A DNA stretch of 64,000 bases. It comes from a virus. Below the pieces are notes generated by a model. It was not told where the DNA came from. It did not search any database and saw only the letters and a program-made list of their open reading frames with translations. Below, one piece after another: positions 1-64,000 of the stretch; positions within the stretch are counted from its first letter, which is position 1, and each line of letters begins with the position of its first letter. Location of the stretch: IMG/VR virus record IMGVR_UViG_3300013093_000019, positions 1 to 64,000 of that record; one strand, given 5' to 3'. The position numbers and the translations under genes are program-made.

Positions 1-1
1 A

Positions 2-136
2 ATTGAGACGCTTACAGAGCGTTTTGAACGGGAGTTTCATGTAGCAGACGGCGAGGACATAGGCGGGCTCATAGTCTATAGCGACAATGTTGTATACGAC
101 TACGAGAACTTCTGCGGCTGGGTCCGTTTGAGATAA
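2..136 (+). CDS. C-terminal end of a small phage protein (5' truncated by window edge)
   Basis: An open frame enters from the left edge and ends at TAA 134-136, leaving 44 visible residues. The visible end is acidic and aromatic (…VYDYENFCGWVRLR). No function is recognised. A terminator follows directly, so this is the last gene of its transcript. The true start lies outside the window. Confidence 0.6.
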   Translation: METLTERFEREFHVADGEDIGGLIVYSDNVVYDYENFCGWVRLR

Positions 137-141
137 CCCTA

Positions 142-167
142 GGGCACTCTTTGGGTGCCCATTTTTT
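142..167 (+). terminator. Rho-independent terminator
   Basis: GGGCAC (142-147) pairs with GTGCCC (155-160) across a 7-base loop and is followed by A and six T. It ends the truncated gene before it and insulates the promoter at 241. Confidence 0.85.
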
Positions 168-177
168 ATCCTGTTAT

Positions 178-227
178 TTGCGCAATATTTTGCGCATTTT
201 ACAGGGTTTTGCGCAATATTTTGCGCA
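178..227. repeat. Two copies of a 19-bp palindrome-like element upstream of a promoter
   Basis: The sequence TTGCGCAATATTTTGCGCA occurs at 178-196 and again, identical, at 209-227. Each copy is itself an inverted repeat (TGCGCAA / TTGCGCA), and start-to-start spacing is 31 bp, about three helical turns. The second copy ends 13 bp before the -35 box at 241. The layout is what a dimeric regulator's paired operator would look like; that role is inferred. Confidence 0.7.
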
Positions 228-240
228 AGGATGTTTTCGG

Positions 241-269
241 TTGACAACTGGTAAAACCTGTGCTATAGT
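241..269 (+). promoter_or_regulatory. Sigma70-type promoter with GGTAAAACC element
   Basis: TTGACA (241-246), 17-bp spacer, TATAGT (264-269). The spacer carries GGTAAAACC at 250-258. It drives the gene starting at 298. Confidence 0.9.
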
Positions 270-297
270 TATGGCTAGTTAACTGAAAGGAGCGACA

Positions 298-471
298 ATG
301 GACTCATATACAGCAGTAGGCATAGCAGAGGGCTTCGTTGAAGCTGAATCAGAAGATCAGATCATAGCTGCTTGGCAGCACTTGATTGACACTGGCATGG
401 CTTGGAGCCTCCAGGGATGGTTCGGCCGTACAGCACGTGATCTTATCGAGAGAGGCATTTGTACAGCATAA
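298..471 (+). CDS. Small conserved phage protein, 57 aa
   Basis: ATG 298 follows AAAGGAGCGACA, a good ribosome-binding site, and the frame runs to TAA 469-471. The protein contains AAWQHLIDTG and SLQGWFGRTARDLIE. I recall very similar short proteins (GIAEGF…WQHLIDTG…GWFGRTA) from many tailed phages as a domain of unknown function. It is soluble, with no signal or membrane segment. It forms a one-gene cassette between the promoters at 241 and 476. Confidence 0.8.
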   Translation: MDSYTAVGIAEGFVEAESEDQIIAAWQHLIDTGMAWSLQGWFGRTARDLIERGICTA

Positions 472-475
472 GGGG

Positions 476-504
476 TTGACAAGTGGTAAAACCTATGCTA
501 CAAT
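476..504 (+). promoter_or_regulatory. Sigma70-type promoter with GGTAAAACC element
   Basis: TTGACA (476-481), 17-bp spacer with GGTAAAACC, TACAAT (499-504). The leader has the ACACATACACTAA-type sequence shared by most early leaders here. It drives the gp88-like gene at 532. Confidence 0.9.
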
Positions 505-531
505 GTACACATACACTAAAAAGGAGCAACG

Positions 532-1224
532 ATGTTCAAACTATTAAGCACTGCGAACCCTAAGATCCAAAAGGGTACTAAGCTAGGTTACTTGTCATTC
601 ATCCTGCATTTGGCGCCCGCTGATCTAAGCGGTCGAGAAGTATGCCCCAAACGTACAGCTGGCTGCACTGCCGCTTGCCTCAATACCGCCGGACGTGGAG
701 GCATGTTTAAGAAGGGTGAGAATACGAATGCTATCCAAAAGGCTCGTATACGTAAGACTGAATACTTCTTTAATGATCGCGAGGGGTTCTTACGTGATCT
801 AGAGGCTGACATCCGCAAGGGCATCAAGTTCGCTGAAAAGCAGGGATTGAAGCCAGTGTTTCGTCTGAATGGTACGAGTGATCTTGCGTGGGAAAAGTAC
901 GGTATCATCCAAAAGTTTCCTGAAGTACAGTTCTATGACTATACTAAAGTACTAGGACGCAAGGTCGCCCACTTAAAGAACTATCATCTCACGTTCAGCC
1001 GCGCTGATGGTAACGCAGCAGACGTGCCTAAGGCTGTTGCTCAGGGCATGAACGTGGCAGTGGTCTACGATGAGATCCCAGAGGGAGTGTTCTCAGCGGA
1101 CGAGACGGACCTACGCTTCTTAGATCCCAAAGTGGGCATCATTGGCTTGAAGGCCAAGGGCCGTGCTAAGAAGGACACCACTGGATTCGTAATCCGTATT
1201 CATTCAGTGGTTGACAAGCGGTAA
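532..1224 (+). CDS. Gp88-family phage protein
   Basis: This is a 230-aa protein with ATG 532 behind AAAGGAGCAACG. The start LLSTANPKIQKG, then LAPADLSGREVCPKRTAGC and AACLNTAGRG, match the phage gene-product-88 family, whose hallmark is this cysteine cluster (CP…GC…ACL…GR). Family function is unknown; the conserved cysteines suggest metal or Fe-S binding. Length fits the family. The last codons (…VVDKR stop) are built from the TTGACA and operator bases of the next promoter, so gene end and promoter are fused. Confidence 0.85.
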   Translation: MFKLLSTANPKIQKGTKLGYLSFILHLAPADLSGREVCPKRTAGCTAACLNTAGRGGMFKKGENTNAIQKARIRKTEYFFNDREGFLRDLEADIRKGIKFAEKQGLKPVFRLNGTSDLAWEKYGIIQKFPEVQFYDYTKVLGRKVAHLKNYHLTFSRADGNAADVPKAVAQGMNVAVVYDEIPEGVFSADETDLRFLDPKVGIIGLKAKGRAKKDTTGFVIRIHSVVDKR

Positions 1225-1239
1225 AACCTGTGCTATACT
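1211..1239 (+). promoter_or_regulatory. Sigma70-type promoter with GGTAAAACC element
   Basis: TTGACA (1211-1216), 17-bp spacer with GGTAAAACC, TATACT (1234-1239). It overlaps the last four codons and the stop of the upstream gene. It drives the gene at 1268. Confidence 0.9.
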
Positions 1240-1267
1240 ATACACTTATACACTAAAGGAGTTGAAA

Positions 1268-1588
1268 ATGGTTACAGCAGAATTCATCAAAGCAGGTAAG
1301 GTTTTTGCCGAGCAAGCTGGCCAGGCAATGTACGCGAAAGTCGGCGAGCGTGATGCATGTGGTTTTGGTTGGGTTGAGGTCTATGTGGATCGCACCAATT
1401 CAAAGCAGGCTAAGGAGTTATTGGCCGCAGGCTTCCGCAAGGACTACAAACCCAAATGCCTTAGCATGTGGGACCCAGCAGGCATCCCTACACAGAGCAT
1501 TTCAGTCAAAGAAGCAGGCGCCTATGCCTACGCAGAGTACCTAACCAAGTTGGGCTTGAAGGCCTATGCTGGTAGTAGACTGGACTAA
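1268..1588 (+). CDS. Hypothetical phage protein, 106 aa
   Basis: ATG 1268 is chosen because AAAGGAG stands before it and the promoter lies at 1211-1239; an in-frame upstream extension would begin inside the promoter. The protein reads CGFGWVEVYVDRTNSKQAKELLAAGFRKDY in part and ends with an AYAYAEYL helix. I recall similar sequences in phages but not a function. It is soluble and mildly basic. It is a one-gene cassette followed by a long structured untranslated segment. Confidence 0.75.
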   Translation: MVTAEFIKAGKVFAEQAGQAMYAKVGERDACGFGWVEVYVDRTNSKQAKELLAAGFRKDYKPKCLSMWDPAGIPTQSISVKEAGAYAYAEYLTKLGLKAYAGSRLD

Positions 1589-1601
1589 AGGATACCGCCC
1601 A

Positions 1602-1687
1602 CCCTGGGTCAAACGATGATAAGCTACCTTGTAGCATCCCAGGGAGGGTTGGTTTGATTAATTGCTCCGGTCAACGCAACGTTGGCC
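1602..1687 (+). other. Structured untranslated segment (3' UTR or small RNA candidate)
   Basis: Two hairpins follow the gene ending at 1588. In the first, CCCTGGG (1602-1608) pairs with CCCAGGG (1638-1644) and encloses an inner GCTAC/GTAGC stem (1623-1627 with 1631-1635). The second is an 8-bp stem, 1669-1676 with 1680-1687, with a CAA loop. The terminator at 1693 closes the unit. I see no open frame here. A structured RNA is inferred. Confidence 0.5.
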
Positions 1688-1692
1688 TTTGT

Positions 1693-1726
1693 GGGGTGTT
1701 GTTTATATGCAACACCCCGTTTTTTT
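1693..1726 (+). terminator. Strong Rho-independent terminator
   Basis: GGGGTGTTG (1693-1701) pairs with CAACACCCC (1710-1718) over an 8-base loop, then G and seven T. Its T-run almost touches the next -35 box at 1729. Confidence 0.92.
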
Positions 1727-1728
1727 GG

Positions 1729-1757
1729 TTGACCTTTGGTAAAACCTGTGTTATACT
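1729..1757 (+). promoter_or_regulatory. Sigma70-type promoter with GGTAAAACC element
   Basis: TTGACC (1729-1734), 17-bp spacer with GGTAAAACC, TATACT (1752-1757). It drives the gene at 1784. Confidence 0.88.
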
Positions 1758-1783
1758 ATACACTAGACACTAAGGAGAGCAAG

Positions 1784-2047
1784 ATGTATACAGTAGAACT
1801 TTACAAAAAGGATGCCCGCAAGAAGACGGGAGAACGATTGGATCGCAAGGTAGATCATTCCACAGCAGACCGCGCAGCTATCGCAGAGGTCTATGCTAAG
1901 AAGTATCCTGCCAGCAAAGGTTACCGCTTTGAGATCTACGAGACCTATGTGACCCGCACCAACTTGATGGGCGGAGCAGAGTATCAGGAACGCTATGATA
2001 CTCCTCGCTATTGTTCGCCTAGTTCAGAAGCCTACTGGAGCATGTGA
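1784..2047 (+). CDS. Hypothetical phage protein, 87 aa
   Basis: ATG 1784 lies behind AAGGAGAGCAAG. The sequence begins MYTVELYKKDARKKTGER and has ADRAAIAEVYAKKYPASKGYRFEIYETYV, a compact alpha/beta look with strand-helix-strand alternation. I do not recognise a family with a known function. The stop TGA (2045-2047) overlaps the start of the SWIM-finger gene, so the two are translationally coupled. Confidence 0.75.
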   Translation: MYTVELYKKDARKKTGERLDRKVDHSTADRAAIAEVYAKKYPASKGYRFEIYETYVTRTNLMGGAEYQERYDTPRYCSPSSEAYWSM

Positions 2048-2382
2048 TGAAGTGGATGCGTGAAACTACGGTGTGGGATGAAGCCACACCCAACCATCTC
2101 TACTTGATGGAAGGTGACAACTGTCATGCCTATGTGATGGCTGGATCTAACGAACACAAGGTCTTTGCCAAGCCATTGAGGTTCGATCTGCGTAGGAGAA
2201 CATTTGTTAAGGTCAAAGAGTTCGCCCCAGTCGCTGCAGCGAGCACAAAGACGGTGACCGGTTCTAAGGGCGAAGTCTACGAGGTGGATACAGCAGCTCA
2301 GACCTGCACATGCCCGGGATTCAAGTTCCGAGGCACTTGTAAGCATGTGGCAGAAACGCAACAGCTGGCAACTATTGGTTGA
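2047..2382 (+). CDS. SWIM zinc-finger protein, 111 aa
   Basis: Near the C-terminus is CTCPGFKFRGTCKH, a CxC-x8-CxH pattern that is the signature of the SWIM zinc finger, a nucleic-acid or protein binding module. The preceding GEVYEVD is the usual beta-strand before the finger. The rest has no recognised domain. ATG 2047 overlaps the upstream stop (TGATG); GTG 2044 is an alternative start. The protein is likely an early accessory or regulatory factor binding nucleic acid, which is inferred from the finger. Confidence 0.8.
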   Translation: MKWMRETTVWDEATPNHLYLMEGDNCHAYVMAGSNEHKVFAKPLRFDLRRRTFVKVKEFAPVAAASTKTVTGSKGEVYEVDTAAQTCTCPGFKFRGTCKHVAETQQLATIG

Positions 2383-2407
2383 CAAGTGGTAAAACCTGTG
2401 CTATAAT
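2379..2407 (+). promoter_or_regulatory. Sigma70-type promoter with GGTAAAACC element
   Basis: TTGACA (2379-2384), 17-bp spacer with GGTAAAACC, TATAAT (2402-2407). The upstream stop codon TGA lies inside the -35 box. Promoter plus leader is almost identical to that at 2601. Confidence 0.92.
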
Positions 2408-2439
2408 ATACACATACACTAAACGAAAAGGAGCAGAAA

Positions 2440-2604
2440 ATGACTAGACAAGAACTCGGCGAGTTGGCCATTGAAATCCTTCTAGGGGCAGATCTAGACG
2501 ACAATAGCGAGGATGGTGATATCCGTGTAGATCCTAACTTGTTGTTCCGCTTCTACGTCATGCGTCACGAGGCCCTGAAAAACACTGAAGTCACCCACGG
2601 TTGA
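2440..2604 (+). CDS. Small hypothetical protein, 54 aa
   Basis: ATG 2440 follows AAAAGGAGCAGAAA, and the frame ends at TGA 2602-2604, which lies inside the next -35 box. The protein is acidic (GADLDDNSEDGD) between a helical N-terminus and FRFYVMRHEAL. Function is unknown. Support comes from the promoter, the ribosome-binding site and the exact cassette layout rather than from homology. Confidence 0.65.
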   Translation: MTRQELGELAIEILLGADLDDNSEDGDIRVDPNLLFRFYVMRHEALKNTEVTHG

Positions 2605-2629
2605 CAAATGGTAAAACCTGTGCTATAAT
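2601..2629 (+). promoter_or_regulatory. Sigma70-type promoter with GGTAAAACC element
   Basis: TTGACA (2601-2606), 17-bp spacer with GGTAAAACC, TATAAT (2624-2629). It drives 2662 and the genes after it. Confidence 0.92.
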
Positions 2630-2661
2630 ATACACATACACTAAACGAAAAGGAGCAGAAA

Positions 2662-2865
2662 ATGAGCGGTATCTATGATGCAGTCCAAAACCCAATCCCA
2701 CGCAGTGGATTGTTCGCAACTAAGACTCTTCCAGAGTTGCAGGAGTATGTTGAGTCAATGAATGCCAAAGAGAAGGCCCAGGCCTACTTGATCATGCAAC
2801 TGACTCTCAACGCCTGTTACCAGTTGGTAGAGGACGAGATTCTTTCTAAACCCGTATTTGCTTAA
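2662..2865 (+). CDS. Small hypothetical protein, 67 aa
   Basis: ATG 2662 has the same AAAAGGAGCAGAAA leader as the gene at 2440. The protein is mostly helical (LPELQEYVESMNAKEKAQAYLIMQLT). No family is recognised. It is the first gene of an operon: the next start follows within 10 bases with its own AAGGAG. Confidence 0.7.
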   Translation: MSGIYDAVQNPIPRSGLFATKTLPELQEYVESMNAKEKAQAYLIMQLTLNACYQLVEDEILSKPVFA

Positions 2866-2874
2866 GGAGACGAT

Positions 2875-3453
2875 ATGCCAAATTGGTGCAATAACACAGT
2901 AGAGATCGCACACAAAGATCCTGCTAAACTCAAGGCCCTCGTTGAGGCTTACAATGATGGTAAGTTCTGTTCCTATGCTATTCCAGTGCCTTCAGATCTT
3001 CATATCGTGGCTGGTCGCGTAGGTGATGACAATGATCCTAAACAGATCGAGCTTGAAGCACAAGAGAAGCGTAATCTTGAGACACACGGTTACAAGACTT
3101 GGTATGACTTCTGCGTTAATGAGTGGGGCACCAAGTGGGACTGTGGTGGTGACGGTGATCAGATCGAGCTTGAAGAAGGCCAGGACAATACGACCCTGTG
3201 CTTTGATAGTGCGTGGAGTCCACCTATTGGTGTGTATGAAGCATTGGTTGAGCAAGGCTTTGAGGTCCGTGCTTATTACTACGAGCCAGGCATGAACTTT
3301 GCAGGCATCTGGGACAACGGTAACGATGAGTTCTACGAGTTGCCAGGTTCAAGTGATGCTGTTGTTGATGAGATCCCTGCTGTGCTTGACGAGATGTTTG
3401 GCATTTCAGAGACTATGGCTGAGTATGAGTCTATGGAGGCCGACAGTGAGTAA
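2875..3453 (+). CDS. Api92/YubB-like (DUF1281-type) protein, 192 aa
   Basis: The start MPNWCNNTVEI and the later SAWSPPIGVYEALVEQGF are typical of the Api92-like / YubB ferredoxin-fold family found in phages and plasmids. The family function is unknown. The central region is acidic and the C-terminal 40 residues are strongly acidic (DEFYE, DEIPAVLDEMFG). ATG 2875 follows AAGGAGACGAT. The stop overlaps the GTG start of the next gene by 8 bases. Confidence 0.8.
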   Translation: MPNWCNNTVEIAHKDPAKLKALVEAYNDGKFCSYAIPVPSDLHIVAGRVGDDNDPKQIELEAQEKRNLETHGYKTWYDFCVNEWGTKWDCGGDGDQIELEEGQDNTTLCFDSAWSPPIGVYEALVEQGFEVRAYYYEPGMNFAGIWDNGNDEFYELPGSSDAVVDEIPAVLDEMFGISETMAEYESMEADSE

Positions 3454-3970
3454 ACTCACTACGATCATAACCGGAACCGTCGCTGTGGCGGTTCTTGGTT
3501 TCCAGCAGATGGAGATCGAGTCTGTCCATGAGGATGTTCAGGATATCAAGGCCTACATCATCAAGACGAACGATCGTATCAGTTACACGAAGGCTGATGA
3601 AGACTGCTTGGCCAAGAACATCTATCACGAAGCAGGAGTTGAACCAACCCTAGGTAAGTTCGCTGTTGCTCAGGTCACCCTGAATAGGCTGCGCGATGGA
3701 CGGTGGGGTCATAACATCTGTAAGGTCGTGTATGCCCCTAGTCAGTTCTCATGGACTCTTTACAAGAAACAGCGTTATGCCCAGCCTAAGGGTCCGCTGT
3801 GGACTCAGAGCCGTGAGGTGGCCAGGAGTGTGCTAGCCGATGGTTATCGCGTGGCTAACCTGAAGGACAGCATCCTTTACCACGCTGACTACATCAAAGA
3901 GCCAGTCTGGGCCAAGAGTGTTGTGAAAATACAACGGATTGGGCAGCACATTTTTTACGCAAAGGCTTGA
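3446..3970 (+). CDS. SleB-type cell wall hydrolase, 174 aa
   Basis: This is a peptidoglycan hydrolase of the SleB/Hydrolase_2 family. The signature runs NIYHEAGVEPTLGKFAVAQV, then VTLNRL, ICKVVYAPSQFSWT and a C-terminal HIFYAKA. The glutamate of YHEA is the presumed catalytic acid. I choose GTG 3446 over the upstream in-frame ATG at 3299 because GGAGG (3435-3439) precedes it by 6 bases and the new N-terminus (SKLTTIITGTVAVAVLGF) is a membrane anchor or signal segment. It could act in lysis or in exclusion. The stop TGA lies inside the next promoter. Confidence 0.85.
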   Translation: MSKLTTIITGTVAVAVLGFQQMEIESVHEDVQDIKAYIIKTNDRISYTKADEDCLAKNIYHEAGVEPTLGKFAVAQVTLNRLRDGRWGHNICKVVYAPSQFSWTLYKKQRYAQPKGPLWTQSREVARSVLADGYRVANLKDSILYHADYIKEPVWAKSVVKIQRIGQHIFYAKA

Positions 3971-3995
3971 CATTTGGTAAAACCTGTGCTATACT
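3967..3995 (+). promoter_or_regulatory. Sigma70-type promoter with GGTAAAACC element
   Basis: TTGACA (3967-3972), 17-bp spacer with GGTAAAACC, TATACT (3990-3995). It overlaps the stop of the hydrolase gene and drives 4023. Confidence 0.9.
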
Positions 3996-4022
3996 ATATG
4001 CTACAGTGAGAGGAGTGGTACC

Positions 4023-4238
4023 TTGTTAGATAATATTTTAAAGTGGACAGCTTGTGCTGTTACACTAGCAGGGGCTCTATGTACAGCTCTCAAACTGGAT
4101 CCAGCAAACGTTGTGCTGCTGAATCTCGGGGCGTTGTTGTACTTGATATGGGCCGTACGTATACGCGAGCTGAATCTGATAGTGATTAACGGTGCACTAT
4201 TAACCATTTACCTTGTAGGGTTATTAATTAGAGCTTGA
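4023..4238 (+). CDS. Small integral membrane protein, 71 aa
   Basis: A TTG start at 4023 lies behind GAGAGGAG; no better start exists. There are three hydrophobic stretches: WTACAVTLAGALCTAL, VVLLNLGALLYLIWAV and LIVINGALLTIYLVGLLI. The pattern resembles short PQ-loop/SemiSWEET-like membrane proteins seen in marine phages and bacteria, but I cannot assign transport. It is probably an inner-membrane protein. The stop lies within the next -35 box. Confidence 0.7.
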   Translation: MLDNILKWTACAVTLAGALCTALKLDPANVVLLNLGALLYLIWAVRIRELNLIVINGALLTIYLVGLLIRA

Positions 4239-4263
4239 CAACTGGTAAATCCTGTGCTATACT
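4235..4263 (+). promoter_or_regulatory. Sigma70-type promoter with variant GGTAAATCC element
   Basis: TTGACA (4235-4240), 17-bp spacer with GGTAAATCC (one change from the others), TATACT (4258-4263). It drives 4298. Confidence 0.88.
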
Positions 4264-4297
4264 ATGCACTTAAACACTTAACACAAAGGAGCTTTAA

Positions 4298-4657
4298 ATG
4301 GAAATGACAACTGAACAACGCAACTACTTTATCCGTCGTTTGGACGAGATTACTGCTGACAAAATTAAAGCAAAGGCAACTGAGCTTTATGGCCCTGCTG
4401 GACGCCCTGAGAGCCCTACATGGGGCACAGTATTTGCGGCGATTAAAGCAGGCGAGATTACGCTTAAAGAGGGCACGGAGGACAATACTAACGCTTACTT
4501 AACTCCGAACGATGTTGTATGGCCTGCTATGGAAGCAAAGAAAGCAGAGTTGGACGCTTACAAAGCAACGCTAAAAGCAGAGCGCCAAAAAGCATTGGAT
4601 GCGGTAATGCTGGACGCAACTGCAAGCGAAGCATTGGCTAACTACGAGGCGTTGTAA
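4298..4657 (+). CDS. Hypothetical helical protein, 119 aa
   Basis: ATG 4298 follows AAAGGAGCTTTAA. The protein starts with an RNYFIRRLDEITADKIKAKA helix and ends with a long charged helix (EAKKAELDAYKATLKAERQK), probably a coiled coil. No known function. It is a single-gene cassette ended by a hairpin that also holds the next promoter. Confidence 0.75.
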   Translation: MEMTTEQRNYFIRRLDEITADKIKAKATELYGPAGRPESPTWGTVFAAIKAGEITLKEGTEDNTNAYLTPNDVVWPAMEAKKAELDAYKATLKAERQKALDAVMLDATASEALANYEAL

Positions 4658-4663
4658 TAACGC

Positions 4664-4704
4664 AACACAGGGGGCTTGACATTTAGGCCCCCTTGTGTTA
4701 TACT
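4664..4704 (+). promoter_or_regulatory. Promoter embedded in a terminator-like hairpin
   Basis: AACACAGGGGGC (4664-4675) pairs with GCCCCCTTGTGTT (4687-4699), with one bulge. The -35 TTGACA (4676-4681) forms the start of the loop, and the -10 TATACT (4699-4704) begins at the last base of the right arm, 17 bp after the -35. There is no GGTAAAACC element. The leader after it is the usual ACACATACACTGA type. It drives 4734. Confidence 0.85.
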
Positions 4705-4733
4705 ACACATACACTGAACAACTAGGAGCTGAA

Positions 4734-5216
4734 ATGGGAACTAGATCACGAATTGGCGTTATGCACGGTGACAAGGTCAAGTCTGTATACTGTCACTGGG
4801 ACGGCTATCTTGAACACAATGGCGCTATCCTGCAAGAGCACTACGATAGCACAAAGGCCAACAACTTGGTCGCGCTGGGAGACTTGAGTAGCCTGCGAGC
4901 TAACATTGGGGTCGAACACGCATTCAGCAAGCTGGATATCCCAGAAGATCAAGCGGCAGCATTTGAGACGGAACACGGCGACTCCTGCACATTCTACGGT
5001 CGAGATCGTGGCGAAGAAAACACTAGCTGGAAGGTAGCACACACATTTGAAGAGTTCCTTGATCAGGTTCACAACTGTGGCGCTGAGTACTACTATATCA
5101 TGAAGGATGAAGTATGGTACGCTGGCGCTGTATATGAAACAGCTGGCGTAATTAAGGAAGGTCTTGTACCTCTCACAGAGGCTCTCAAGACAGTTAACGT
5201 GGAGGAGACTGTATGA
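4734..5216 (+). CDS. Conserved phage protein (MGTRS…HWDGY type), 160 aa
   Basis: ATG 4734 is chosen because TAGGAGCTGAA precedes it; the upstream in-frame extension falls in the promoter. The N-terminus MGTRSRIGVMHGDKVKSVYC followed by HWDGYLEHNG is a conserved pattern I know from many phage proteins of unknown function. It is soluble and acidic. Its stop overlaps the next start (ATGA), giving a three-gene coupled set 4734-5579. Confidence 0.75.
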   Translation: MGTRSRIGVMHGDKVKSVYCHWDGYLEHNGAILQEHYDSTKANNLVALGDLSSLRANIGVEHAFSKLDIPEDQAAAFETEHGDSCTFYGRDRGEENTSWKVAHTFEEFLDQVHNCGAEYYYIMKDEVWYAGAVYETAGVIKEGLVPLTEALKTVNVEETV

Positions 5217-5428
5217 AAACAGTACGAGTTGAAACACTCTTAACACAAGAGCTCGAAGTTCCTGACAACTGGGAGCGTGAGGATGTGTTTGATTTCCTCG
5301 CTGAGAATCAGTCATTCCGCACAGCCTTCCAGGGTGTGAGCAATGAAGAGCAGACAGCCCGCATCGTCGATCTTGGCGTTGTGGAAGAGAAAGTAACTGA
5401 AATGGGAGAGGAAGCATACGATGAGTAG
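5213..5428 (+). CDS. Small acidic hypothetical protein, 71 aa
   Basis: ATG 5213 overlaps the upstream TGA (ATGA) and has GGAGGAGAC before it. The protein is acidic with a beta-rich start (VRVETLLTQELEVP) and an EEKVTEMGEEAYDE tail. Function is unknown. Its stop overlaps the start at 5421. Confidence 0.7.
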   Translation: MKTVRVETLLTQELEVPDNWEREDVFDFLAENQSFRTAFQGVSNEEQTARIVDLGVVEEKVTEMGEEAYDE

Positions 5429-5579
5429 ATTCGCTGTTGTTTATGAGGACCCCGAGTACGAAGTCGAGTTATCAGACGATGAGCTCGATTGGGAAGGAGT
5501 TGACACCGCACCTTTGGGAGCGATCGTCGATGGTTGGGTTAGATTGACTGTGGCAGAAAAGCCACAACAAACAGCTTGA
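5421..5579 (+). CDS. Small acidic hypothetical protein, 52 aa
   Basis: ATG 5421 overlaps the end of the upstream gene by 8 bases, with GGAGAGG upstream. The product is MSRFAVVYEDPEYEVEL… with 13 acidic residues in its first half. The stop TGA (5577-5579) is formed by the -35 box of the next promoter. Function is unknown; the call rests on coupling, a ribosome-binding site and the shared stop/promoter design. Confidence 0.6.
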   Translation: MSRFAVVYEDPEYEVELSDDELDWEGVDTAPLGAIVDGWVRLTVAEKPQQTA

Positions 5580-5604
5580 CATTTGAGCAGTTTGGTAGTA
5601 TACT
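5576..5604 (+). promoter_or_regulatory. Sigma70-type promoter without operator element
   Basis: TTGACA (5576-5581), 17-bp spacer, TATACT (5599-5604). It lacks GGTAAAACC and has an unusual, longer leader, so it may be regulated differently from its neighbours. It drives 5661. Confidence 0.85.
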
Positions 5605-5660
5605 ATTAACAGTTAGAGAAGTTTCTAACAGATTTTTTACACACACAGAAGGAGTTAGTT

Positions 5661-6068
5661 ATGTCAGTTTTTACACATGCAGGTGTTTCACGTCAGAATG
5701 GCGAGTTCAAGGTACGTTTTTGCAATGATGCGCTACGTGTCAAAGTACTTGCTAAGAATGGTCACAAGGATATCGATATCGTTGAGCTTCGTGAGCCAAT
5801 GACCAAAGAAGCTGCTGTTGCCTATTTGATGAGCATTGACTTCGCAAACGGTAACAAAGAAGTACAAGCCGCACTGGAAGCTGCCGCTGATAAACGCGGG
5901 GTAACTGTTGTTAAGGCCAAGCCCGTAGCTAAGGCAAAGACTGTTGCAGAAAAGCCACAGGCCAAAGCTAAGACAGCAACTGGTCAAGCAACTGTGAAAG
6001 CAGCTGTACAGACTGAAGCTGAGGCGATCGCCAAGGCAGAAGCAGCTGTTGGTTCAGCGTTGATGTGA
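5661..6068 (+). CDS. Phage protein with Ala/Lys-rich tail, 135 aa
   Basis: ATG 5661 follows AAGGAGTTAGTT. Residues 1-80 form a compact folded part (FTHAGVSRQNGEFKVRF, DIDIVELREPMTKEAAVAYL). Residues 80-135 are low-complexity, rich in Ala, Lys and Val (VKAKPVAKAKTVAEKPQAKA), like histone H1-type or nucleic-acid-binding tails. It is likely DNA or RNA binding, which is inferred from the tail only. A terminator follows at once, so it is a monocistronic, possibly strongly expressed gene. Confidence 0.75.
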   Translation: MSVFTHAGVSRQNGEFKVRFCNDALRVKVLAKNGHKDIDIVELREPMTKEAAVAYLMSIDFANGNKEVQAALEAAADKRGVTVVKAKPVAKAKTVAEKPQAKAKTATGQATVKAAVQTEAEAIAKAEAAVGSALM

Positions 6069-6073
6069 TCACT

Positions 6074-6096
6074 GGGGGACTAGTTCCCCCAATTTT
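6074..6096 (+). terminator. Rho-independent terminator
   Basis: GGGGGA (6074-6079) pairs with TCCCCC (6085-6090), followed by AATTTT. It follows the stop at 6068. Confidence 0.8.
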
Positions 6097-6108
6097 AAGG
6101 AACAAATT

Positions 6109-6309
6109 ATGAAATCACTTATTGCTATCTTGGGTCTCATCGCTTTCGTTGTGCTGTTGATCGTGATCGGTCCACTGGCAACTATCTGGGCCTGGAACAC
6201 CCTGTTCACAGGATATACAATCGCATACAGCTTCGACACTTGGTTGGCTGTTGTTATTCTAGGAGCGTTCTTCCGTGCTAATGTTTCGATCAAAAAAGAA
6301 AAGAACTGA
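6109..6309 (+). CDS. Small membrane protein, 66 aa
   Basis: ATG 6109 follows TAAGGAACAAATT. There are two hydrophobic segments: residues 3-28 (IAILGLIAFVVLLIVIGPLA) and about 42-57 (TWLAVVILGAFF), with a basic tail KKEKN. It is an inner-membrane protein of unknown role. It overlaps the next gene by about 30 bases. Confidence 0.7.
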   Translation: MKSLIAILGLIAFVVLLIVIGPLATIWAWNTLFTGYTIAYSFDTWLAVVILGAFFRANVSIKKEKN

Positions 6310-6715
6310 GTACATTACCCCTGAGTTCTACAAGGACTGGGGTAACGCATCGTATGAAATAGAGCGTCTAGGCGCTCGTCTAGATGCAACTCGTGAGGCG
6401 ATCAAGCGGTTAGAATCGTGGGAAAAGCCCGAGGATCACTGGGCACTAACCAAGTGGCGCCTCAATGAGCAGATCATCTTACGCAAGTGGAAACACGCTG
6501 TAAGACTAAAGGAAACGGGATTACGCCAAACGGGAACGATCAATGAAGGACCTAAGATCGATTACAACTGGTGGGAACCCGCAGAAGAAGTAGTAGGGTC
6601 TAGCCCTATTTGGAATTACCTAGTTGATAAACTCTCAGGCGGACCTAATCTGAACCGTGCTTGGGACATGGCTAAACAGCATCAGTTAGAAATGGCAAGA
6701 AAAGGTCTTGCATAG
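6275..6715 (+). CDS. Hypothetical coiled-coil protein, about 146 aa
   Basis: The start is either GTG 6275 (AGGAG at 6261-6265, spacing 9) or ATG 6281. The N-terminus is basic (FRSKKKRTEY). Residues 25-95 are helical and charged (RLGARLDATREAIKRLESW), followed by a Trp-rich stretch (YNWWEPAEEV). Function is unknown. It is coupled by overlap to the membrane protein before it, so the two may work together. Confidence 0.7.
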   Translation: MLMFRSKKKRTEYITPEFYKDWGNASYEIERLGARLDATREAIKRLESWEKPEDHWALTKWRLNEQIILRKWKHAVRLKETGLRQTGTINEGPKIDYNWWEPAEEVVGSSPIWNYLVDKLSGGPNLNRAWDMAKQHQLEMARKGLA

Positions 6716-6736
6716 GGTATAGGATTGTGTTACAAT
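6708..6736 (+). promoter_or_regulatory. Probable sigma70-type promoter
   Basis: TTGCAT (6708-6713), 17-bp spacer, TACAAT (6731-6736). The -35 is weaker than in neighbours and there is no GGTAAAACC. It overlaps the end of the upstream gene and drives the winged-helix gene at 6786. Confidence 0.6.
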
Positions 6737-6785
6737 AGTTCTACGATGTGAGTACACATCAATACTAATAGAGGAAATAACAATA

Positions 6786-7058
6786 ATGAAACGTATCAAT
6801 TTAGAAACTAAAACTGGTAAGGTATTTACAGCTCTTCAAGCTGGTGAGAAGCTAACAGCTTCAGAAGCTAAGAAGCGTTTTGGCGTAGGCAACTTGAGCG
6901 CAGAAGCAAGCCGTCTTCGTGCAGCTGGTTACGCAGTCTACGCTAACAGCCGCAAAGCTGGCAATGGCGTTACCGTTACAGAATATGAGTTGGGTCGTCC
7001 AAGCCGTCAGATCGTAGCTTTAGGTTACAAAGCTGCCGCAATGGGCATCACACTCTAA
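6786..7058 (+). CDS. Winged helix-turn-helix DNA-binding protein, 90 aa
   Basis: Residues 8-65 read KVFTALQAGEKLTASEAKKR, FGVGNLSAEASRLRAAGY, then VTVTEYELG: helix, turn, recognition helix and wing strand, as in small winged-helix phage regulators. The protein is basic. It is monocistronic, with its own promoter lacking the GGTAAAACC element and a strong terminator after it. It is a candidate regulator of the early promoters in this window, but no sequence feature links it to a particular site. Confidence 0.75.
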   Translation: MKRINLETKTGKVFTALQAGEKLTASEAKKRFGVGNLSAEASRLRAAGYAVYANSRKAGNGVTVTEYELGRPSRQIVALGYKAAAMGITL

Positions 7059-7073
7059 ACAGTCGCTCCAAGT

Positions 7074-7143
7074 CCTGGGGGTAGTGTCCCAGGCAAACCC
7101 CTGAACCCCGGTCTATCGCAAGATATTCCGGGGTTCACCTTTT
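7074..7143 (+). terminator. Double hairpin with terminator
   Basis: The first hairpin pairs CCTGGG (7074-7079) with CCCAGG (7088-7093). The second pairs GAACCCCGG (7103-7111) with CCGGGGTTC (7128-7136) and is followed by ACCTTTT. The second is the terminator of the winged-helix gene. Confidence 0.75.
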
Positions 7144-7169
7144 GTGGCACAAATACAACACTCTAGGGG

Positions 7170-7198
7170 TTGACAGGTTTTACCTTTGATGCTATACT
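7170..7198 (+). promoter_or_regulatory. Sigma70-type promoter with the operator element inverted
   Basis: TTGACA (7170-7175), 17-bp spacer, TATACT (7193-7198). The spacer carries GGTTTTACC (7176-7184), the exact reverse complement of the GGTAAAACC found in the other promoters. It drives 7233. Confidence 0.9.
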
Positions 7199-7232
7199 AC
7201 ACTTACACTAACAAAACGTAGGAGCAAACGAA

Positions 7233-7316
7233 ATGGAACACTTATATTACTTTTTGCTTGGCGTGGTACTTTTCATTGTAGTCAACTATATCATGGAGGT
7301 TATGCGTGGCAAATAA
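7233..7316 (+). CDS. Membrane microprotein, 27 aa
   Basis: ATG 7233 stands behind TAGGAGCAAACGAA. The product is almost one transmembrane helix: YYFLLGVVLFIVVNYI with the tail MEVMRGK. It is too short for homology, but it is the first frame after a strong promoter and has a good ribosome-binding site. Role unknown. Confidence 0.55.
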   Translation: MEHLYYFLLGVVLFIVVNYIMEVMRGK

Positions 7317-7383
7317 TCCAATTCCAAAGAGCAACATTCGCAGTCCTAGCCCTATTTGCAATCAAATGCTGGATTATCACTAA
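7306..7383 (+). CDS. Possible microprotein, 25 aa
   Basis: GTG 7306 overlaps the end of the membrane microprotein, with GGAGG 6 bases upstream. It reads VANNPIPKSNIRSPSPICNQ and ends at TAA 7381-7383. Support is only the ribosome-binding site and overlap; it may be a coupling leader rather than a functional protein. Confidence 0.35.
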   Translation: MANNPIPKSNIRSPSPICNQMLDYH

Positions 7384-7399
7384 ACTCTAAGGAGCAGAT

Positions 7400-7594
7400 A
7401 TGCAGATTACCTACCAAGAACTCAAAGCATTCATTGAAACCTTAACACCTGAGCAGTTGGCCCTGCCCGCTATGGTCTATGCCGGCGATGTAGATGACGC
7501 TATGCCAGTGTTCAGTACTTCATTCAACACACCGGAAGAGATGGGCGAAAGCATGGAAGGTATCCCAGAGATCCAGCCCTTCATGCTAATTTAG
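7400..7594 (+). CDS. Small acidic hypothetical protein, 64 aa
   Basis: ATG 7400 follows AAGGAGCAGAT. It reads ITYQELKAFIETLTPEQLAL, then an acidic stretch (AGDVDDAMPVF). I recall short phage proteins with the same helix (tYgeLlafLe.Lt.eQL) but no function. It is the last gene before the next promoter. Confidence 0.7.
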   Translation: MQITYQELKAFIETLTPEQLALPAMVYAGDVDDAMPVFSTSFNTPEEMGESMEGIPEIQPFMLI

Positions 7595-7595
7595 G

Positions 7596-7624
7596 TTGAC
7601 AAACGGTAAAACCTGTGCTATACT
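7596..7624 (+). promoter_or_regulatory. Sigma70-type promoter with GGTAAAACC element
   Basis: TTGACA (7596-7601), 17-bp spacer with GGTAAAACC, TATACT (7619-7624). It drives 7654 to 8235. Confidence 0.92.
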
Positions 7625-7653
7625 ACACATACACTGAAACACTAGGAGCAGAA

Positions 7654-7794
7654 ATGGAATTAATCGGTCGTAAACTAGAGCAACTAATTGAAGCAATCCC
7701 GGTCCCAACCCCTGAACAGGGCGACAAGCTAGTAGGCTACACCTGCATCTTTGCGTTGGGTTTTATCGTTGGTATGTTGGCATTTGGAGGTTAA
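7654..7794 (+). CDS. Small membrane protein, 46 aa
   Basis: ATG 7654 follows TAGGAGCAGAA. An amphipathic first half (LIGRKLEQLIEAIPVPTPEQ) is followed by a single transmembrane helix (YTCIFALGFIVGMLAFGG). It is probably a tail-anchored inner-membrane protein of unknown role. Its GGAGG near the stop serves the next gene at 7796. Confidence 0.6.
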   Translation: MELIGRKLEQLIEAIPVPTPEQGDKLVGYTCIFALGFIVGMLAFGG

Positions 7795-7795
7795 T

Positions 7796-8053
7796 ATGTA
7801 TCCACAACTCACAAAACAAGAGCGGATCATCCGCGCCCTGAAGGGACCCCAGTTCGTACGCGATCGTCACGGCAGCTTGTATGATCGTGGCTCAGCAGAC
7901 AGTTACTATGATCGCAGCCCTAACCCACACTATGGCGGTGTTGGTGGCGATTCAGGGGATCGTGTAGCGGTTACTGACGAAGAATCAGTGGCTGAGTACA
8001 TGGCTGGTTACCGTTACAATGAACAGTACGGTGATAAGAAGGATTGGGGATGA
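7796..8053 (+). CDS. Hypothetical protein, 85 aa
   Basis: ATG 7796 is chosen because GGAGG (7786-7790) precedes it and it starts one base after the upstream stop. The protein has an N-terminal basic helix (TKQERIIRALKGPQFVRDRH) and Tyr/Asp-rich, disordered-looking middle (SADSYYDRSPNPHYGG). Function is unknown. The end overlaps the next start (ATGA). Confidence 0.65.
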   Translation: MYPQLTKQERIIRALKGPQFVRDRHGSLYDRGSADSYYDRSPNPHYGGVGGDSGDRVAVTDEESVAEYMAGYRYNEQYGDKKDWG

Positions 8054-8235
8054 TCAGGATAGCACCCACGTTGAACCCCTTAGAGGTCATGCTGGTAGCA
8101 GCTCACTACGAAGAGCGGGGAGTAGAGCATTACACACTCTCCCAGGGCAACGACTGTATCTGGGCCTACTACGGTGCTATCAACGAATATTTCATCTTTA
8201 GAGATGGTAAAATCGTTGACATACAGATAGATTGA
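8050..8235 (+). CDS. Small hypothetical protein, 61 aa
   Basis: ATG 8050 overlaps the upstream TGA. The protein (EVMLVAAHYEERGVEHYTL, WAYYGAINEYFIFRDGKIVD) looks like a small alpha/beta fold. No family is recognised. The next promoter starts inside its last codons. Confidence 0.6.
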   Translation: MIRIAPTLNPLEVMLVAAHYEERGVEHYTLSQGNDCIWAYYGAINEYFIFRDGKIVDIQID

Positions 8236-8244
8236 TGCTATACT
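8216..8244 (+). promoter_or_regulatory. Sigma70-type promoter without operator element
   Basis: TTGACA (8216-8221), 17-bp spacer, TATACT (8239-8244). There is no GGTAAAACC, but the leader is the common ACACATACACTAA type. It drives 8275. Confidence 0.88.
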
Positions 8245-8274
8245 ACACATACACTAACACTACAGGAGCGAGAA

Positions 8275-8595
8275 ATGAAAGAACTAGACACTAAAGAAGC
8301 AGGCGGATTTGCATTTGCAGCAGCTATGGATGCACAGCGTCGCAACTCAAACAATCGCAGCACATATTCAATTGAACAACAGCGTAAGGCTATCACAGCC
8401 CGCGATCTGTTAGACACAGCGTTCTCTTACTCAAAACTCTACATCAACTACCGCAAGAAGTTCATCGCTATCAAAGCAGAGGGAGCTCGTGCTAAGGATG
8501 CTATGGCTAAACAGGTGATCTGCTTGTTTGAGGCTAACGGGTATGGTGTTGTTTCTACGCCACAGGGTGTAATCATCCGTATTGACAAACGGTAA
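8275..8595 (+). CDS. Hypothetical protein, 106 aa
   Basis: ATG 8275 follows CAGGAGCGAGAA. The protein is helical and basic, with polar linker SNNRSTYSIEQQRKA and C-terminal strand pair (NGYGVVSTPQGVIIRIDKR). Function is unknown. As with the gene at 532, its last codons (IDKR stop) are formed by the following promoter's TTGACA and operator bases. Confidence 0.7.
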   Translation: MKELDTKEAGGFAFAAAMDAQRRNSNNRSTYSIEQQRKAITARDLLDTAFSYSKLYINYRKKFIAIKAEGARAKDAMAKQVICLFEANGYGVVSTPQGVIIRIDKR

Positions 8596-8610
8596 AACCT
8601 GTAGTATAAT
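8582..8610 (+). promoter_or_regulatory. Sigma70-type promoter with GGTAAAACC element
   Basis: TTGACA (8582-8587), 17-bp spacer with GGTAAAACC, TATAAT (8605-8610). It drives 8643 and 9031. Confidence 0.92.
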
Positions 8611-8642
8611 ACTACACATACACTAACAAAACAGGAGCTCGA

Positions 8643-9029
8643 ATGATTCTAGTAATTGACACGCAGTACATGGAGAACTATGGCGCCCATGCGTGGGATG
8701 GCGAGGGTGAGTGCCCTCAGCACTGGAAGATGAAGGGCGGCTCCTGTTACAAGATCACCAATGTTCCTCGCAACGTGGACACTGAAGTGATCGTTGATAT
8801 GGTCCGCGGTGATATCGAAAGATCAAACGACTACTGCCGCGAATACATCCTAGGAGTCCACGTGGAAGACAATGGATGGCTCTCAGAGTTTGAAAGATCA
8901 CAGCAGGAGTATGAGGGTGAGATCACCTACGCAGAACCCGAGTTTGACTACTTGGATCTGCGTATGATTGAACTGAACACCTACGCAGACTCAGCTGCTG
9001 ATCAGGACGCTGTATACTATGGGGCATAA
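8643..9029 (+). CDS. Conserved hypothetical protein, 128 aa
   Basis: ATG 8643 follows AGGAGCTCGA. The start MILVIDTQYMENYGAHAWDG, then CPQHWKMKGGSCYKI and the cysteine-containing core, recall a phage protein family of unknown function. It is acidic throughout, with no signal or membrane helix. It is followed closely by 9031. Confidence 0.7.
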   Translation: MILVIDTQYMENYGAHAWDGEGECPQHWKMKGGSCYKITNVPRNVDTEVIVDMVRGDIERSNDYCREYILGVHVEDNGWLSEFERSQQEYEGEITYAEPEFDYLDLRMIELNTYADSAADQDAVYYGA

Positions 9030-9030
9030 T

Positions 9031-9255
9031 ATGATCAAGATTGAAGGACTCACCCGCAGGCAACGTGCGATCGCAGACGTTCTGTGGATGATGGAAGGCC
9101 GTGATCAGGTCTTGAGATTCGTTGAAACCCTCAACGAGGGATCACGTGCTGATGCCCGTGTGGTGCTCAACATGATGGTAGCTGTGACCCTAGACGGTTG
9201 CGATCATGTGGAAGAATCAACCCTAGAACTGATTGACAACATACGAAAACGATAG
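9031..9255 (+). CDS. Hypothetical helical protein, 74 aa
   Basis: ATG 9031 lies one base after the upstream stop, with a GGGG ribosome-binding-like run 6 bases before it; ATG 9019 is an alternative. It reads LTRRQRAIADVLWMMEGRDQ and RVVLNMMVAVTLDGC. No function is known. Its end is inside the promoter at 9233. Confidence 0.65.
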   Translation: MIKIEGLTRRQRAIADVLWMMEGRDQVLRFVETLNEGSRADARVVLNMMVAVTLDGCDHVEESTLELIDNIRKR

Positions 9256-9261
9256 TATAAT
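9233..9261 (+). promoter_or_regulatory. Sigma70-type promoter without operator element
   Basis: TTGACA (9233-9238), 17-bp spacer, TATAAT (9256-9261). There is no GGTAAAACC. The stop TAG of the upstream gene is the last three spacer bases. It drives the AAA+ gene at 9292. Confidence 0.88.
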
Positions 9262-9291
9262 ACACATTTAAACACTACAGGAAGCAACTAA

Positions 9292-10158
9292 ATGGCAACT
9301 AAAGCAAAAGCATCAAAAGCAGTAACTGTGCTGGAATTTGACAAAGAAGCTATCGCACTCAGAGAGCGTGAAGTAGCCAAAGAGTCAGACGAAGAGATCC
9401 TTGCTCGTCTCAAAGAGCGTTTTGATATCCTCACTGACATGACCCGCGCTGTGAAGTCAGGTGATGTCCGTGCTATGATCGTATCAGGTCCTCCAGGTGT
9501 AGGTAAATCACACGGTGTTGAAGCTGTGCTATCTAAAGACGGCCTGTTTGATACACTAGGCGAGCGTAAGCCCAAGTATGAGATCGTCAAGGGTGCTATG
9601 TCAGCTATTGGACTCTACTCAAAGCTCTACGAGTTCTCAGACAAAAACCACGTGCTGGTGTTTGATGACTGTGACTCGATCCTTATGGAAGACCTCTCCC
9701 TGAACATCCTAAAGGGCGCACTAGACTCTAGCAAGAAGCGTACTATCGCTTGGAACACTGACAGCCGTCTACTACGTTCAGAAGGAGTGCCTAACTCATT
9801 CGAGTTCAAGGGCGCAGCGATCTTTATCACTAACATCAAGTTTGAGCACGTGAAGAGCAAACGCTTGCGTGATCACTTGGACGCACTAGAGTCACGCTGT
9901 CACTATATCGATCTACAGATGGATACTGATCGCGAGAAGATCTTGCGTATCAAGCAGGTAGTCAACGATGGTGGCATGCTGGATCACTATGAGTTTGAAC
10001 CTGTGGTCAAGGATGAGCTGATCGCATTCATTGATAGTAACAAGAGCAAGCTGCGTGAGCTATCCCTGCGTATGGTACTCAAGGTAGCAGACTTGCGTAA
10101 GAGCTTTCCGCTTAACTGGCAAGCTATGGCCAAGACAACTTGTATGCGTCGCACTTAA
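9292..10158 (+). CDS. AAA+ ATPase, 288 aa
   Basis: Residues about 60-200 form an AAA+ core: Walker A SGPPGVGKSHGVEAVL, Walker B VLVFDDCDS, sensor-1-like AAIFITNIKF and an arginine-rich region (KSKRLRDHLDALESR). A C-terminal helical lid follows (LRELSLRMVLKVADLRKSF). ATG 9292 follows CAGGAAGCAACTAA. Similar single-domain ATPases occur in large marine and freshwater phages with unknown targets. It may remodel a protein or nucleic-acid complex; the partner cannot be told from the sequence. It is co-transcribed with 10169. Confidence 0.85.
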   Translation: MATKAKASKAVTVLEFDKEAIALREREVAKESDEEILARLKERFDILTDMTRAVKSGDVRAMIVSGPPGVGKSHGVEAVLSKDGLFDTLGERKPKYEIVKGAMSAIGLYSKLYEFSDKNHVLVFDDCDSILMEDLSLNILKGALDSSKKRTIAWNTDSRLLRSEGVPNSFEFKGAAIFITNIKFEHVKSKRLRDHLDALESRCHYIDLQMDTDREKILRIKQVVNDGGMLDHYEFEPVVKDELIAFIDSNKSKLRELSLRMVLKVADLRKSFPLNWQAMAKTTCMRRT

Positions 10159-10168
10159 GGAGATACTT

Positions 10169-10486
10169 ATGGACAAGGACTTATACATAGTACGCAGCCT
10201 AGGCTGTCAATACCTAGGCCCAGACTATGACCCACGCGATCTACACAGTCGTACACAGCCTACACCCTACTGTGGCTGTAAGAGCTTAGTGGGAAGCAGT
10301 GTATACTGTGCAGAGCATTATCCTAAGATGTATCAAAAGGGCACAGCACTGCGCAAGCGAGCCAAGGATATCAAGCGGGCCGCGACTGTGCGTGAGTGGG
10401 AAAGCCTGTTCAACGAAGCAGTCTCAGAGCTAGAAGGTGAAGGTTACGACTTTGATCTGAAACCTATTGATGAGGCTCTAGCGTAG
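10169..10486 (+). CDS. Cysteine-motif (zinc-binding-like) protein, 105 aa
   Basis: ATG 10169 follows AAGGAGATACTT. The central YCGCKSLVGSSVYCAEHYPK gives C-x-C…C-x2-H and resembles the C-terminal zinc-binding segment of GcrA-type regulators, though the helix-turn-helix half is missing. A basic helix (KRAKDIKRAATVREW) and an acidic tail follow. It is possibly a nucleic-acid-binding or RNA-polymerase-contacting factor, but that is inferred. It is the last gene of the AAA+ unit. Confidence 0.6.
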   Translation: MDKDLYIVRSLGCQYLGPDYDPRDLHSRTQPTPYCGCKSLVGSSVYCAEHYPKMYQKGTALRKRAKDIKRAATVREWESLFNEAVSELEGEGYDFDLKPIDEALA

Positions 10487-10696
10487 GTTGACCATAGAGG
10501 TGGTGGTGGTCAGATGGGGGCACCAGGGGGTGCTCCCGCCCGCTTGCTTGCGCTTGCAAAAGTTGGCATGCAAATTATTCCTTAAAAACACCACCAGTTA
10601 GATTAAAATCACCAGGGGTTAGGTTCTCCACTCCCTTTTTTTACTGTAGCCCAAATTTTTACCCGCACTATAGACCGGTCTGTAAATACAAGCCTT
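10487..10696. other. Intergenic region, no gene seen
   Basis: The segment holds a GGTGGTGGTGG run (about 10,498), a GC-rich inverted repeat (GGGGGCACC and GGTGCTCCC, about 10,517-10,536) without a clear T-run, and a TATAGACCGG motif (10,669-10,678) that recurs at 11,223. No good open frame or consensus promoter is visible. Confidence 0.4.
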
Positions 10697-10774
10697 ATGT
10701 ATGTTCCCATTCCCCACCCTGACTACACGCTAGAAGAATATCTAGCTTATATACAGTATCTACTGGCGCAATAG
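10697..10774 (+). CDS. Possible microprotein, 25 aa
   Basis: ATG 10697 starts a frame (VPIPHPDYTLEEYLAYIQYL) ending at TAG 10772-10774, 12 bases before the next start. The composition is protein-like, but no ribosome-binding site is clear, so this is tentative. Confidence 0.35.
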   Translation: MYVPIPHPDYTLEEYLAYIQYLLAQ

Positions 10775-10786
10775 CCTTCTCACTAT

Positions 10787-11002
10787 ATGCTGCAGTACTA
10801 CATATTAAATCGTGATCCCCACTTAGCCGATGTATTTGGCTTTATTAAGTCTTACGGGCTTACGTGTGAAATACACGCTAATCGTACTCGCTTTTGGATT
10901 GATCCTCACTCACTAGCGTATACGGAGTTTGCACTACGCTTTGCAGACACATGTCCACCGGTAGAGTCCACTAACTACGAACTTGGAGGTCTACACGATT
11001 GA
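10787..11002 (+). CDS. Hypothetical protein, 71 aa
   Basis: ATG 10787 begins MLQYYILNRDPHLADVFGFI, then SYGLTCEIHANRTRFWIDPH, a small alpha/beta-type protein. The start has only a weak ribosome-binding site. Its stop overlaps a TTG start at 10999. No family is recognised. Confidence 0.55.
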   Translation: MLQYYILNRDPHLADVFGFIKSYGLTCEIHANRTRFWIDPHSLAYTEFALRFADTCPPVESTNYELGGLHD

Positions 11003-11142
11003 AGTACTTTAACGCATTATATCAGCGCAATTATCACATGCGTCAAGAAGAATGGCTATACATTGGCTATCTTGTGCTAGCTGCGATATGGTCATTTGGC
11101 ACGGGCTTGTGTATAGGATGGATTTGGACACTTGCGCTGTAA
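10999..11142 (+). CDS. Small membrane protein, 47 aa
   Basis: TTG 10999 overlaps the upstream stop (TTGA), with GGAGGT 8 bases before it. A basic N-terminus is followed by a membrane helix (YIGYLVLAAIWSFGTGLCIG). It is probably a single-pass inner-membrane protein. It is the last + strand gene of the accessory block. Confidence 0.55.
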   Translation: MKYFNALYQRNYHMRQEEWLYIGYLVLAAIWSFGTGLCIGWIWTLAL

Positions 11143-11444
11143 AGCTACAATAAGCTGTAGACTTTCAGTCAAAATAGATTTGGTGCATTGAAAATTTTAC
11201 GCTAGCAGTTTTTTGGGCTACGTATAGACCGGAATCATTATCCGTATACATAATAGCCACTAAAAATCTCTTTAACCGCTTGTCGCTTCGCTCGGCGCTT
11301 CGCGCTCTCTTTTGCTTGATTCGGCCTGATTCTGGCTCAAATTTGGTGCATTTTTGAACCTAAACGGTTCTGTTTTTGCCTGTTTGACTCCACAAAAAAA
11401 GGTCTAGTATATAGACCTAATTTTGCTTATGTTGACTGTTTCTA
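11143..11444. other. Convergent intergenic region
   Basis: The + strand block (ending 11,142) and the - strand block (starting with the stop at 11,445) converge here. There is a small CTACA/TGTAG hairpin near 11,145, a second TATAGACCGG, GC-rich self-complementary sequence near 11,278-11,310 (GCGCTTCGCGC), and two TTTGGTGCATT copies (about 11,179 and 11,342). No gene is seen. Confidence 0.5.
11394..11424. terminator. Bidirectional terminator
   Basis: GGTCTA (11401-11406) pairs with TAGACC (11412-11417). Seven A precede it and TAATTTT follows, so it can stop transcription from both sides of the convergent junction. Confidence 0.75.
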
Positions 11445-11618
11445 TTACTTTTTCTTTTTTGCAGTAGTAGGAGCAGGTGCCTTTTTGTGTTCGTAGTGCG
11501 GATGTTTCTTTTGCTCTACAGCTGGTGCTTTTGTGGCTTTAGCTTTGGTTTTTTCTGCTGCTACGGCTGGTGTTGCTGCGACTGCTGCTAATACGAGGAT
11601 AGCTAATAACTTTTTCAT
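11445..11618 (-). CDS. Small secreted basic protein with signal peptide, 57 aa
   Basis: The start ATG (11618-11616) lies behind AAGGAC on the - strand. The first 21 residues are a clear signal peptide (MKKLLAILVLAAVAATPAVA, cleaved near A-A-E). The mature part of about 36 residues is Lys/Ala/Pro-rich with a His cluster (KKHPHYEHKK) and ends KKKK. It should be exported to the periplasm. Such basic, His-containing peptides could bind metal, nucleic acid or surface polymers, but no family is recognised. It lies downstream of the nucleotidyltransferase gene, only 1 base apart. Confidence 0.75.
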   Translation of the reverse strand: MKKLLAILVLAAVAATPAVAAEKTKAKATKAPAVEQKKHPHYEHKKAPAPTTAKKKK

Positions 11619-11619
11619 T

Positions 11620-12315
11620 TTATAGTCCTTCTAAACTAAGTTTATGATCCTTAAGACCGCGTAGAGCTGTTAACAGTTGATCTGTTACTCCTGCGTTCCT
11701 AAGAGCTTTAAAAACTACATTTGGCTCACCCATTTCACCGTGGACTCGAAGTCCCTGGCGACGATAAGCCCATAGTAGATTTTTGGTTCGCTCAATAGCG
11801 TCTATATCACGAGTGCGTAGACTGTGTGTGATCACACGTATCCAAGCGGTGCATACAGACTCTATGTGAGCAATATCTAAATCAAGATTGTCAATCTTTT
11901 CAGGCCGTTTGATCCAACGATTGTCCATGATACTGTATACACTGCTGGTAGCTGGTTTAGCGCGATCTTCTGCGTACAGCTCTACAGGTATACCGTATAT
12001 GTGTATCTGATGCTCTTCACGCCATAGATCACGTTTGGTCTTGAACAGTTCGTCTACTGGCAAATCACACTCAACTTGACTGTAGTCTACTATAAGATGC
12101 AGATCTAGATCTGAGTGCGGTGAATAGTTATAGTTGGCTTGACTTCCTGATATGACTATGTCGTCTATTTTGATGTCTAGATCTAGAAAACGATAGTACT
12201 CACGTGCTATACGCAGTAGAGTCAGCTGTACTTGGGGTTTTAGATCTTGGCCGTCCCATATAGCAGGGTTCAGTTGATCATGCTGTTGGGCCGGAACTTC
12301 AAAATGGTTAGTCAT
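11620..12315 (-). CDS. Nucleotidyltransferase (Pol-beta superfamily), 231 aa
   Basis: Residues 55-80 hold the signature SGSQANYNYSPHSDLDLHLI: GS, then D-x-D eleven to thirteen residues later, the metal-binding core of Pol-beta-type nucleotidyltransferases. IPVELYAED may carry the third carboxylate. Similar stand-alone proteins are common in large aquatic phages; the substrate (RNA, protein or small molecule) is unknown. ATG 12315 has no ribosome-binding site and lies 4 bases after an AATAAATA late-type element, so the mRNA may be leaderless. Confidence 0.8.
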   Translation of the reverse strand: MTNHFEVPAQQHDQLNPAIWDGQDLKPQVQLTLLRIAREYYRFLDLDIKIDDIVISGSQANYNYSPHSDLDLHLIVDYSQVECDLPVDELFKTKRDLWREEHQIHIYGIPVELYAEDRAKPATSSVYSIMDNRWIKRPEKIDNLDLDIAHIESVCTAWIRVITHSLRTRDIDAIERTKNLLWAYRRQGLRVHGEMGEPNVVFKALRNAGVTDQLLTALRGLKDHKLSLEGL

Positions 12316-12319
12316 GGTG

Positions 12320-12327
12320 TATTTATT
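12320..12327 (-). promoter_or_regulatory. Late-type promoter element AATAAATA
   Basis: On the - strand AATAAATA ends 4 bases before ATG 12315. It resembles the T4 late -10 box TATAAATA and lies back to back with the + strand element at 12330. Confidence 0.6.
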
Positions 12328-12329
12328 GA

Positions 12330-19654: not shown

Positions 19655-21114
19655 TATATTTTAACCTTTTCAATTGTAAACGGGTACTTGGCTTCTTTGT
19701 AGTATTTTTTTCGCTCTGTCAAGTGTCGTTTCGCATATTTTGAATTTGCTGTTATGTCCCAGATTTGGACGAAGTCTTTATCGTCTGCTTTGCGAATGCC
19801 TCGTCCAATAGATTGGATAACGCGGACAAAGCTCTTTCCGGGCTCCAGAAGCACCATATTGAAAATCCGAGGAATATTAATACCCACAGCGGCCACACCG
19901 TAAGTCGCCACAATAATCTTGTTATCAGCAGTTTTAACTTCATCATATTCTTCTTTTCTATCTTTTGTTTTTACAGCACCGCTGATAAAAACTGAGTCAG
20001 GTAATTCATTTACTAAAAACTTTCCTGATTCAATTCTATCTACTAGTACTAGAGTGTTTCCTGAATCAGAAATTTTGTTAATTAGCTTGGCTACCCATGC
20101 CATTCTGTTATCATCTGTGACAAGATATTTTAATTCTTCTGGGTAACTTCCAAACTCTTTCCACTCTTGCGTCTGTACAATATTCACATGACAATCGCTT
20201 AACACACCTGCTTCTTGCAATTCATGTGCCTTGACACGATGAACCACTTCTCCCAGGCTTGCACGGATATTTTCGAAGTCAATATCCTCTTTTGGAATGG
20301 TTCCTGTTAAACCCCAACGGATTGGTGTGTAAGCAAGGTTGCGAGTTAGCAAGTTTTTTAAAACTTCTGCCTTGGCCATATGAACTTCGTCAACCATGAC
20401 AGTTTTCACATTATCCAGCAATTCTGCAACGGTCAAAATTTCCTCATTTTCTGAGGCATTTTTGCCTTTTTTGTCCAAAATATTCAAACTTTGCCAAGTA
20501 CAGATTGTGTGCGTTTTATCTAAATCTTTTCTGTCGCCGTAGTACACACCAACGTCTAAACCACAGTTGATAAAGTCTTCTTCAGTTTGTTCAACTAAAC
20601 TTTTGTTTGGAACAATAGTCACTGTTCGACCGTATTTTTCACAAATTTTCGCCAAAGTTGCGGTGGTAATTGTCTTACCAAAGCCAGTGGCAATTTCTTG
20701 GATACATTGTGGATTCTCAAGGAACTTGTTGACTACCTCAACTTGGTCATCACGTAAACGAATTGGCTCACCAGCAAATCTGTGTCCTTCTGGCCATGTC
20801 GCATCACCCCAAAAATCTGCCTGAACTTTGGGAAATTCCAGGGTAATTGGGCGTCTTAGGTCCTCTACTTCAATGTAGTATCCCCACTGGTCTAAAAGTG
20901 GTAACACCCTGTCTAATAGACTAACATAAGTGGTTCCACCTAGTCCAAAAAATGGAGTACATCCATCCCAACGCCCAAGGCGGTAGGCCGGCATATAGCG
21001 GGCCTTTTGGTCAAAATACTTAAATTTCTTAACTAAATCTTTCCGTGTGTCAAGATCTAATCCTTCAATTTTAACATTGACTTCGTCTTTAATTGTTATC
21101 TTAGCTGTTGCCAT
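19654..21114 (-). CDS. uvsW: UvsW-type SF2 DNA/RNA helicase, 486 aa
   Basis: An ATP-dependent helicase acting on branched DNA and R-loops in T4, switching origin to recombination-dependent replication. Motifs: Q/LRDDQ near 125, Walker A ATGFGKTITTA, DEVH box VMVDEVHMAKA, motif III GLTGTIP, motif VI QSIGRGIRKADD. The N-terminal 100 residues fit the UvsW DNA-binding part. Length is close to T4 UvsW. It overlaps the helicase-like gene upstream by 19 bases. Confidence 0.92.
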   Translation of the reverse strand: MATAKITIKDEVNVKIEGLDLDTRKDLVKKFKYFDQKARYMPAYRLGRWDGCTPFFGLGGTTYVSLLDRVLPLLDQWGYYIEVEDLRRPITLEFPKVQADFWGDATWPEGHRFAGEPIRLRDDQVEVVNKFLENPQCIQEIATGFGKTITTATLAKICEKYGRTVTIVPNKSLVEQTEEDFINCGLDVGVYYGDRKDLDKTHTICTWQSLNILDKKGKNASENEEILTVAELLDNVKTVMVDEVHMAKAEVLKNLLTRNLAYTPIRWGLTGTIPKEDIDFENIRASLGEVVHRVKAHELQEAGVLSDCHVNIVQTQEWKEFGSYPEELKYLVTDDNRMAWVAKLINKISDSGNTLVLVDRIESGKFLVNELPDSVFISGAVKTKDRKEEYDEVKTADNKIIVATYGVAAVGINIPRIFNMVLLEPGKSFVRVIQSIGRGIRKADDKDFVQIWDITANSKYAKRHLTERKKYYKEAKYPFTIEKVKI

Positions 21115-22319
21115 TGTCTGCGTGGATTCGGTTCCTTCATACTATAATACACTAAATTACAAACATTTTCAACCACAGCGGAAACACTAAAATGCATCGA
21201 GCTATAATAGCCTAGATTAAAAATTGTGTCAAACTGTAGACCTGCTTTTACTAATGGTTTAGTGATTTTAGTACTGATGAAAACAATTTTGGTATTTTCA
21301 TCAATTGGGTTGTTTAAAAGATTATCTTTCACGTATTTGTTAAAGTCTGCTTGTTCGTTAGGCAAGCGGAACAATACTGACAAACGTTCACGAGATAATC
21401 CGTTGCGTAGTGCAAGCTCATTCCATTGTTTAATCATTTCTAGTTCACTTCCACCAGGAATGATTACCAATATTTTTTCGCTGTTATTAATCAAGTCGTC
21501 AAACGCATCAAGTGGAATTACACGACTGTCAATCCATAGCTGTTCATTAGTACCAGACTGATGCAATAGTATTTTTTTGGTAATAGGCTTGACTTGATCA
21601 TCAAATTGTTTTTGGATTTCGTCATCCCAAATGTGTATTCCATATTTTCTAGCATGGAACAGAGCCGTAGTAACATTGTCTGTTTCTGGCTGAGGTATAT
21701 TACGGTGTGCGTTTTTAATTTGGTATTTGTTGTCGTCCAACACTACCATCGGTAAGTGCTTTTCTATATCATCACGAATGACTTTTGCTTCTTGATAGAG
21801 ATTTAGAAATTCGTCTGATGCTGAAAATTCTCGTGGCAATAGCATATCACCAAGTTTGAGAATATTGTTTTCATTCAACGGGTATACCCACTTTCTAACG
21901 TCATTACTCCACGCACCTTTTTCAAACATACGTGCTGTTGAATTTTGTTTACGCAGGGTTTCTACGATAATTGTGTCAAATGGAAACTCAGCTGTAATGA
22001 CTAATTCGTCATTCAGTTTTTCAATGTCTAATTTCTTAGATCTAGGCAATACTCTAAACGGATCCTTCCATTTAGGACTAATCAAAAAAGAATCAAGATG
22101 AGGAATGTAAGGAATGATTTGATCTCTATTTCTATTCAATAGTCTAACTATGTATATGGCTTGCTTTTCTGTTAGCGAATTTTTAGAATACGCAATCTGC
22201 TCAGCAATACTGTAGATAAACTTCTCGTCTTGAGGCGCCCAGTTAATAGATACTGATGTGCCGCCAATTACCCACGAATTAAAGTTGGTAACTTTTAAGA
22301 TAATGTCTTCAATGAACAT
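21096..22319 (-). CDS. Helicase-like protein lacking Walker A, 407 aa
   Basis: Residues about 105-160 (ITAEFPFDTIIVETLR … SNDVRKWVYPL) resemble the HARP-type DNA-recognition motif of SMARCAL1-like helicases. The C-terminal half alternates strands and helices like an SF2 second domain (KILVIIPGGSELEMIKQW, NTKIVFISTKITKPLVKAGL, FDTIFNLGYYSS). I find no GKT/S Walker A and no DExH box. It may be a decayed or non-catalytic helicase partner. It is followed with 19-base overlap by uvsW, suggesting a UvsW-linked role. Confidence 0.55.
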   Translation of the reverse strand: MFIEDIILKVTNFNSWVIGGTSVSINWAPQDEKFIYSIAEQIAYSKNSLTEKQAIYIVRLLNRNRDQIIPYIPHLDSFLISPKWKDPFRVLPRSKKLDIEKLNDELVITAEFPFDTIIVETLRKQNSTARMFEKGAWSNDVRKWVYPLNENNILKLGDMLLPREFSASDEFLNLYQEAKVIRDDIEKHLPMVVLDDNKYQIKNAHRNIPQPETDNVTTALFHARKYGIHIWDDEIQKQFDDQVKPITKKILLHQSGTNEQLWIDSRVIPLDAFDDLINNSEKILVIIPGGSELEMIKQWNELALRNGLSRERLSVLFRLPNEQADFNKYVKDNLLNNPIDENTKIVFISTKITKPLVKAGLQFDTIFNLGYYSSMHFSVSAVVENVCNLVYYSMKEPNPRRQWQQLR

Positions 22320-22320
22320 A

Positions 22321-22776
22321 TTAAATTTGCACGTCTTCCATACCTGCGGTACGTAGTTTAATAATATTAGATACTTGCCATTGCTTGATATCTAACGCCT
22401 TAATAATGCCTAACCATTGATTTCTTAATAGAGCAAATTCGTTTACGATCTTTTCTAGATCAACAACATCTGGCTCACCTTCACAATACTTTTCGCAATC
22501 ACGACTGCTCAAAGCACGTTGATAGTTTTCCAAATATTTTTTAAATGCTTTCGAACGAGTGCGTCGGAGTTCGATGTTCAGATACTCCAACACACCTTCG
22601 ATTTCCTGCAATTGATTAAATCTGTGTTCAACAATTCCGGGCAGCGCAGCAGAGGTTTTTTCTAAGTTTCCATAGACCTTAACCTCTTGCCGTGCTGTGG
22701 TTAATTCGCCGTAATAGTACTCAATACAGTCAGGCAGATGACTAATATCTTTACTAACTTTTGAGTACCAGCTCAT
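22321..22776 (-). CDS. uvsY: UvsY-like recombination mediator, 151 aa
   Basis: In T4, UvsY loads UvsX onto gp32-coated single strands. This protein is all helical with a basic middle (ELRRTRSKAFKKYLENYQRA) and the conserved end LLRNQWLGIIKALDIKQWQV followed by NIIKLRTAGMEDVQI, which fits UvsY-type proteins of aquatic phages. Length matches. Position between UvsX and UvsW supports the call, though similarity to T4 UvsY itself is low. Confidence 0.65.
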   Translation of the reverse strand: MSWYSKVSKDISHLPDCIEYYYGELTTARQEVKVYGNLEKTSAALPGIVEHRFNQLQEIEGVLEYLNIELRRTRSKAFKKYLENYQRALSSRDCEKYCEGEPDVVDLEKIVNEFALLRNQWLGIIKALDIKQWQVSNIIKLRTAGMEDVQI

Positions 22777-23024
22777 TAATAATCCTCGTCTTCGTCGTAC
22801 CCGTAGCCGTCATCTTCTTCTTCAAAAGATTCTTCTTCATCGGTTACAGATTTTATAGCTTCATCAAGATGAGGATCATATCCTGTGTAAGATTGAAGTG
22901 TGTCCACGTCAATATCATTACCCAACAAAAAATCAACATATTGATTTGCTGCCATTTCACGATTTTTCTCAGGGATATATTCACGGAACATATCCCAAAT
23001 TGTCATAATTAGATGTTCATCCAT
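22776..23024 (-). CDS. Small acidic protein after UvsX, 82 aa
   Basis: The N-terminal 60 residues are helical (IMTIWDMFREYIPEKNREMA). The last 25 are almost all Glu, Asp, Gly and Tyr (EEDDGYGYDEDEDY). A small gene of this type commonly follows uvsX in T4-like aquatic phages. The acidic tail could mimic DNA or contact UvsX or gp32, which is inferred. It starts one base after the uvsX stop. Confidence 0.65.
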   Translation of the reverse strand: MDEHLIMTIWDMFREYIPEKNREMAANQYVDFLLGNDIDVDTLQSYTGYDPHLDEAIKSVTDEEESFEEEDDGYGYDEDEDY

Positions 23025-24092
23025 TTATGCTTCTTCTTCCTCTGCGTCAGTAGTAGTTGTTGTTGTAGTAGTTGCGAGAGCGTTAGCATCCCATTCTTTC
23101 ATGATGATATGTAACTTATCTTCAGTCCAGTTTTTACGGAACTCTGCAACAATCTCACCAGTTTCCTTACTAGTGTATGCTAATTTATTCCCGACTTTAG
23201 ATAATACACCCATTTTCTCGAACATGTCAACTAATCCGGAAGTAGGAGCCATACCTGTTGAGTACGGAATCTTAACTTGTACACTTTCAAACGGTTTTGC
23301 GTAACGAGTTTTCATAATCTTACAAGCACTACGAATACCCAATACATCACTTACTTTATTACCATCTTCGTCTTCTTTCAACTTCAACTTCTTCATGGCA
23401 ACCACGATAGAACTTGCGTAAACGAAGCCTTGTCCGCCTGAGATTTTATCATCTGGATCAAACATATCTTGACTAGCGTATGTGTGATTTGTACAAACAA
23501 GTCCAACATTATAGTTACCAAACTGATTTACACAGTTACGAACTAATGCTGTAAGTGCTTTAGGTTTACGGCCCATATCACCTTTTAAGTCGCCTGCTTC
23601 AAACTGATTTACGTCAGTTGGAGTAAGCAACATACCAAGTGAGTCGATTACAAACAATACCTTTGGACGTTCTTCGTCTGGCATTGATTTGTATTCTTTC
23701 ATGAACTCGTTGATAGTTTTTGCAACATCATCAATCATCGCCATGTTAAGTTTCAAAAGTTTTTCTTCTGAAATATCAACACCTAATGCTTCTAACCACG
23801 CTTGATCTAGTGCGTTTTCTGTGTCAATTAAGACAACAAAAATGCCCTGTTCTTGTGCGGACTTAATAATGTTACCTGAACAGATATATGATTTACCTGC
23901 GCCCGACTCTCCTGCAAAAACTGTAACCTTACCAAGGGGAACTCCCTTAAAGAAGTCCCCTGAGATAAGATAGTTTAGTGCATAGTTGCCAGTTGAGATC
24001 CAATCTGTTGGATCGTTGAAACCAATTCCTAAGCCATCAATAGATTTAGTGATAGACTTACGGAACTTCGAAATATCAAAGCTCTTTGTCAT
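23025..24092 (-). CDS. uvsX: UvsX/RecA-type recombinase, 355 aa
   Basis: It catalyses strand exchange and recombination-dependent replication. The RecA core shows Walker A GESGAGKSYIC (residues about 58-68), Walker B KVLFVIDSLGMLL, and DKISGGQGFVYASS (the loop 2-adjacent motif). The C-terminus has a Thr run then acidic DAEEEEA. Length is close to T4 UvsX. ATG 24092 follows TAGGAGATAGGC. It lies between gp32 and UvsY-like genes. Confidence 0.93.
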   Translation of the reverse strand: MTKSFDISKFRKSITKSIDGLGIGFNDPTDWISTGNYALNYLISGDFFKGVPLGKVTVFAGESGAGKSYICSGNIIKSAQEQGIFVVLIDTENALDQAWLEALGVDISEEKLLKLNMAMIDDVAKTINEFMKEYKSMPDEERPKVLFVIDSLGMLLTPTDVNQFEAGDLKGDMGRKPKALTALVRNCVNQFGNYNVGLVCTNHTYASQDMFDPDDKISGGQGFVYASSIVVAMKKLKLKEDEDGNKVSDVLGIRSACKIMKTRYAKPFESVQVKIPYSTGMAPTSGLVDMFEKMGVLSKVGNKLAYTSKETGEIVAEFRKNWTEDKLHIIMKEWDANALATTTTTTTTDAEEEEA

Positions 24093-24105
24093 GCCTATCT
24101 CCTAA

Positions 24106-25119
24106 TTATTGTTTTGCTTGGCGATTGCGAATCATTGCAAGGATATCTTTTGCTCTATCACTTGCATCCGAACCTGCTGACGCTGATTCAGTTTTCTCTG
24201 CCACAGGAGCCTTTTCAGCAACTTGAGCTGCGGGTGCTGACGCCGCTGTCTCAAAAGGGGCCTCATCATCTTCTCCTGCGGTTGTTGACACAGCTGCTGA
24301 TGCTTTTGGAGCACCAGTTGCTTGACCACTACCACCCATACCTGCTGGCTTGTAGTATTGTCCCCAACGGTCCATATCAAATGCTTCGCCATCTACTGAT
24401 GCTTCGAACATTTCTTTGATAACCTTGAGTTCTACTTCGCCTGGTTTCTTAGGTAAGAATGATTTTAAATCAAACAAACCATGAGTGTCAATAGCGGCTT
24501 TTTCTTCATCGCTCAAAGTACGTTCACGACGAGCCCAAGTTGATGTTGAATAGTCTGCATAACCACCCTTTGATGTTTTTGTGATTTTGAAATCTAAACC
24601 ACGAACATAGTCTGTTGGTAGTTCTTCAATCTCAGAATCCATAAGAGCATTCTTAACAAGATTGAAAATTTGGCTACCAATGATAAAACGACGGATTGGA
24701 TTTTCTGGTGTTTTATCTTCTTGTAAATCGGTGTTAGTTACAAAACCTTGGAACAAGTAACTACGCTTTTTCCAATACTTACGACCCATATCTTCCAAGC
24801 TCTTGTCTTTAAACCAAGGACGAACCTCAGTAAGAATAGGACAAGTTTCTCCCCACATTTCCATGCAAGGTACTTGTACTGTTACGGGTTTGGAATTTGT
24901 TTCACCTTTGATTCCGGCGAATGGCAATTTGATCATTGCTCGTTCAATCCAGAAGAAAGTGTTGTTTGGGTCTGCATCAGGTAGGAAACGTACTGTTGTA
25001 GTACTACCTTCTTTGATGTTCCAGTGTGCGAAAATTGCGTTGTCACCACCAGCGGAACCGCCAGTGTTTTGTTGGCTTGATGCCTGAAGTTTTGCTCTAA
25101 TTTCTGCCAAAGATGCCAT
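24106..25119 (-). CDS. 32: Single-stranded DNA-binding protein gp32, 337 aa
   Basis: It coats single-stranded DNA and organises the T4-type replisome. The start MASLAEIRAKLQ is the basic LAST-like cooperativity segment; the core has HWNIKEGSTTTVRFLPDADP, TFFWIERAMIKLPFAG and PCMEMWGETCPI (metal-binding-region cysteines). The C-terminal 80 residues are Ala/Glu-rich and acidic as in gp32, ending in a helix. I use ATG 25119 because AAGGAGAAATAAC precedes it; the frame extends upstream but without a site. Confidence 0.92.
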   Translation of the reverse strand: MASLAEIRAKLQASSQQNTGGSAGGDNAIFAHWNIKEGSTTTVRFLPDADPNNTFFWIERAMIKLPFAGIKGETNSKPVTVQVPCMEMWGETCPILTEVRPWFKDKSLEDMGRKYWKKRSYLFQGFVTNTDLQEDKTPENPIRRFIIGSQIFNLVKNALMDSEIEELPTDYVRGLDFKITKTSKGGYADYSTSTWARRERTLSDEEKAAIDTHGLFDLKSFLPKKPGEVELKVIKEMFEASVDGEAFDMDRWGQYYKPAGMGGSGQATGAPKASAAVSTTAGEDDEAPFETAASAPAAQVAEKAPVAEKTESASAGSDASDRAKDILAMIRNRQAKQ

Positions 25120-25255
25120 GTTATTTCTCCTTATATTATGTGCCTTTGTTTTATGCCTGTTTCTTAAATGCAACTACATCTAAGAATCTTTGCATACATT
25201 ACATTGTATGCTAGTTTATTTATCATGTCAATAGAATAACATAATAATTTTGATA
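25120..25255. other. Control region upstream of gp32
   Basis: It contains the - strand promoter at 25203-25231 and a GCATAC (25193 region) / GTATGC inverted repeat. No gene is seen. Confidence 0.5.
25203..25231 (-). promoter_or_regulatory. Sigma70-type promoter for the gp32-uvsX operon
   Basis: On the - strand TTGACA (25231-25226), 17-bp spacer, TACAAT (25208-25203). The spacer contains ATAAATA, so a late-type element overlaps. It is the only consensus-like - strand sigma70 promoter I found ahead of the recombination operon. Confidence 0.75.
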
Positions 25256-25876
25256 TTAATTTGCCGTATTATTGGTATATCCAATCATATTCAAATTAAC
25301 AACAATTCGTGGTCCACCGTTGCGTGGAGTGTTGCCTGCGTGTAAGAATGTGCCATCAAATACAACCAGTCTGCCACGCTTTGGCATGATTCGTTGTTTG
25401 ATTGTGAGCTCATCGGGTGATCCTCTGCGTTGGTTAAAAATAATAGTTTCACCATCGCTGTCGTTTACATAATAGATCGCTGTGATTAATCTTGGATGAT
25501 CACAATCTACGTGTGGCATTCCGTGAGTATTAGGACCTGCACTAGGGTCTGGATATGTTAGATTAGTTCTGATACTAATCAGTTGATCAACTGTAGTAGG
25601 TACCGCTGTAATCAATGGTGTAAAATAATGTAAAAAGTGTGTTACAGCCTTTTCCACTGAGTTATACACTACATGACATAAAAACGGAGTTTCGCGAGAT
25701 TGATCAGTAACTGGGAAATACAAGTTGTCTCCCATCAGCTTATACATCTCTGGACTATAGGCCGCAGATTGCTGATAGTACCAAGGAAAGTCTACACTGG
25801 TACACAGTTGTTCTAATATGTCTTGTTGACCTTCGCTGATTGCGTTGTCAATTATAATTACGTTATCTTTAATCAT
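25256..25876 (-). CDS. 2-oxoglutarate/Fe(II) oxygenase, 206 aa
   Basis: Double-stranded beta-helix oxygenase of the prolyl-hydroxylase type. Iron ligands: PHVDCDHPRLIT (H-x-D) and TFLHAGNTP (distal His), with PRIVVNLNM providing the Arg for 2-oxoglutarate. IYYVNDSDGETIIF is the usual strand after the first His. The start is ATG 25876 because it overlaps the upstream stop (ATGA). The substrate is unknown; such enzymes in phages may modify proteins or nucleobases. It is co-translated with 25873. Confidence 0.8.
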   Translation of the reverse strand: MIKDNVIIIDNAISEGQQDILEQLCTSVDFPWYYQQSAAYSPEMYKLMGDNLYFPVTDQSRETPFLCHVVYNSVEKAVTHFLHYFTPLITAVPTTVDQLISIRTNLTYPDPSAGPNTHGMPHVDCDHPRLITAIYYVNDSDGETIIFNQRRGSPDELTIKQRIMPKRGRLVVFDGTFLHAGNTPRNGGPRIVVNLNMIGYTNNTAN

Positions 25877-26433
25877 GAAAAATAATTTCCCATTATCCAA
25901 GTTGCTGCAGAAAGCCGTTCACCTGAGGTTACTGTTTCTGCGATGTGTTCCATATAAGAAGGAAACGCAACGATGTCGCCTTGATTGGCTAATAAATTAC
26001 CTTCTACTCCTTTTAGGAATAGTCCGCCACCTGTAAATTCACTAGTGTTGTTTAGCTGTAATACCACTGTTATTTTACGTTGTACTGCACCCATGCGAGA
26101 TAGGATGCTTTCGTCAGTGTGCCAGTCGTATTTTTCGCCTTCTTTGTAAGATGCTATTTGTATATCATCAGATTCTGCAATATGAAAATTCCAGTGGGCT
26201 TTGTCATTTGCCATCGCACCAAAACTTGTTAGGATTCCGCTTAACCAACTATCGCGGCTAATAAATGCAATTTTATTATTTCTAGTTTGATCATCTAATA
26301 CAGATTGATCTGGGTTTAATCCAATTCTAGCTTGTCTAAGTTCCAGCTCTCGAGCTTGACTAATAATAGCATCGCATACTGTTGGAGGTACGTGATTTGG
26401 TATTTTGAAATACCAAGGGCAATTATAATTCAT
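25873..26433 (-). CDS. 2-oxoglutarate/Fe(II) oxygenase (PKHD-type), 186 aa
   Basis: Iron ligands: YDWHTDES (H-x-D) and YMEHIAETVTSGERLSAATW (distal His plus Arg). The stretch TGGGLFLKG and DIVAFPS is typical of the PiuC/PKHD hydroxylase family. It starts behind a hairpin terminator and is followed by a second oxygenase with a 4-base overlap. Substrate unknown. The two share the fold but not close sequence, so they are not a recent duplication. Confidence 0.82.
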   Translation of the reverse strand: MNYNCPWYFKIPNHVPPTVCDAIISQARELELRQARIGLNPDQSVLDDQTRNNKIAFISRDSWLSGILTSFGAMANDKAHWNFHIAESDDIQIASYKEGEKYDWHTDESILSRMGAVQRKITVVLQLNNTSEFTGGGLFLKGVEGNLLANQGDIVAFPSYMEHIAETVTSGERLSAATWIMGNYFS

Positions 26434-26449
26434 AAGAAACCTTCAGAGA

Positions 26450-26490
26450 TAAAAAAACTAGCATACATTATTATATGCTAGTTTTCTTAG
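26450..26490. terminator. Bidirectional hairpin terminator
   Basis: AAACTAGCATA and TATGCTAGTTTT form a long stem flanked by A-runs on one side and T-runs on the other. It separates the 885-residue gene from the oxygenases. Confidence 0.75.
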
Positions 26491-26509
26491 TTAGTCAAGA
26501 TTTATTTGA

Positions 26510-29167
26510 TTATTTTTTCTTTTGGATGTTTAGTGCAAAGTTAGCACGTTTCTTTTCCAACGGTGTACCTGATTTTTTCAAACCTTTTAGTTCGCTTTTG
26601 GAAAACTTCTCGCCTTTCTTTTTACCTTCTTGCTTGCTTAGTGCGCCTTTCTTAACGCCCTTAACAGCATCCTTGACCCATTTTTTCTTTTCTGCTTCTG
26701 TTAGTGCAGGTAGTCCTGCTAACTTGCGAATTGATTCCATTTGAGATTCTACTTCTGGCTCATCTGTTTCTGGCTCATCACGCATTGGATATTTTTTACT
26801 TAGTGCGATGATTAAGTGTTTAGCTAGTTCGCCTGCTTCTTCACCAAACTCACGTGTTACTGATGCTACGATACCAGGACGACCTTTAGTCCATGTGCCG
26901 TGTTCTTTATCAAAGAAACCAATAACAGCTTTAGCAATATCTTCCTTGCTAGCTTGTTTTGGACCCTCTGGTTCAATTAATTTCTCATCATCACTTGTGT
27001 CTGGATCAATGCTATCTTCATCTTTTTCAGCACCAAAGTCGTTTGATTTGATACTACCAGAACGTGCTTGACTACGCATCTTGCTTAAAAACTCTGCATC
27101 GTCGTCACTGCTATCAGAGTCGCTTGGGATATCTTTTTCCATATCGCCTTGTGCTTTTACTTTGTATTTTGCAAGTGAATCATGGCCGTATATTCTACGA
27201 GCGATGCGTTCTGCTTTGTCGCCTTCGATGCCTAAATCGCTGATTAGTTCAGCATATAATTCTGTCCAATCTTTTACTTTACCTGCGGCAACACGATGTA
27301 CAGCATCCTTAGTCCAATCTGGAAGATCTTCTGGACCTAGGTAGTAACCTTCATATGTTGGGCCTTCTTTACCTGGGCCACCTTTGCCTGCTAACCACTT
27401 ACCAGCTTGCTTCATTGTGTCGATAGTCTTACCTACTACACCTTGTTTTTTGCCTGCTGTTTTTAAGTAGCTCTTATCAGCAACATCTTTATTCTTCATT
27501 GTTTCTTCCATAGCCGCTGAATCTTCTTTGCTCATGTCTGGGAATTTTTTCATGATTGTTTCTCCGTCTAGTTTGCCTTCGCTTGCTGGATAGATTGTCA
27601 TGAACGGAGGATTTGTAAATGTGTTTTTAGTTTTTGCACCTGCAATAATTTCTTCAGCACGTTCTTTGCTAACTGGTTTTGTACGGGCAACTTTAGGTTG
27701 TCCGCTACGATCAAAGTCAACAACACATGCAATATATTGATCTGCATCTTCGCCCATATTAGCTTGTCCCATACCGATATCAAATGACTCTGCAGGTTCA
27801 GCTTGTGCTTGTTGTTGTGGCTGAGCTTGTGATAGGATAGATTGAGCCGCTTGTGGATCTTCTCCTTCCAACCAAGTTGCAATAACTGATCTAATTGTTT
27901 GATCATCAGCGTTAGGATTCATTTGATTGATCTTTTCTAACGCATCCATTAGTGAATCATCATCGATGCCCATAGCATTTAATGATTGAATGTACGCATC
28001 AACACCTTGCCCACCCTCTGGTAGACCTTGTGTCATTAATGCGCTTAACTGAGTAACTGTTTCTGGCTCTAATGTATTTTCAACAATAGCATCTGCCCAA
28101 CCTTCAAAAGTTTCAAATGCGTTGTAACCACGATCGTGATCATCTTCCTCATCTGCTGGACCACTAACATCTTCACCTACATAATCTTCTAAATCAACTA
28201 TACCTGCTTCTTGCATGATACGATGGATCAGTGGGAACATGTCTTGTAATGCTTCGTCAAACTTTTCTTGTGTAAATGTATCACGATAGCTTTCCATAGT
28301 AGCATCATCTAATTCTGTAATGCTATCTTCATCTGGATGGAACGCTTCTTTCCATTGCTCGTAATAACCTTGCTTGCTCATGCACTCACAGTGATGGCGT
28401 AATTTTTTTAGTTTATCAATAGCACGTTCAATGATAGCATGTGCATTATCGTTTAGTGTACTGTATTTTACTTTCTTGTGGAACTCGCCTAACTTGGCAA
28501 TTTCTTCACAAGTTTTAATAATGTGTTTACCTGCATCATCGTGTGGAACACCACCGTTAGCAATATGACGTTGCATAGCACGGGCACCAGGCAAATAAAT
28601 GAATGGAAATTTAAAACGCTCGCCTTCAGAATTTTGAATAAACAAGTTCTTAATTTTACGGCTACGGGCGCCTGGCTTTGTTGGATCAATTGCTTCTGAG
28701 TGGCGTATAATAAGATCAGTGTCTTCTAGTTTTCTATGTGAAGTTTTAGAACTTCCGTACATGGCTGATTCGTTCATATTGGGATCCTTGTTTCCATTCT
28801 GTGCAAGGTACTGGAAATCTGTCTTGTCCAAGTTACCTTTGGTTATATCTCTAGTATCAAATCTTAACAGTCTGCGTTTAGCAAAGAAACGCATTTCACG
28901 TAAGAAATCATACCACATTGATTGTGAAATACTGTCAGATGCTTCTGTAATGCCCTGACTGTAATAAATCTTTAAATTGCCTGTTTCGTTAATACTGATA
29001 CTAACGCGGCCTAAATTATTGCCCTCAATAACGAAGTCAAAGTCAAAAAATCTAGCATCTTCAGGGGTTACTGTAACAGCACCGCCCTCGTCACCCATTT
29101 GTAAGTTGGTAAAACGACTGCGTACTTTGTCGAATAAATCGCTGGCAATAATTTCAATTGGTTTCAT
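26510..29167 (-). CDS. Large conserved phage protein next to terminase, 885 aa
   Basis: Residues 1-190 form one domain (FDFDFVIEGNNLGRVSISIN, MWYDFLREMRFFAKRRLLRF). Residues 190-300 are helical with RAMQRHIANGGVPHDDAGKH. A low-complexity acidic and Gln-rich middle follows, then ACVVDFDRSGQPKVARTKP. The C-terminus is strongly basic (KKKGEKFSKSELKGLKKSG). It is conserved, as far as I recall, in T4-like aquatic phages without assigned function; the basic end suggests DNA or capsid-interior contact. It starts at ATG 29167, 5 bases after TATAAATA and without a ribosome-binding site. Confidence 0.7.
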   Translation of the reverse strand: MKPIEIIASDLFDKVRSRFTNLQMGDEGGAVTVTPEDARFFDFDFVIEGNNLGRVSISINETGNLKIYYSQGITEASDSISQSMWYDFLREMRFFAKRRLLRFDTRDITKGNLDKTDFQYLAQNGNKDPNMNESAMYGSSKTSHRKLEDTDLIIRHSEAIDPTKPGARSRKIKNLFIQNSEGERFKFPFIYLPGARAMQRHIANGGVPHDDAGKHIIKTCEEIAKLGEFHKKVKYSTLNDNAHAIIERAIDKLKKLRHHCECMSKQGYYEQWKEAFHPDEDSITELDDATMESYRDTFTQEKFDEALQDMFPLIHRIMQEAGIVDLEDYVGEDVSGPADEEDDHDRGYNAFETFEGWADAIVENTLEPETVTQLSALMTQGLPEGGQGVDAYIQSLNAMGIDDDSLMDALEKINQMNPNADDQTIRSVIATWLEGEDPQAAQSILSQAQPQQQAQAEPAESFDIGMGQANMGEDADQYIACVVDFDRSGQPKVARTKPVSKERAEEIIAGAKTKNTFTNPPFMTIYPASEGKLDGETIMKKFPDMSKEDSAAMEETMKNKDVADKSYLKTAGKKQGVVGKTIDTMKQAGKWLAGKGGPGKEGPTYEGYYLGPEDLPDWTKDAVHRVAAGKVKDWTELYAELISDLGIEGDKAERIARRIYGHDSLAKYKVKAQGDMEKDIPSDSDSSDDDAEFLSKMRSQARSGSIKSNDFGAEKDEDSIDPDTSDDEKLIEPEGPKQASKEDIAKAVIGFFDKEHGTWTKGRPGIVASVTREFGEEAGELAKHLIIALSKKYPMRDEPETDEPEVESQMESIRKLAGLPALTEAEKKKWVKDAVKGVKKGALSKQEGKKKGEKFSKSELKGLKKSGTPLEKKRANFALNIQKKK

Positions 29168-29172
29168 TTGTA

Positions 29173-29180
29173 TATTTATA
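29173..29180 (-). promoter_or_regulatory. Late-type promoter element TATAAATA
   Basis: A perfect T4-type late box on the - strand, ending 5 bases before ATG 29167. It lies inside the 3' end of the terminase gene. Confidence 0.7.
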
Positions 29181-30753
29181 TTGATGCGCCTATGTAGATA
29201 GGCATCGGTAATAATAGGTCTTCTGTTACGTGTTCGTGCATTTTTTCGTATACACTAGGATCCCAGTCTTGTAACAGCATAATCATGCGTAAATTCAGCA
29301 ATAATGACGCCACTAAGTCGTCATGTTCGCCTACTTTTGCCTCAAAACCTAACCCCTTGGCTACGTATGCTTTCAACTGGCTTATTAAGGGCTTAGAATA
29401 GATTTTTAAGACTCGATTTTCAATTAACTGTTTTAGCTTTGCACAAATAGCGATTTTGCTCTTGCTAGTAGTGTTAAATCCTTTGCGGAATCTGCGTACA
29501 TGCCCTTTCTTAATAGGTTCACTTAAAAACAGACCTGGAAAGGATTCTTCGCCTAATTCGTTAATAGCAACTAAAGCACCTTCACCTAGGGCGTTGTTTT
29601 CAACGGAGTAATATATGTTAGAATTTTTATCTTCCTTATTACATTCGTCATCGATAAACTTAGCGATATCTCGCATTATTCGCACCTGTTCTTGTACACG
29701 GGTAGTATTATGGTGCCACTCTGCTACCTGTTCAAATGTGGGTAATTCAAATACTTCAAGTCCTGCATAGTCGCCACCTGTACCTAAACTAGGGTCTAGA
29801 CTTATGATGTATGTACAATCAGGATTAACTTTTTTGTACCAGCGGACCTGGCCCATTTTCATTATAGGCTCTATTCCTTCCATATCTGACAAGCTGATAC
29901 TGTTGATCAGTGTTTCGTCAAAGATTAAGAATTCGCACTCGTGTTCACGACGGAACCGCTCTTCACCAATACGACCTTTTTCTTCTGCGGCCCATTGATC
30001 GTTACGATCTGGATGTTCTCTCCAATGTGCCTTAAACGGAAAGAATCCGTTGCGTCCTACTTCTTGAAGATTTCCGTACTCATCTTCTCGTTTGTTAGCT
30101 TCGTTCCATATTAGAGCAAATTGGTCTTCGTCTGAGTTTGGCGTTGATGTAATAATTGCCTTACCACCAGTTGCTAATGTAGGCGAAATTGAAGTCCAGA
30201 ATTCAGTGGCGATGTTGGGCGGTACGAACGCAAACTCGTCACAGTATAGTAGTGATAATGACATACCACGACCTGTTGTTTCTGTAGTTGTCTGCGCTAC
30301 AATACGTGAGCCGTTGTCAAATTCTATACTTTGTTTGTTATAGCTAGTAACTCCGCAACGTATATGATTAGGGCACAATTCGTAAGCATAACGAATACGG
30401 TTCATAATTTCCTGTGCGCCTGTGTATTTGTGTGCGGCAATTAGAATCGTGCTGTCTGGAACAAACATAGCGTACCACAGCAGATATCCTGCAGCTGTTG
30501 TAGTTTTACCAGTTTGACGTGGTAACAAGTTTACGTTAAAACGATGGTCGTGATAACTGTCAATTAATCGTTTTTGATATTCAAAAGGTTTGTAAAGAAG
30601 TTTACCCTTTGTTGGATGTTGGATATGAAAGAAACGATCTAGGAAATAATGAGGATCGCTCATACACCCTTGGATGTCAAGGACGTCCTGTTCTGTAAAT
30701 CTTTCTTTTTTATGGGCGGTTTTTACTAATACGCCGTCTAATGATTTTGCCAT
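29176..30753 (-). CDS. 17: Large terminase subunit (gp17), 525 aa
   Basis: The DNA-packaging motor ATPase and nuclease. ATPase: Walker A LLPRQTGKTTTAAG, Walker B LSLLYCDEFAFVPP, coupling motif ITSTPNSDED. Nuclease: IISLDPSLGTGGDYAGLEV (first Asp), YYSVENNALGEGALV, and EHDDLVASLLLNL (third acidic site). Length is near T4 gp17 (610) but shorter at the N-terminus. The start has TTAAATA 5 bases upstream and no ribosome-binding site. Confidence 0.95.
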   Translation of the reverse strand: MAKSLDGVLVKTAHKKERFTEQDVLDIQGCMSDPHYFLDRFFHIQHPTKGKLLYKPFEYQKRLIDSYHDHRFNVNLLPRQTGKTTTAAGYLLWYAMFVPDSTILIAAHKYTGAQEIMNRIRYAYELCPNHIRCGVTSYNKQSIEFDNGSRIVAQTTTETTGRGMSLSLLYCDEFAFVPPNIATEFWTSISPTLATGGKAIITSTPNSDEDQFALIWNEANKREDEYGNLQEVGRNGFFPFKAHWREHPDRNDQWAAEEKGRIGEERFRREHECEFLIFDETLINSISLSDMEGIEPIMKMGQVRWYKKVNPDCTYIISLDPSLGTGGDYAGLEVFELPTFEQVAEWHHNTTRVQEQVRIMRDIAKFIDDECNKEDKNSNIYYSVENNALGEGALVAINELGEESFPGLFLSEPIKKGHVRRFRKGFNTTSKSKIAICAKLKQLIENRVLKIYSKPLISQLKAYVAKGLGFEAKVGEHDDLVASLLLNLRMIMLLQDWDPSVYEKMHEHVTEDLLLPMPIYIGASI

Positions 30754-30758
30754 ACTTT

Positions 30759-30765
30759 TATTTAA
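30759..30765 (-). promoter_or_regulatory. Late-type promoter element TTAAATA
   Basis: On the - strand TTAAATA ends 5 bases before the terminase ATG 30753. Confidence 0.55.
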
Positions 30766-30800
30766 TGAAAAAAATAGGCTCCGTAGAGCCTATTTGGTAG
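30766..30800 (-). terminator. Rho-independent terminator
   Basis: AAATAGGCTC (30772-30781) pairs with GAGCCTATTT (30786-30795) around CGTA. On the - strand a run of T follows, ending the transcript of 30813-31568 just before the late element of the terminase gene. Confidence 0.8.
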
Positions 30801-30812
30801 TACTTTTTATTA

Positions 30813-31568
30813 TTATTTTTGTTCGTTAATAAAGTTCTGATAGTCTTTTAATAGTTGCGATGCTACAGATTCAACTTGAGTATATGGATTATCGCCTTGA
30901 CGTTGTGGGAAGCCTTGTGGTTTTGGTTTTACTTCTTTGTTGCCATAATCGTGTGATTGTATTTTTTCATCTGGAGTTGTAGTTGCTGTATCAAACCCTG
31001 CACCTACGCCTTCGTCTTTTAATTCGTCTGTCATGTCACGAACTTCATCTGCCATAGCGCCTACATCTGGACTACCGCCCATTTCATCAGCCATGCCGCG
31101 AACTTCGTCAGCCATGTCGCCTACGTCAGGAGTATCATCGCCACCATCTGCAGGACCATTGATCTTGTCAACTAGACCGATCAAGCTAGCCATGTCATCA
31201 CCACCTTTGTCTACTTGAACATCATGTGCTGGCTCAAGTTCAATTTCAGTGTGTGGATTAATATCTTGTGGACCAACTTCCTTAACGCCTGCTAAATTTA
31301 AAATTTGGCTAAGCATACCTGCAACTTCGTCGCCTGATTCAGCAGAAGCATTAATGCTAAAACTTGCTGGAGTGCTAGGACGATCCATGCCGCCCATCAT
31401 TCCCATCGGTCCGCATTCAGCGACTGTAGATTCATTAATCTTTTTTGTTTGGCCTGATAGATTAGTTAATGTTGCCAATGATTGCTCTTGAGCAATTTGT
31501 GTTGTTTCAACACGAGGGTTAGACTCGTCTAACTCAGCTAATCTTTTAAGTACGTCAATCATTTGCAT
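30813..31568 (-). CDS. Predicted phage structural or scaffold-like protein, 251 aa
   Basis: The protein is acidic and low in aromatic residues. It has an internal near-duplicate: PDVGDMADEVRGMADEMGG followed by PDVGAMADEVRDMTDELKD. The ends are helical (MIDVLKRLAELDESNPRVE and VASQLLKDYQNFINEQK). The look is of a helical, partly disordered scaffold or linker. No family with known function is recognised. It lies between terminase and gp16 genes. Confidence 0.6.
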   Translation of the reverse strand: MQMIDVLKRLAELDESNPRVETTQIAQEQSLATLTNLSGQTKKINESTVAECGPMGMMGGMDRPSTPASFSINASAESGDEVAGMLSQILNLAGVKEVGPQDINPHTEIELEPAHDVQVDKGGDDMASLIGLVDKINGPADGGDDTPDVGDMADEVRGMADEMGGSPDVGAMADEVRDMTDELKDEGVGAGFDTATTTPDEKIQSHDYGNKEVKPKPQGFPQRQGDNPYTQVESVASQLLKDYQNFINEQK

Positions 31569-31570
31569 AA

Positions 31571-32185
31571 TTATTTTTTCCTTGGATCATAGTCCGTTTG
31601 TTTAATTGGACTCTTGTTGTTTTGTGGTAAATCGTTTGATGTAGCACCTGGATTTTTTAAAATGTCATCTGCTTTCGCTGCTGGAATTTGTTCGCCACGT
31701 GCTTTATTTTGTGCTTTAAGGTCGTCATTCAATGTCTTTATAAGACTAACATTGTATTTGTCACCATAGTAATCTTCAAATTTAGGGCTACCTGCTTCTT
31801 TGTAGTCTGGGTCATTTAGTAGTGCGCCTTCACGTTTCTCGCCTGGCTCTTGATACTGTTCTGATGGTTCACCTGGACGGCGAACAACAATGTTTTGTTC
31901 GTTGATTCGTAAACCGTTGCCTAAATAGTTTGTTAGTTCGGAACTTGTAACAGGATAGTCTAGTGCGACTTCATAGATACTTACTTGTGAATTTTGGATT
32001 CTTGGAAAATCTAAAGGTAATGCTTGGACTGGAGTTACTCCAGTTTTTACGAAATCTACAACCTTAAATTTATCCAATAAAGTTCTCATAGAACCTTCTT
32101 GTTCGGTAGTTAATTCGCCAGCAACCTTAACTTTAAAAGTATAGGTTCTTTTGCTTTCTGTTAGGTATTCTGTAAATGACTTCAT
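31571..32185 (-). CDS. Conserved phage hypothetical, 204 aa
   Basis: The first half looks like a ferredoxin-like fold (RTYTFKVKVAGELTTEQEGS, SQVSIYEVALDYPVTSSELT), and the second half is polar and disordered, with DYKEAGSPKFEDYYGDKYN. Similar proteins follow gp16-like genes in large aquatic phages, as I recall; function unknown. A ribosome-binding AGGAAA precedes its ATG, with an AATAAATA element about 20 bases further up. Confidence 0.6.
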   Translation of the reverse strand: MKSFTEYLTESKRTYTFKVKVAGELTTEQEGSMRTLLDKFKVVDFVKTGVTPVQALPLDFPRIQNSQVSIYEVALDYPVTSSELTNYLGNGLRINEQNIVVRRPGEPSEQYQEPGEKREGALLNDPDYKEAGSPKFEDYYGDKYNVSLIKTLNDDLKAQNKARGEQIPAAKADDILKNPGATSNDLPQNNKSPIKQTDYDPRKK

Positions 32186-32202
32186 ATTAGTTTCCTGGTA
32201 TA

Positions 32203-32685
32203 TTATTTATTAACATTTTTAAGTTTTTCAAGGAGGCTATTACGGTCAGTAATGATGTAACCTTTGCCCTCTACAGGGTCCTCGTTTTCGTTGTTCTTTT
32301 TATCTATAGCTAGTTTCTTTAACTGCAACTCAACCATCTTTAATTTCTTATCGATTTTGTTGGTTTTCGCGGTTACTGCGGCGTTTAGCATGTTGGCCGC
32401 AACTTCAAACATTCTGCTGCCGTATCTAGCTTCTACGTTCATACCTAAGTCCATTAGATCATCAAAGGCATCTTCAGCTTTTTTAGCAAGGCTATCAAGC
32501 TCTGCATCGCTCATATCGCCTAATCCTTTTACCTGCGGTAATGCTGAACTAATCTTGTCAAATTCTTCAAGAGTATGTTGCAGGTTTACAATGGCTGTTT
32601 TTGTGTCTTCTTTAGGAACAGGAATCAATTCCGGCTCAGGCACGCTTTCTGGTAAATTTAACAGTTCTTCTAGCTTTTTTGTCAT
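32203..32685 (-). CDS. 16: Small terminase subunit (gp16-like), 160 aa
   Basis: The DNA-recognition partner of the large terminase. The central helical region LMDLGMNVEARYGSRMFEVA, then NMLNAAVTAKTNKIDKKLKM, fits the oligomerisation core of gp16 proteins (RaYEVa..Llk..a……K). Length matches T4 gp16 (164). The start has TTAAATA 5 bases upstream and no ribosome-binding site. gp16 is two genes upstream of gp17 rather than adjacent. Confidence 0.75.
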   Translation of the reverse strand: MTKKLEELLNLPESVPEPELIPVPKEDTKTAIVNLQHTLEEFDKISSALPQVKGLGDMSDAELDSLAKKAEDAFDDLMDLGMNVEARYGSRMFEVAANMLNAAVTAKTNKIDKKLKMVELQLKKLAIDKKNNENEDPVEGKGYIITDRNSLLEKLKNVNK

Positions 32686-32690
32686 AGTAT

Positions 32691-32697
32691 TATTTAA
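32691..32697 (-). promoter_or_regulatory. Late-type promoter element TTAAATA
   Basis: On the - strand TTAAATA ends 5 bases before the gp16-like ATG 32685. It lies at the end of the gp4-like gene. Confidence 0.55.
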
Positions 32698-33137
32698 CGT
32701 CTTTTACCACCCATATGGAATATCTGATCTTCAGTTATAACACGAAACTGAAGCCCGTTTTTCTTACACCAAATACGTGCTACTTCCCACTTGGCCATGT
32801 TGCGTACATACTGTCCTTGATTATAAGGATTCTTACCTACAGATTCTAATGTGGTTTGATTACGAGGTTTTATTTCCCATAATTCAGCATGTTTCTTTTT
32901 TGCTTTATCAATGTACACCACAAGGAAATCAGGTACATAAACTGTTTGCTTTCCTGTCAGTGGATCACGGTAGGGTATCTTGACAGATTCACTTGCCCAG
33001 TTTTGTATGCCATCATTTTCGTCTAGCATTTTCATCACGGCAAGTTCCCAAGAGCTACGGTATCTAGGATTTCCTAGTCCTACATATTTCTCAGGGTTTT
33101 TAACTTCATATACACCTTGAGCAAACTTTAAACTCAT
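32694..33137 (-). CDS. 4: Head completion protein (gp4-like nuclease fold), 147 aa
   Basis: T4 gp4 stabilises filled heads. The pattern YRSSWELAVMKMLDENDGIQ, W-x-S-E-x-V-K-IPYRDP, VYVPDFLVVY and LWEIKPRNQT is the conserved restriction-enzyme-like core (Glu, Asp, Glu-x-Lys) of this family. Length matches gp4. It overlaps the next gene upstream by 4 bases. Confidence 0.85.
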   Translation of the reverse strand: MSLKFAQGVYEVKNPEKYVGLGNPRYRSSWELAVMKMLDENDGIQNWASESVKIPYRDPLTGKQTVYVPDFLVVYIDKAKKKHAELWEIKPRNQTTLESVGKNPYNQGQYVRNMAKWEVARIWCKKNGLQFRVITEDQIFHMGGKRR

Positions 33138-33511
33138 GCAACAATATTCCTTGCTATTTCGTCTGCTGGCTGATATGTACTAGCTGTTCCTAAACTACTT
33201 GTTTTGTATCTATTGTAATTTACGATCTGTGTAACTAACGCACTAAGCTCAATAGAATCTTGATTGCGTAGTGTATCAATTATCGTAAAAGGATTTATGT
33301 TATCTAATATCGCTTGCTTGATAATAATGTAAGCCATGCTTTTAGATGAGTCGATGCCGAATCCTTTGCTATTAAAAAATCCTACCATAGCATCATATGT
33401 TGTAGCATTAATATTCAACGGTGCTGCGGCATAAGCATCAAACACTTTTAGAGTAGCTTGAGAACTATCCTGTGTAGCTGTAATTTGTGGTAGATTATTA
33501 TAAAAAGTCAT
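33134..33511 (-). CDS. Virion structural protein of T4-like aquatic phages, 125 aa
   Basis: A helical protein with GFFNSKGFGIDSSKSMAYII, INPFTIIDTLRNQDSIELSA and VNYNRYKTSSLG. I recall this family (…dpm.vldefr.l….l..yl..fLN.nR..TS.lG) as a conserved virion protein near gp4 in marine myoviruses. Function is unknown. It begins 1 base after the stop of 33513 and overlaps gp4 by 4. Confidence 0.65.
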   Translation of the reverse strand: MTFYNNLPQITATQDSSQATLKVFDAYAAAPLNINATTYDAMVGFFNSKGFGIDSSKSMAYIIIKQAILDNINPFTIIDTLRNQDSIELSALVTQIVNYNRYKTSSLGTASTYQPADEIARNIVA

Positions 33512-33512
33512 A

Positions 33513-33914
33513 TTATAAAATTGTTGGTATGTAAACGCTTTCTGGACTAGGTGTTGTTGATGTAGGATCTGCTGAAGTCTGTAATGTTGATGGGCCAGTT
33601 ATTCCACTAGTCTTACTTGCGATCAATTGAGTTAGTCTATCTCGATCAGCATATTTTTTAGAAATCGTTGAAATCAAATTTTCGTATGCAGTTACTTTAG
33701 ATTCGTAAGTTAACTTAATGTATGCAACTTCTTCATCAGTAGTAGCACCTAAAATGCTTTGTTTAAATTTTACTAATGAAGGTAAAAACTGTCTAGCATA
33801 ATCTAAGTCTGCATTTTCTGAAATTGTTAAATTGGTCAGCGCAGTCTGTAATTGAACCAATGTGCTATTTGCATTGTAAACTAAACTGGCTGTATATGTA
33901 TTACTATCAAACAT
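33513..33914 (-). CDS. Predicted virion protein, 133 aa
   Basis: The first 100 residues are a helical bundle (STLVQLQTALTNLTISENAD, VAYIKLTYESKVTAYENLIS). The tail is Ser/Thr/Pro-rich (SADPTSTTPSPESVYIP). No family is recognised; the setting suggests a structural or completion protein. It is tightly packed between two virion genes. Confidence 0.55.
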   Translation of the reverse strand: MFDSNTYTASLVYNANSTLVQLQTALTNLTISENADLDYARQFLPSLVKFKQSILGATTDEEVAYIKLTYESKVTAYENLISTISKKYADRDRLTQLIASKTSGITGPSTLQTSADPTSTTPSPESVYIPTIL

Positions 33915-33923
33915 AACAGTTCC

Positions 33924-35270
33924 TTATTTGCCTGCGGCTGCATTTGCGGCTGCATTAGCTGCGGCGGCTGCTGGTCCGGCTCCGCCTGCTGGTGTCGCTG
34001 GAGTTGCTGGCGGTGTTACGGCTACCGGTGTTCCAACATATTCTCCAGTTGCTAGTGTATTTTTACCTTTTTGTAGTCCAAGATTTAGACCCAGACCATT
34101 TAGTCCACCCCTAGCAACGTTCTGTAGGGTACTTGTTAAAATGCTGTAACCTTCTGCTCTTAAACTGTCTTTAGAAATATTACCAACATTTCTTACTAAG
34201 TTAGCTGTGCTAATCGCGGCGCCTAATACATTCAATGGACTTGCTGTTCCGTTAGCGATATTTGACACATCACCGAACACACTTTCAGCTCCACTAACAA
34301 TACCGCCTGGGCCAAATATACTTGAGTTACCGCCACCTGCGATACTTAATGGGCTTGGACTTGTATCGTAATCAAACGTAGCGAACCCTGCAGGAGTATC
34401 TTTTTTAACTTTACCTGATCCATAGATAACCGCTTCGTAGTTGATAGTCATCTTGCTTTCAACTAATTTGTTGCCCTGTGTTTGATCCATTCTATCATGT
34501 TCCCAACCTGCGATAACAGGATTGACTAATTGGAAACTGGTAAACATTTTTTGATTCATTTGATAAACAATAATGTTTTCAAAAAATGAAAATCTCTTAA
34601 AAGGACTACGGCTGTCATTTACTAATTTAGGAGAATTTAAACCATATGCTGTTGGAGTATTCTTTGAATTAATTGGAGTGTATTTGTTATTTGCAAATTG
34701 GAAGGGAGTACCGTCTTGGTTAGTTCCAATAGGACCAGTTCCACCGTAGTTTGAATCTGCAAAATAATATTTGTAATAATCAGTCCACATGTTGTGTATT
34801 ACATTGTACTGATCATCATGGAATGTAAAATTAACTGGATTATATGTTATACCTTTTTGTATAACAGTTTTTCTATTGTATTGATTTACAACTTCCGTCT
34901 GGATTTGAAATTTAGGTAAGTCAACATTTTTAACTAACATACCTACTATTGACTTCGCCTGTGGATCTGAATACAGTCCCTTTGAAGTAGTATTACCACC
35001 AATTAAACTAGCGATAGGTCCACCTAATGCTGATGCTACACTACCTAATAAACTACCAGACGCTGCCGCTGCGGCAGCAGGTCCTTCAGCGGCTGCAACC
35101 GCATCTGGGTTAAAATTAAAAACCACATAATATATCCACCCTGCTTTAGGAGCAAGTGCAAATGGTATATTAGATTTACCCGTGCGGTATAGATTACTGG
35201 CGTGTGCGTAATCTTTTAAACTTGTATCCCCGCCTAAGACGGGTTGTAAATAGGAACCTAGTGATGGCAT
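33924..35270 (-). CDS. Tail tube-fold-like virion protein, 448 aa
   Basis: Residues 100-290 show VKNVDLPKFQIQTEVVNQYN, then VNFTFHDDQYNVIHNMW and FSFFENIIVYQMNQKMFTSF, with HDRMDQTQGNKL, which resembles the tube-like barrel of tail tube and tube-end (gp19/gp48/gp54-type) proteins. Two Ala/Gly-rich stretches (residues 60-95 and the last 35, all Ala/Gly/Pro) flank it. It is likely a baseplate tube or tail completion protein; the exact counterpart is uncertain. It starts 5 bases after CTAAATA, without a ribosome-binding site. Confidence 0.6.
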   Translation of the reverse strand: MPSLGSYLQPVLGGDTSLKDYAHASNLYRTGKSNIPFALAPKAGWIYYVVFNFNPDAVAAAEGPAAAAAASGSLLGSVASALGGPIASLIGGNTTSKGLYSDPQAKSIVGMLVKNVDLPKFQIQTEVVNQYNRKTVIQKGITYNPVNFTFHDDQYNVIHNMWTDYYKYYFADSNYGGTGPIGTNQDGTPFQFANNKYTPINSKNTPTAYGLNSPKLVNDSRSPFKRFSFFENIIVYQMNQKMFTSFQLVNPVIAGWEHDRMDQTQGNKLVESKMTINYEAVIYGSGKVKKDTPAGFATFDYDTSPSPLSIAGGGNSSIFGPGGIVSGAESVFGDVSNIANGTASPLNVLGAAISTANLVRNVGNISKDSLRAEGYSILTSTLQNVARGGLNGLGLNLGLQKGKNTLATGEYVGTPVAVTPPATPATPAGGAGPAAAAANAAANAAAGK

Positions 35271-35275
35271 GATAA

Positions 35276-35282
35276 TATTTAG
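35276..35282 (-). promoter_or_regulatory. Late-type promoter element CTAAATA
   Basis: On the - strand CTAAATA ends 5 bases before ATG 35270. A terminator for the tube gene sits just upstream. Confidence 0.6.
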
Positions 35283-35284
35283 CC

Positions 35285-35318
35285 GTAAAAAAAGACCTGG
35301 AAAAAACCAGGTCTTCTT
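35285..35318 (-). terminator. Rho-independent terminator after gp19
   Basis: AAGACCTGG (35292-35300) pairs with CCAGGTCTT (35307-35315). On the - strand a run of T follows. It ends the tail tube transcript. Confidence 0.85.
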
Positions 35319-35337
35319 AGTTTAATCGCTATGCGTA

Positions 35338-35964
35338 TTAACCTGTTGCTAATGTACGTAGTGAACGACCAACGTTTGCACCAATACCAAATGGGTTGCC
35401 TGATGCGTTCAATTGGATTGCATTATCATAGCTAATAGTTAGGGCGATATCTAAAGGATCGCTCTTACTGTAATCAGCACCTTGATAAACAACTTTGTTT
35501 ACGTAACAACCTTCTAATTCAAATGATTCTAATGTTGTTGGTTCAAATGCACCGTTACCACCGTCTAGGATTTCAATTACAGTTGTAAACTTGTAATCAA
35601 CACCAGACGCTGCAGATGCTTGTTCAAAGAAGTCAAATTGTTTCTGAACTTGTTCGCCTACTAATTGTTGAACAGCACCAGTAACATCATCACGTACTGT
35701 AAGAGTAATGTCAGCCCAGCTATGTTTACCAGCATATTTGATCTTGCTGTTATAAACATGTAGTTCCATGGCTTCAAAACTAACTTCTGGACGAGTTACG
35801 TTCATTACCTGCTTAGTGATTTCAGTTGTTGGTGATGTTACACCAAAGTTCTGAAGTGTCACTCTAAAGCGATATTGCAGTTTTGGCATCAACAAACCTT
35901 GGTTTGATGCGCTCTGTCCTGCTGGTAATGGTACTGTCAATTTACTTAAACTTGCTACTGGCAT
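35338..35964 (-). CDS. 19: Tail tube protein (gp19), 208 aa
   Basis: It forms the inner tube of the contractile tail. It shows the gp19 pattern: LLMPKLQYRFRVTLQNFG, TEITKQVMNVTRPEVSFE, KHSWADITLTVRDDVTG, and a C-terminal ISYDNAIQL. Length is slightly above T4 gp19 (163). AGGAG precedes ATG 35964, with TAAATA about 20 bases upstream. A strong terminator follows, consistent with high expression. Confidence 0.9.
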   Translation of the reverse strand: MPVASLSKLTVPLPAGQSASNQGLLMPKLQYRFRVTLQNFGVTSPTTEITKQVMNVTRPEVSFEAMELHVYNSKIKYAGKHSWADITLTVRDDVTGAVQQLVGEQVQKQFDFFEQASAASGVDYKFTTVIEILDGGNGAFEPTTLESFELEGCYVNKVVYQGADYSKSDPLDIALTISYDNAIQLNASGNPFGIGANVGRSLRTLATG

Positions 35965-35995
35965 ATTATGCTCCTTGTCCTATATATTTACCTAA

Positions 35996-38900
35996 TTACG
36001 CTAGAGTGTAAGTTCCAGCTGCAATAGAGCCAGTGTTAACTAAACGCACTGGTATGTAGATGAACTCTACAGCCTTAACAGGCTCAATAGCAACGTCTAC
36101 CCATAGTTCTGAACGATCAATACGATCTGGTGTATTGTTAGACTCATCACAAACTACGATGAAGTCATACAATGCACGTTGTCCTACTAATTCTAACAAT
36201 AGGCTTTGAACTGCATTCTTGATCTCGTTACGTGTAATCTTATCATTTGGTTCAAACAAGTATGGACGAGCCAATACATCTAGTTGACGACGTAGATAAG
36301 CTACTAAACGTGCTACGTTAATACGATCTAATGAGCTTGCTGCACTTGCGCGAGTATATTGACCAAACGCAACGATACCAGCACCTGTAATATTAGCGAT
36401 TGGGTTAATAGCACCGTTTTGTGCCATTACATCACGAATACTTTGTGGTAATGCTGTTGATTGGAATTCACCTGTTGCATCAATATAACCAACTGAAGTA
36501 GCGTTATCAATTACACCACGGCGGATACCTGCTGGTGCAAACCATGGATAGCTCTTCTGATCGCTTTCAGCAATAGTGCGTAACATCATATGGCTTGGTG
36601 GAACAACAATGTAGTTGCCTGACAAGTCATTTGTGTAACCACTTGGATACCAAACAGCCATGTAATCATCGTGGCTTAATAGACCGTTTTCATCGTTGTC
36701 TAAAGAACCGTTACTGTTTGTACCGTATGCTTTTAGTGCTGTGCCTGTTGGCTGTAAGCGGAATGGTGTATCGCCTACAACAAACGCTGTTTGAGCACGA
36801 TCAGCATTCAGGCCAACCATATTTGCAATAGTCTCTGGATAACCAGGACATGCAATTAAGTTGAACACTAGTGTATCTGTATCACGAACTCTTTGGTTGC
36901 TGTCAATTAGAGCTTTTAATGATTTAACAACAAATGCTCTTTGTGCATGACGACCAAATGTACCTACACCTTTAGCATCGTTAGGGCTTACTGAAACCCA
37001 ACGGTCTGCGTTATATGGTGTTGTATCATTTGAACCATTCATTGGATCATTAGGTACACGAATATTAAATCCGTTGTTAGAATTAATATCGATATAACCT
37101 TTAACATATTTCTTGATGTTGAAACCTGAACGGCGTAAGTTCCATAGGCGTGTACCACGTGGATATTCTGCAGGATCAGGTGCATCTGGGTCTACGTAGT
37201 TGCTTGCACGTAGATCGCTAATGCTTGATGCTAGTACAGCTTGGCCACTTGTAGCCCAACGTGCATCTGCAAAGATCCAACCATTTGGACTTGTGTGATC
37301 TGTAGGATCTTGTAGTACCCATGACAATGTGTTGCCATTGTAAACATAAATCTGTTGACCGTATTCTTCTAAGTTAGCAACCGCTGTGCTTACCCAAATA
37401 TCGCCGTTAACAACTGCTGTTACACCGTCGCTTTGTGTTGTAGGTGCTGTAGCACTTACGATTGGACCATTTGGATCTGTGCTTGGGAACGCTACACCGT
37501 AACCTGTCCACTCTTGACCGTTATGATAAAGAATGTCGATTTGATCAGTGATAGCATCATACCATAGTTGACCGTCTGCAGGTGTATTGCTTGGTGCAAT
37601 AGAACTTGCTGTGTAACTTAGAGGTGCCCAATTTGAAGCAAACTGTGTAAATTTGTTTGGCTCAAAGTCACCTGCTGTATAGAAGTTAGCTGTTGTGCCT
37701 GCTGTAAATCCTAGGCTGTATAGTACGTTTGATGGATCTTTAAACGCAATATCGCCGCCAGTTGCATGAACAATGCTAATAGAACCGTCTGCGTTAGTTA
37801 CCGCACTTAGGTTAGGTATTGAAGAAGCGTTAATTGCTTGAACTAATGCGTCTGTACCACCTGTAATTGTAAGTGCTGTGCCTGTTGAGAATGCAGCTTG
37901 TCCTGGAACGCTTACAGCGACAGTAACAGTTGAATTTGAAACTGTACCTGAATTATCTGTGCTAGTAATAGTTGTTGGAGCAACTGCTACACGGCGTTGG
38001 ATAGCAAATTCTGCTAAAATTGGACGGCATTTATTTGTTAGTGTTGAATTGTAACCATCACCGTGGTCATAGTTGCTTTCAATAAACAATGTGCCGACTG
38101 GAATGTTTGCACCGCCACCAATCTTATCTAGATTGTAAGTAGCGTTTGCTTTGTTACTATAAATTGGAGCAGGTACTAGACCAAATGCGCCTGTAGTTGC
38201 ATTAAATTTCTTAACAGCCCAATTTGCACCACCATTTGGACTTGTTGTTTTAACATAAACAGAACCTGATGGATTGTCTGAGAAATTAGGATATTGTGTA
38301 TGTGGACCAACAAACACTGCAGGTGATGAGTAAGTACCATTGCTAATACCTAATGCTGTTAAAATTGATGAGTCAGCTGATAGGACCATTTGACCTACTG
38401 CACCGCCACCTGTACCTGGATTTGCTGTTGCATCTACAAAGAATTCAACTGTGTTGCCGTTAAGTTTAGCACCAATACCTACTGTGTGATAATTGTCGTT
38501 GATTGTGCTTACAAGAGTAGCAACTGTTCCTGATGGAATTGTAACTTGACGACCGTTTAGTGTTATATTACCACCACTTTGTGTGCCTGTTGTAACAGCA
38601 CTAGTCAAAGCTGGCCAGCTTGTAGACCATACTGTAGAAACAAATGTATCTTGATATGAGTTACTTGCAAAGTTTTCTTCGCCTAATGAACCTACTTCAA
38701 CCCAGTTACCGTCTGAATTTTTAAACCATACAGCGTTTTGCATGTCTGCCATTGTATCTGTAACAATAGCATAAGAACCTACAGTACCAAAACTTGGTTT
38801 TGGTTGTGTGCCAGCACCGCTTACAGTAGTAATTGTATAATTGTTATTATCGATTACTAGTGGAGTTTTGTTAGCAAACGCACCTGTTGATGAGTTCCAT

Positions 38901-39346
38901 TCAAAAATACCATAAGTTGTGCTACCTGTATCAAACCAGTAGCTACCGTCTTTAGGAGCGCCTGTAGGTGCACTAGCTTCAGCTGTTAAACTTGCTAAAT
39001 CTAAGTCTGCACGTACAACGTATGCTTGACTGCTTACGCCTAACAAGCTATATGCAGCTTGTAGACCGTATTCGTTTAATTCGCTACCGTGAACTGGATT
39101 TCCACTAGCGTCTGTAATAAATTGTGGTACACCAAAAGTATCTGTCAAGTCACGTTGACTTGTAATTGTGTATACTGTACCAGCGGCACTTGGAACTGTT
39201 CCTGGTGCTGTTACTCCTGATGGATTCGTTTTGTTAGCTGCAGAAGCAACAAAAATTAAAGGTACTGTACCTGGTGCTGCAGGTGTGTAGAAGCTTTCGT
39301 CGATAATCGAAACTTGTACGCCTGGTGATTGTAATGTGTTGGCCAT
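35996..39346 (-). CDS. 18: Tail sheath protein (gp18), 1116 aa
   Basis: It forms the contractile sheath. The N-terminus has QSPGVQVSIIDESFYTPAAP and the C-terminus has the conserved sheath end (RRQLDVLARPYLFEPNDKIT, LVGQRALYDFIVVCDESNNT, VKAVEFIYIPVRLV). T4 gp18 has 659 residues; here about 450 extra residues in the middle form several modules of the type G-x-x-WYD…YHNGQEW (residues about 130-170, 350-390, 555-600, 610-650). These are probably surface-exposed insertions. GGGGAGATGTCTTAA precedes the ATG. Confidence 0.92.
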   Translation of the reverse strand: MANTLQSPGVQVSIIDESFYTPAAPGTVPLIFVASAANKTNPSGVTAPGTVPSAAGTVYTITSQRDLTDTFGVPQFITDASGNPVHGSELNEYGLQAAYSLLGVSSQAYVVRADLDLASLTAEASAPTGAPKDGSYWFDTGSTTYGIFEWNSSTGAFANKTPLVIDNNNYTITTVSGAGTQPKPSFGTVGSYAIVTDTMADMQNAVWFKNSDGNWVEVGSLGEENFASNSYQDTFVSTVWSTSWPALTSAVTTGTQSGGNITLNGRQVTIPSGTVATLVSTINDNYHTVGIGAKLNGNTVEFFVDATANPGTGGGAVGQMVLSADSSILTALGISNGTYSSPAVFVGPHTQYPNFSDNPSGSVYVKTTSPNGGANWAVKKFNATTGAFGLVPAPIYSNKANATYNLDKIGGGANIPVGTLFIESNYDHGDGYNSTLTNKCRPILAEFAIQRRVAVAPTTITSTDNSGTVSNSTVTVAVSVPGQAAFSTGTALTITGGTDALVQAINASSIPNLSAVTNADGSISIVHATGGDIAFKDPSNVLYSLGFTAGTTANFYTAGDFEPNKFTQFASNWAPLSYTASSIAPSNTPADGQLWYDAITDQIDILYHNGQEWTGYGVAFPSTDPNGPIVSATAPTTQSDGVTAVVNGDIWVSTAVANLEEYGQQIYVYNGNTLSWVLQDPTDHTSPNGWIFADARWATSGQAVLASSISDLRASNYVDPDAPDPAEYPRGTRLWNLRRSGFNIKKYVKGYIDINSNNGFNIRVPNDPMNGSNDTTPYNADRWVSVSPNDAKGVGTFGRHAQRAFVVKSLKALIDSNQRVRDTDTLVFNLIACPGYPETIANMVGLNADRAQTAFVVGDTPFRLQPTGTALKAYGTNSNGSLDNDENGLLSHDDYMAVWYPSGYTNDLSGNYIVVPPSHMMLRTIAESDQKSYPWFAPAGIRRGVIDNATSVGYIDATGEFQSTALPQSIRDVMAQNGAINPIANITGAGIVAFGQYTRASAASSLDRINVARLVAYLRRQLDVLARPYLFEPNDKITRNEIKNAVQSLLLELVGQRALYDFIVVCDESNNTPDRIDRSELWVDVAIEPVKAVEFIYIPVRLVNTGSIAAGTYTLA

Positions 39347-39380
39347 TTAAGACATCTCCCCAAATATGGTTTTGTTGAAG

Positions 39381-39387
39381 TATTTAG
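39381..39387 (-). promoter_or_regulatory. Late-type promoter element CTAAATA for gp18
   Basis: On the - strand CTAAATA lies 34 bases before the sheath ATG 39346, with a ribosome-binding site between, unlike the leaderless genes. Confidence 0.6.
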
Positions 39388-39410
39388 TAATATGATGGTT
39401 TTTTCTTCTG

Positions 39411-39417
39411 TTAAATA
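39411..39417 (+). promoter_or_regulatory. Late-type promoter element TTAAATA
   Basis: TTAAATA lies 30 bases before ATG 39448 with GGGCGGG between. It is divergent to the gp18 element. Confidence 0.5.
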
Positions 39418-39447
39418 CGTGTGAAAAGGCGATAAAAAGGGCGGGAA

Positions 39448-39783
39448 ATGAGACCTCTATGCAAAACTTGTGATTCTAGGCCAGTAGCAATTAACTACAG
39501 GAAAGGTGAAAGGGTATTTTATCGTTCACAATGTGATCATTGTGCGAGCGGTCGCGGACGTGGAATGCCTTTATGGTATTTGTCCGGATATAGGATGAAA
39601 ACTAAGTGTGACCGTTGCGGGTTTACAAGCCAACACGCTGAACAGTTTAATGTTTTCTATATTGATGGTGAACCTAAAAATTGCCAGATAAACAATTTAA
39701 AAACAGTATGCGCCAACTGTCAACGCATACTGCATAAACTCAAGCTGCCTTGGCGGCAGGGCGATCTAACACCAGACTTTTAA
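39448..39783 (+). CDS. HNH-like zinc protein with altered active site, 111 aa
   Basis: There are two pairs of cysteines. The first is CKTCDSRP with CDHCASGRG. The second is CDRCGFTSQHAEQFNVFYID followed by NLKTVCANCQRI, the zinc scaffold of HNH nucleases. The expected HH of the HNH motif is replaced by VFY, so cleavage is doubtful. It may bind DNA or act structurally. It is a lone + strand gene whose 3' end overlaps the dNMP kinase gene by 44 bases. Confidence 0.6.
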   Translation: MRPLCKTCDSRPVAINYRKGERVFYRSQCDHCASGRGRGMPLWYLSGYRMKTKCDRCGFTSQHAEQFNVFYIDGEPKNCQINNLKTVCANCQRILHKLKLPWRQGDLTPDF

Positions 39784-40381
39784 CCTGATCGTATAGATCT
39801 TGGATAGTTCCGTTATTATCAATAATGGCATCAAACTCTGTGCCTACCCAAGCGGTTTCGCTAACGTGGACTTTACGTCTAATTAATTCCCACTTTGCTT
39901 CTTCTGAGCCATGGAGATTTTCTTGTAGTGCGAGATCGTACCATTCGGGCAACGGTCCACGCTGTACCCAAAATACTTGTCCGCCTTGTTGTTTAATTGC
40001 TTTAATTTCATTAGGGAAACGGCAGTCGCTAATAACAATACTATCTTTACTTTTGCGAACTTTATTCTCTAAACTAGCGATCCAGATATCATCATTAAAA
40101 CCTTTACGGCATACTTCAGTACCCCAATATTGTAGGATCCAACGCGGTGTTAGGGTAGGCATGTTTAGGCGTTCTGCCCACCACGGATCTACTTGCTCAC
40201 GCCATTCACGGGCTTCTTTAGTTCGCCCTTCTAGTAGTTCGCGGTCCCAACCAAATACCGCAGATACGGCATCCTTTAATGTAGATGCAAAACTGTCTCG
40301 TCTAAATTCGTGGAAATTTTGTAAGTAGTCTGCAACGGTATCTTTACCGCTGCCAATAAATCCGCATACGCCAATAATCAT
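39740..40381 (-). CDS. 1: Deoxynucleoside monophosphate kinase (gp1-like), 213 aa
   Basis: It phosphorylates dNMPs for phage DNA synthesis. P-loop GVCGFIGSGKDTVADYL is at residues 4-20; RRDSFASTLKDAVSAVFGWD and LQYWGTEVCR are typical of the T4 gp1 family; IVISDCRFPNEIKAIKQQGG carries the Walker-B-like Asp. Length is close to T4 gp1 (241). GGGGATACT precedes the start. Confidence 0.9.
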   Translation of the reverse strand: MIIGVCGFIGSGKDTVADYLQNFHEFRRDSFASTLKDAVSAVFGWDRELLEGRTKEAREWREQVDPWWAERLNMPTLTPRWILQYWGTEVCRKGFNDDIWIASLENKVRKSKDSIVISDCRFPNEIKAIKQQGGQVFWVQRGPLPEWYDLALQENLHGSEEAKWELIRRKVHVSETAWVGTEFDAIIDNNGTIQDLYDQVKSLVLDRPAAKAA

Positions 40382-40441
40382 AGTATCCCCTAATCGATAC
40401 TATATTTTATTACAGATTTACTACGAAGTCAATGATTTTGA

Positions 40442-41200
40442 TTAGCCAATCACGAACCACATTGGTTTTTCGCCTGTTTGGTAATTTTGTACATCAAGCT
40501 CTAATTTTTCAATGGCTGCTAGGCCTTCTTGTTTTAGTGCTGTACCGTTTAGGCTAGTACCACCTTGTGGGCTGGCAATAGTTTGGAACTTTTCACGTGC
40601 TTCGCCTAAGATTATTTTACATTGTGCAAGAGCATAATCTTTGATCCAAATACCTGCGTATGGATCTTCAAATATTGAAAAATCAGGACGATGGTTGTAT
40701 AACCATAGTAAAACTGTTTCTTCACCACGTGGTCGTTGTTGAATTGTTAATTTTTTAGTAGTAGGTTGCCATGTAAACTGTATGTAGCTACCAAACATTT
40801 TACCTACTAATTTTTGATATGAAGCAAACGCATAGTAAGTTGCTAAACCGCCCATGTTGCTAGAACTTAGCAAATAGGTATTTGAATACGCTAGGTTAAA
40901 TGGCTCAAATAATGATCCGCCGTCACCACCACCTGTTCTAGAACCAATACTTCTGCGGAACACATCACGAACTTCAATAACTTCTGAACTTAGTGTGTAT
41001 TCGTTAACGTCTTGTTCTAGGGTCAAAAACGCAAAACTTTCTTCTACAGAATTTGCTGATTTTTGGCGGTATTTTGCTAGAGCACGATCTATAGCTGTGT
41101 TGTAGTGGATTGGATCCAGCTCAACGTCAACTATACCATCGCCTAATAGGGTTTTGATATAATCTATTACTTCTTTTCGGGTTTGTTCTAAGTTGCTCAT
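40442..41200 (-). CDS. 13: Neck protein (gp13-like), 252 aa
   Basis: With gp14 it seals the head-tail connection. Residues 1-60 are helical (RKEVIDYIKTLLGDGIVDVE, YRQKSANSVEESF), then FLTLEQDVNEYTLSSEVIEV and LLWLYNHRPDFSIFEDPYAG, which fits the gp13 family of T4-like aquatic phages. It is transcribed away from gp14. The ATG has CTAAATA 5 bases upstream and no ribosome-binding site. Confidence 0.75.
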   Translation of the reverse strand: MSNLEQTRKEVIDYIKTLLGDGIVDVELDPIHYNTAIDRALAKYRQKSANSVEESFAFLTLEQDVNEYTLSSEVIEVRDVFRRSIGSRTGGGDGGSLFEPFNLAYSNTYLLSSSNMGGLATYYAFASYQKLVGKMFGSYIQFTWQPTTKKLTIQQRPRGEETVLLWLYNHRPDFSIFEDPYAGIWIKDYALAQCKIILGEAREKFQTIASPQGGTSLNGTALKQEGLAAIEKLELDVQNYQTGEKPMWFVIG

Positions 41201-41205
41201 AACGA

Positions 41206-41212
41206 TATTTAG
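41206..41212 (-). promoter_or_regulatory. Late-type promoter element CTAAATA for gp13
   Basis: On the - strand CTAAATA ends 5 bases before ATG 41200. Confidence 0.6.
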
Positions 41213-41214
41213 CC

Positions 41215-41222
41215 TATAAATA
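41215..41222 (+). promoter_or_regulatory. Late-type promoter element TATAAATA for gp14
   Basis: A perfect T4-type late box on the + strand, 7 bases before ATG 41230 and only 2 bases from the divergent gp13 element. Confidence 0.7.
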
Positions 41223-41229
41223 CACTACT

Positions 41230-42450
41230 ATGCCAAGACTCTCTCTTTACCGCCCTGAAAAAGGCAACGATTTTAAATTTATTGATAGGAATATTGCTGA
41301 ACAGTTTCAAGTAGGCGGAACAGACGTCTTTGTCCACAAATACTTAGGTCCTGTTAGCCCTGAAGAAGGTACAGCCACTCCGGGAGTTCCTACACAAACT
41401 AATCCTACACCAGAATTAGGAATACAAGATCTAATTCTAATGGAAAATCGTGATCGTCACTACGATCCTGATATTTACGTTCTACGTGGAATATATCAAA
41501 TGCAGGACTTAGATTTCAACCTAAGTCAGTTTGGTATATTTTTAAACAACGATAATATCTACATTCATTTCCACTTGCGTGGGTGTGTAGATACTCTAGA
41601 TAGAAAATTAATGGCAGGTGATGTTATTGAATTACCTCATTTAAAAGATGAATACGCTTTAGATGAGCCTAATGTAATGACAGCATTAAAAAGATTTTAT
41701 GTTATCCAAGATGTAACTCGTGCTGCAAATGGCTTCAGTCAAACATGGTATCCGCACTTGATCCGTGCAAAATGCGTACCGTTAGTTGACAGCCAAGAAT
41801 ACTCAGAAATACTTGGTGCTGATGCAGGTCAAGGTGACGGTACGACATTAGGAGATCTCCTAAGTACTTACAACACTAGTATTGAAATCAACAATGCTAT
41901 TGTTGCTCAAGCAGAATTAGATGCGCCTACTAGCGGCTATGACACACATCAACTATATGTAATGCCACAGAATCCTGACGGCACACTTGCTTTAGAAGAT
42001 GCAAGTATTACTGATCAAGATGCTAGTGCAGACAGTTTAGATGCTAGCTTGGTGTTACAGTCACCAACAAAAGAATACTATGTAGGTTACTTAACAGGCA
42101 ATGGTAAACCACCTAACGGAGCAGCATATTCATTTGGTATCACCTTTCCTGCTAATGCAGAAAAAGGACAGTTCCATTTAAGAACAGACTATTTTCCTAA
42201 TCGCTTATTCCGCTATGACGGACAGCGTTGGACTAAATTTGATGATGCAGTCCGTATGAATCTATCTAACACTTATAACTCTGCAGATGGTACTCCTGAC
42301 AAGTCAGGTGCACCTGTAAACCCAATTGGTACACGTCAAACACAGCGTACCAGCTTTATTAACAATAACAACACAGCTACTATTGCTGGCAAGGTTGTTC
42401 AAGAACGTCAGGCACTGAGCCAAGTATTAAAACCAAAGGCAGATAATTAA
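41230..42450 (+). CDS. 14: Neck protein (gp14-like), 406 aa
   Basis: It completes the neck with gp13. Residues 20-190 match the gp14 family: FQVGGTDVFVHKYLGP, DPDIYVLRGIYQMQDLDFNL, RKLMAGDVIELPHLKDEY. T4 gp14 has 256 residues; here a C-terminal extension has QFHLRTDYFPNRLFRYDGQR then W, a display-type module common in marine relatives. The start is leaderless-like. Its stop overlaps the gp15 start by 1 base. Confidence 0.82.
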   Translation: MPRLSLYRPEKGNDFKFIDRNIAEQFQVGGTDVFVHKYLGPVSPEEGTATPGVPTQTNPTPELGIQDLILMENRDRHYDPDIYVLRGIYQMQDLDFNLSQFGIFLNNDNIYIHFHLRGCVDTLDRKLMAGDVIELPHLKDEYALDEPNVMTALKRFYVIQDVTRAANGFSQTWYPHLIRAKCVPLVDSQEYSEILGADAGQGDGTTLGDLLSTYNTSIEINNAIVAQAELDAPTSGYDTHQLYVMPQNPDGTLALEDASITDQDASADSLDASLVLQSPTKEYYVGYLTGNGKPPNGAAYSFGITFPANAEKGQFHLRTDYFPNRLFRYDGQRWTKFDDAVRMNLSNTYNSADGTPDKSGAPVNPIGTRQTQRTSFINNNNTATIAGKVVQERQALSQVLKPKADN

Positions 42451-43910
42451 TGAGTGAATTCTTTTATGACGGTCAGATCAAGCGATACCTGACACAGTTC
42501 ATGCGTATCATGAGTAACTTTAGCTACAAGGATGCTAAGGGTAAACTTACACAGATCCCTGTCCGCTACGGAGATATGAATCGCCAAGTTGCACAGGTGA
42601 TGAAAAAGAACAGCGAAAACATTGTACAAAGTGCTCCATTCATTGCTTGTTACATTAAGAGCATGGATTTTGCCCGTGAACGTTTAGCAGATCCTACGTA
42701 TGTAAACAAATACAATATTCGTGAACGTGCCTTTGATGAACAAGGTAATGAATATCTAAATGTACAGGGTGCAAATTATACCGTTGAGCGTATAATGCCT
42801 ACTCCTTTTACACTAAAATTTACGGCAGATATTTGGACTACTAACACAGATCAAAAATTACAGATACTAGAACAGTTGCTGGTATTGTTTAATCCGTCTT
42901 TAGAAATACAGACTAACAACAACTTTTTAGACTGGACTAGTTTAAGTCTAGTAGAATTAACAGACATGGTGTTTAGTAGCCGTTCAATTCCTCAAGGTAT
43001 GGAACAAGATATAGATATCGCTACTTTAAATTTCACAACACCTATATGGCTTACTACTCCTGCTAAAGTTAAAAAGTTAGGAGTTATTACGAAGATCATC
43101 ACCAGCTTGTATGATGATGCATCTGGACAAAATGAATCTACTAATTACGTAGACCCAGAAACTACTGACTATTTTAGTGGACGCAATTCTGTAAGCGTAG
43201 ATATTACTACACTAGGAAACTTTAGTGTTTTAATTTTAGATAATACAGCAAAATTAATTAAGGCTAAAAATAATACAGTTAATAATCAAGATATCGACCA
43301 AGGTCAAGGACAATCAATTGCAGGTTCTGCAAACTGGCTTACTATTTTAGATCAATACCCTGGACAATTTATTGCTGGCCTAAGTCAGATTAGACTAGCG
43401 AAACCAGATGGAAATGAAATAGTAGGGTATCTGAGTGTTAGCCCGACTGATGATTCGATACTAGTTATTAACTTTGATAATGATACGATTCCGATGAATA
43501 CGTTATTAACATCTCTAGACAATGCGTACACTCGCGGTACTATAGATGCTATCATAAATCCAGAAACATTTAATCCAAGACCTTACGATCAGTATGGCGT
43601 TTTAGGTTGGGCAGCTACGGATAGCAGATACTTGATTTTAGAAGATATCAATACTGCGGATGGAATAGATTCTAGTAATGTTGCTAAAGCATGGCAAAAT
43701 ACTAATGGAACATATCTTGTTGCTCATGCAAATGATATAGTACAATGGGACGGCGCACAGTGGAACATCTTATTCAATTCTGCGGAAATCACTGAGCTAA
43801 CCTACATAACTAATGCACGTACTGGTATACAATATGCGTGGGATGGTCAAAGCTGGAACAAGAGTTTTGAGGGCATATACGATCCAGGTCAATGGCGATT
43901 AGTTCTATGA
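42450..43910 (+). CDS. 15: Tail sheath stabiliser / completion protein (gp15-like), 486 aa
   Basis: In T4, gp15 caps the sheath and joins the tail to the neck. The start MSEFFYDGQIKRYLTQFMRI, then SNFSYKDAKGKLTQIPVRYG, and later TPFTLKFTADIWTTNTDQKL and VLFNPSLEIQTNNNFLDW match the family. It is 486 residues against 272 in T4; the extra C-terminal part has IVQWDGAQWNILFNS and YAWDGQSWNKSFEG, again display-type modules. The stop overlaps the Nudix start (ATGA). Confidence 0.85.
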   Translation: MSEFFYDGQIKRYLTQFMRIMSNFSYKDAKGKLTQIPVRYGDMNRQVAQVMKKNSENIVQSAPFIACYIKSMDFARERLADPTYVNKYNIRERAFDEQGNEYLNVQGANYTVERIMPTPFTLKFTADIWTTNTDQKLQILEQLLVLFNPSLEIQTNNNFLDWTSLSLVELTDMVFSSRSIPQGMEQDIDIATLNFTTPIWLTTPAKVKKLGVITKIITSLYDDASGQNESTNYVDPETTDYFSGRNSVSVDITTLGNFSVLILDNTAKLIKAKNNTVNNQDIDQGQGQSIAGSANWLTILDQYPGQFIAGLSQIRLAKPDGNEIVGYLSVSPTDDSILVINFDNDTIPMNTLLTSLDNAYTRGTIDAIINPETFNPRPYDQYGVLGWAATDSRYLILEDINTADGIDSSNVAKAWQNTNGTYLVAHANDIVQWDGAQWNILFNSAEITELTYITNARTGIQYAWDGQSWNKSFEGIYDPGQWRLVL

Positions 43911-44335
43911 CAGATATAGTTTGTAGTGGCGGAATATTCCTAGCTCGTAATACCAAGCGTTTTTTATTTTTACTACGCAATCAGGGTAAGACAGCAGGAA
44001 CTTGGGGTATTGCAGGAGGCAAAAAAGAACCTTCTGATGCCACACCTTACGAAGCACTACAACGCGAAATTAACGAAGAACTAGGATTTGTTCCTGCGAT
44101 ATCTAAGCCAGTGCCTATTGAATACTACAGTTCAAAAGACGAACTGTTTTATTATCATACATACGTGTTGATAGTTGAACAAGAATTTATTCCGCAACTT
44201 AATGACGAACACAGAGGTTACTGTTGGGTTAGTATTGATAACTGGCCTAAGCCGTTACACACTGGGTTGAAAAATACACTTACTAGCAGAACTACAAAAG
44301 CAAAAATACAAACTGTATTAGATTTAATCAGTTGA
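43907..44335 (+). CDS. Nudix hydrolase, 142 aa
   Basis: It contains WGIAGGKKEPSDATPYEALQ followed by REINEELGF, the Nudix box with an intact REx2EE end. The G-x5-E part has one extra residue and the first Glu is displaced, so substrate handling may differ. Such phage enzymes hydrolyse nucleoside diphosphate derivatives (for example ADP-ribose or NAD-type compounds); the substrate here is unknown. It is coupled to gp15 by ATGA and converges with the oxygenase gene, overlapping it by 12 bases. Confidence 0.82.
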   Translation: MTDIVCSGGIFLARNTKRFLFLLRNQGKTAGTWGIAGGKKEPSDATPYEALQREINEELGFVPAISKPVPIEYYSSKDELFYYHTYVLIVEQEFIPQLNDEHRGYCWVSIDNWPKPLHTGLKNTLTSRTTKAKIQTVLDLIS

Positions 44336-44863
44336 TTCCCACTCTTCCGCTTTAACCAAAAAACCAAATTGATATAAGATTCTTGGCTTGTCGCCAATAG
44401 TTTTAGTTACCTGATGGTAATGTTTTGTTACCATGTATTGCATCATTTCTCGTTCACGTAACTGAAATGGCCTGTCTTCAACATAAACTATAGCACCGTC
44501 TTCAGGTGCACTGACACAGATATTGCATCTTAAAGTTTCTAAGACAGGATCTGATCTAGGATCTCGATGTAGATAAGTATCTCCACCGTTGTAAGTAATA
44601 CAGACTACTAGTCCGTCTTTACCGTGCAGATGTTCTATCTTGTGATTTGGTGGAATAAGCCTTCTAAGCCTTTCTTGTACCGCATATACCGCGGGCGGAT
44701 AAACGATTTTATCTCCGCTAAGTCTATTTGAAAGGCGAGACGAAACTCTAAAATGTAGTTTATCAATTCCTAGATGAAACTGATCTAAGTTATTCAGGAC
44801 ATAATCACGAAGTTCTATTCTTTCTTCTTCTGTGATCACATCCTGTACTAGCTTAACTTTCAT
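44324..44863 (-). CDS. 2-oxoglutarate/Fe(II) oxygenase-like protein, 179 aa
   Basis: Iron-binding pattern: TYLHRDPRSDP (H-x-D) and KHYHQVTKTIGDKPRILYQF (distal His, then Arg 10-11 residues later). ICVSAPEDGAIVYVEDRPFQ is the strand pair between. It is the third such fold in the window and lies downstream of a cupin gene (11-base overlap). The substrate is unknown; the position at the end of the fibre cluster suggests modification of surface or fibre material, which is speculative. Confidence 0.7.
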   Translation of the reverse strand: MKVKLVQDVITEEERIELRDYVLNNLDQFHLGIDKLHFRVSSRLSNRLSGDKIVYPPAVYAVQERLRRLIPPNHKIEHLHGKDGLVVCITYNGGDTYLHRDPRSDPVLETLRCNICVSAPEDGAIVYVEDRPFQLREREMMQYMVTKHYHQVTKTIGDKPRILYQFGFLVKAEEWESTD

Positions 44864-45290
44864 TCTTTATATAGACAGTCTCAATTTGAGTGCAACACTC
44901 GTTTGGATCTTTACCATAGATTAATGGTAGTATATGTTTACCTGTTAGATCTGCACGACCTATTACTGATCCTTTTGTACCTTCTGGAACGCCTGCTGGA
45001 TCGATAATATCGTCAACGCCGTAACCATCACGAAGACCGTGTACACATAGTACTACCGCAGGAGTGATCGCTTCTACTCTATGAGGAGTATTCTTAGCAA
45101 TGAACAATAACTTAGGTGCTTCAAACACAGACTCTACAGAATTCACAGTAATTTTAACTGTGCCTGATGCAAGGACCTGTGTGTGATCAAAAATATGACG
45201 ATGTAATTCTTCAACGTCACCTGATTGAAATTCCATCATCTTAATAAAGATATTTGAAACACAACTTAATGCTGTTTGTGGACTAGCCAT
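44853..45290 (-). CDS. Cupin-domain protein, 145 aa
   Basis: A single cupin barrel: QSGDVEELHRHIFDHTQVLA (metal-binding His residues and an Asp/Gln), GTVKITVNSVESVFEAPKLL, and IAKNTPHRVEAITPAVVLCV (second conserved His). The C-terminal 50 residues extend beyond the barrel with two cysteines (NECCTQIE). Small cupins can be enzymes, sugar binders or assembly proteins. Here it lies after three propeller fibre genes and is coupled to the oxygenase. Confidence 0.7.
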   Translation of the reverse strand: MASPQTALSCVSNIFIKMMEFQSGDVEELHRHIFDHTQVLASGTVKITVNSVESVFEAPKLLFIAKNTPHRVEAITPAVVLCVHGLRDGYGVDDIIDPAGVPEGTKGSVIGRADLTGKHILPLIYGKDPNECCTQIETVYIKNES

Positions 45291-45303
45291 TTAAATTCCT
45301 TTC

Positions 45304-48138
45304 TTAATACATTACACGTACTGTGTTACGTTGATTTGGATTGTTACTGCGCCCTAGATAGTAAGAGCTCTTACCAGACGGTGGGTTATTACTTTCCGGC
45401 CATTTGTTATATCCTGCTAGTGCGTACACGTCATTGTAACCGATGTACATCAGCATTTGATTTTCAGAAATCAAATACATCGCACCGCTAGATTCATTAT
45501 AACAGTGATTGCACAGAGCGATACGTTCTGTTTGGCGCATACCATAGTAAGTTTTATTAGAGTCTGAACGGAATGTAGTATCATATTCGTTCATGCCTGA
45601 AAGAGCAAAGTCACCTACTAGACCTTGTCCGTCCCAGCCCCAACCTGCAGATCCGCTATCATTAGCACCTGCTGTATAAACTTTACCATTATCCATAACA
45701 AACGCTAGAGTCTTAGTTCCAGTTTCTGTTAAGCTACCTCCGACAAATACTAGATCGGGCATGTTGATATTGATAGGGATTGGGTAATAGTTTCTACCTG
45801 TATAGTATCCATCAGCTGCTTCGTTTAAGTACGATTGAGGTAAAAATGCTAGGCAGTTATTTGGGTTATATCCCATACCATAAACAACACCTGTATTTTT
45901 TTCTTTAAGGATAAACGTATTGTTATCACCTGAATACATACCAACTACCCAGAAGTTGTCTAAGTTGTTTAGCACGTTAGTCTGATAGTTTGGTCTTGTT
46001 GAACTTGCTGTTCCATCTGGAGGTAACAAGTTACCTGTCATCATGTTAGGATAAGGACGGAATACCTGTATGTAACCTTGGTTTTGTGTAGTACCAATCG
46101 CAGCTGCTGATGAGTTACTCATACGTCCGCAAGCATGGAAAGTTCCATCATTGGTTAATACATAAGAGGCGCCATACTGTTGGTTAGAACAGAACTGTAC
46201 TTTCTTAATACCACCGTATCTATTCCAGTTATATTGTACTAGACGGAAAGAAGGTTCGTTACGTGTGTTACCTGTACCTAATTGACCGTAACCGTTATAA
46301 CCACATGCCCATAGCTGACCGTTGGCATCTAGAGCAAAAGTAGCTGTATATGAGTTACCGCCGTTGTTCCAGCAGTCGACTATCTGCACACCTTCAAAGA
46401 AGTTTTGGTTGATCTTAGTAGGGACAGAGTAGTTAGCATAACTGCCTAAGCCTAATTGGCCGTATCCGTTGTAACCCCATGACCACAGACTTCCGTTAGA
46501 ATCAAGCACGATACATGAGTGCTGCGCATCGCCGTTGCTACCGCCAGGTGCTGTACCAATCTTAACAATACGAGTAGTTGCTAAGTAGCCTGCACCTGTA
46601 CCACTGTTCTGATAGTAGTGTGTACCATTAACATAACCAACTCGACGTGGGTATGCCCAGTCACTAGTTGTACCGTCACCTGTGTTTCCAGCACCACCAT
46701 AACCCCAGTGATATAATTCGCCATTGTCAAACAGGGCCATACCCCACCAGTCATTACCTACTACCTGTATACATTTAGGCGGGTTTCCTTGATATCCTGG
46801 TAGACGACCGTATTTGTAATCCATTAATTCAAACACCATTGAAACAGCCGGAGTTGCGATCCATTGTGTTCCATTTTCTGAACTGATTCCAGAACCGTTA
46901 TTGTTATTGGTATTTGCTTCGCCCATTAGATAGACTTTTCCAGATGCTGTGAAGAAGTGGTAACGTTGCTGAACTGGTGATTTGCCTGGTTCTCCGCCCC
47001 AACTGTCTGGATATTTGGTCCAACCTAACGGATTCATGTTAGGCAACATTTCTACATATTTGTCGTCCATGGCACGGATACCTGTACCAATCCTTTTCCA
47101 ATCGGGATTAGGAGTAGTAGCGTATGTACCGTCTGTTGTATTTGGGAAGTAGCCGTTTTTATATAATGGATGACCGTTATAGTTGTAATTTTTACATAGA
47201 TAAACGTCACCGCGTAATTTAACAATATCGCCAGGATAGTATTTTCTCATGGCCATCCAACCGCCGCGGAATAAGAATCCATCAGTATGCTCTGTCCAGT
47301 ATGCGTTTGGTCTACCTGAACCGTATGTTATATTAGATAATTGTGAATATTGGCTAGTACCTGCGCCTTGAGTATAAAATGCCGCTTGTGCATATAACGG
47401 AGTCGGAGTAATCGTGTTTACCGTACGATCAACCGTGCGCCATACGATACCGTCTCTGATGTAGCGTATGTACTTGCCGTCGTAAGTGATAGTACATTTT
47501 GTACTTGGCGTATAGTTACCAAAAGCACCGATGGGGGAACCGCTTTCGTAAATTTGCAGTGTTGTATCTGCTGAATAATACCAAGCATAGTTAATGTTAG
47601 CATAGGAGTTACTTACAGTTGGCTGAGTAGTAAATCCAAACATGATATAAGCATTAGTCTGCGGTGCTTGAGCACTGATGTAAGCTGAGTTGTTATAATA
47701 TTCTACTGAATAAATTGAAGTATCCCAAGCTGCTGTAGTACCGTAACTTTTTCTAAAACCGTATTGGAATCCGCCAGGTTGTGGACGTGGATAACTTTGT
47801 GTACCAAATGGGTTTGTATTTGGGTTAACATAGTTGCCGTTTAGGGCAGACGGCGACATGTTAGTTGGTTCTATGTTAGCGACTGGACTCATGTTCCATG
47901 TAGTAGGTGCTACCTCACCTGCGGTATATCCGTCGCCAGTTATTAGAATGTTTGCTGGGCCATATGCAGGACCTGCAAGGCCTTGTTCAAATAATAGATC
48001 TGTATTACAGAAATATGTGCGTCCGTTAAAACGAACAATATCGTTTTTACTGTAGATACCGGCAGTAGACCATTCACCTCTCCAATTGTACTTTAGAGCT
48101 GTAAAATCTAAAACGCCCGATTGTCTATTTGATGGCAT
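45304..48138 (-). CDS. RCC1-repeat propeller tail fibre protein, 944 aa
   Basis: Residues 1-45 are a carbohydrate-binding-like module (YNWRGEWSTAGIYSKNDIVR, TYFCN). Residues about 90-280 form a lectin-like beta domain (AYIMFGFTTQPTVSN, YIRYIRDGIVWRTV). A second binding-like module (FRGGWMAMRKYYPGDIVKLR) follows. Residues about 430-944 hold about seven RCC1/BLIP-II repeats such as LWACGYNGYGQLGTGN, enough for one seven-bladed propeller. It is probably a host-recognition fibre tip. Last of three paralogues. Confidence 0.82.
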   Translation of the reverse strand: MPSNRQSGVLDFTALKYNWRGEWSTAGIYSKNDIVRFNGRTYFCNTDLLFEQGLAGPAYGPANILITGDGYTAGEVAPTTWNMSPVANIEPTNMSPSALNGNYVNPNTNPFGTQSYPRPQPGGFQYGFRKSYGTTAAWDTSIYSVEYYNNSAYISAQAPQTNAYIMFGFTTQPTVSNSYANINYAWYYSADTTLQIYESGSPIGAFGNYTPSTKCTITYDGKYIRYIRDGIVWRTVDRTVNTITPTPLYAQAAFYTQGAGTSQYSQLSNITYGSGRPNAYWTEHTDGFLFRGGWMAMRKYYPGDIVKLRGDVYLCKNYNYNGHPLYKNGYFPNTTDGTYATTPNPDWKRIGTGIRAMDDKYVEMLPNMNPLGWTKYPDSWGGEPGKSPVQQRYHFFTASGKVYLMGEANTNNNNGSGISSENGTQWIATPAVSMVFELMDYKYGRLPGYQGNPPKCIQVVGNDWWGMALFDNGELYHWGYGGAGNTGDGTTSDWAYPRRVGYVNGTHYYQNSGTGAGYLATTRIVKIGTAPGGSNGDAQHSCIVLDSNGSLWSWGYNGYGQLGLGSYANYSVPTKINQNFFEGVQIVDCWNNGGNSYTATFALDANGQLWACGYNGYGQLGTGNTRNEPSFRLVQYNWNRYGGIKKVQFCSNQQYGASYVLTNDGTFHACGRMSNSSAAAIGTTQNQGYIQVFRPYPNMMTGNLLPPDGTASSTRPNYQTNVLNNLDNFWVVGMYSGDNNTFILKEKNTGVVYGMGYNPNNCLAFLPQSYLNEAADGYYTGRNYYPIPININMPDLVFVGGSLTETGTKTLAFVMDNGKVYTAGANDSGSAGWGWDGQGLVGDFALSGMNEYDTTFRSDSNKTYYGMRQTERIALCNHCYNESSGAMYLISENQMLMYIGYNDVYALAGYNKWPESNNPPSGKSSYYLGRSNNPNQRNTVRVMY

Positions 48139-48151
48139 ATCTTATCCCTTA

Positions 48152-48754
48152 TTATACTGTGCCTGATACACTTGTTGATGTTGTTGATGTGTTAGTTGAC
48201 GTTGTTGCAGAATTATCTAACACCACACCTAATGCAGCCATTACTTCATCTACAGAAGTTGCGTCCTGTGAAAAGAATTCTGTGATAACATTTGGATTTT
48301 TATCAATAGCTGATTTTAACGCAGCCGCATTAGGAAACATATCACGCAATCTAGAATCTGCTGTTCCTTGCAAACCATATACTCCAAATACATCTATTAA
48401 AAATGGTGATGTAGAAAGATAGTTATAAACATCTTGACCGACTGTAGCGTGTGTTTGTGGATCCATGGGTGTAGGATCGGACCCTAAATCTGCTAAGTCT
48501 GTAGAAATATCTCCACGTATGCTGTGATATATGCGGCCGTTATATGATCCTAAGAATGTATTTTCTTCGTCTGGATATTGCCATTCTGGATCAAAATCTC
48601 CTGCATAGAAATTTCTACCGTCGTATGTTTTGTCTTCTGTTAGTCTTGGGGCTTCTGGTCCAGGCAAATGTCTTCCTGGAAAATCAAATCCTTCCGAATG
48701 TCCTTGATCAACTGTTGAAAACAGTTTTCTTGGACTTGTAAATTTTTGTCTCAT
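48152..48754 (-). CDS. Hypothetical protein in the fibre cluster, 200 aa
   Basis: The protein starts MRQKFTSPRKLFSTVDQGHS and is rich in Pro, Asp and Tyr, with a helical part (AAALKSAIDKNPNVITEFFS) and a Ser/Thr tail (NSATTSTNTSTTSTSVSG). No family is recognised. Its place between propeller fibre genes and AGGAGTAAC before the ATG suggest a small structural or linker protein of the fibre apparatus. Confidence 0.55.
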   Translation of the reverse strand: MRQKFTSPRKLFSTVDQGHSEGFDFPGRHLPGPEAPRLTEDKTYDGRNFYAGDFDPEWQYPDEENTFLGSYNGRIYHSIRGDISTDLADLGSDPTPMDPQTHATVGQDVYNYLSTSPFLIDVFGVYGLQGTADSRLRDMFPNAAALKSAIDKNPNVITEFFSQDATSVDEVMAALGVVLDNSATTSTNTSTTSTSVSGTV

Positions 48755-48771
48755 TGTTACTCCTGTGTTCT

Positions 48772-51024
48772 TTAAAAGCTATTATGTACTTGTGTTTGAC
48801 TTGGGTGGTCAATACTTTGCGGTGTAATGTTATAGTAGTTACCACCGCTACCAGAACTACCATTACACATTAGAGTACCATCTTCATACAATACCTGTAG
48901 TAATTCTTGGTTTGTCCAACCGCCCATCATTACATCACGGATTTCGTTAGCTCTATGTAGTCCGCCCGGCAATAACATAGGTTGCCACCAATACTGTCCG
49001 TAACCACTTGGGCGCATAAACATACCGCCTAAGTTGCCGCCTGCACCTTGGTTACTTGTATTTTCGCCGATACCTAGTGATCCATATCCGTTATATCCTG
49101 CTGTCATGACACGCCACTTTTGACCACTGCCAAAGTTTATATAGCAAAGTGCTGCAGAACTATTATAGTTACCATGGCCACCGTTACCCATTACGGCTAC
49201 GTTGTTGATACCATTAATTACTACTGGATAGTTTCTTGAAGTAGTATCTGCTTGTCCTAGATCGTAATAGTTGTTAGTACCCCAACCGTAAACGTTACCA
49301 GTGTTTGTCATAACAAATATCGTGTTACCACGGGCACCCCAACCTAATACCCAGAAATTATAAATCAAACCTGCGATAGTAGCACTTGCTACACCGCCTG
49401 CTGTACCAAAGCTGGTAATACGTATCGGGTTACCACCAGTACCTGTTGATGCTGTTGTAGCACCGTCACCTACTGAGTATGAGTTGTTATATCCGCACCA
49501 CCATAGGTAACCTTGTCCGTCTAGGATGTATATTGAACTTTGTCCGTTGTTTGGATCGTCTTCTGTACAGCATTGTATTTTTTGTATACCTGCGTATGAG
49601 GTCCAGTTTAGACCAATACTACGACCAAACTGGAATGGTACTGTTGAGTTACCTGTAGAACGGAAACCGCTTGATGTTGGATAACCTAGCTGTCCGTAAC
49701 CGTTATAACCCCATGACCATAGTACACCTGTTTCGTCTAATGCGTATGAACTACCTGCATAACGTCCCATGGCGAAAATATCCACAATACGATAACCGTT
49801 AAACGCAAATCTAGGAATACGTTTTGCAACGTTTTCATAGTCTAAGTAACCACCAGTAGTAGCACCAGAGGTTGCGTTGTTCAACATACCGATTGATTTA
49901 CCTTGAGTTACTTCATCACCTAGTCCTAATTGACCGTAATAGTTTTGTCCCCACGACCATACAAATCCTTCAGAGTCTAATGCAAGGTAGTGAGTGTTAT
50001 CGTCAGTCCCTGCTGCGTTACCTACCGCAATTTTAACAATGAATGTTCCTGGAGGAAATGGTATCTGTACAGAACCATAACGTGTTGAGTTGTTTGAGTT
50101 ACCTTCTGATGTTTGACCAATACCACCATAACCATGTTTAACTACTGTACCGTTATTGTACAATACTAGCATATCGTAATAACCTGGACAGGTCTGTAAT
50201 ACTGTAGGATGGCCTGCGGTATTATCTTTACGCCATGTAGTTGTCCATGTGCCCGGTGTTGGGTTTTGATCGTTCCAATAATCACGCATCCATGACGGAT
50301 CTATTTCTTGATTACTTGGTCTTGCCACATCGCTCGGTCCCATCGAATAGTTACCGCTGGTGCCAGATGCGTGTAGTCTTCCGTCCATACCAACACTAAG
50401 TTGATTGGCTACGCGACAAGTTTTAGAATGTCCGTCTGAACTTGCCCATTCCCAACGTTGAAAGGTAGAAGAAATATTACGAGGAATATTTCCATTCCAT
50501 ACGTATGCAGAATTGCCCCAGTTAGGTCTAGGAATAAAAGGATGCCCGTTCCAACCAATAGGACCGCGTTTCATTAACATTTTTGTACGGTTAGTAGAAC
50601 GCTGTACATCGCCGTGACTAAATTCTTCCCATTCATTGTATGGGTTATAAAAAGGATCTAGGTTGTTTAAACTAGATGTATGAGCACGGCGACAAATATA
50701 AGAATTATTGCGATAGTTTACTACGTCACCTGGCAAATAAGCAGTTGCTGTTGCCCATGCACCTCTCCAGTTTAAACCGTTAGGCTGGAATTGATCCCAA
50801 TAATATTTGTTGATCTGTCCTGTGTTGTTACCTAATATGTATCCTGTAGCACCTGAAATATTTAAAGGTGCGATACCTGTAATAGTTGTACCTGTCGCAG
50901 CCACACAAATAAATGTCTGGTTAGCGTACTGTACAACGGTATCACGAGCGTAAGCAGTGCTGGCACTATAAGTACCTGCATTGTAAAACATAATCTGCCC
51001 AACGTTAATTAAATTCTGTGCCAT
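48772..51024 (-). CDS. RCC1-repeat propeller tail fibre protein, 750 aa
   Basis: Two N-terminal carbohydrate-binding-like modules: NAGTYSASTAYARDTVVQYA (residues about 15-50) and WRGAWATATAYLPGDVVNYR then SYICRR (about 88-115). About seven RCC1-type repeats follow, such as VWSWGQNYYGQLGLGD, LWSWGYNGYGQLGYPT and VYGWGTNNYYDLGQAD. It is a presumed seven-bladed propeller. It lies between its two paralogues; no chaperone domain is seen. Confidence 0.82.
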   Translation of the reverse strand: MAQNLINVGQIMFYNAGTYSASTAYARDTVVQYANQTFICVAATGTTITGIAPLNISGATGYILGNNTGQINKYYWDQFQPNGLNWRGAWATATAYLPGDVVNYRNNSYICRRAHTSSLNNLDPFYNPYNEWEEFSHGDVQRSTNRTKMLMKRGPIGWNGHPFIPRPNWGNSAYVWNGNIPRNISSTFQRWEWASSDGHSKTCRVANQLSVGMDGRLHASGTSGNYSMGPSDVARPSNQEIDPSWMRDYWNDQNPTPGTWTTTWRKDNTAGHPTVLQTCPGYYDMLVLYNNGTVVKHGYGGIGQTSEGNSNNSTRYGSVQIPFPPGTFIVKIAVGNAAGTDDNTHYLALDSEGFVWSWGQNYYGQLGLGDEVTQGKSIGMLNNATSGATTGGYLDYENVAKRIPRFAFNGYRIVDIFAMGRYAGSSYALDETGVLWSWGYNGYGQLGYPTSSGFRSTGNSTVPFQFGRSIGLNWTSYAGIQKIQCCTEDDPNNGQSSIYILDGQGYLWWCGYNNSYSVGDGATTASTGTGGNPIRITSFGTAGGVASATIAGLIYNFWVLGWGARGNTIFVMTNTGNVYGWGTNNYYDLGQADTTSRNYPVVINGINNVAVMGNGGHGNYNSSAALCYINFGSGQKWRVMTAGYNGYGSLGIGENTSNQGAGGNLGGMFMRPSGYGQYWWQPMLLPGGLHRANEIRDVMMGGWTNQELLQVLYEDGTLMCNGSSGSGGNYYNITPQSIDHPSQTQVHNSF

Positions 51025-51029
51025 TTATT

Positions 51030-53201
51030 TTAAGACTCCGGTATTTTTCCAAATGTTCCTAGCCAAGTTGTTTGGTTAGTTACGTCAACCATACTACTTG
51101 ACCAAGCTACTGTGCTTCCGCCACCACTAAAGTAAACATAACCATATTTGTCTGCCCATAGAGCACCAAAATAGTTTGTCCAACCTACAGGAGTAACGAT
51201 AAAGAAATCTTGTTCGTTCAACCCAGGAGGTGTATAACGTAAACGTTTACCTAGGTTGTTTGCTACGTTACCAATACTATCACGTGTACGTGCTAGGTAT
51301 GAATCAGTGTGACCAAATGCCGCATGTCCGTAACCGTTATATCCTAGGTAGTATTTTACGCCAGCAGTAGTTTCTATCAATGTTCCTTGGTGGCTATTAT
51401 CTCCGTTACCCCAGTTAGTTACGTTAAAAACGTTAGTAACGATCTGATAGTAAGGAGAAGTTCCGCTTTGTTGTTCTACGTTTACCTGTTGTAGACGATA
51501 GGTATCGTACTGCACACCTGAACCAGATGCACCGTTGTTAGCATGTGTTAAGTTTGAGTTAACTGTAACTAAGCGACCTAGGTTATAGTAACCGTTGTAT
51601 CCGCATGAGTAAAGTGCGTTAGTTGAGTTAGAATATCCTGGCCATGTCGTATTGGCAGCATTTGAGTTTGTTGCCCACAAGTTAGGGTATGCACCTGCTC
51701 CAGCCCAAATATTTGTCCAACCTGTTGAGAATGGGAATGTGATCTGTGTTGGCGAAGATAAGTTTGTTGTATTATCAAATCCTAATTGCCCATAACCATT
51801 CCAACCCCATGTCCATATTGATCCTGATGCATCTAATACAGCACACCAACTGGCTGATTGACGATCCGCTATTATGAATTTTCTAATCTTACCAGTGCCT
51901 GTGCCCCATGTTCTGTTAACATACGTTAGTAATGATTGGTTAGTTGTACCGGTAACACCTAATTCTCCGTAACCGTTGTACCCGCAGGCATACATGTATC
52001 CGTTGCTAGTTAATACATACAAGTGGCCGTAGTCACCGCCACATGCCCAAATATCTGTAGGAGTACCGTTTAGGCCACCTGTTGAAATTAAGGTAGGAAC
52101 ATAATAGTTTGTTGTGTTACCTGTACCAAGCTGGCCGTAGCCATTGTAACCCCAAGAATATATAGTACCGCTTGAAGTTAAAATATAATGTGAACATGCG
52201 GTAGCTGTTTGGCCGCCGACGTGTGTTGAAGCGATACGAACCGCCTTAACACCTCTTAAAATTGTTGTGTTGTTATTGTTACCAACACGCATTGGATATT
52301 GGTTGGCCGCTGTTGAGTTAAATCCACCCTGTCCGTGACCATTGTAACCCCAAGCGTAAACTTCGCCGTTGTTAAACAACACTAGATTGTTTTGATAACC
52401 TTCTTCGTACTGTACTGCCTTAGGTGCAAGACCGTCTGGAGTAGGTAGTGTATTATCGTACCATTCATTGAAAGCAAAATTTAATTCACTCAATGACATC
52501 TGATAGTTGTTCTGTCCGTTACCTTGGCTTCCTGAATCTGAACGACCCCACTTAATAACTCCACCGTTACGAGTAATGAAACTAGCATGGAAACAGATCT
52601 GACCATCTTTGGCATGACCTAATCCGCCGTCCTGATAACTATCCCCCGGACGAGCACCGTTTGGAGGCCAACCTTGATTTGCTGTGTTAGTATAAATTCC
52701 TGCAGGTACATAGCCTCTATTTGAGTTCCATGCGAATGCTTTATTATTTCTACCGTATTGGCCGCTCATACTCATTGGTTGCCAATATGCTGTACCACCT
52801 GAACTAGGGTTCGCTGGTGCATTTCCTAAGGTATTTGCAATACAGATATAAACGTTGATAGGATTTGATAGGTACGCACCGTCTGTAGTCGTTGAAACAA
52901 ACTGTCTCGGCGAACCGGTATAACCACCGACACCTGCGTTAACTGTAGGAGAGTTATCAACTGTAACGATATCACCCACATAATATTGTGTACTATTGTT
53001 ATATAAACCCTGATCTTCAAATGTGCCTAGGCTAAGCTCCCAATAAGAACCAATGTAAGATAAAGGAACTAAGTTTGTATTTGCTGTGATGCAACGATAA
53101 ACACGTTGCTTGTAGTTGACGATATCGTTAACCAAATAAGCTGTTGTACTTACCCACTGACCTTTAAAATTGTATCGAACTTTTCCTAAGTTTGTTGACA
53201 T
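51030..53201 (-). CDS. RCC1-repeat propeller tail fibre protein, 723 aa
   Basis: The N-terminal module FKGQWVSTTAYLVNDIVNYK followed by VYRCI, then a second (DQGLYNNSTQYYVGDIVTVD), are carbohydrate-binding-like. About seven RCC1 repeats follow: VYAWGYNGHGQGGF, IYSWGYNGYGQLGTGN, MYACGYNGYGELGVTG, IWTWGWNGYGQLGFDN, LYSCGYNGYYNLGR, YYLGYNGYGHAAFG and a last YVYFSGGG. It is the first of three paralogues, starting 12 bases after the giant fibre gene. Confidence 0.82.
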   Translation of the reverse strand: MSTNLGKVRYNFKGQWVSTTAYLVNDIVNYKQRVYRCITANTNLVPLSYIGSYWELSLGTFEDQGLYNNSTQYYVGDIVTVDNSPTVNAGVGGYTGSPRQFVSTTTDGAYLSNPINVYICIANTLGNAPANPSSGGTAYWQPMSMSGQYGRNNKAFAWNSNRGYVPAGIYTNTANQGWPPNGARPGDSYQDGGLGHAKDGQICFHASFITRNGGVIKWGRSDSGSQGNGQNNYQMSLSELNFAFNEWYDNTLPTPDGLAPKAVQYEEGYQNNLVLFNNGEVYAWGYNGHGQGGFNSTAANQYPMRVGNNNNTTILRGVKAVRIASTHVGGQTATACSHYILTSSGTIYSWGYNGYGQLGTGNTTNYYVPTLISTGGLNGTPTDIWACGGDYGHLYVLTSNGYMYACGYNGYGELGVTGTTNQSLLTYVNRTWGTGTGKIRKFIIADRQSASWCAVLDASGSIWTWGWNGYGQLGFDNTTNLSSPTQITFPFSTGWTNIWAGAGAYPNLWATNSNAANTTWPGYSNSTNALYSCGYNGYYNLGRLVTVNSNLTHANNGASGSGVQYDTYRLQQVNVEQQSGTSPYYQIVTNVFNVTNWGNGDNSHQGTLIETTAGVKYYLGYNGYGHAAFGHTDSYLARTRDSIGNVANNLGKRLRYTPPGLNEQDFFIVTPVGWTNYFGALWADKYGYVYFSGGGSTVAWSSSMVDVTNQTTWLGTFGKIPES

Positions 53202-53213
53202 TTTTTACCTTAA

Positions 53214-56200
53214 TTAAACCACGTTCATCTGTAACTGCTGTGTACTTGAAATTTGTACCATCTGATATGCTGATGTATTAGATGGTGAGAACCAGCTAGT
53301 TGCATAGTTCTTCATATTTATCGACACTGCACCAGAGGCCGAATTAAACACGTCGTACTGTAAATTGCCGTCTGTATCAATATATAGCCCGTGGAAACTA
53401 GCGCCAATTGTGTTCCATGTAAATCCACCACTTGAGAAGTACTCTAACCATGTGCCGTTTGTTGGGGCAGTCATGAATGCTGTGGTATTCGCAGCACTTT
53501 GGTAAAGAATCTGGTTAGTTGCACCGTTACGTATTGTTTCAGCTAATACAGAACTGTTTACATAAATGTTTGATGTACTTACATAAGCAGGGGCTGTAGC
53601 ACCTTGGCTCATCAATAACTGGCCCGCTGTACCTGGACCAAAGAATCCTGTTTGGCTACCAGATGTTTGATACGGAACTTGTCCTACTGATCCTGCTAAT
53701 AAGTTATTAGAATACTGTGCGGCACCTACATAAATGCTTGATGTTGACACAAAGCTAGGAGCTGCACCAGTGTTACCTGTTAATAATGTACCACTTGCAC
53801 CAGTTGGTACAAATGCTGTAGTGTTGGCTGCTGATTGATATACTAAGTTACCTGAAGTACCGCCAAACACGTTTTGTGAATAAGCAGAGTAACCAACATA
53901 GATGCTTGATGTGTTAGTGTATATTGGACCTGCAGCACTTGCACCCTGCGATACTAGTATTTGACCTGCTGTACCTGGGCCTGCAAAGTTTGTTGTACCT
54001 GCGGCACTTTGATAAAGAATCTGACCAGTTGTACCGCCAGCTACGTTAGTTGCTGTACTTGATCCACCTGCAACAGAGTTCCATACAAATGTACTTCCGT
54101 TCCATTGTAAGTATGTACCTGTTACTGTAGGTGCTGTGATAAATGATGTTGCACCTGCACCTGTTTGATAATTTATCTGGTTTGCAGCGCCACCAATAAT
54201 TGTCTGTGCGTTTACCGCAGAGTTTACATAGATGCTGGCTGTATTTGTATAAACCGGACCGCTAGTACCGTTACTTAATAATACTTGACCTGCTGTACCT
54301 GGGCCTGCAAATGCTGTTACGCCGCTTGCAGATTGCCATACTAGCTGTCCTGCTGTACCGCCTGCTAAGTTAGTAGCTGTTGTTGATTGTCCAGTAATAC
54401 TTGCGTTAATCGTACCTTGTACAGTTAAGTTACCTGTAATACGAGCACTACCTGTAAGGTCTAAGTTGTATGAAGGGCTAGTTGTGAATAAACCAATAGT
54501 ACCGTTATCTTGTACAGTGATGTAATCAGTAATTGTGCCGCCTTGGTTTTTAGCCAAGCGCCATTGCCAACCTGTACCATCAGTACCAAATTCATTTCTT
54601 ACTGAAACTGGACTTACTGAGCCACCTGAGTTGCTAGTTGTTACTCTCCATGCACCTGGTGTACCTGCAGAGTTACTACCAACTAATAGGTTATTACCTG
54701 ATCCAGTAACTACAACTTTTTCTGTCGGACTTGCTGTACCAAAACCTGTACGTTGACTTGTGTCAATATTGATAGCAGTTGCGCCCTGTGTTTGGATCAC
54801 ACCTGCTGTATAGAACTGTAAGTTACCGTTAAGAGTAATTGCACCGCCAACACCTAAACCACCGTTAGGAATAGTTAGTACACCAGTTAATGGGCTAGTA
54901 CTTACTACTGATCCTGATAAGGTCATTGTATTTTGATATGCAGGAGCCGCAGCACCTTGGCTAGTTAATACGTTACCTGCTGTGCTTGTTGGAACCCAAC
55001 TTGGTGCGCTCGTACCGTTACTGTATAATAATTGTCCTGTGGTACCTGCTGAGGTAAAGCTAGTTAAACCAACGGCTGATTGCCATGGAATCTGTCCAGC
55101 GGCACCGTTAGCTAAGTTAGTGGCTGTTGTAGCATAACCTGCTGATAAACCACTTAGGTATTGCCATATTGGTGCTGTTGCACCTGGATTAACAGCAAGA
55201 ACTTGTCCTGCTAGACCAATTGGAACAAATGTTGTCTGACCTGTACCTGTTTGAACAACCAATGCACCTGCTGTACCACCTGCAATATTTGTAGAAACGT
55301 TTGATGTATTTGCGTAACCAACAAATATGCTAGATGTTGTTGTATATAATGGAGCACTTGTACCTTGTGATACCAGTAGTTGTCCTGTTGTACCAGGACC
55401 TGCCCATGTAGGAGAACTTGCTCCGCCTGCTGAAATTAATAGCTGTCCTGCTGTACCTGAAGTTACGAAACTAGTTACACCAGAACTTACTTGGTAGATC
55501 AGTTGGTTGTTACCGCCACCTGCTATGTTAGACGCTGTGCTTGCTTGACCTGCTGTTAATGTACCAATCGCTGTCCATTGTGGTGCAGATGATCCTGCGG
55601 TCAACACATAATTTAATGTACCTAATGGTAATGATGTAGTTGCGTTAGTTGCATTTTGATACAGTATCGCACCTGCATTACCACCGATGATGTTTGTTGC
55701 CAGTGTAGCATTCTGCACCATAATACTTGAAGTATTGGTGTAGACTGGGCCTAGTGCGCCATTGCTGACTAGTAGTTGTCCTTGTGCGCCAGGGCCTACA
55801 AATCCTGTAGTACCTGTGCTGATTTGATAAACTAGTTGACCATTAGTACCGCTAGAAATATTAGTTGCTGTTACAGCTGCACCAACTAAAATTGTTGATG
55901 TGCTTGTGAATACTGGACCTAATGTGCTTGCACCTTGGCTTATTAATAGCTGTCCTGCTGTGCCTGGGCCAAAGAAGTTAGTTGAACCTGCGCCTGTCTG
56001 GAATGGAACTTGTCCAGTTGAACCGCCTGAAATATTTGTTGCGCTAGTTGCACTACCTGATGCTAAGCCACTTAGTGCTTGCCATGTCGGAGTTGAACCA
56101 TTGCTGGTTAATACATATCCGTTAGTACCAATGTTCAAGAATGTTGTTGCGCCAACAGCTGATTGATAAGGTATCGCACCACCTACACCGCCAGCAAGGT

Positions 56201-64000: not shown

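Follow-up and report, generated by a model that had tools for sequence, protein, structure and literature searches.

A movable GGT(W3)ACC dyad in early promoter spacers of one jumbo-phage group, a putative operator for a common regulator

Early promoters of a probable jumbo-phage fragment

The DNA analysed here (the window, 64,000 bases) comprises bases 1-64000 of the record of an uncultivated virus (151,369 bases), in which the modules of a myovirus could be recognised, namely a T4-type terminase, a tail sheath and a gp15-type sheath stabiliser. Among isolates, the Pseudomonas jumbo phages PA5oct, MIJ3 and Paride come closest, with approximately 54% identity in the terminase and approximately 50% in the AAA ATPase. 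Since these isolates are jumbo phages, the record is probably a fragment of a jumbo-phage genome, which is distantly related to PA5oct and Paride. Between 1 and 11 kb of the window, small genes are arranged in tandem, and many of them possess their own near-consensus sigma70 promoter. In this cluster, strong promoters of the sigma70 type precede small accessory genes; all of its promoters and genes given below are located on the plus strand.

Nine of these promoters carry the element GGTAAAACC in their spacer, as was stated in the original prediction. The promoter at 241-269 (element at 250-258) drives the ORF 298-471, the promoter at 476-504 (485-493) the ORF 532-1224 with the Pfam domain GP88, and the promoter at 1211-1239 (1220-1228) the ORF 1268-1588. 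They are followed by the promoter at 1729-1757 with the -35 hexamer TTGACC (1738-1746; ORF 1784-2047, gene family 43), and by those at 2379-2407 (2388-2396; ORF 2440-2604), 2601-2629 (2610-2618; ORF 2662-2865), 3967-3995 (3976-3984; ORF 4023-4238, which begins with TTG), 7596-7624 (7605-7613; ORF 7654-7794) and 8582-8610 (8591-8599; ORF 8643-9029). A version with one mismatch, GGTAAATCC, is found at 4244-4252 in the promoter at 4235-4263, which drives the ORF 4298-4657.

When both strands are counted, GGTAAAACC has 10 exact matches in the window, compared to 0.64 expected (mean of 100 dinucleotide shuffles, shuffle maximum 4), and all of them are situated within promoter spacers of the type TTGACA-17-TATAAT. 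Nine of the 10 are on the plus strand and start three bases past the -35 hexamer of a 17-bp spacer, i.e. all forward copies of the window share one register. The tenth, at 7176-7184, is inverted (GGTTTTACC) and lies directly 3' of the -35 hexamer (offset 0) of the promoter at 7170-7198, which reads TTGACA GGTTTTACC TTTGATGC TATACT. The claim that the element always starts three bases after the -35 box is correct for the ten promoters originally listed; it overlooked this inverted site. The description of GGT-AAA-ACC as a short inverted repeat holds true. Outside the window, the remaining 87 kb of the record contain no exact copy of GGTAAAACC, so that the exact copies are confined to the early cluster; a partial copy, GGTAAAAAT, occurs in a near-consensus promoter on the minus strand at record position 138843.

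Four promoters of the cluster are without the element, in agreement with the earlier reading. The one at 4676-4704 has a 7-bp hairpin (AGGGGGC...GCCCCCT) with the -35 hexamer in its loop and represents a cassette of the stem-loop type. The promoter at 5576-5604 belongs to a gene family in which none of 50 promoters bears the element, and the promoter at 9233-9261 lies upstream of the AAA ATPase gene, with 0 of 55 in its family. The spacer of the promoter at 8216-8244 includes the motif CAGATAGATTGA, which is recurrent in relatives. Other recurrent spacer words were likewise noticed in some relatives. The downstream segment ACACATACACTAA...AGGAGC is common to marked and unmarked promoters of the window.

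Distribution and conservation of the element

The motif search was extended to the relatives as originally proposed, and the element was found in more than 70 viral stretches, all belonging to one jumbo-phage group. The pattern TTGAC-N4-GGTAAAACC-N2-T-N2-TA (offset 3) matched 86 stretches of viral contigs, a single stretch holding as many as 7 copies, compared to 19 stretches with one copy each for a control in which the element was reversed at the same place. Every stretch matching the offset-3 pattern that has a genuine element promoter encodes homologs of the jumbo group, and the matching stretches without such homologs have no element promoter. The corresponding offset-4 pattern was present in at least 120 stretches of viral contigs, an offset-1 pattern with an equal number of fixed bases in 4, and the inverted element at offset 0 in 11. 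In cellular genomes (257 Gb), a stricter pattern resulted in only five scattered single matches, and a feature of host promoters was rejected as explanation. Within the group, the relative G011 has the element in 0 of 65 promoters, and no recurrent spacer word was found there either.

In order to describe conservation independently of the motif, 80 loci were picked by their AAA ATPase regardless of the motif, which gave 752 distinct promoters. In this set the block occurs at offsets 0, 3, 4 and 5 as well as in a small number of inverted copies, and the length of the spacer is constant at 17 bp; counts of GGTNNNACC are nearly all GGTAAAACC, and the remainder is A/T-centred. Over all loci, 177 of 1007 distinct spacers carry the element on either strand, compared to 0.3 expected in column shuffles. 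The enlarged set includes 124, 84, 26 and 4 forward copies at offsets 3, 4, 5 and 0, respectively, and 20 inverted copies at offsets 0, 3, 5, 7 and 8. A search limited to A/T centres gave AAA 231 times, followed by TTT (18), AAT (9), TAA (6), TTA (5), ATT (4) and ATA (1). The three bases 5' of the element vary freely, and the complementarity of the flanks is near chance.

Promoters of the same gene family (families 43, 31, 20, 32 and 1) retain the element while the flanks, the register or the orientation change. For example, the element is present in 9 of 10 promoters of family 43 (window 1784-2047), in family 20 offsets 3 and 4 are occupied by forward copies and offsets 0, 3 and 8 by inverted ones, and family 32 has forward copies at 3, 4 and 5 and inverted ones at 7. 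Inside the AAA clade alone, the preference of the element for certain gene families (24.4; mean 11.6 and maximum 35.4 in within-locus shuffles) is not clearly above chance. Furthermore, the centre can change in a concerted manner. In the relative G019, 8 of 11 elements read GGTAATACC, forward as well as inverted and at several offsets, compared to 1 of 57 in seven further long records that bear the element. Taken together, the element is conserved with flexible register and orientation, and it is confined to promoter spacers of one jumbo-phage group. These data support the view that selection acts on it as a unit throughout the group.

Stem-loops were analysed as another possible basis of spacer conservation. 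Among the unmarked promoters of the group, inverted repeats within the spacer with a stem of at least 6 are frequent (34 versus 3.9), and so are stems of at least 6 that place the -35 hexamer in the loop (47 versus 17), as in the window promoter at 4676. The excess is marginal in marked promoters (8 versus 3.2), and a column-pair analysis of the unmarked spacers revealed no common dyad. General spacer hairpins were thus rejected as explanation.

Search for the putative binding protein

Two proteins of the cluster had been proposed as binders, the winged-helix protein with an HTH_39 domain (6786-7058) and the SWIM zinc-finger protein (2047-2382). HTH_39 was the top association in a motif-blind family screen (28 of 31 versus 3 of 22 loci, Fisher 1.5e-8). 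Among loci that extend 4 kb or more upstream of the AAA gene, it is present in 33 of 33 element loci versus 4 of 17 element-free loci, all within one clade. Three losses of HTH_39 could be inferred, all in element-free lineages, but a tree-aware sign test, which had too few pairs, was not significant. The predicted structure model of the protein is a winged helix, for which a structure search returned only weak generic matches.

As a general partner of the element, HTH_39 is contradicted both ways. It is absent from the element-rich records G017 (326 kb), G019, G020 and G023, also by the Pfam model, and a protein-based search uncovered many HTH_39 loci that have 5-24 promoters but not the element. 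One of these is L268, in which the DNA-reading segment is nearly identical and 24 promoters are without the element. Hence, the association would best be read as an effect of lineage. The SWIM protein fails similarly, as it is present in the element-free G011 and absent from the element-bearing G017, G018, G019 and G023. None of the protein families of the early cluster tracks the element, and a comparison of four long element-bearing records with G011 gave no obvious DNA-binding gene that is shared by the four and missing from G011. A phage-encoded GntR was rejected as well, since no GntR protein scored above the family cut-off in 10 relatives.

Possible functions of the element

We assume that GGT(W3)ACC, usually GGTAAAACC, is probably an operator for one sequence-specific protein at about ten early promoters, with repression as the simplest mechanism. 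According to this model, the short dyad between the -35 and -10 hexamers of these near-consensus sigma70 promoters would be bound by one protein, which on its site would block the binding of RNA polymerase and thereby repress small early genes, probably genes for host takeover. Promoters without the site, for example those that drive the AAA ATPase gene and the ORF 5661-6068, would escape this repression. A movable and invertible site whose centre changes in concert is what can be expected of a protein-binding site common to many promoters. Repression is favoured over the replacement of host contacts, which had been proposed as the second possibility, because a protein that touches the polymerase needs a fixed position; the allowed centres span approximately 8 bp, which makes a contact-dependent activator unlikely and steric repression the simplest assumption. 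Since only one phage lineage has the site, we favour a binder encoded by the phage and not by the host. Some observations are less easily reconciled with this model. With 9 bp and half-sites of 3 bp the element is short for an operator, all nine forward copies of the window share one register, and no family of the early cluster tracks it. Moreover, a purely steric repressor does not predict that forward copies strongly dominate (231 AAA versus 18 TTT centres) and that offsets 1 and 2 are unused.

Other explanations have to be weighed against it. An operator read by a host regulator, for example a GntR protein of the FadR/PdhR type, through which the phage would let the metabolic state of the host gate its takeover genes, appears unlikely, although the core of the Escherichia coli PdhR box is GGTnnnACC, natural AAA-centred sites exist (PMC7660256), and our comparisons of early clusters, long records and GntR families gave no phage-encoded binder. 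Such an operator should also appear in unrelated phages of the same hosts, but it is limited to one jumbo-phage group; in addition, its centre is almost always A/T whereas PdhR takes any, and its flanks do not read TGGT...ACCA. It is less probable still that the jumbo phages of this group evolved specifically a PdhR/FadR-type operator at many promoters, by which cell physiology would gate the takeover genes. Recognition of the element by the HTH_39 protein of the phage itself seems quite improbable; the strong co-distribution, the three losses in element-free lineages and the modelled fold agree with this assumption, but not the element-rich records without the protein, nor L268 with its near-identical reading helix, nor the outcome of the sign test.

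Just as improbable is, in our opinion, that promoter cassettes were copied round the genome in the manner of PeSL cassettes and that the common spacer is leftover homology without a function of its own. The segment that marked and unmarked promoters have in common, the frequent stem-loop promoters of the group and the single register of the nine window copies would fit to such copying. However, the bases in front of the element vary, the element shifts and flips inside the 17-bp spacer, promoters of one gene family keep nothing but the element, and the switch of the centre in G019 across registers and orientations finds no explanation. Finally, the spacer could be an element of the transcription machinery itself, if host sigma70 or the core enzyme prefers it and a very strong promoter results. 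The spacers of all promoters of the group are indeed A/T-rich near -20, and a TG extended -10 is commoner together with the element. We consider this very unlikely, given that register and orientation vary, that the majority of strong promoters in these phages are devoid of the element, and that G011 and the cellular genomes provide 0 and five scattered matches, respectively. Polymerase preference predicts a fixed register and copying predicts common flanks; neither is seen. A binding site would account for the shifts, the inversions, the retention within gene families and the centre switch alike. As an element in cis, the originally predicted site appears well supported by its variable register, its inversion and the switch in G019. 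The control of about ten cassettes together as one regulon is putative; protein binding, the repressive effect and a common timing of the genes are inferred from the sequences.

Comparison with known systems

A multi-site operator system at early promoters, here with a putative regulator, would be of a known kind. P1 C1 operators form the multi-site repressor regulon of a temperate phage. Promoter-stem-loop (PeSL) cassettes of T4-type phages combine strong sigma70 promoters and a stem-loop with small accessory genes. The present cluster resembles them in that strong sigma70 promoters are densely packed, each one preceding a small accessory gene, and that some have a stem-loop around the -35 hexamer, but the conserved feature of the element promoters is a fixed sequence, and their stem-loop excess is marginal. 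In T4 middle promoters, the MotA box replaces the -35 hexamer at a fixed place. Common to both is a conserved motif that precedes an extended -10, whereas here the -35 hexamer is consensus and the motif position flexible.

The stoperators of Cluster A mycobacteriophages are short conserved sites at many phage promoters that differ among relatives (PMC9283540, PMC6550527). As in such repressor regulons of temperate phages, one short site is found here at many promoters and relatives differ in the site. Stoperators are asymmetric and genome-wide, in contrast to a 9-bp dyad strictly in the sigma70 spacers of one early cluster, and the regulons of temperate phages differ from a jumbo phage with a putative regulator. 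The same 9-bp core, GGTnnnACC, is read by E. coli PdhR, with AAA-centred examples (PMC7660256), and links the element to FadR/PdhR-type operators, from which it differs in its A/T-only centre, in lacking the TGGT...ACCA flanks, and by the 10 relatives having no phage GntR above the cut-off.

Conclusions

Outside the phiKZ group, jumbo phages have early genes that are for the most part uncharacterised and whose regulation is little known. A movable operator in host-type promoters would serve as a sequence tag that groups such genes into one putative regulon. In the natural series of GGTAAAACC versus GGTAATACC and GGTTAAACC, regulator and site may be co-changing, and the element itself may be a simple DNA bait with which to identify the regulator.

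Promoter architecture in the phage group

Among all element-bearing loci, copies of the element, the 9-bp GGT(W3)ACC dyad in the promoter spacer, are mainly forward where they start 3-5 bases after the -35 hexamer and mostly inverted where they start 0 or 7-8 bases after it; no copy lies at offset 1 or 2. A GG immediately 5' of TTGACA, as at 239-240 in the window, is common in most promoters of this group of jumbo phages; it precedes about 80% of the promoters with the element compared to 47% of those without. The conserved early protein encoded at 5661-6068, possibly a DNA-coating protein, has a tail rich in lysine and alanine, and its gene family carries no element at its own promoter (0/50).

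Perfect inverted repeats of varied sequence occur in many promoter spacers of the group, and a second form is a hairpin whose loop holds the -35, both far above chance (L235, L229, L226, L244, L205 and other loci of relatives; in the window at 4669-4693). Examples of the spacer repeats are ACAGGGGG-TTCG-CCCCCTGT, GCACC-GAAA-GGTGC and CAACTC-GCCAAAA-GAGTTG. In these repeats and hairpins the loop is frequently GNRA or TTCG, or contains CCAAAA.

Relatives without the element

The 65 strong promoters of the 322-kb relative G011 (L403-L419) share no recurrent spacer element of any kind. In the ORF search, its DnaB matches fall into two pieces, as do the terminase matches of the element-bearing relative G019 (L438-L450); the split in G011 is close to a 20-kb cut point. 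Introns, frameshifts or assembly errors may account for these splits.

Other relatives lacking the element show different recurrent spacer words, namely GGGTCTTTG in five promoters of L234, TTTTGGACA/TGTCCAAAA in both orientations in L280 and others, GGTATTGAT in L205, TTGGCTG in L303 and TGGATAGAT in L324. Operators may differ from phage to phage.
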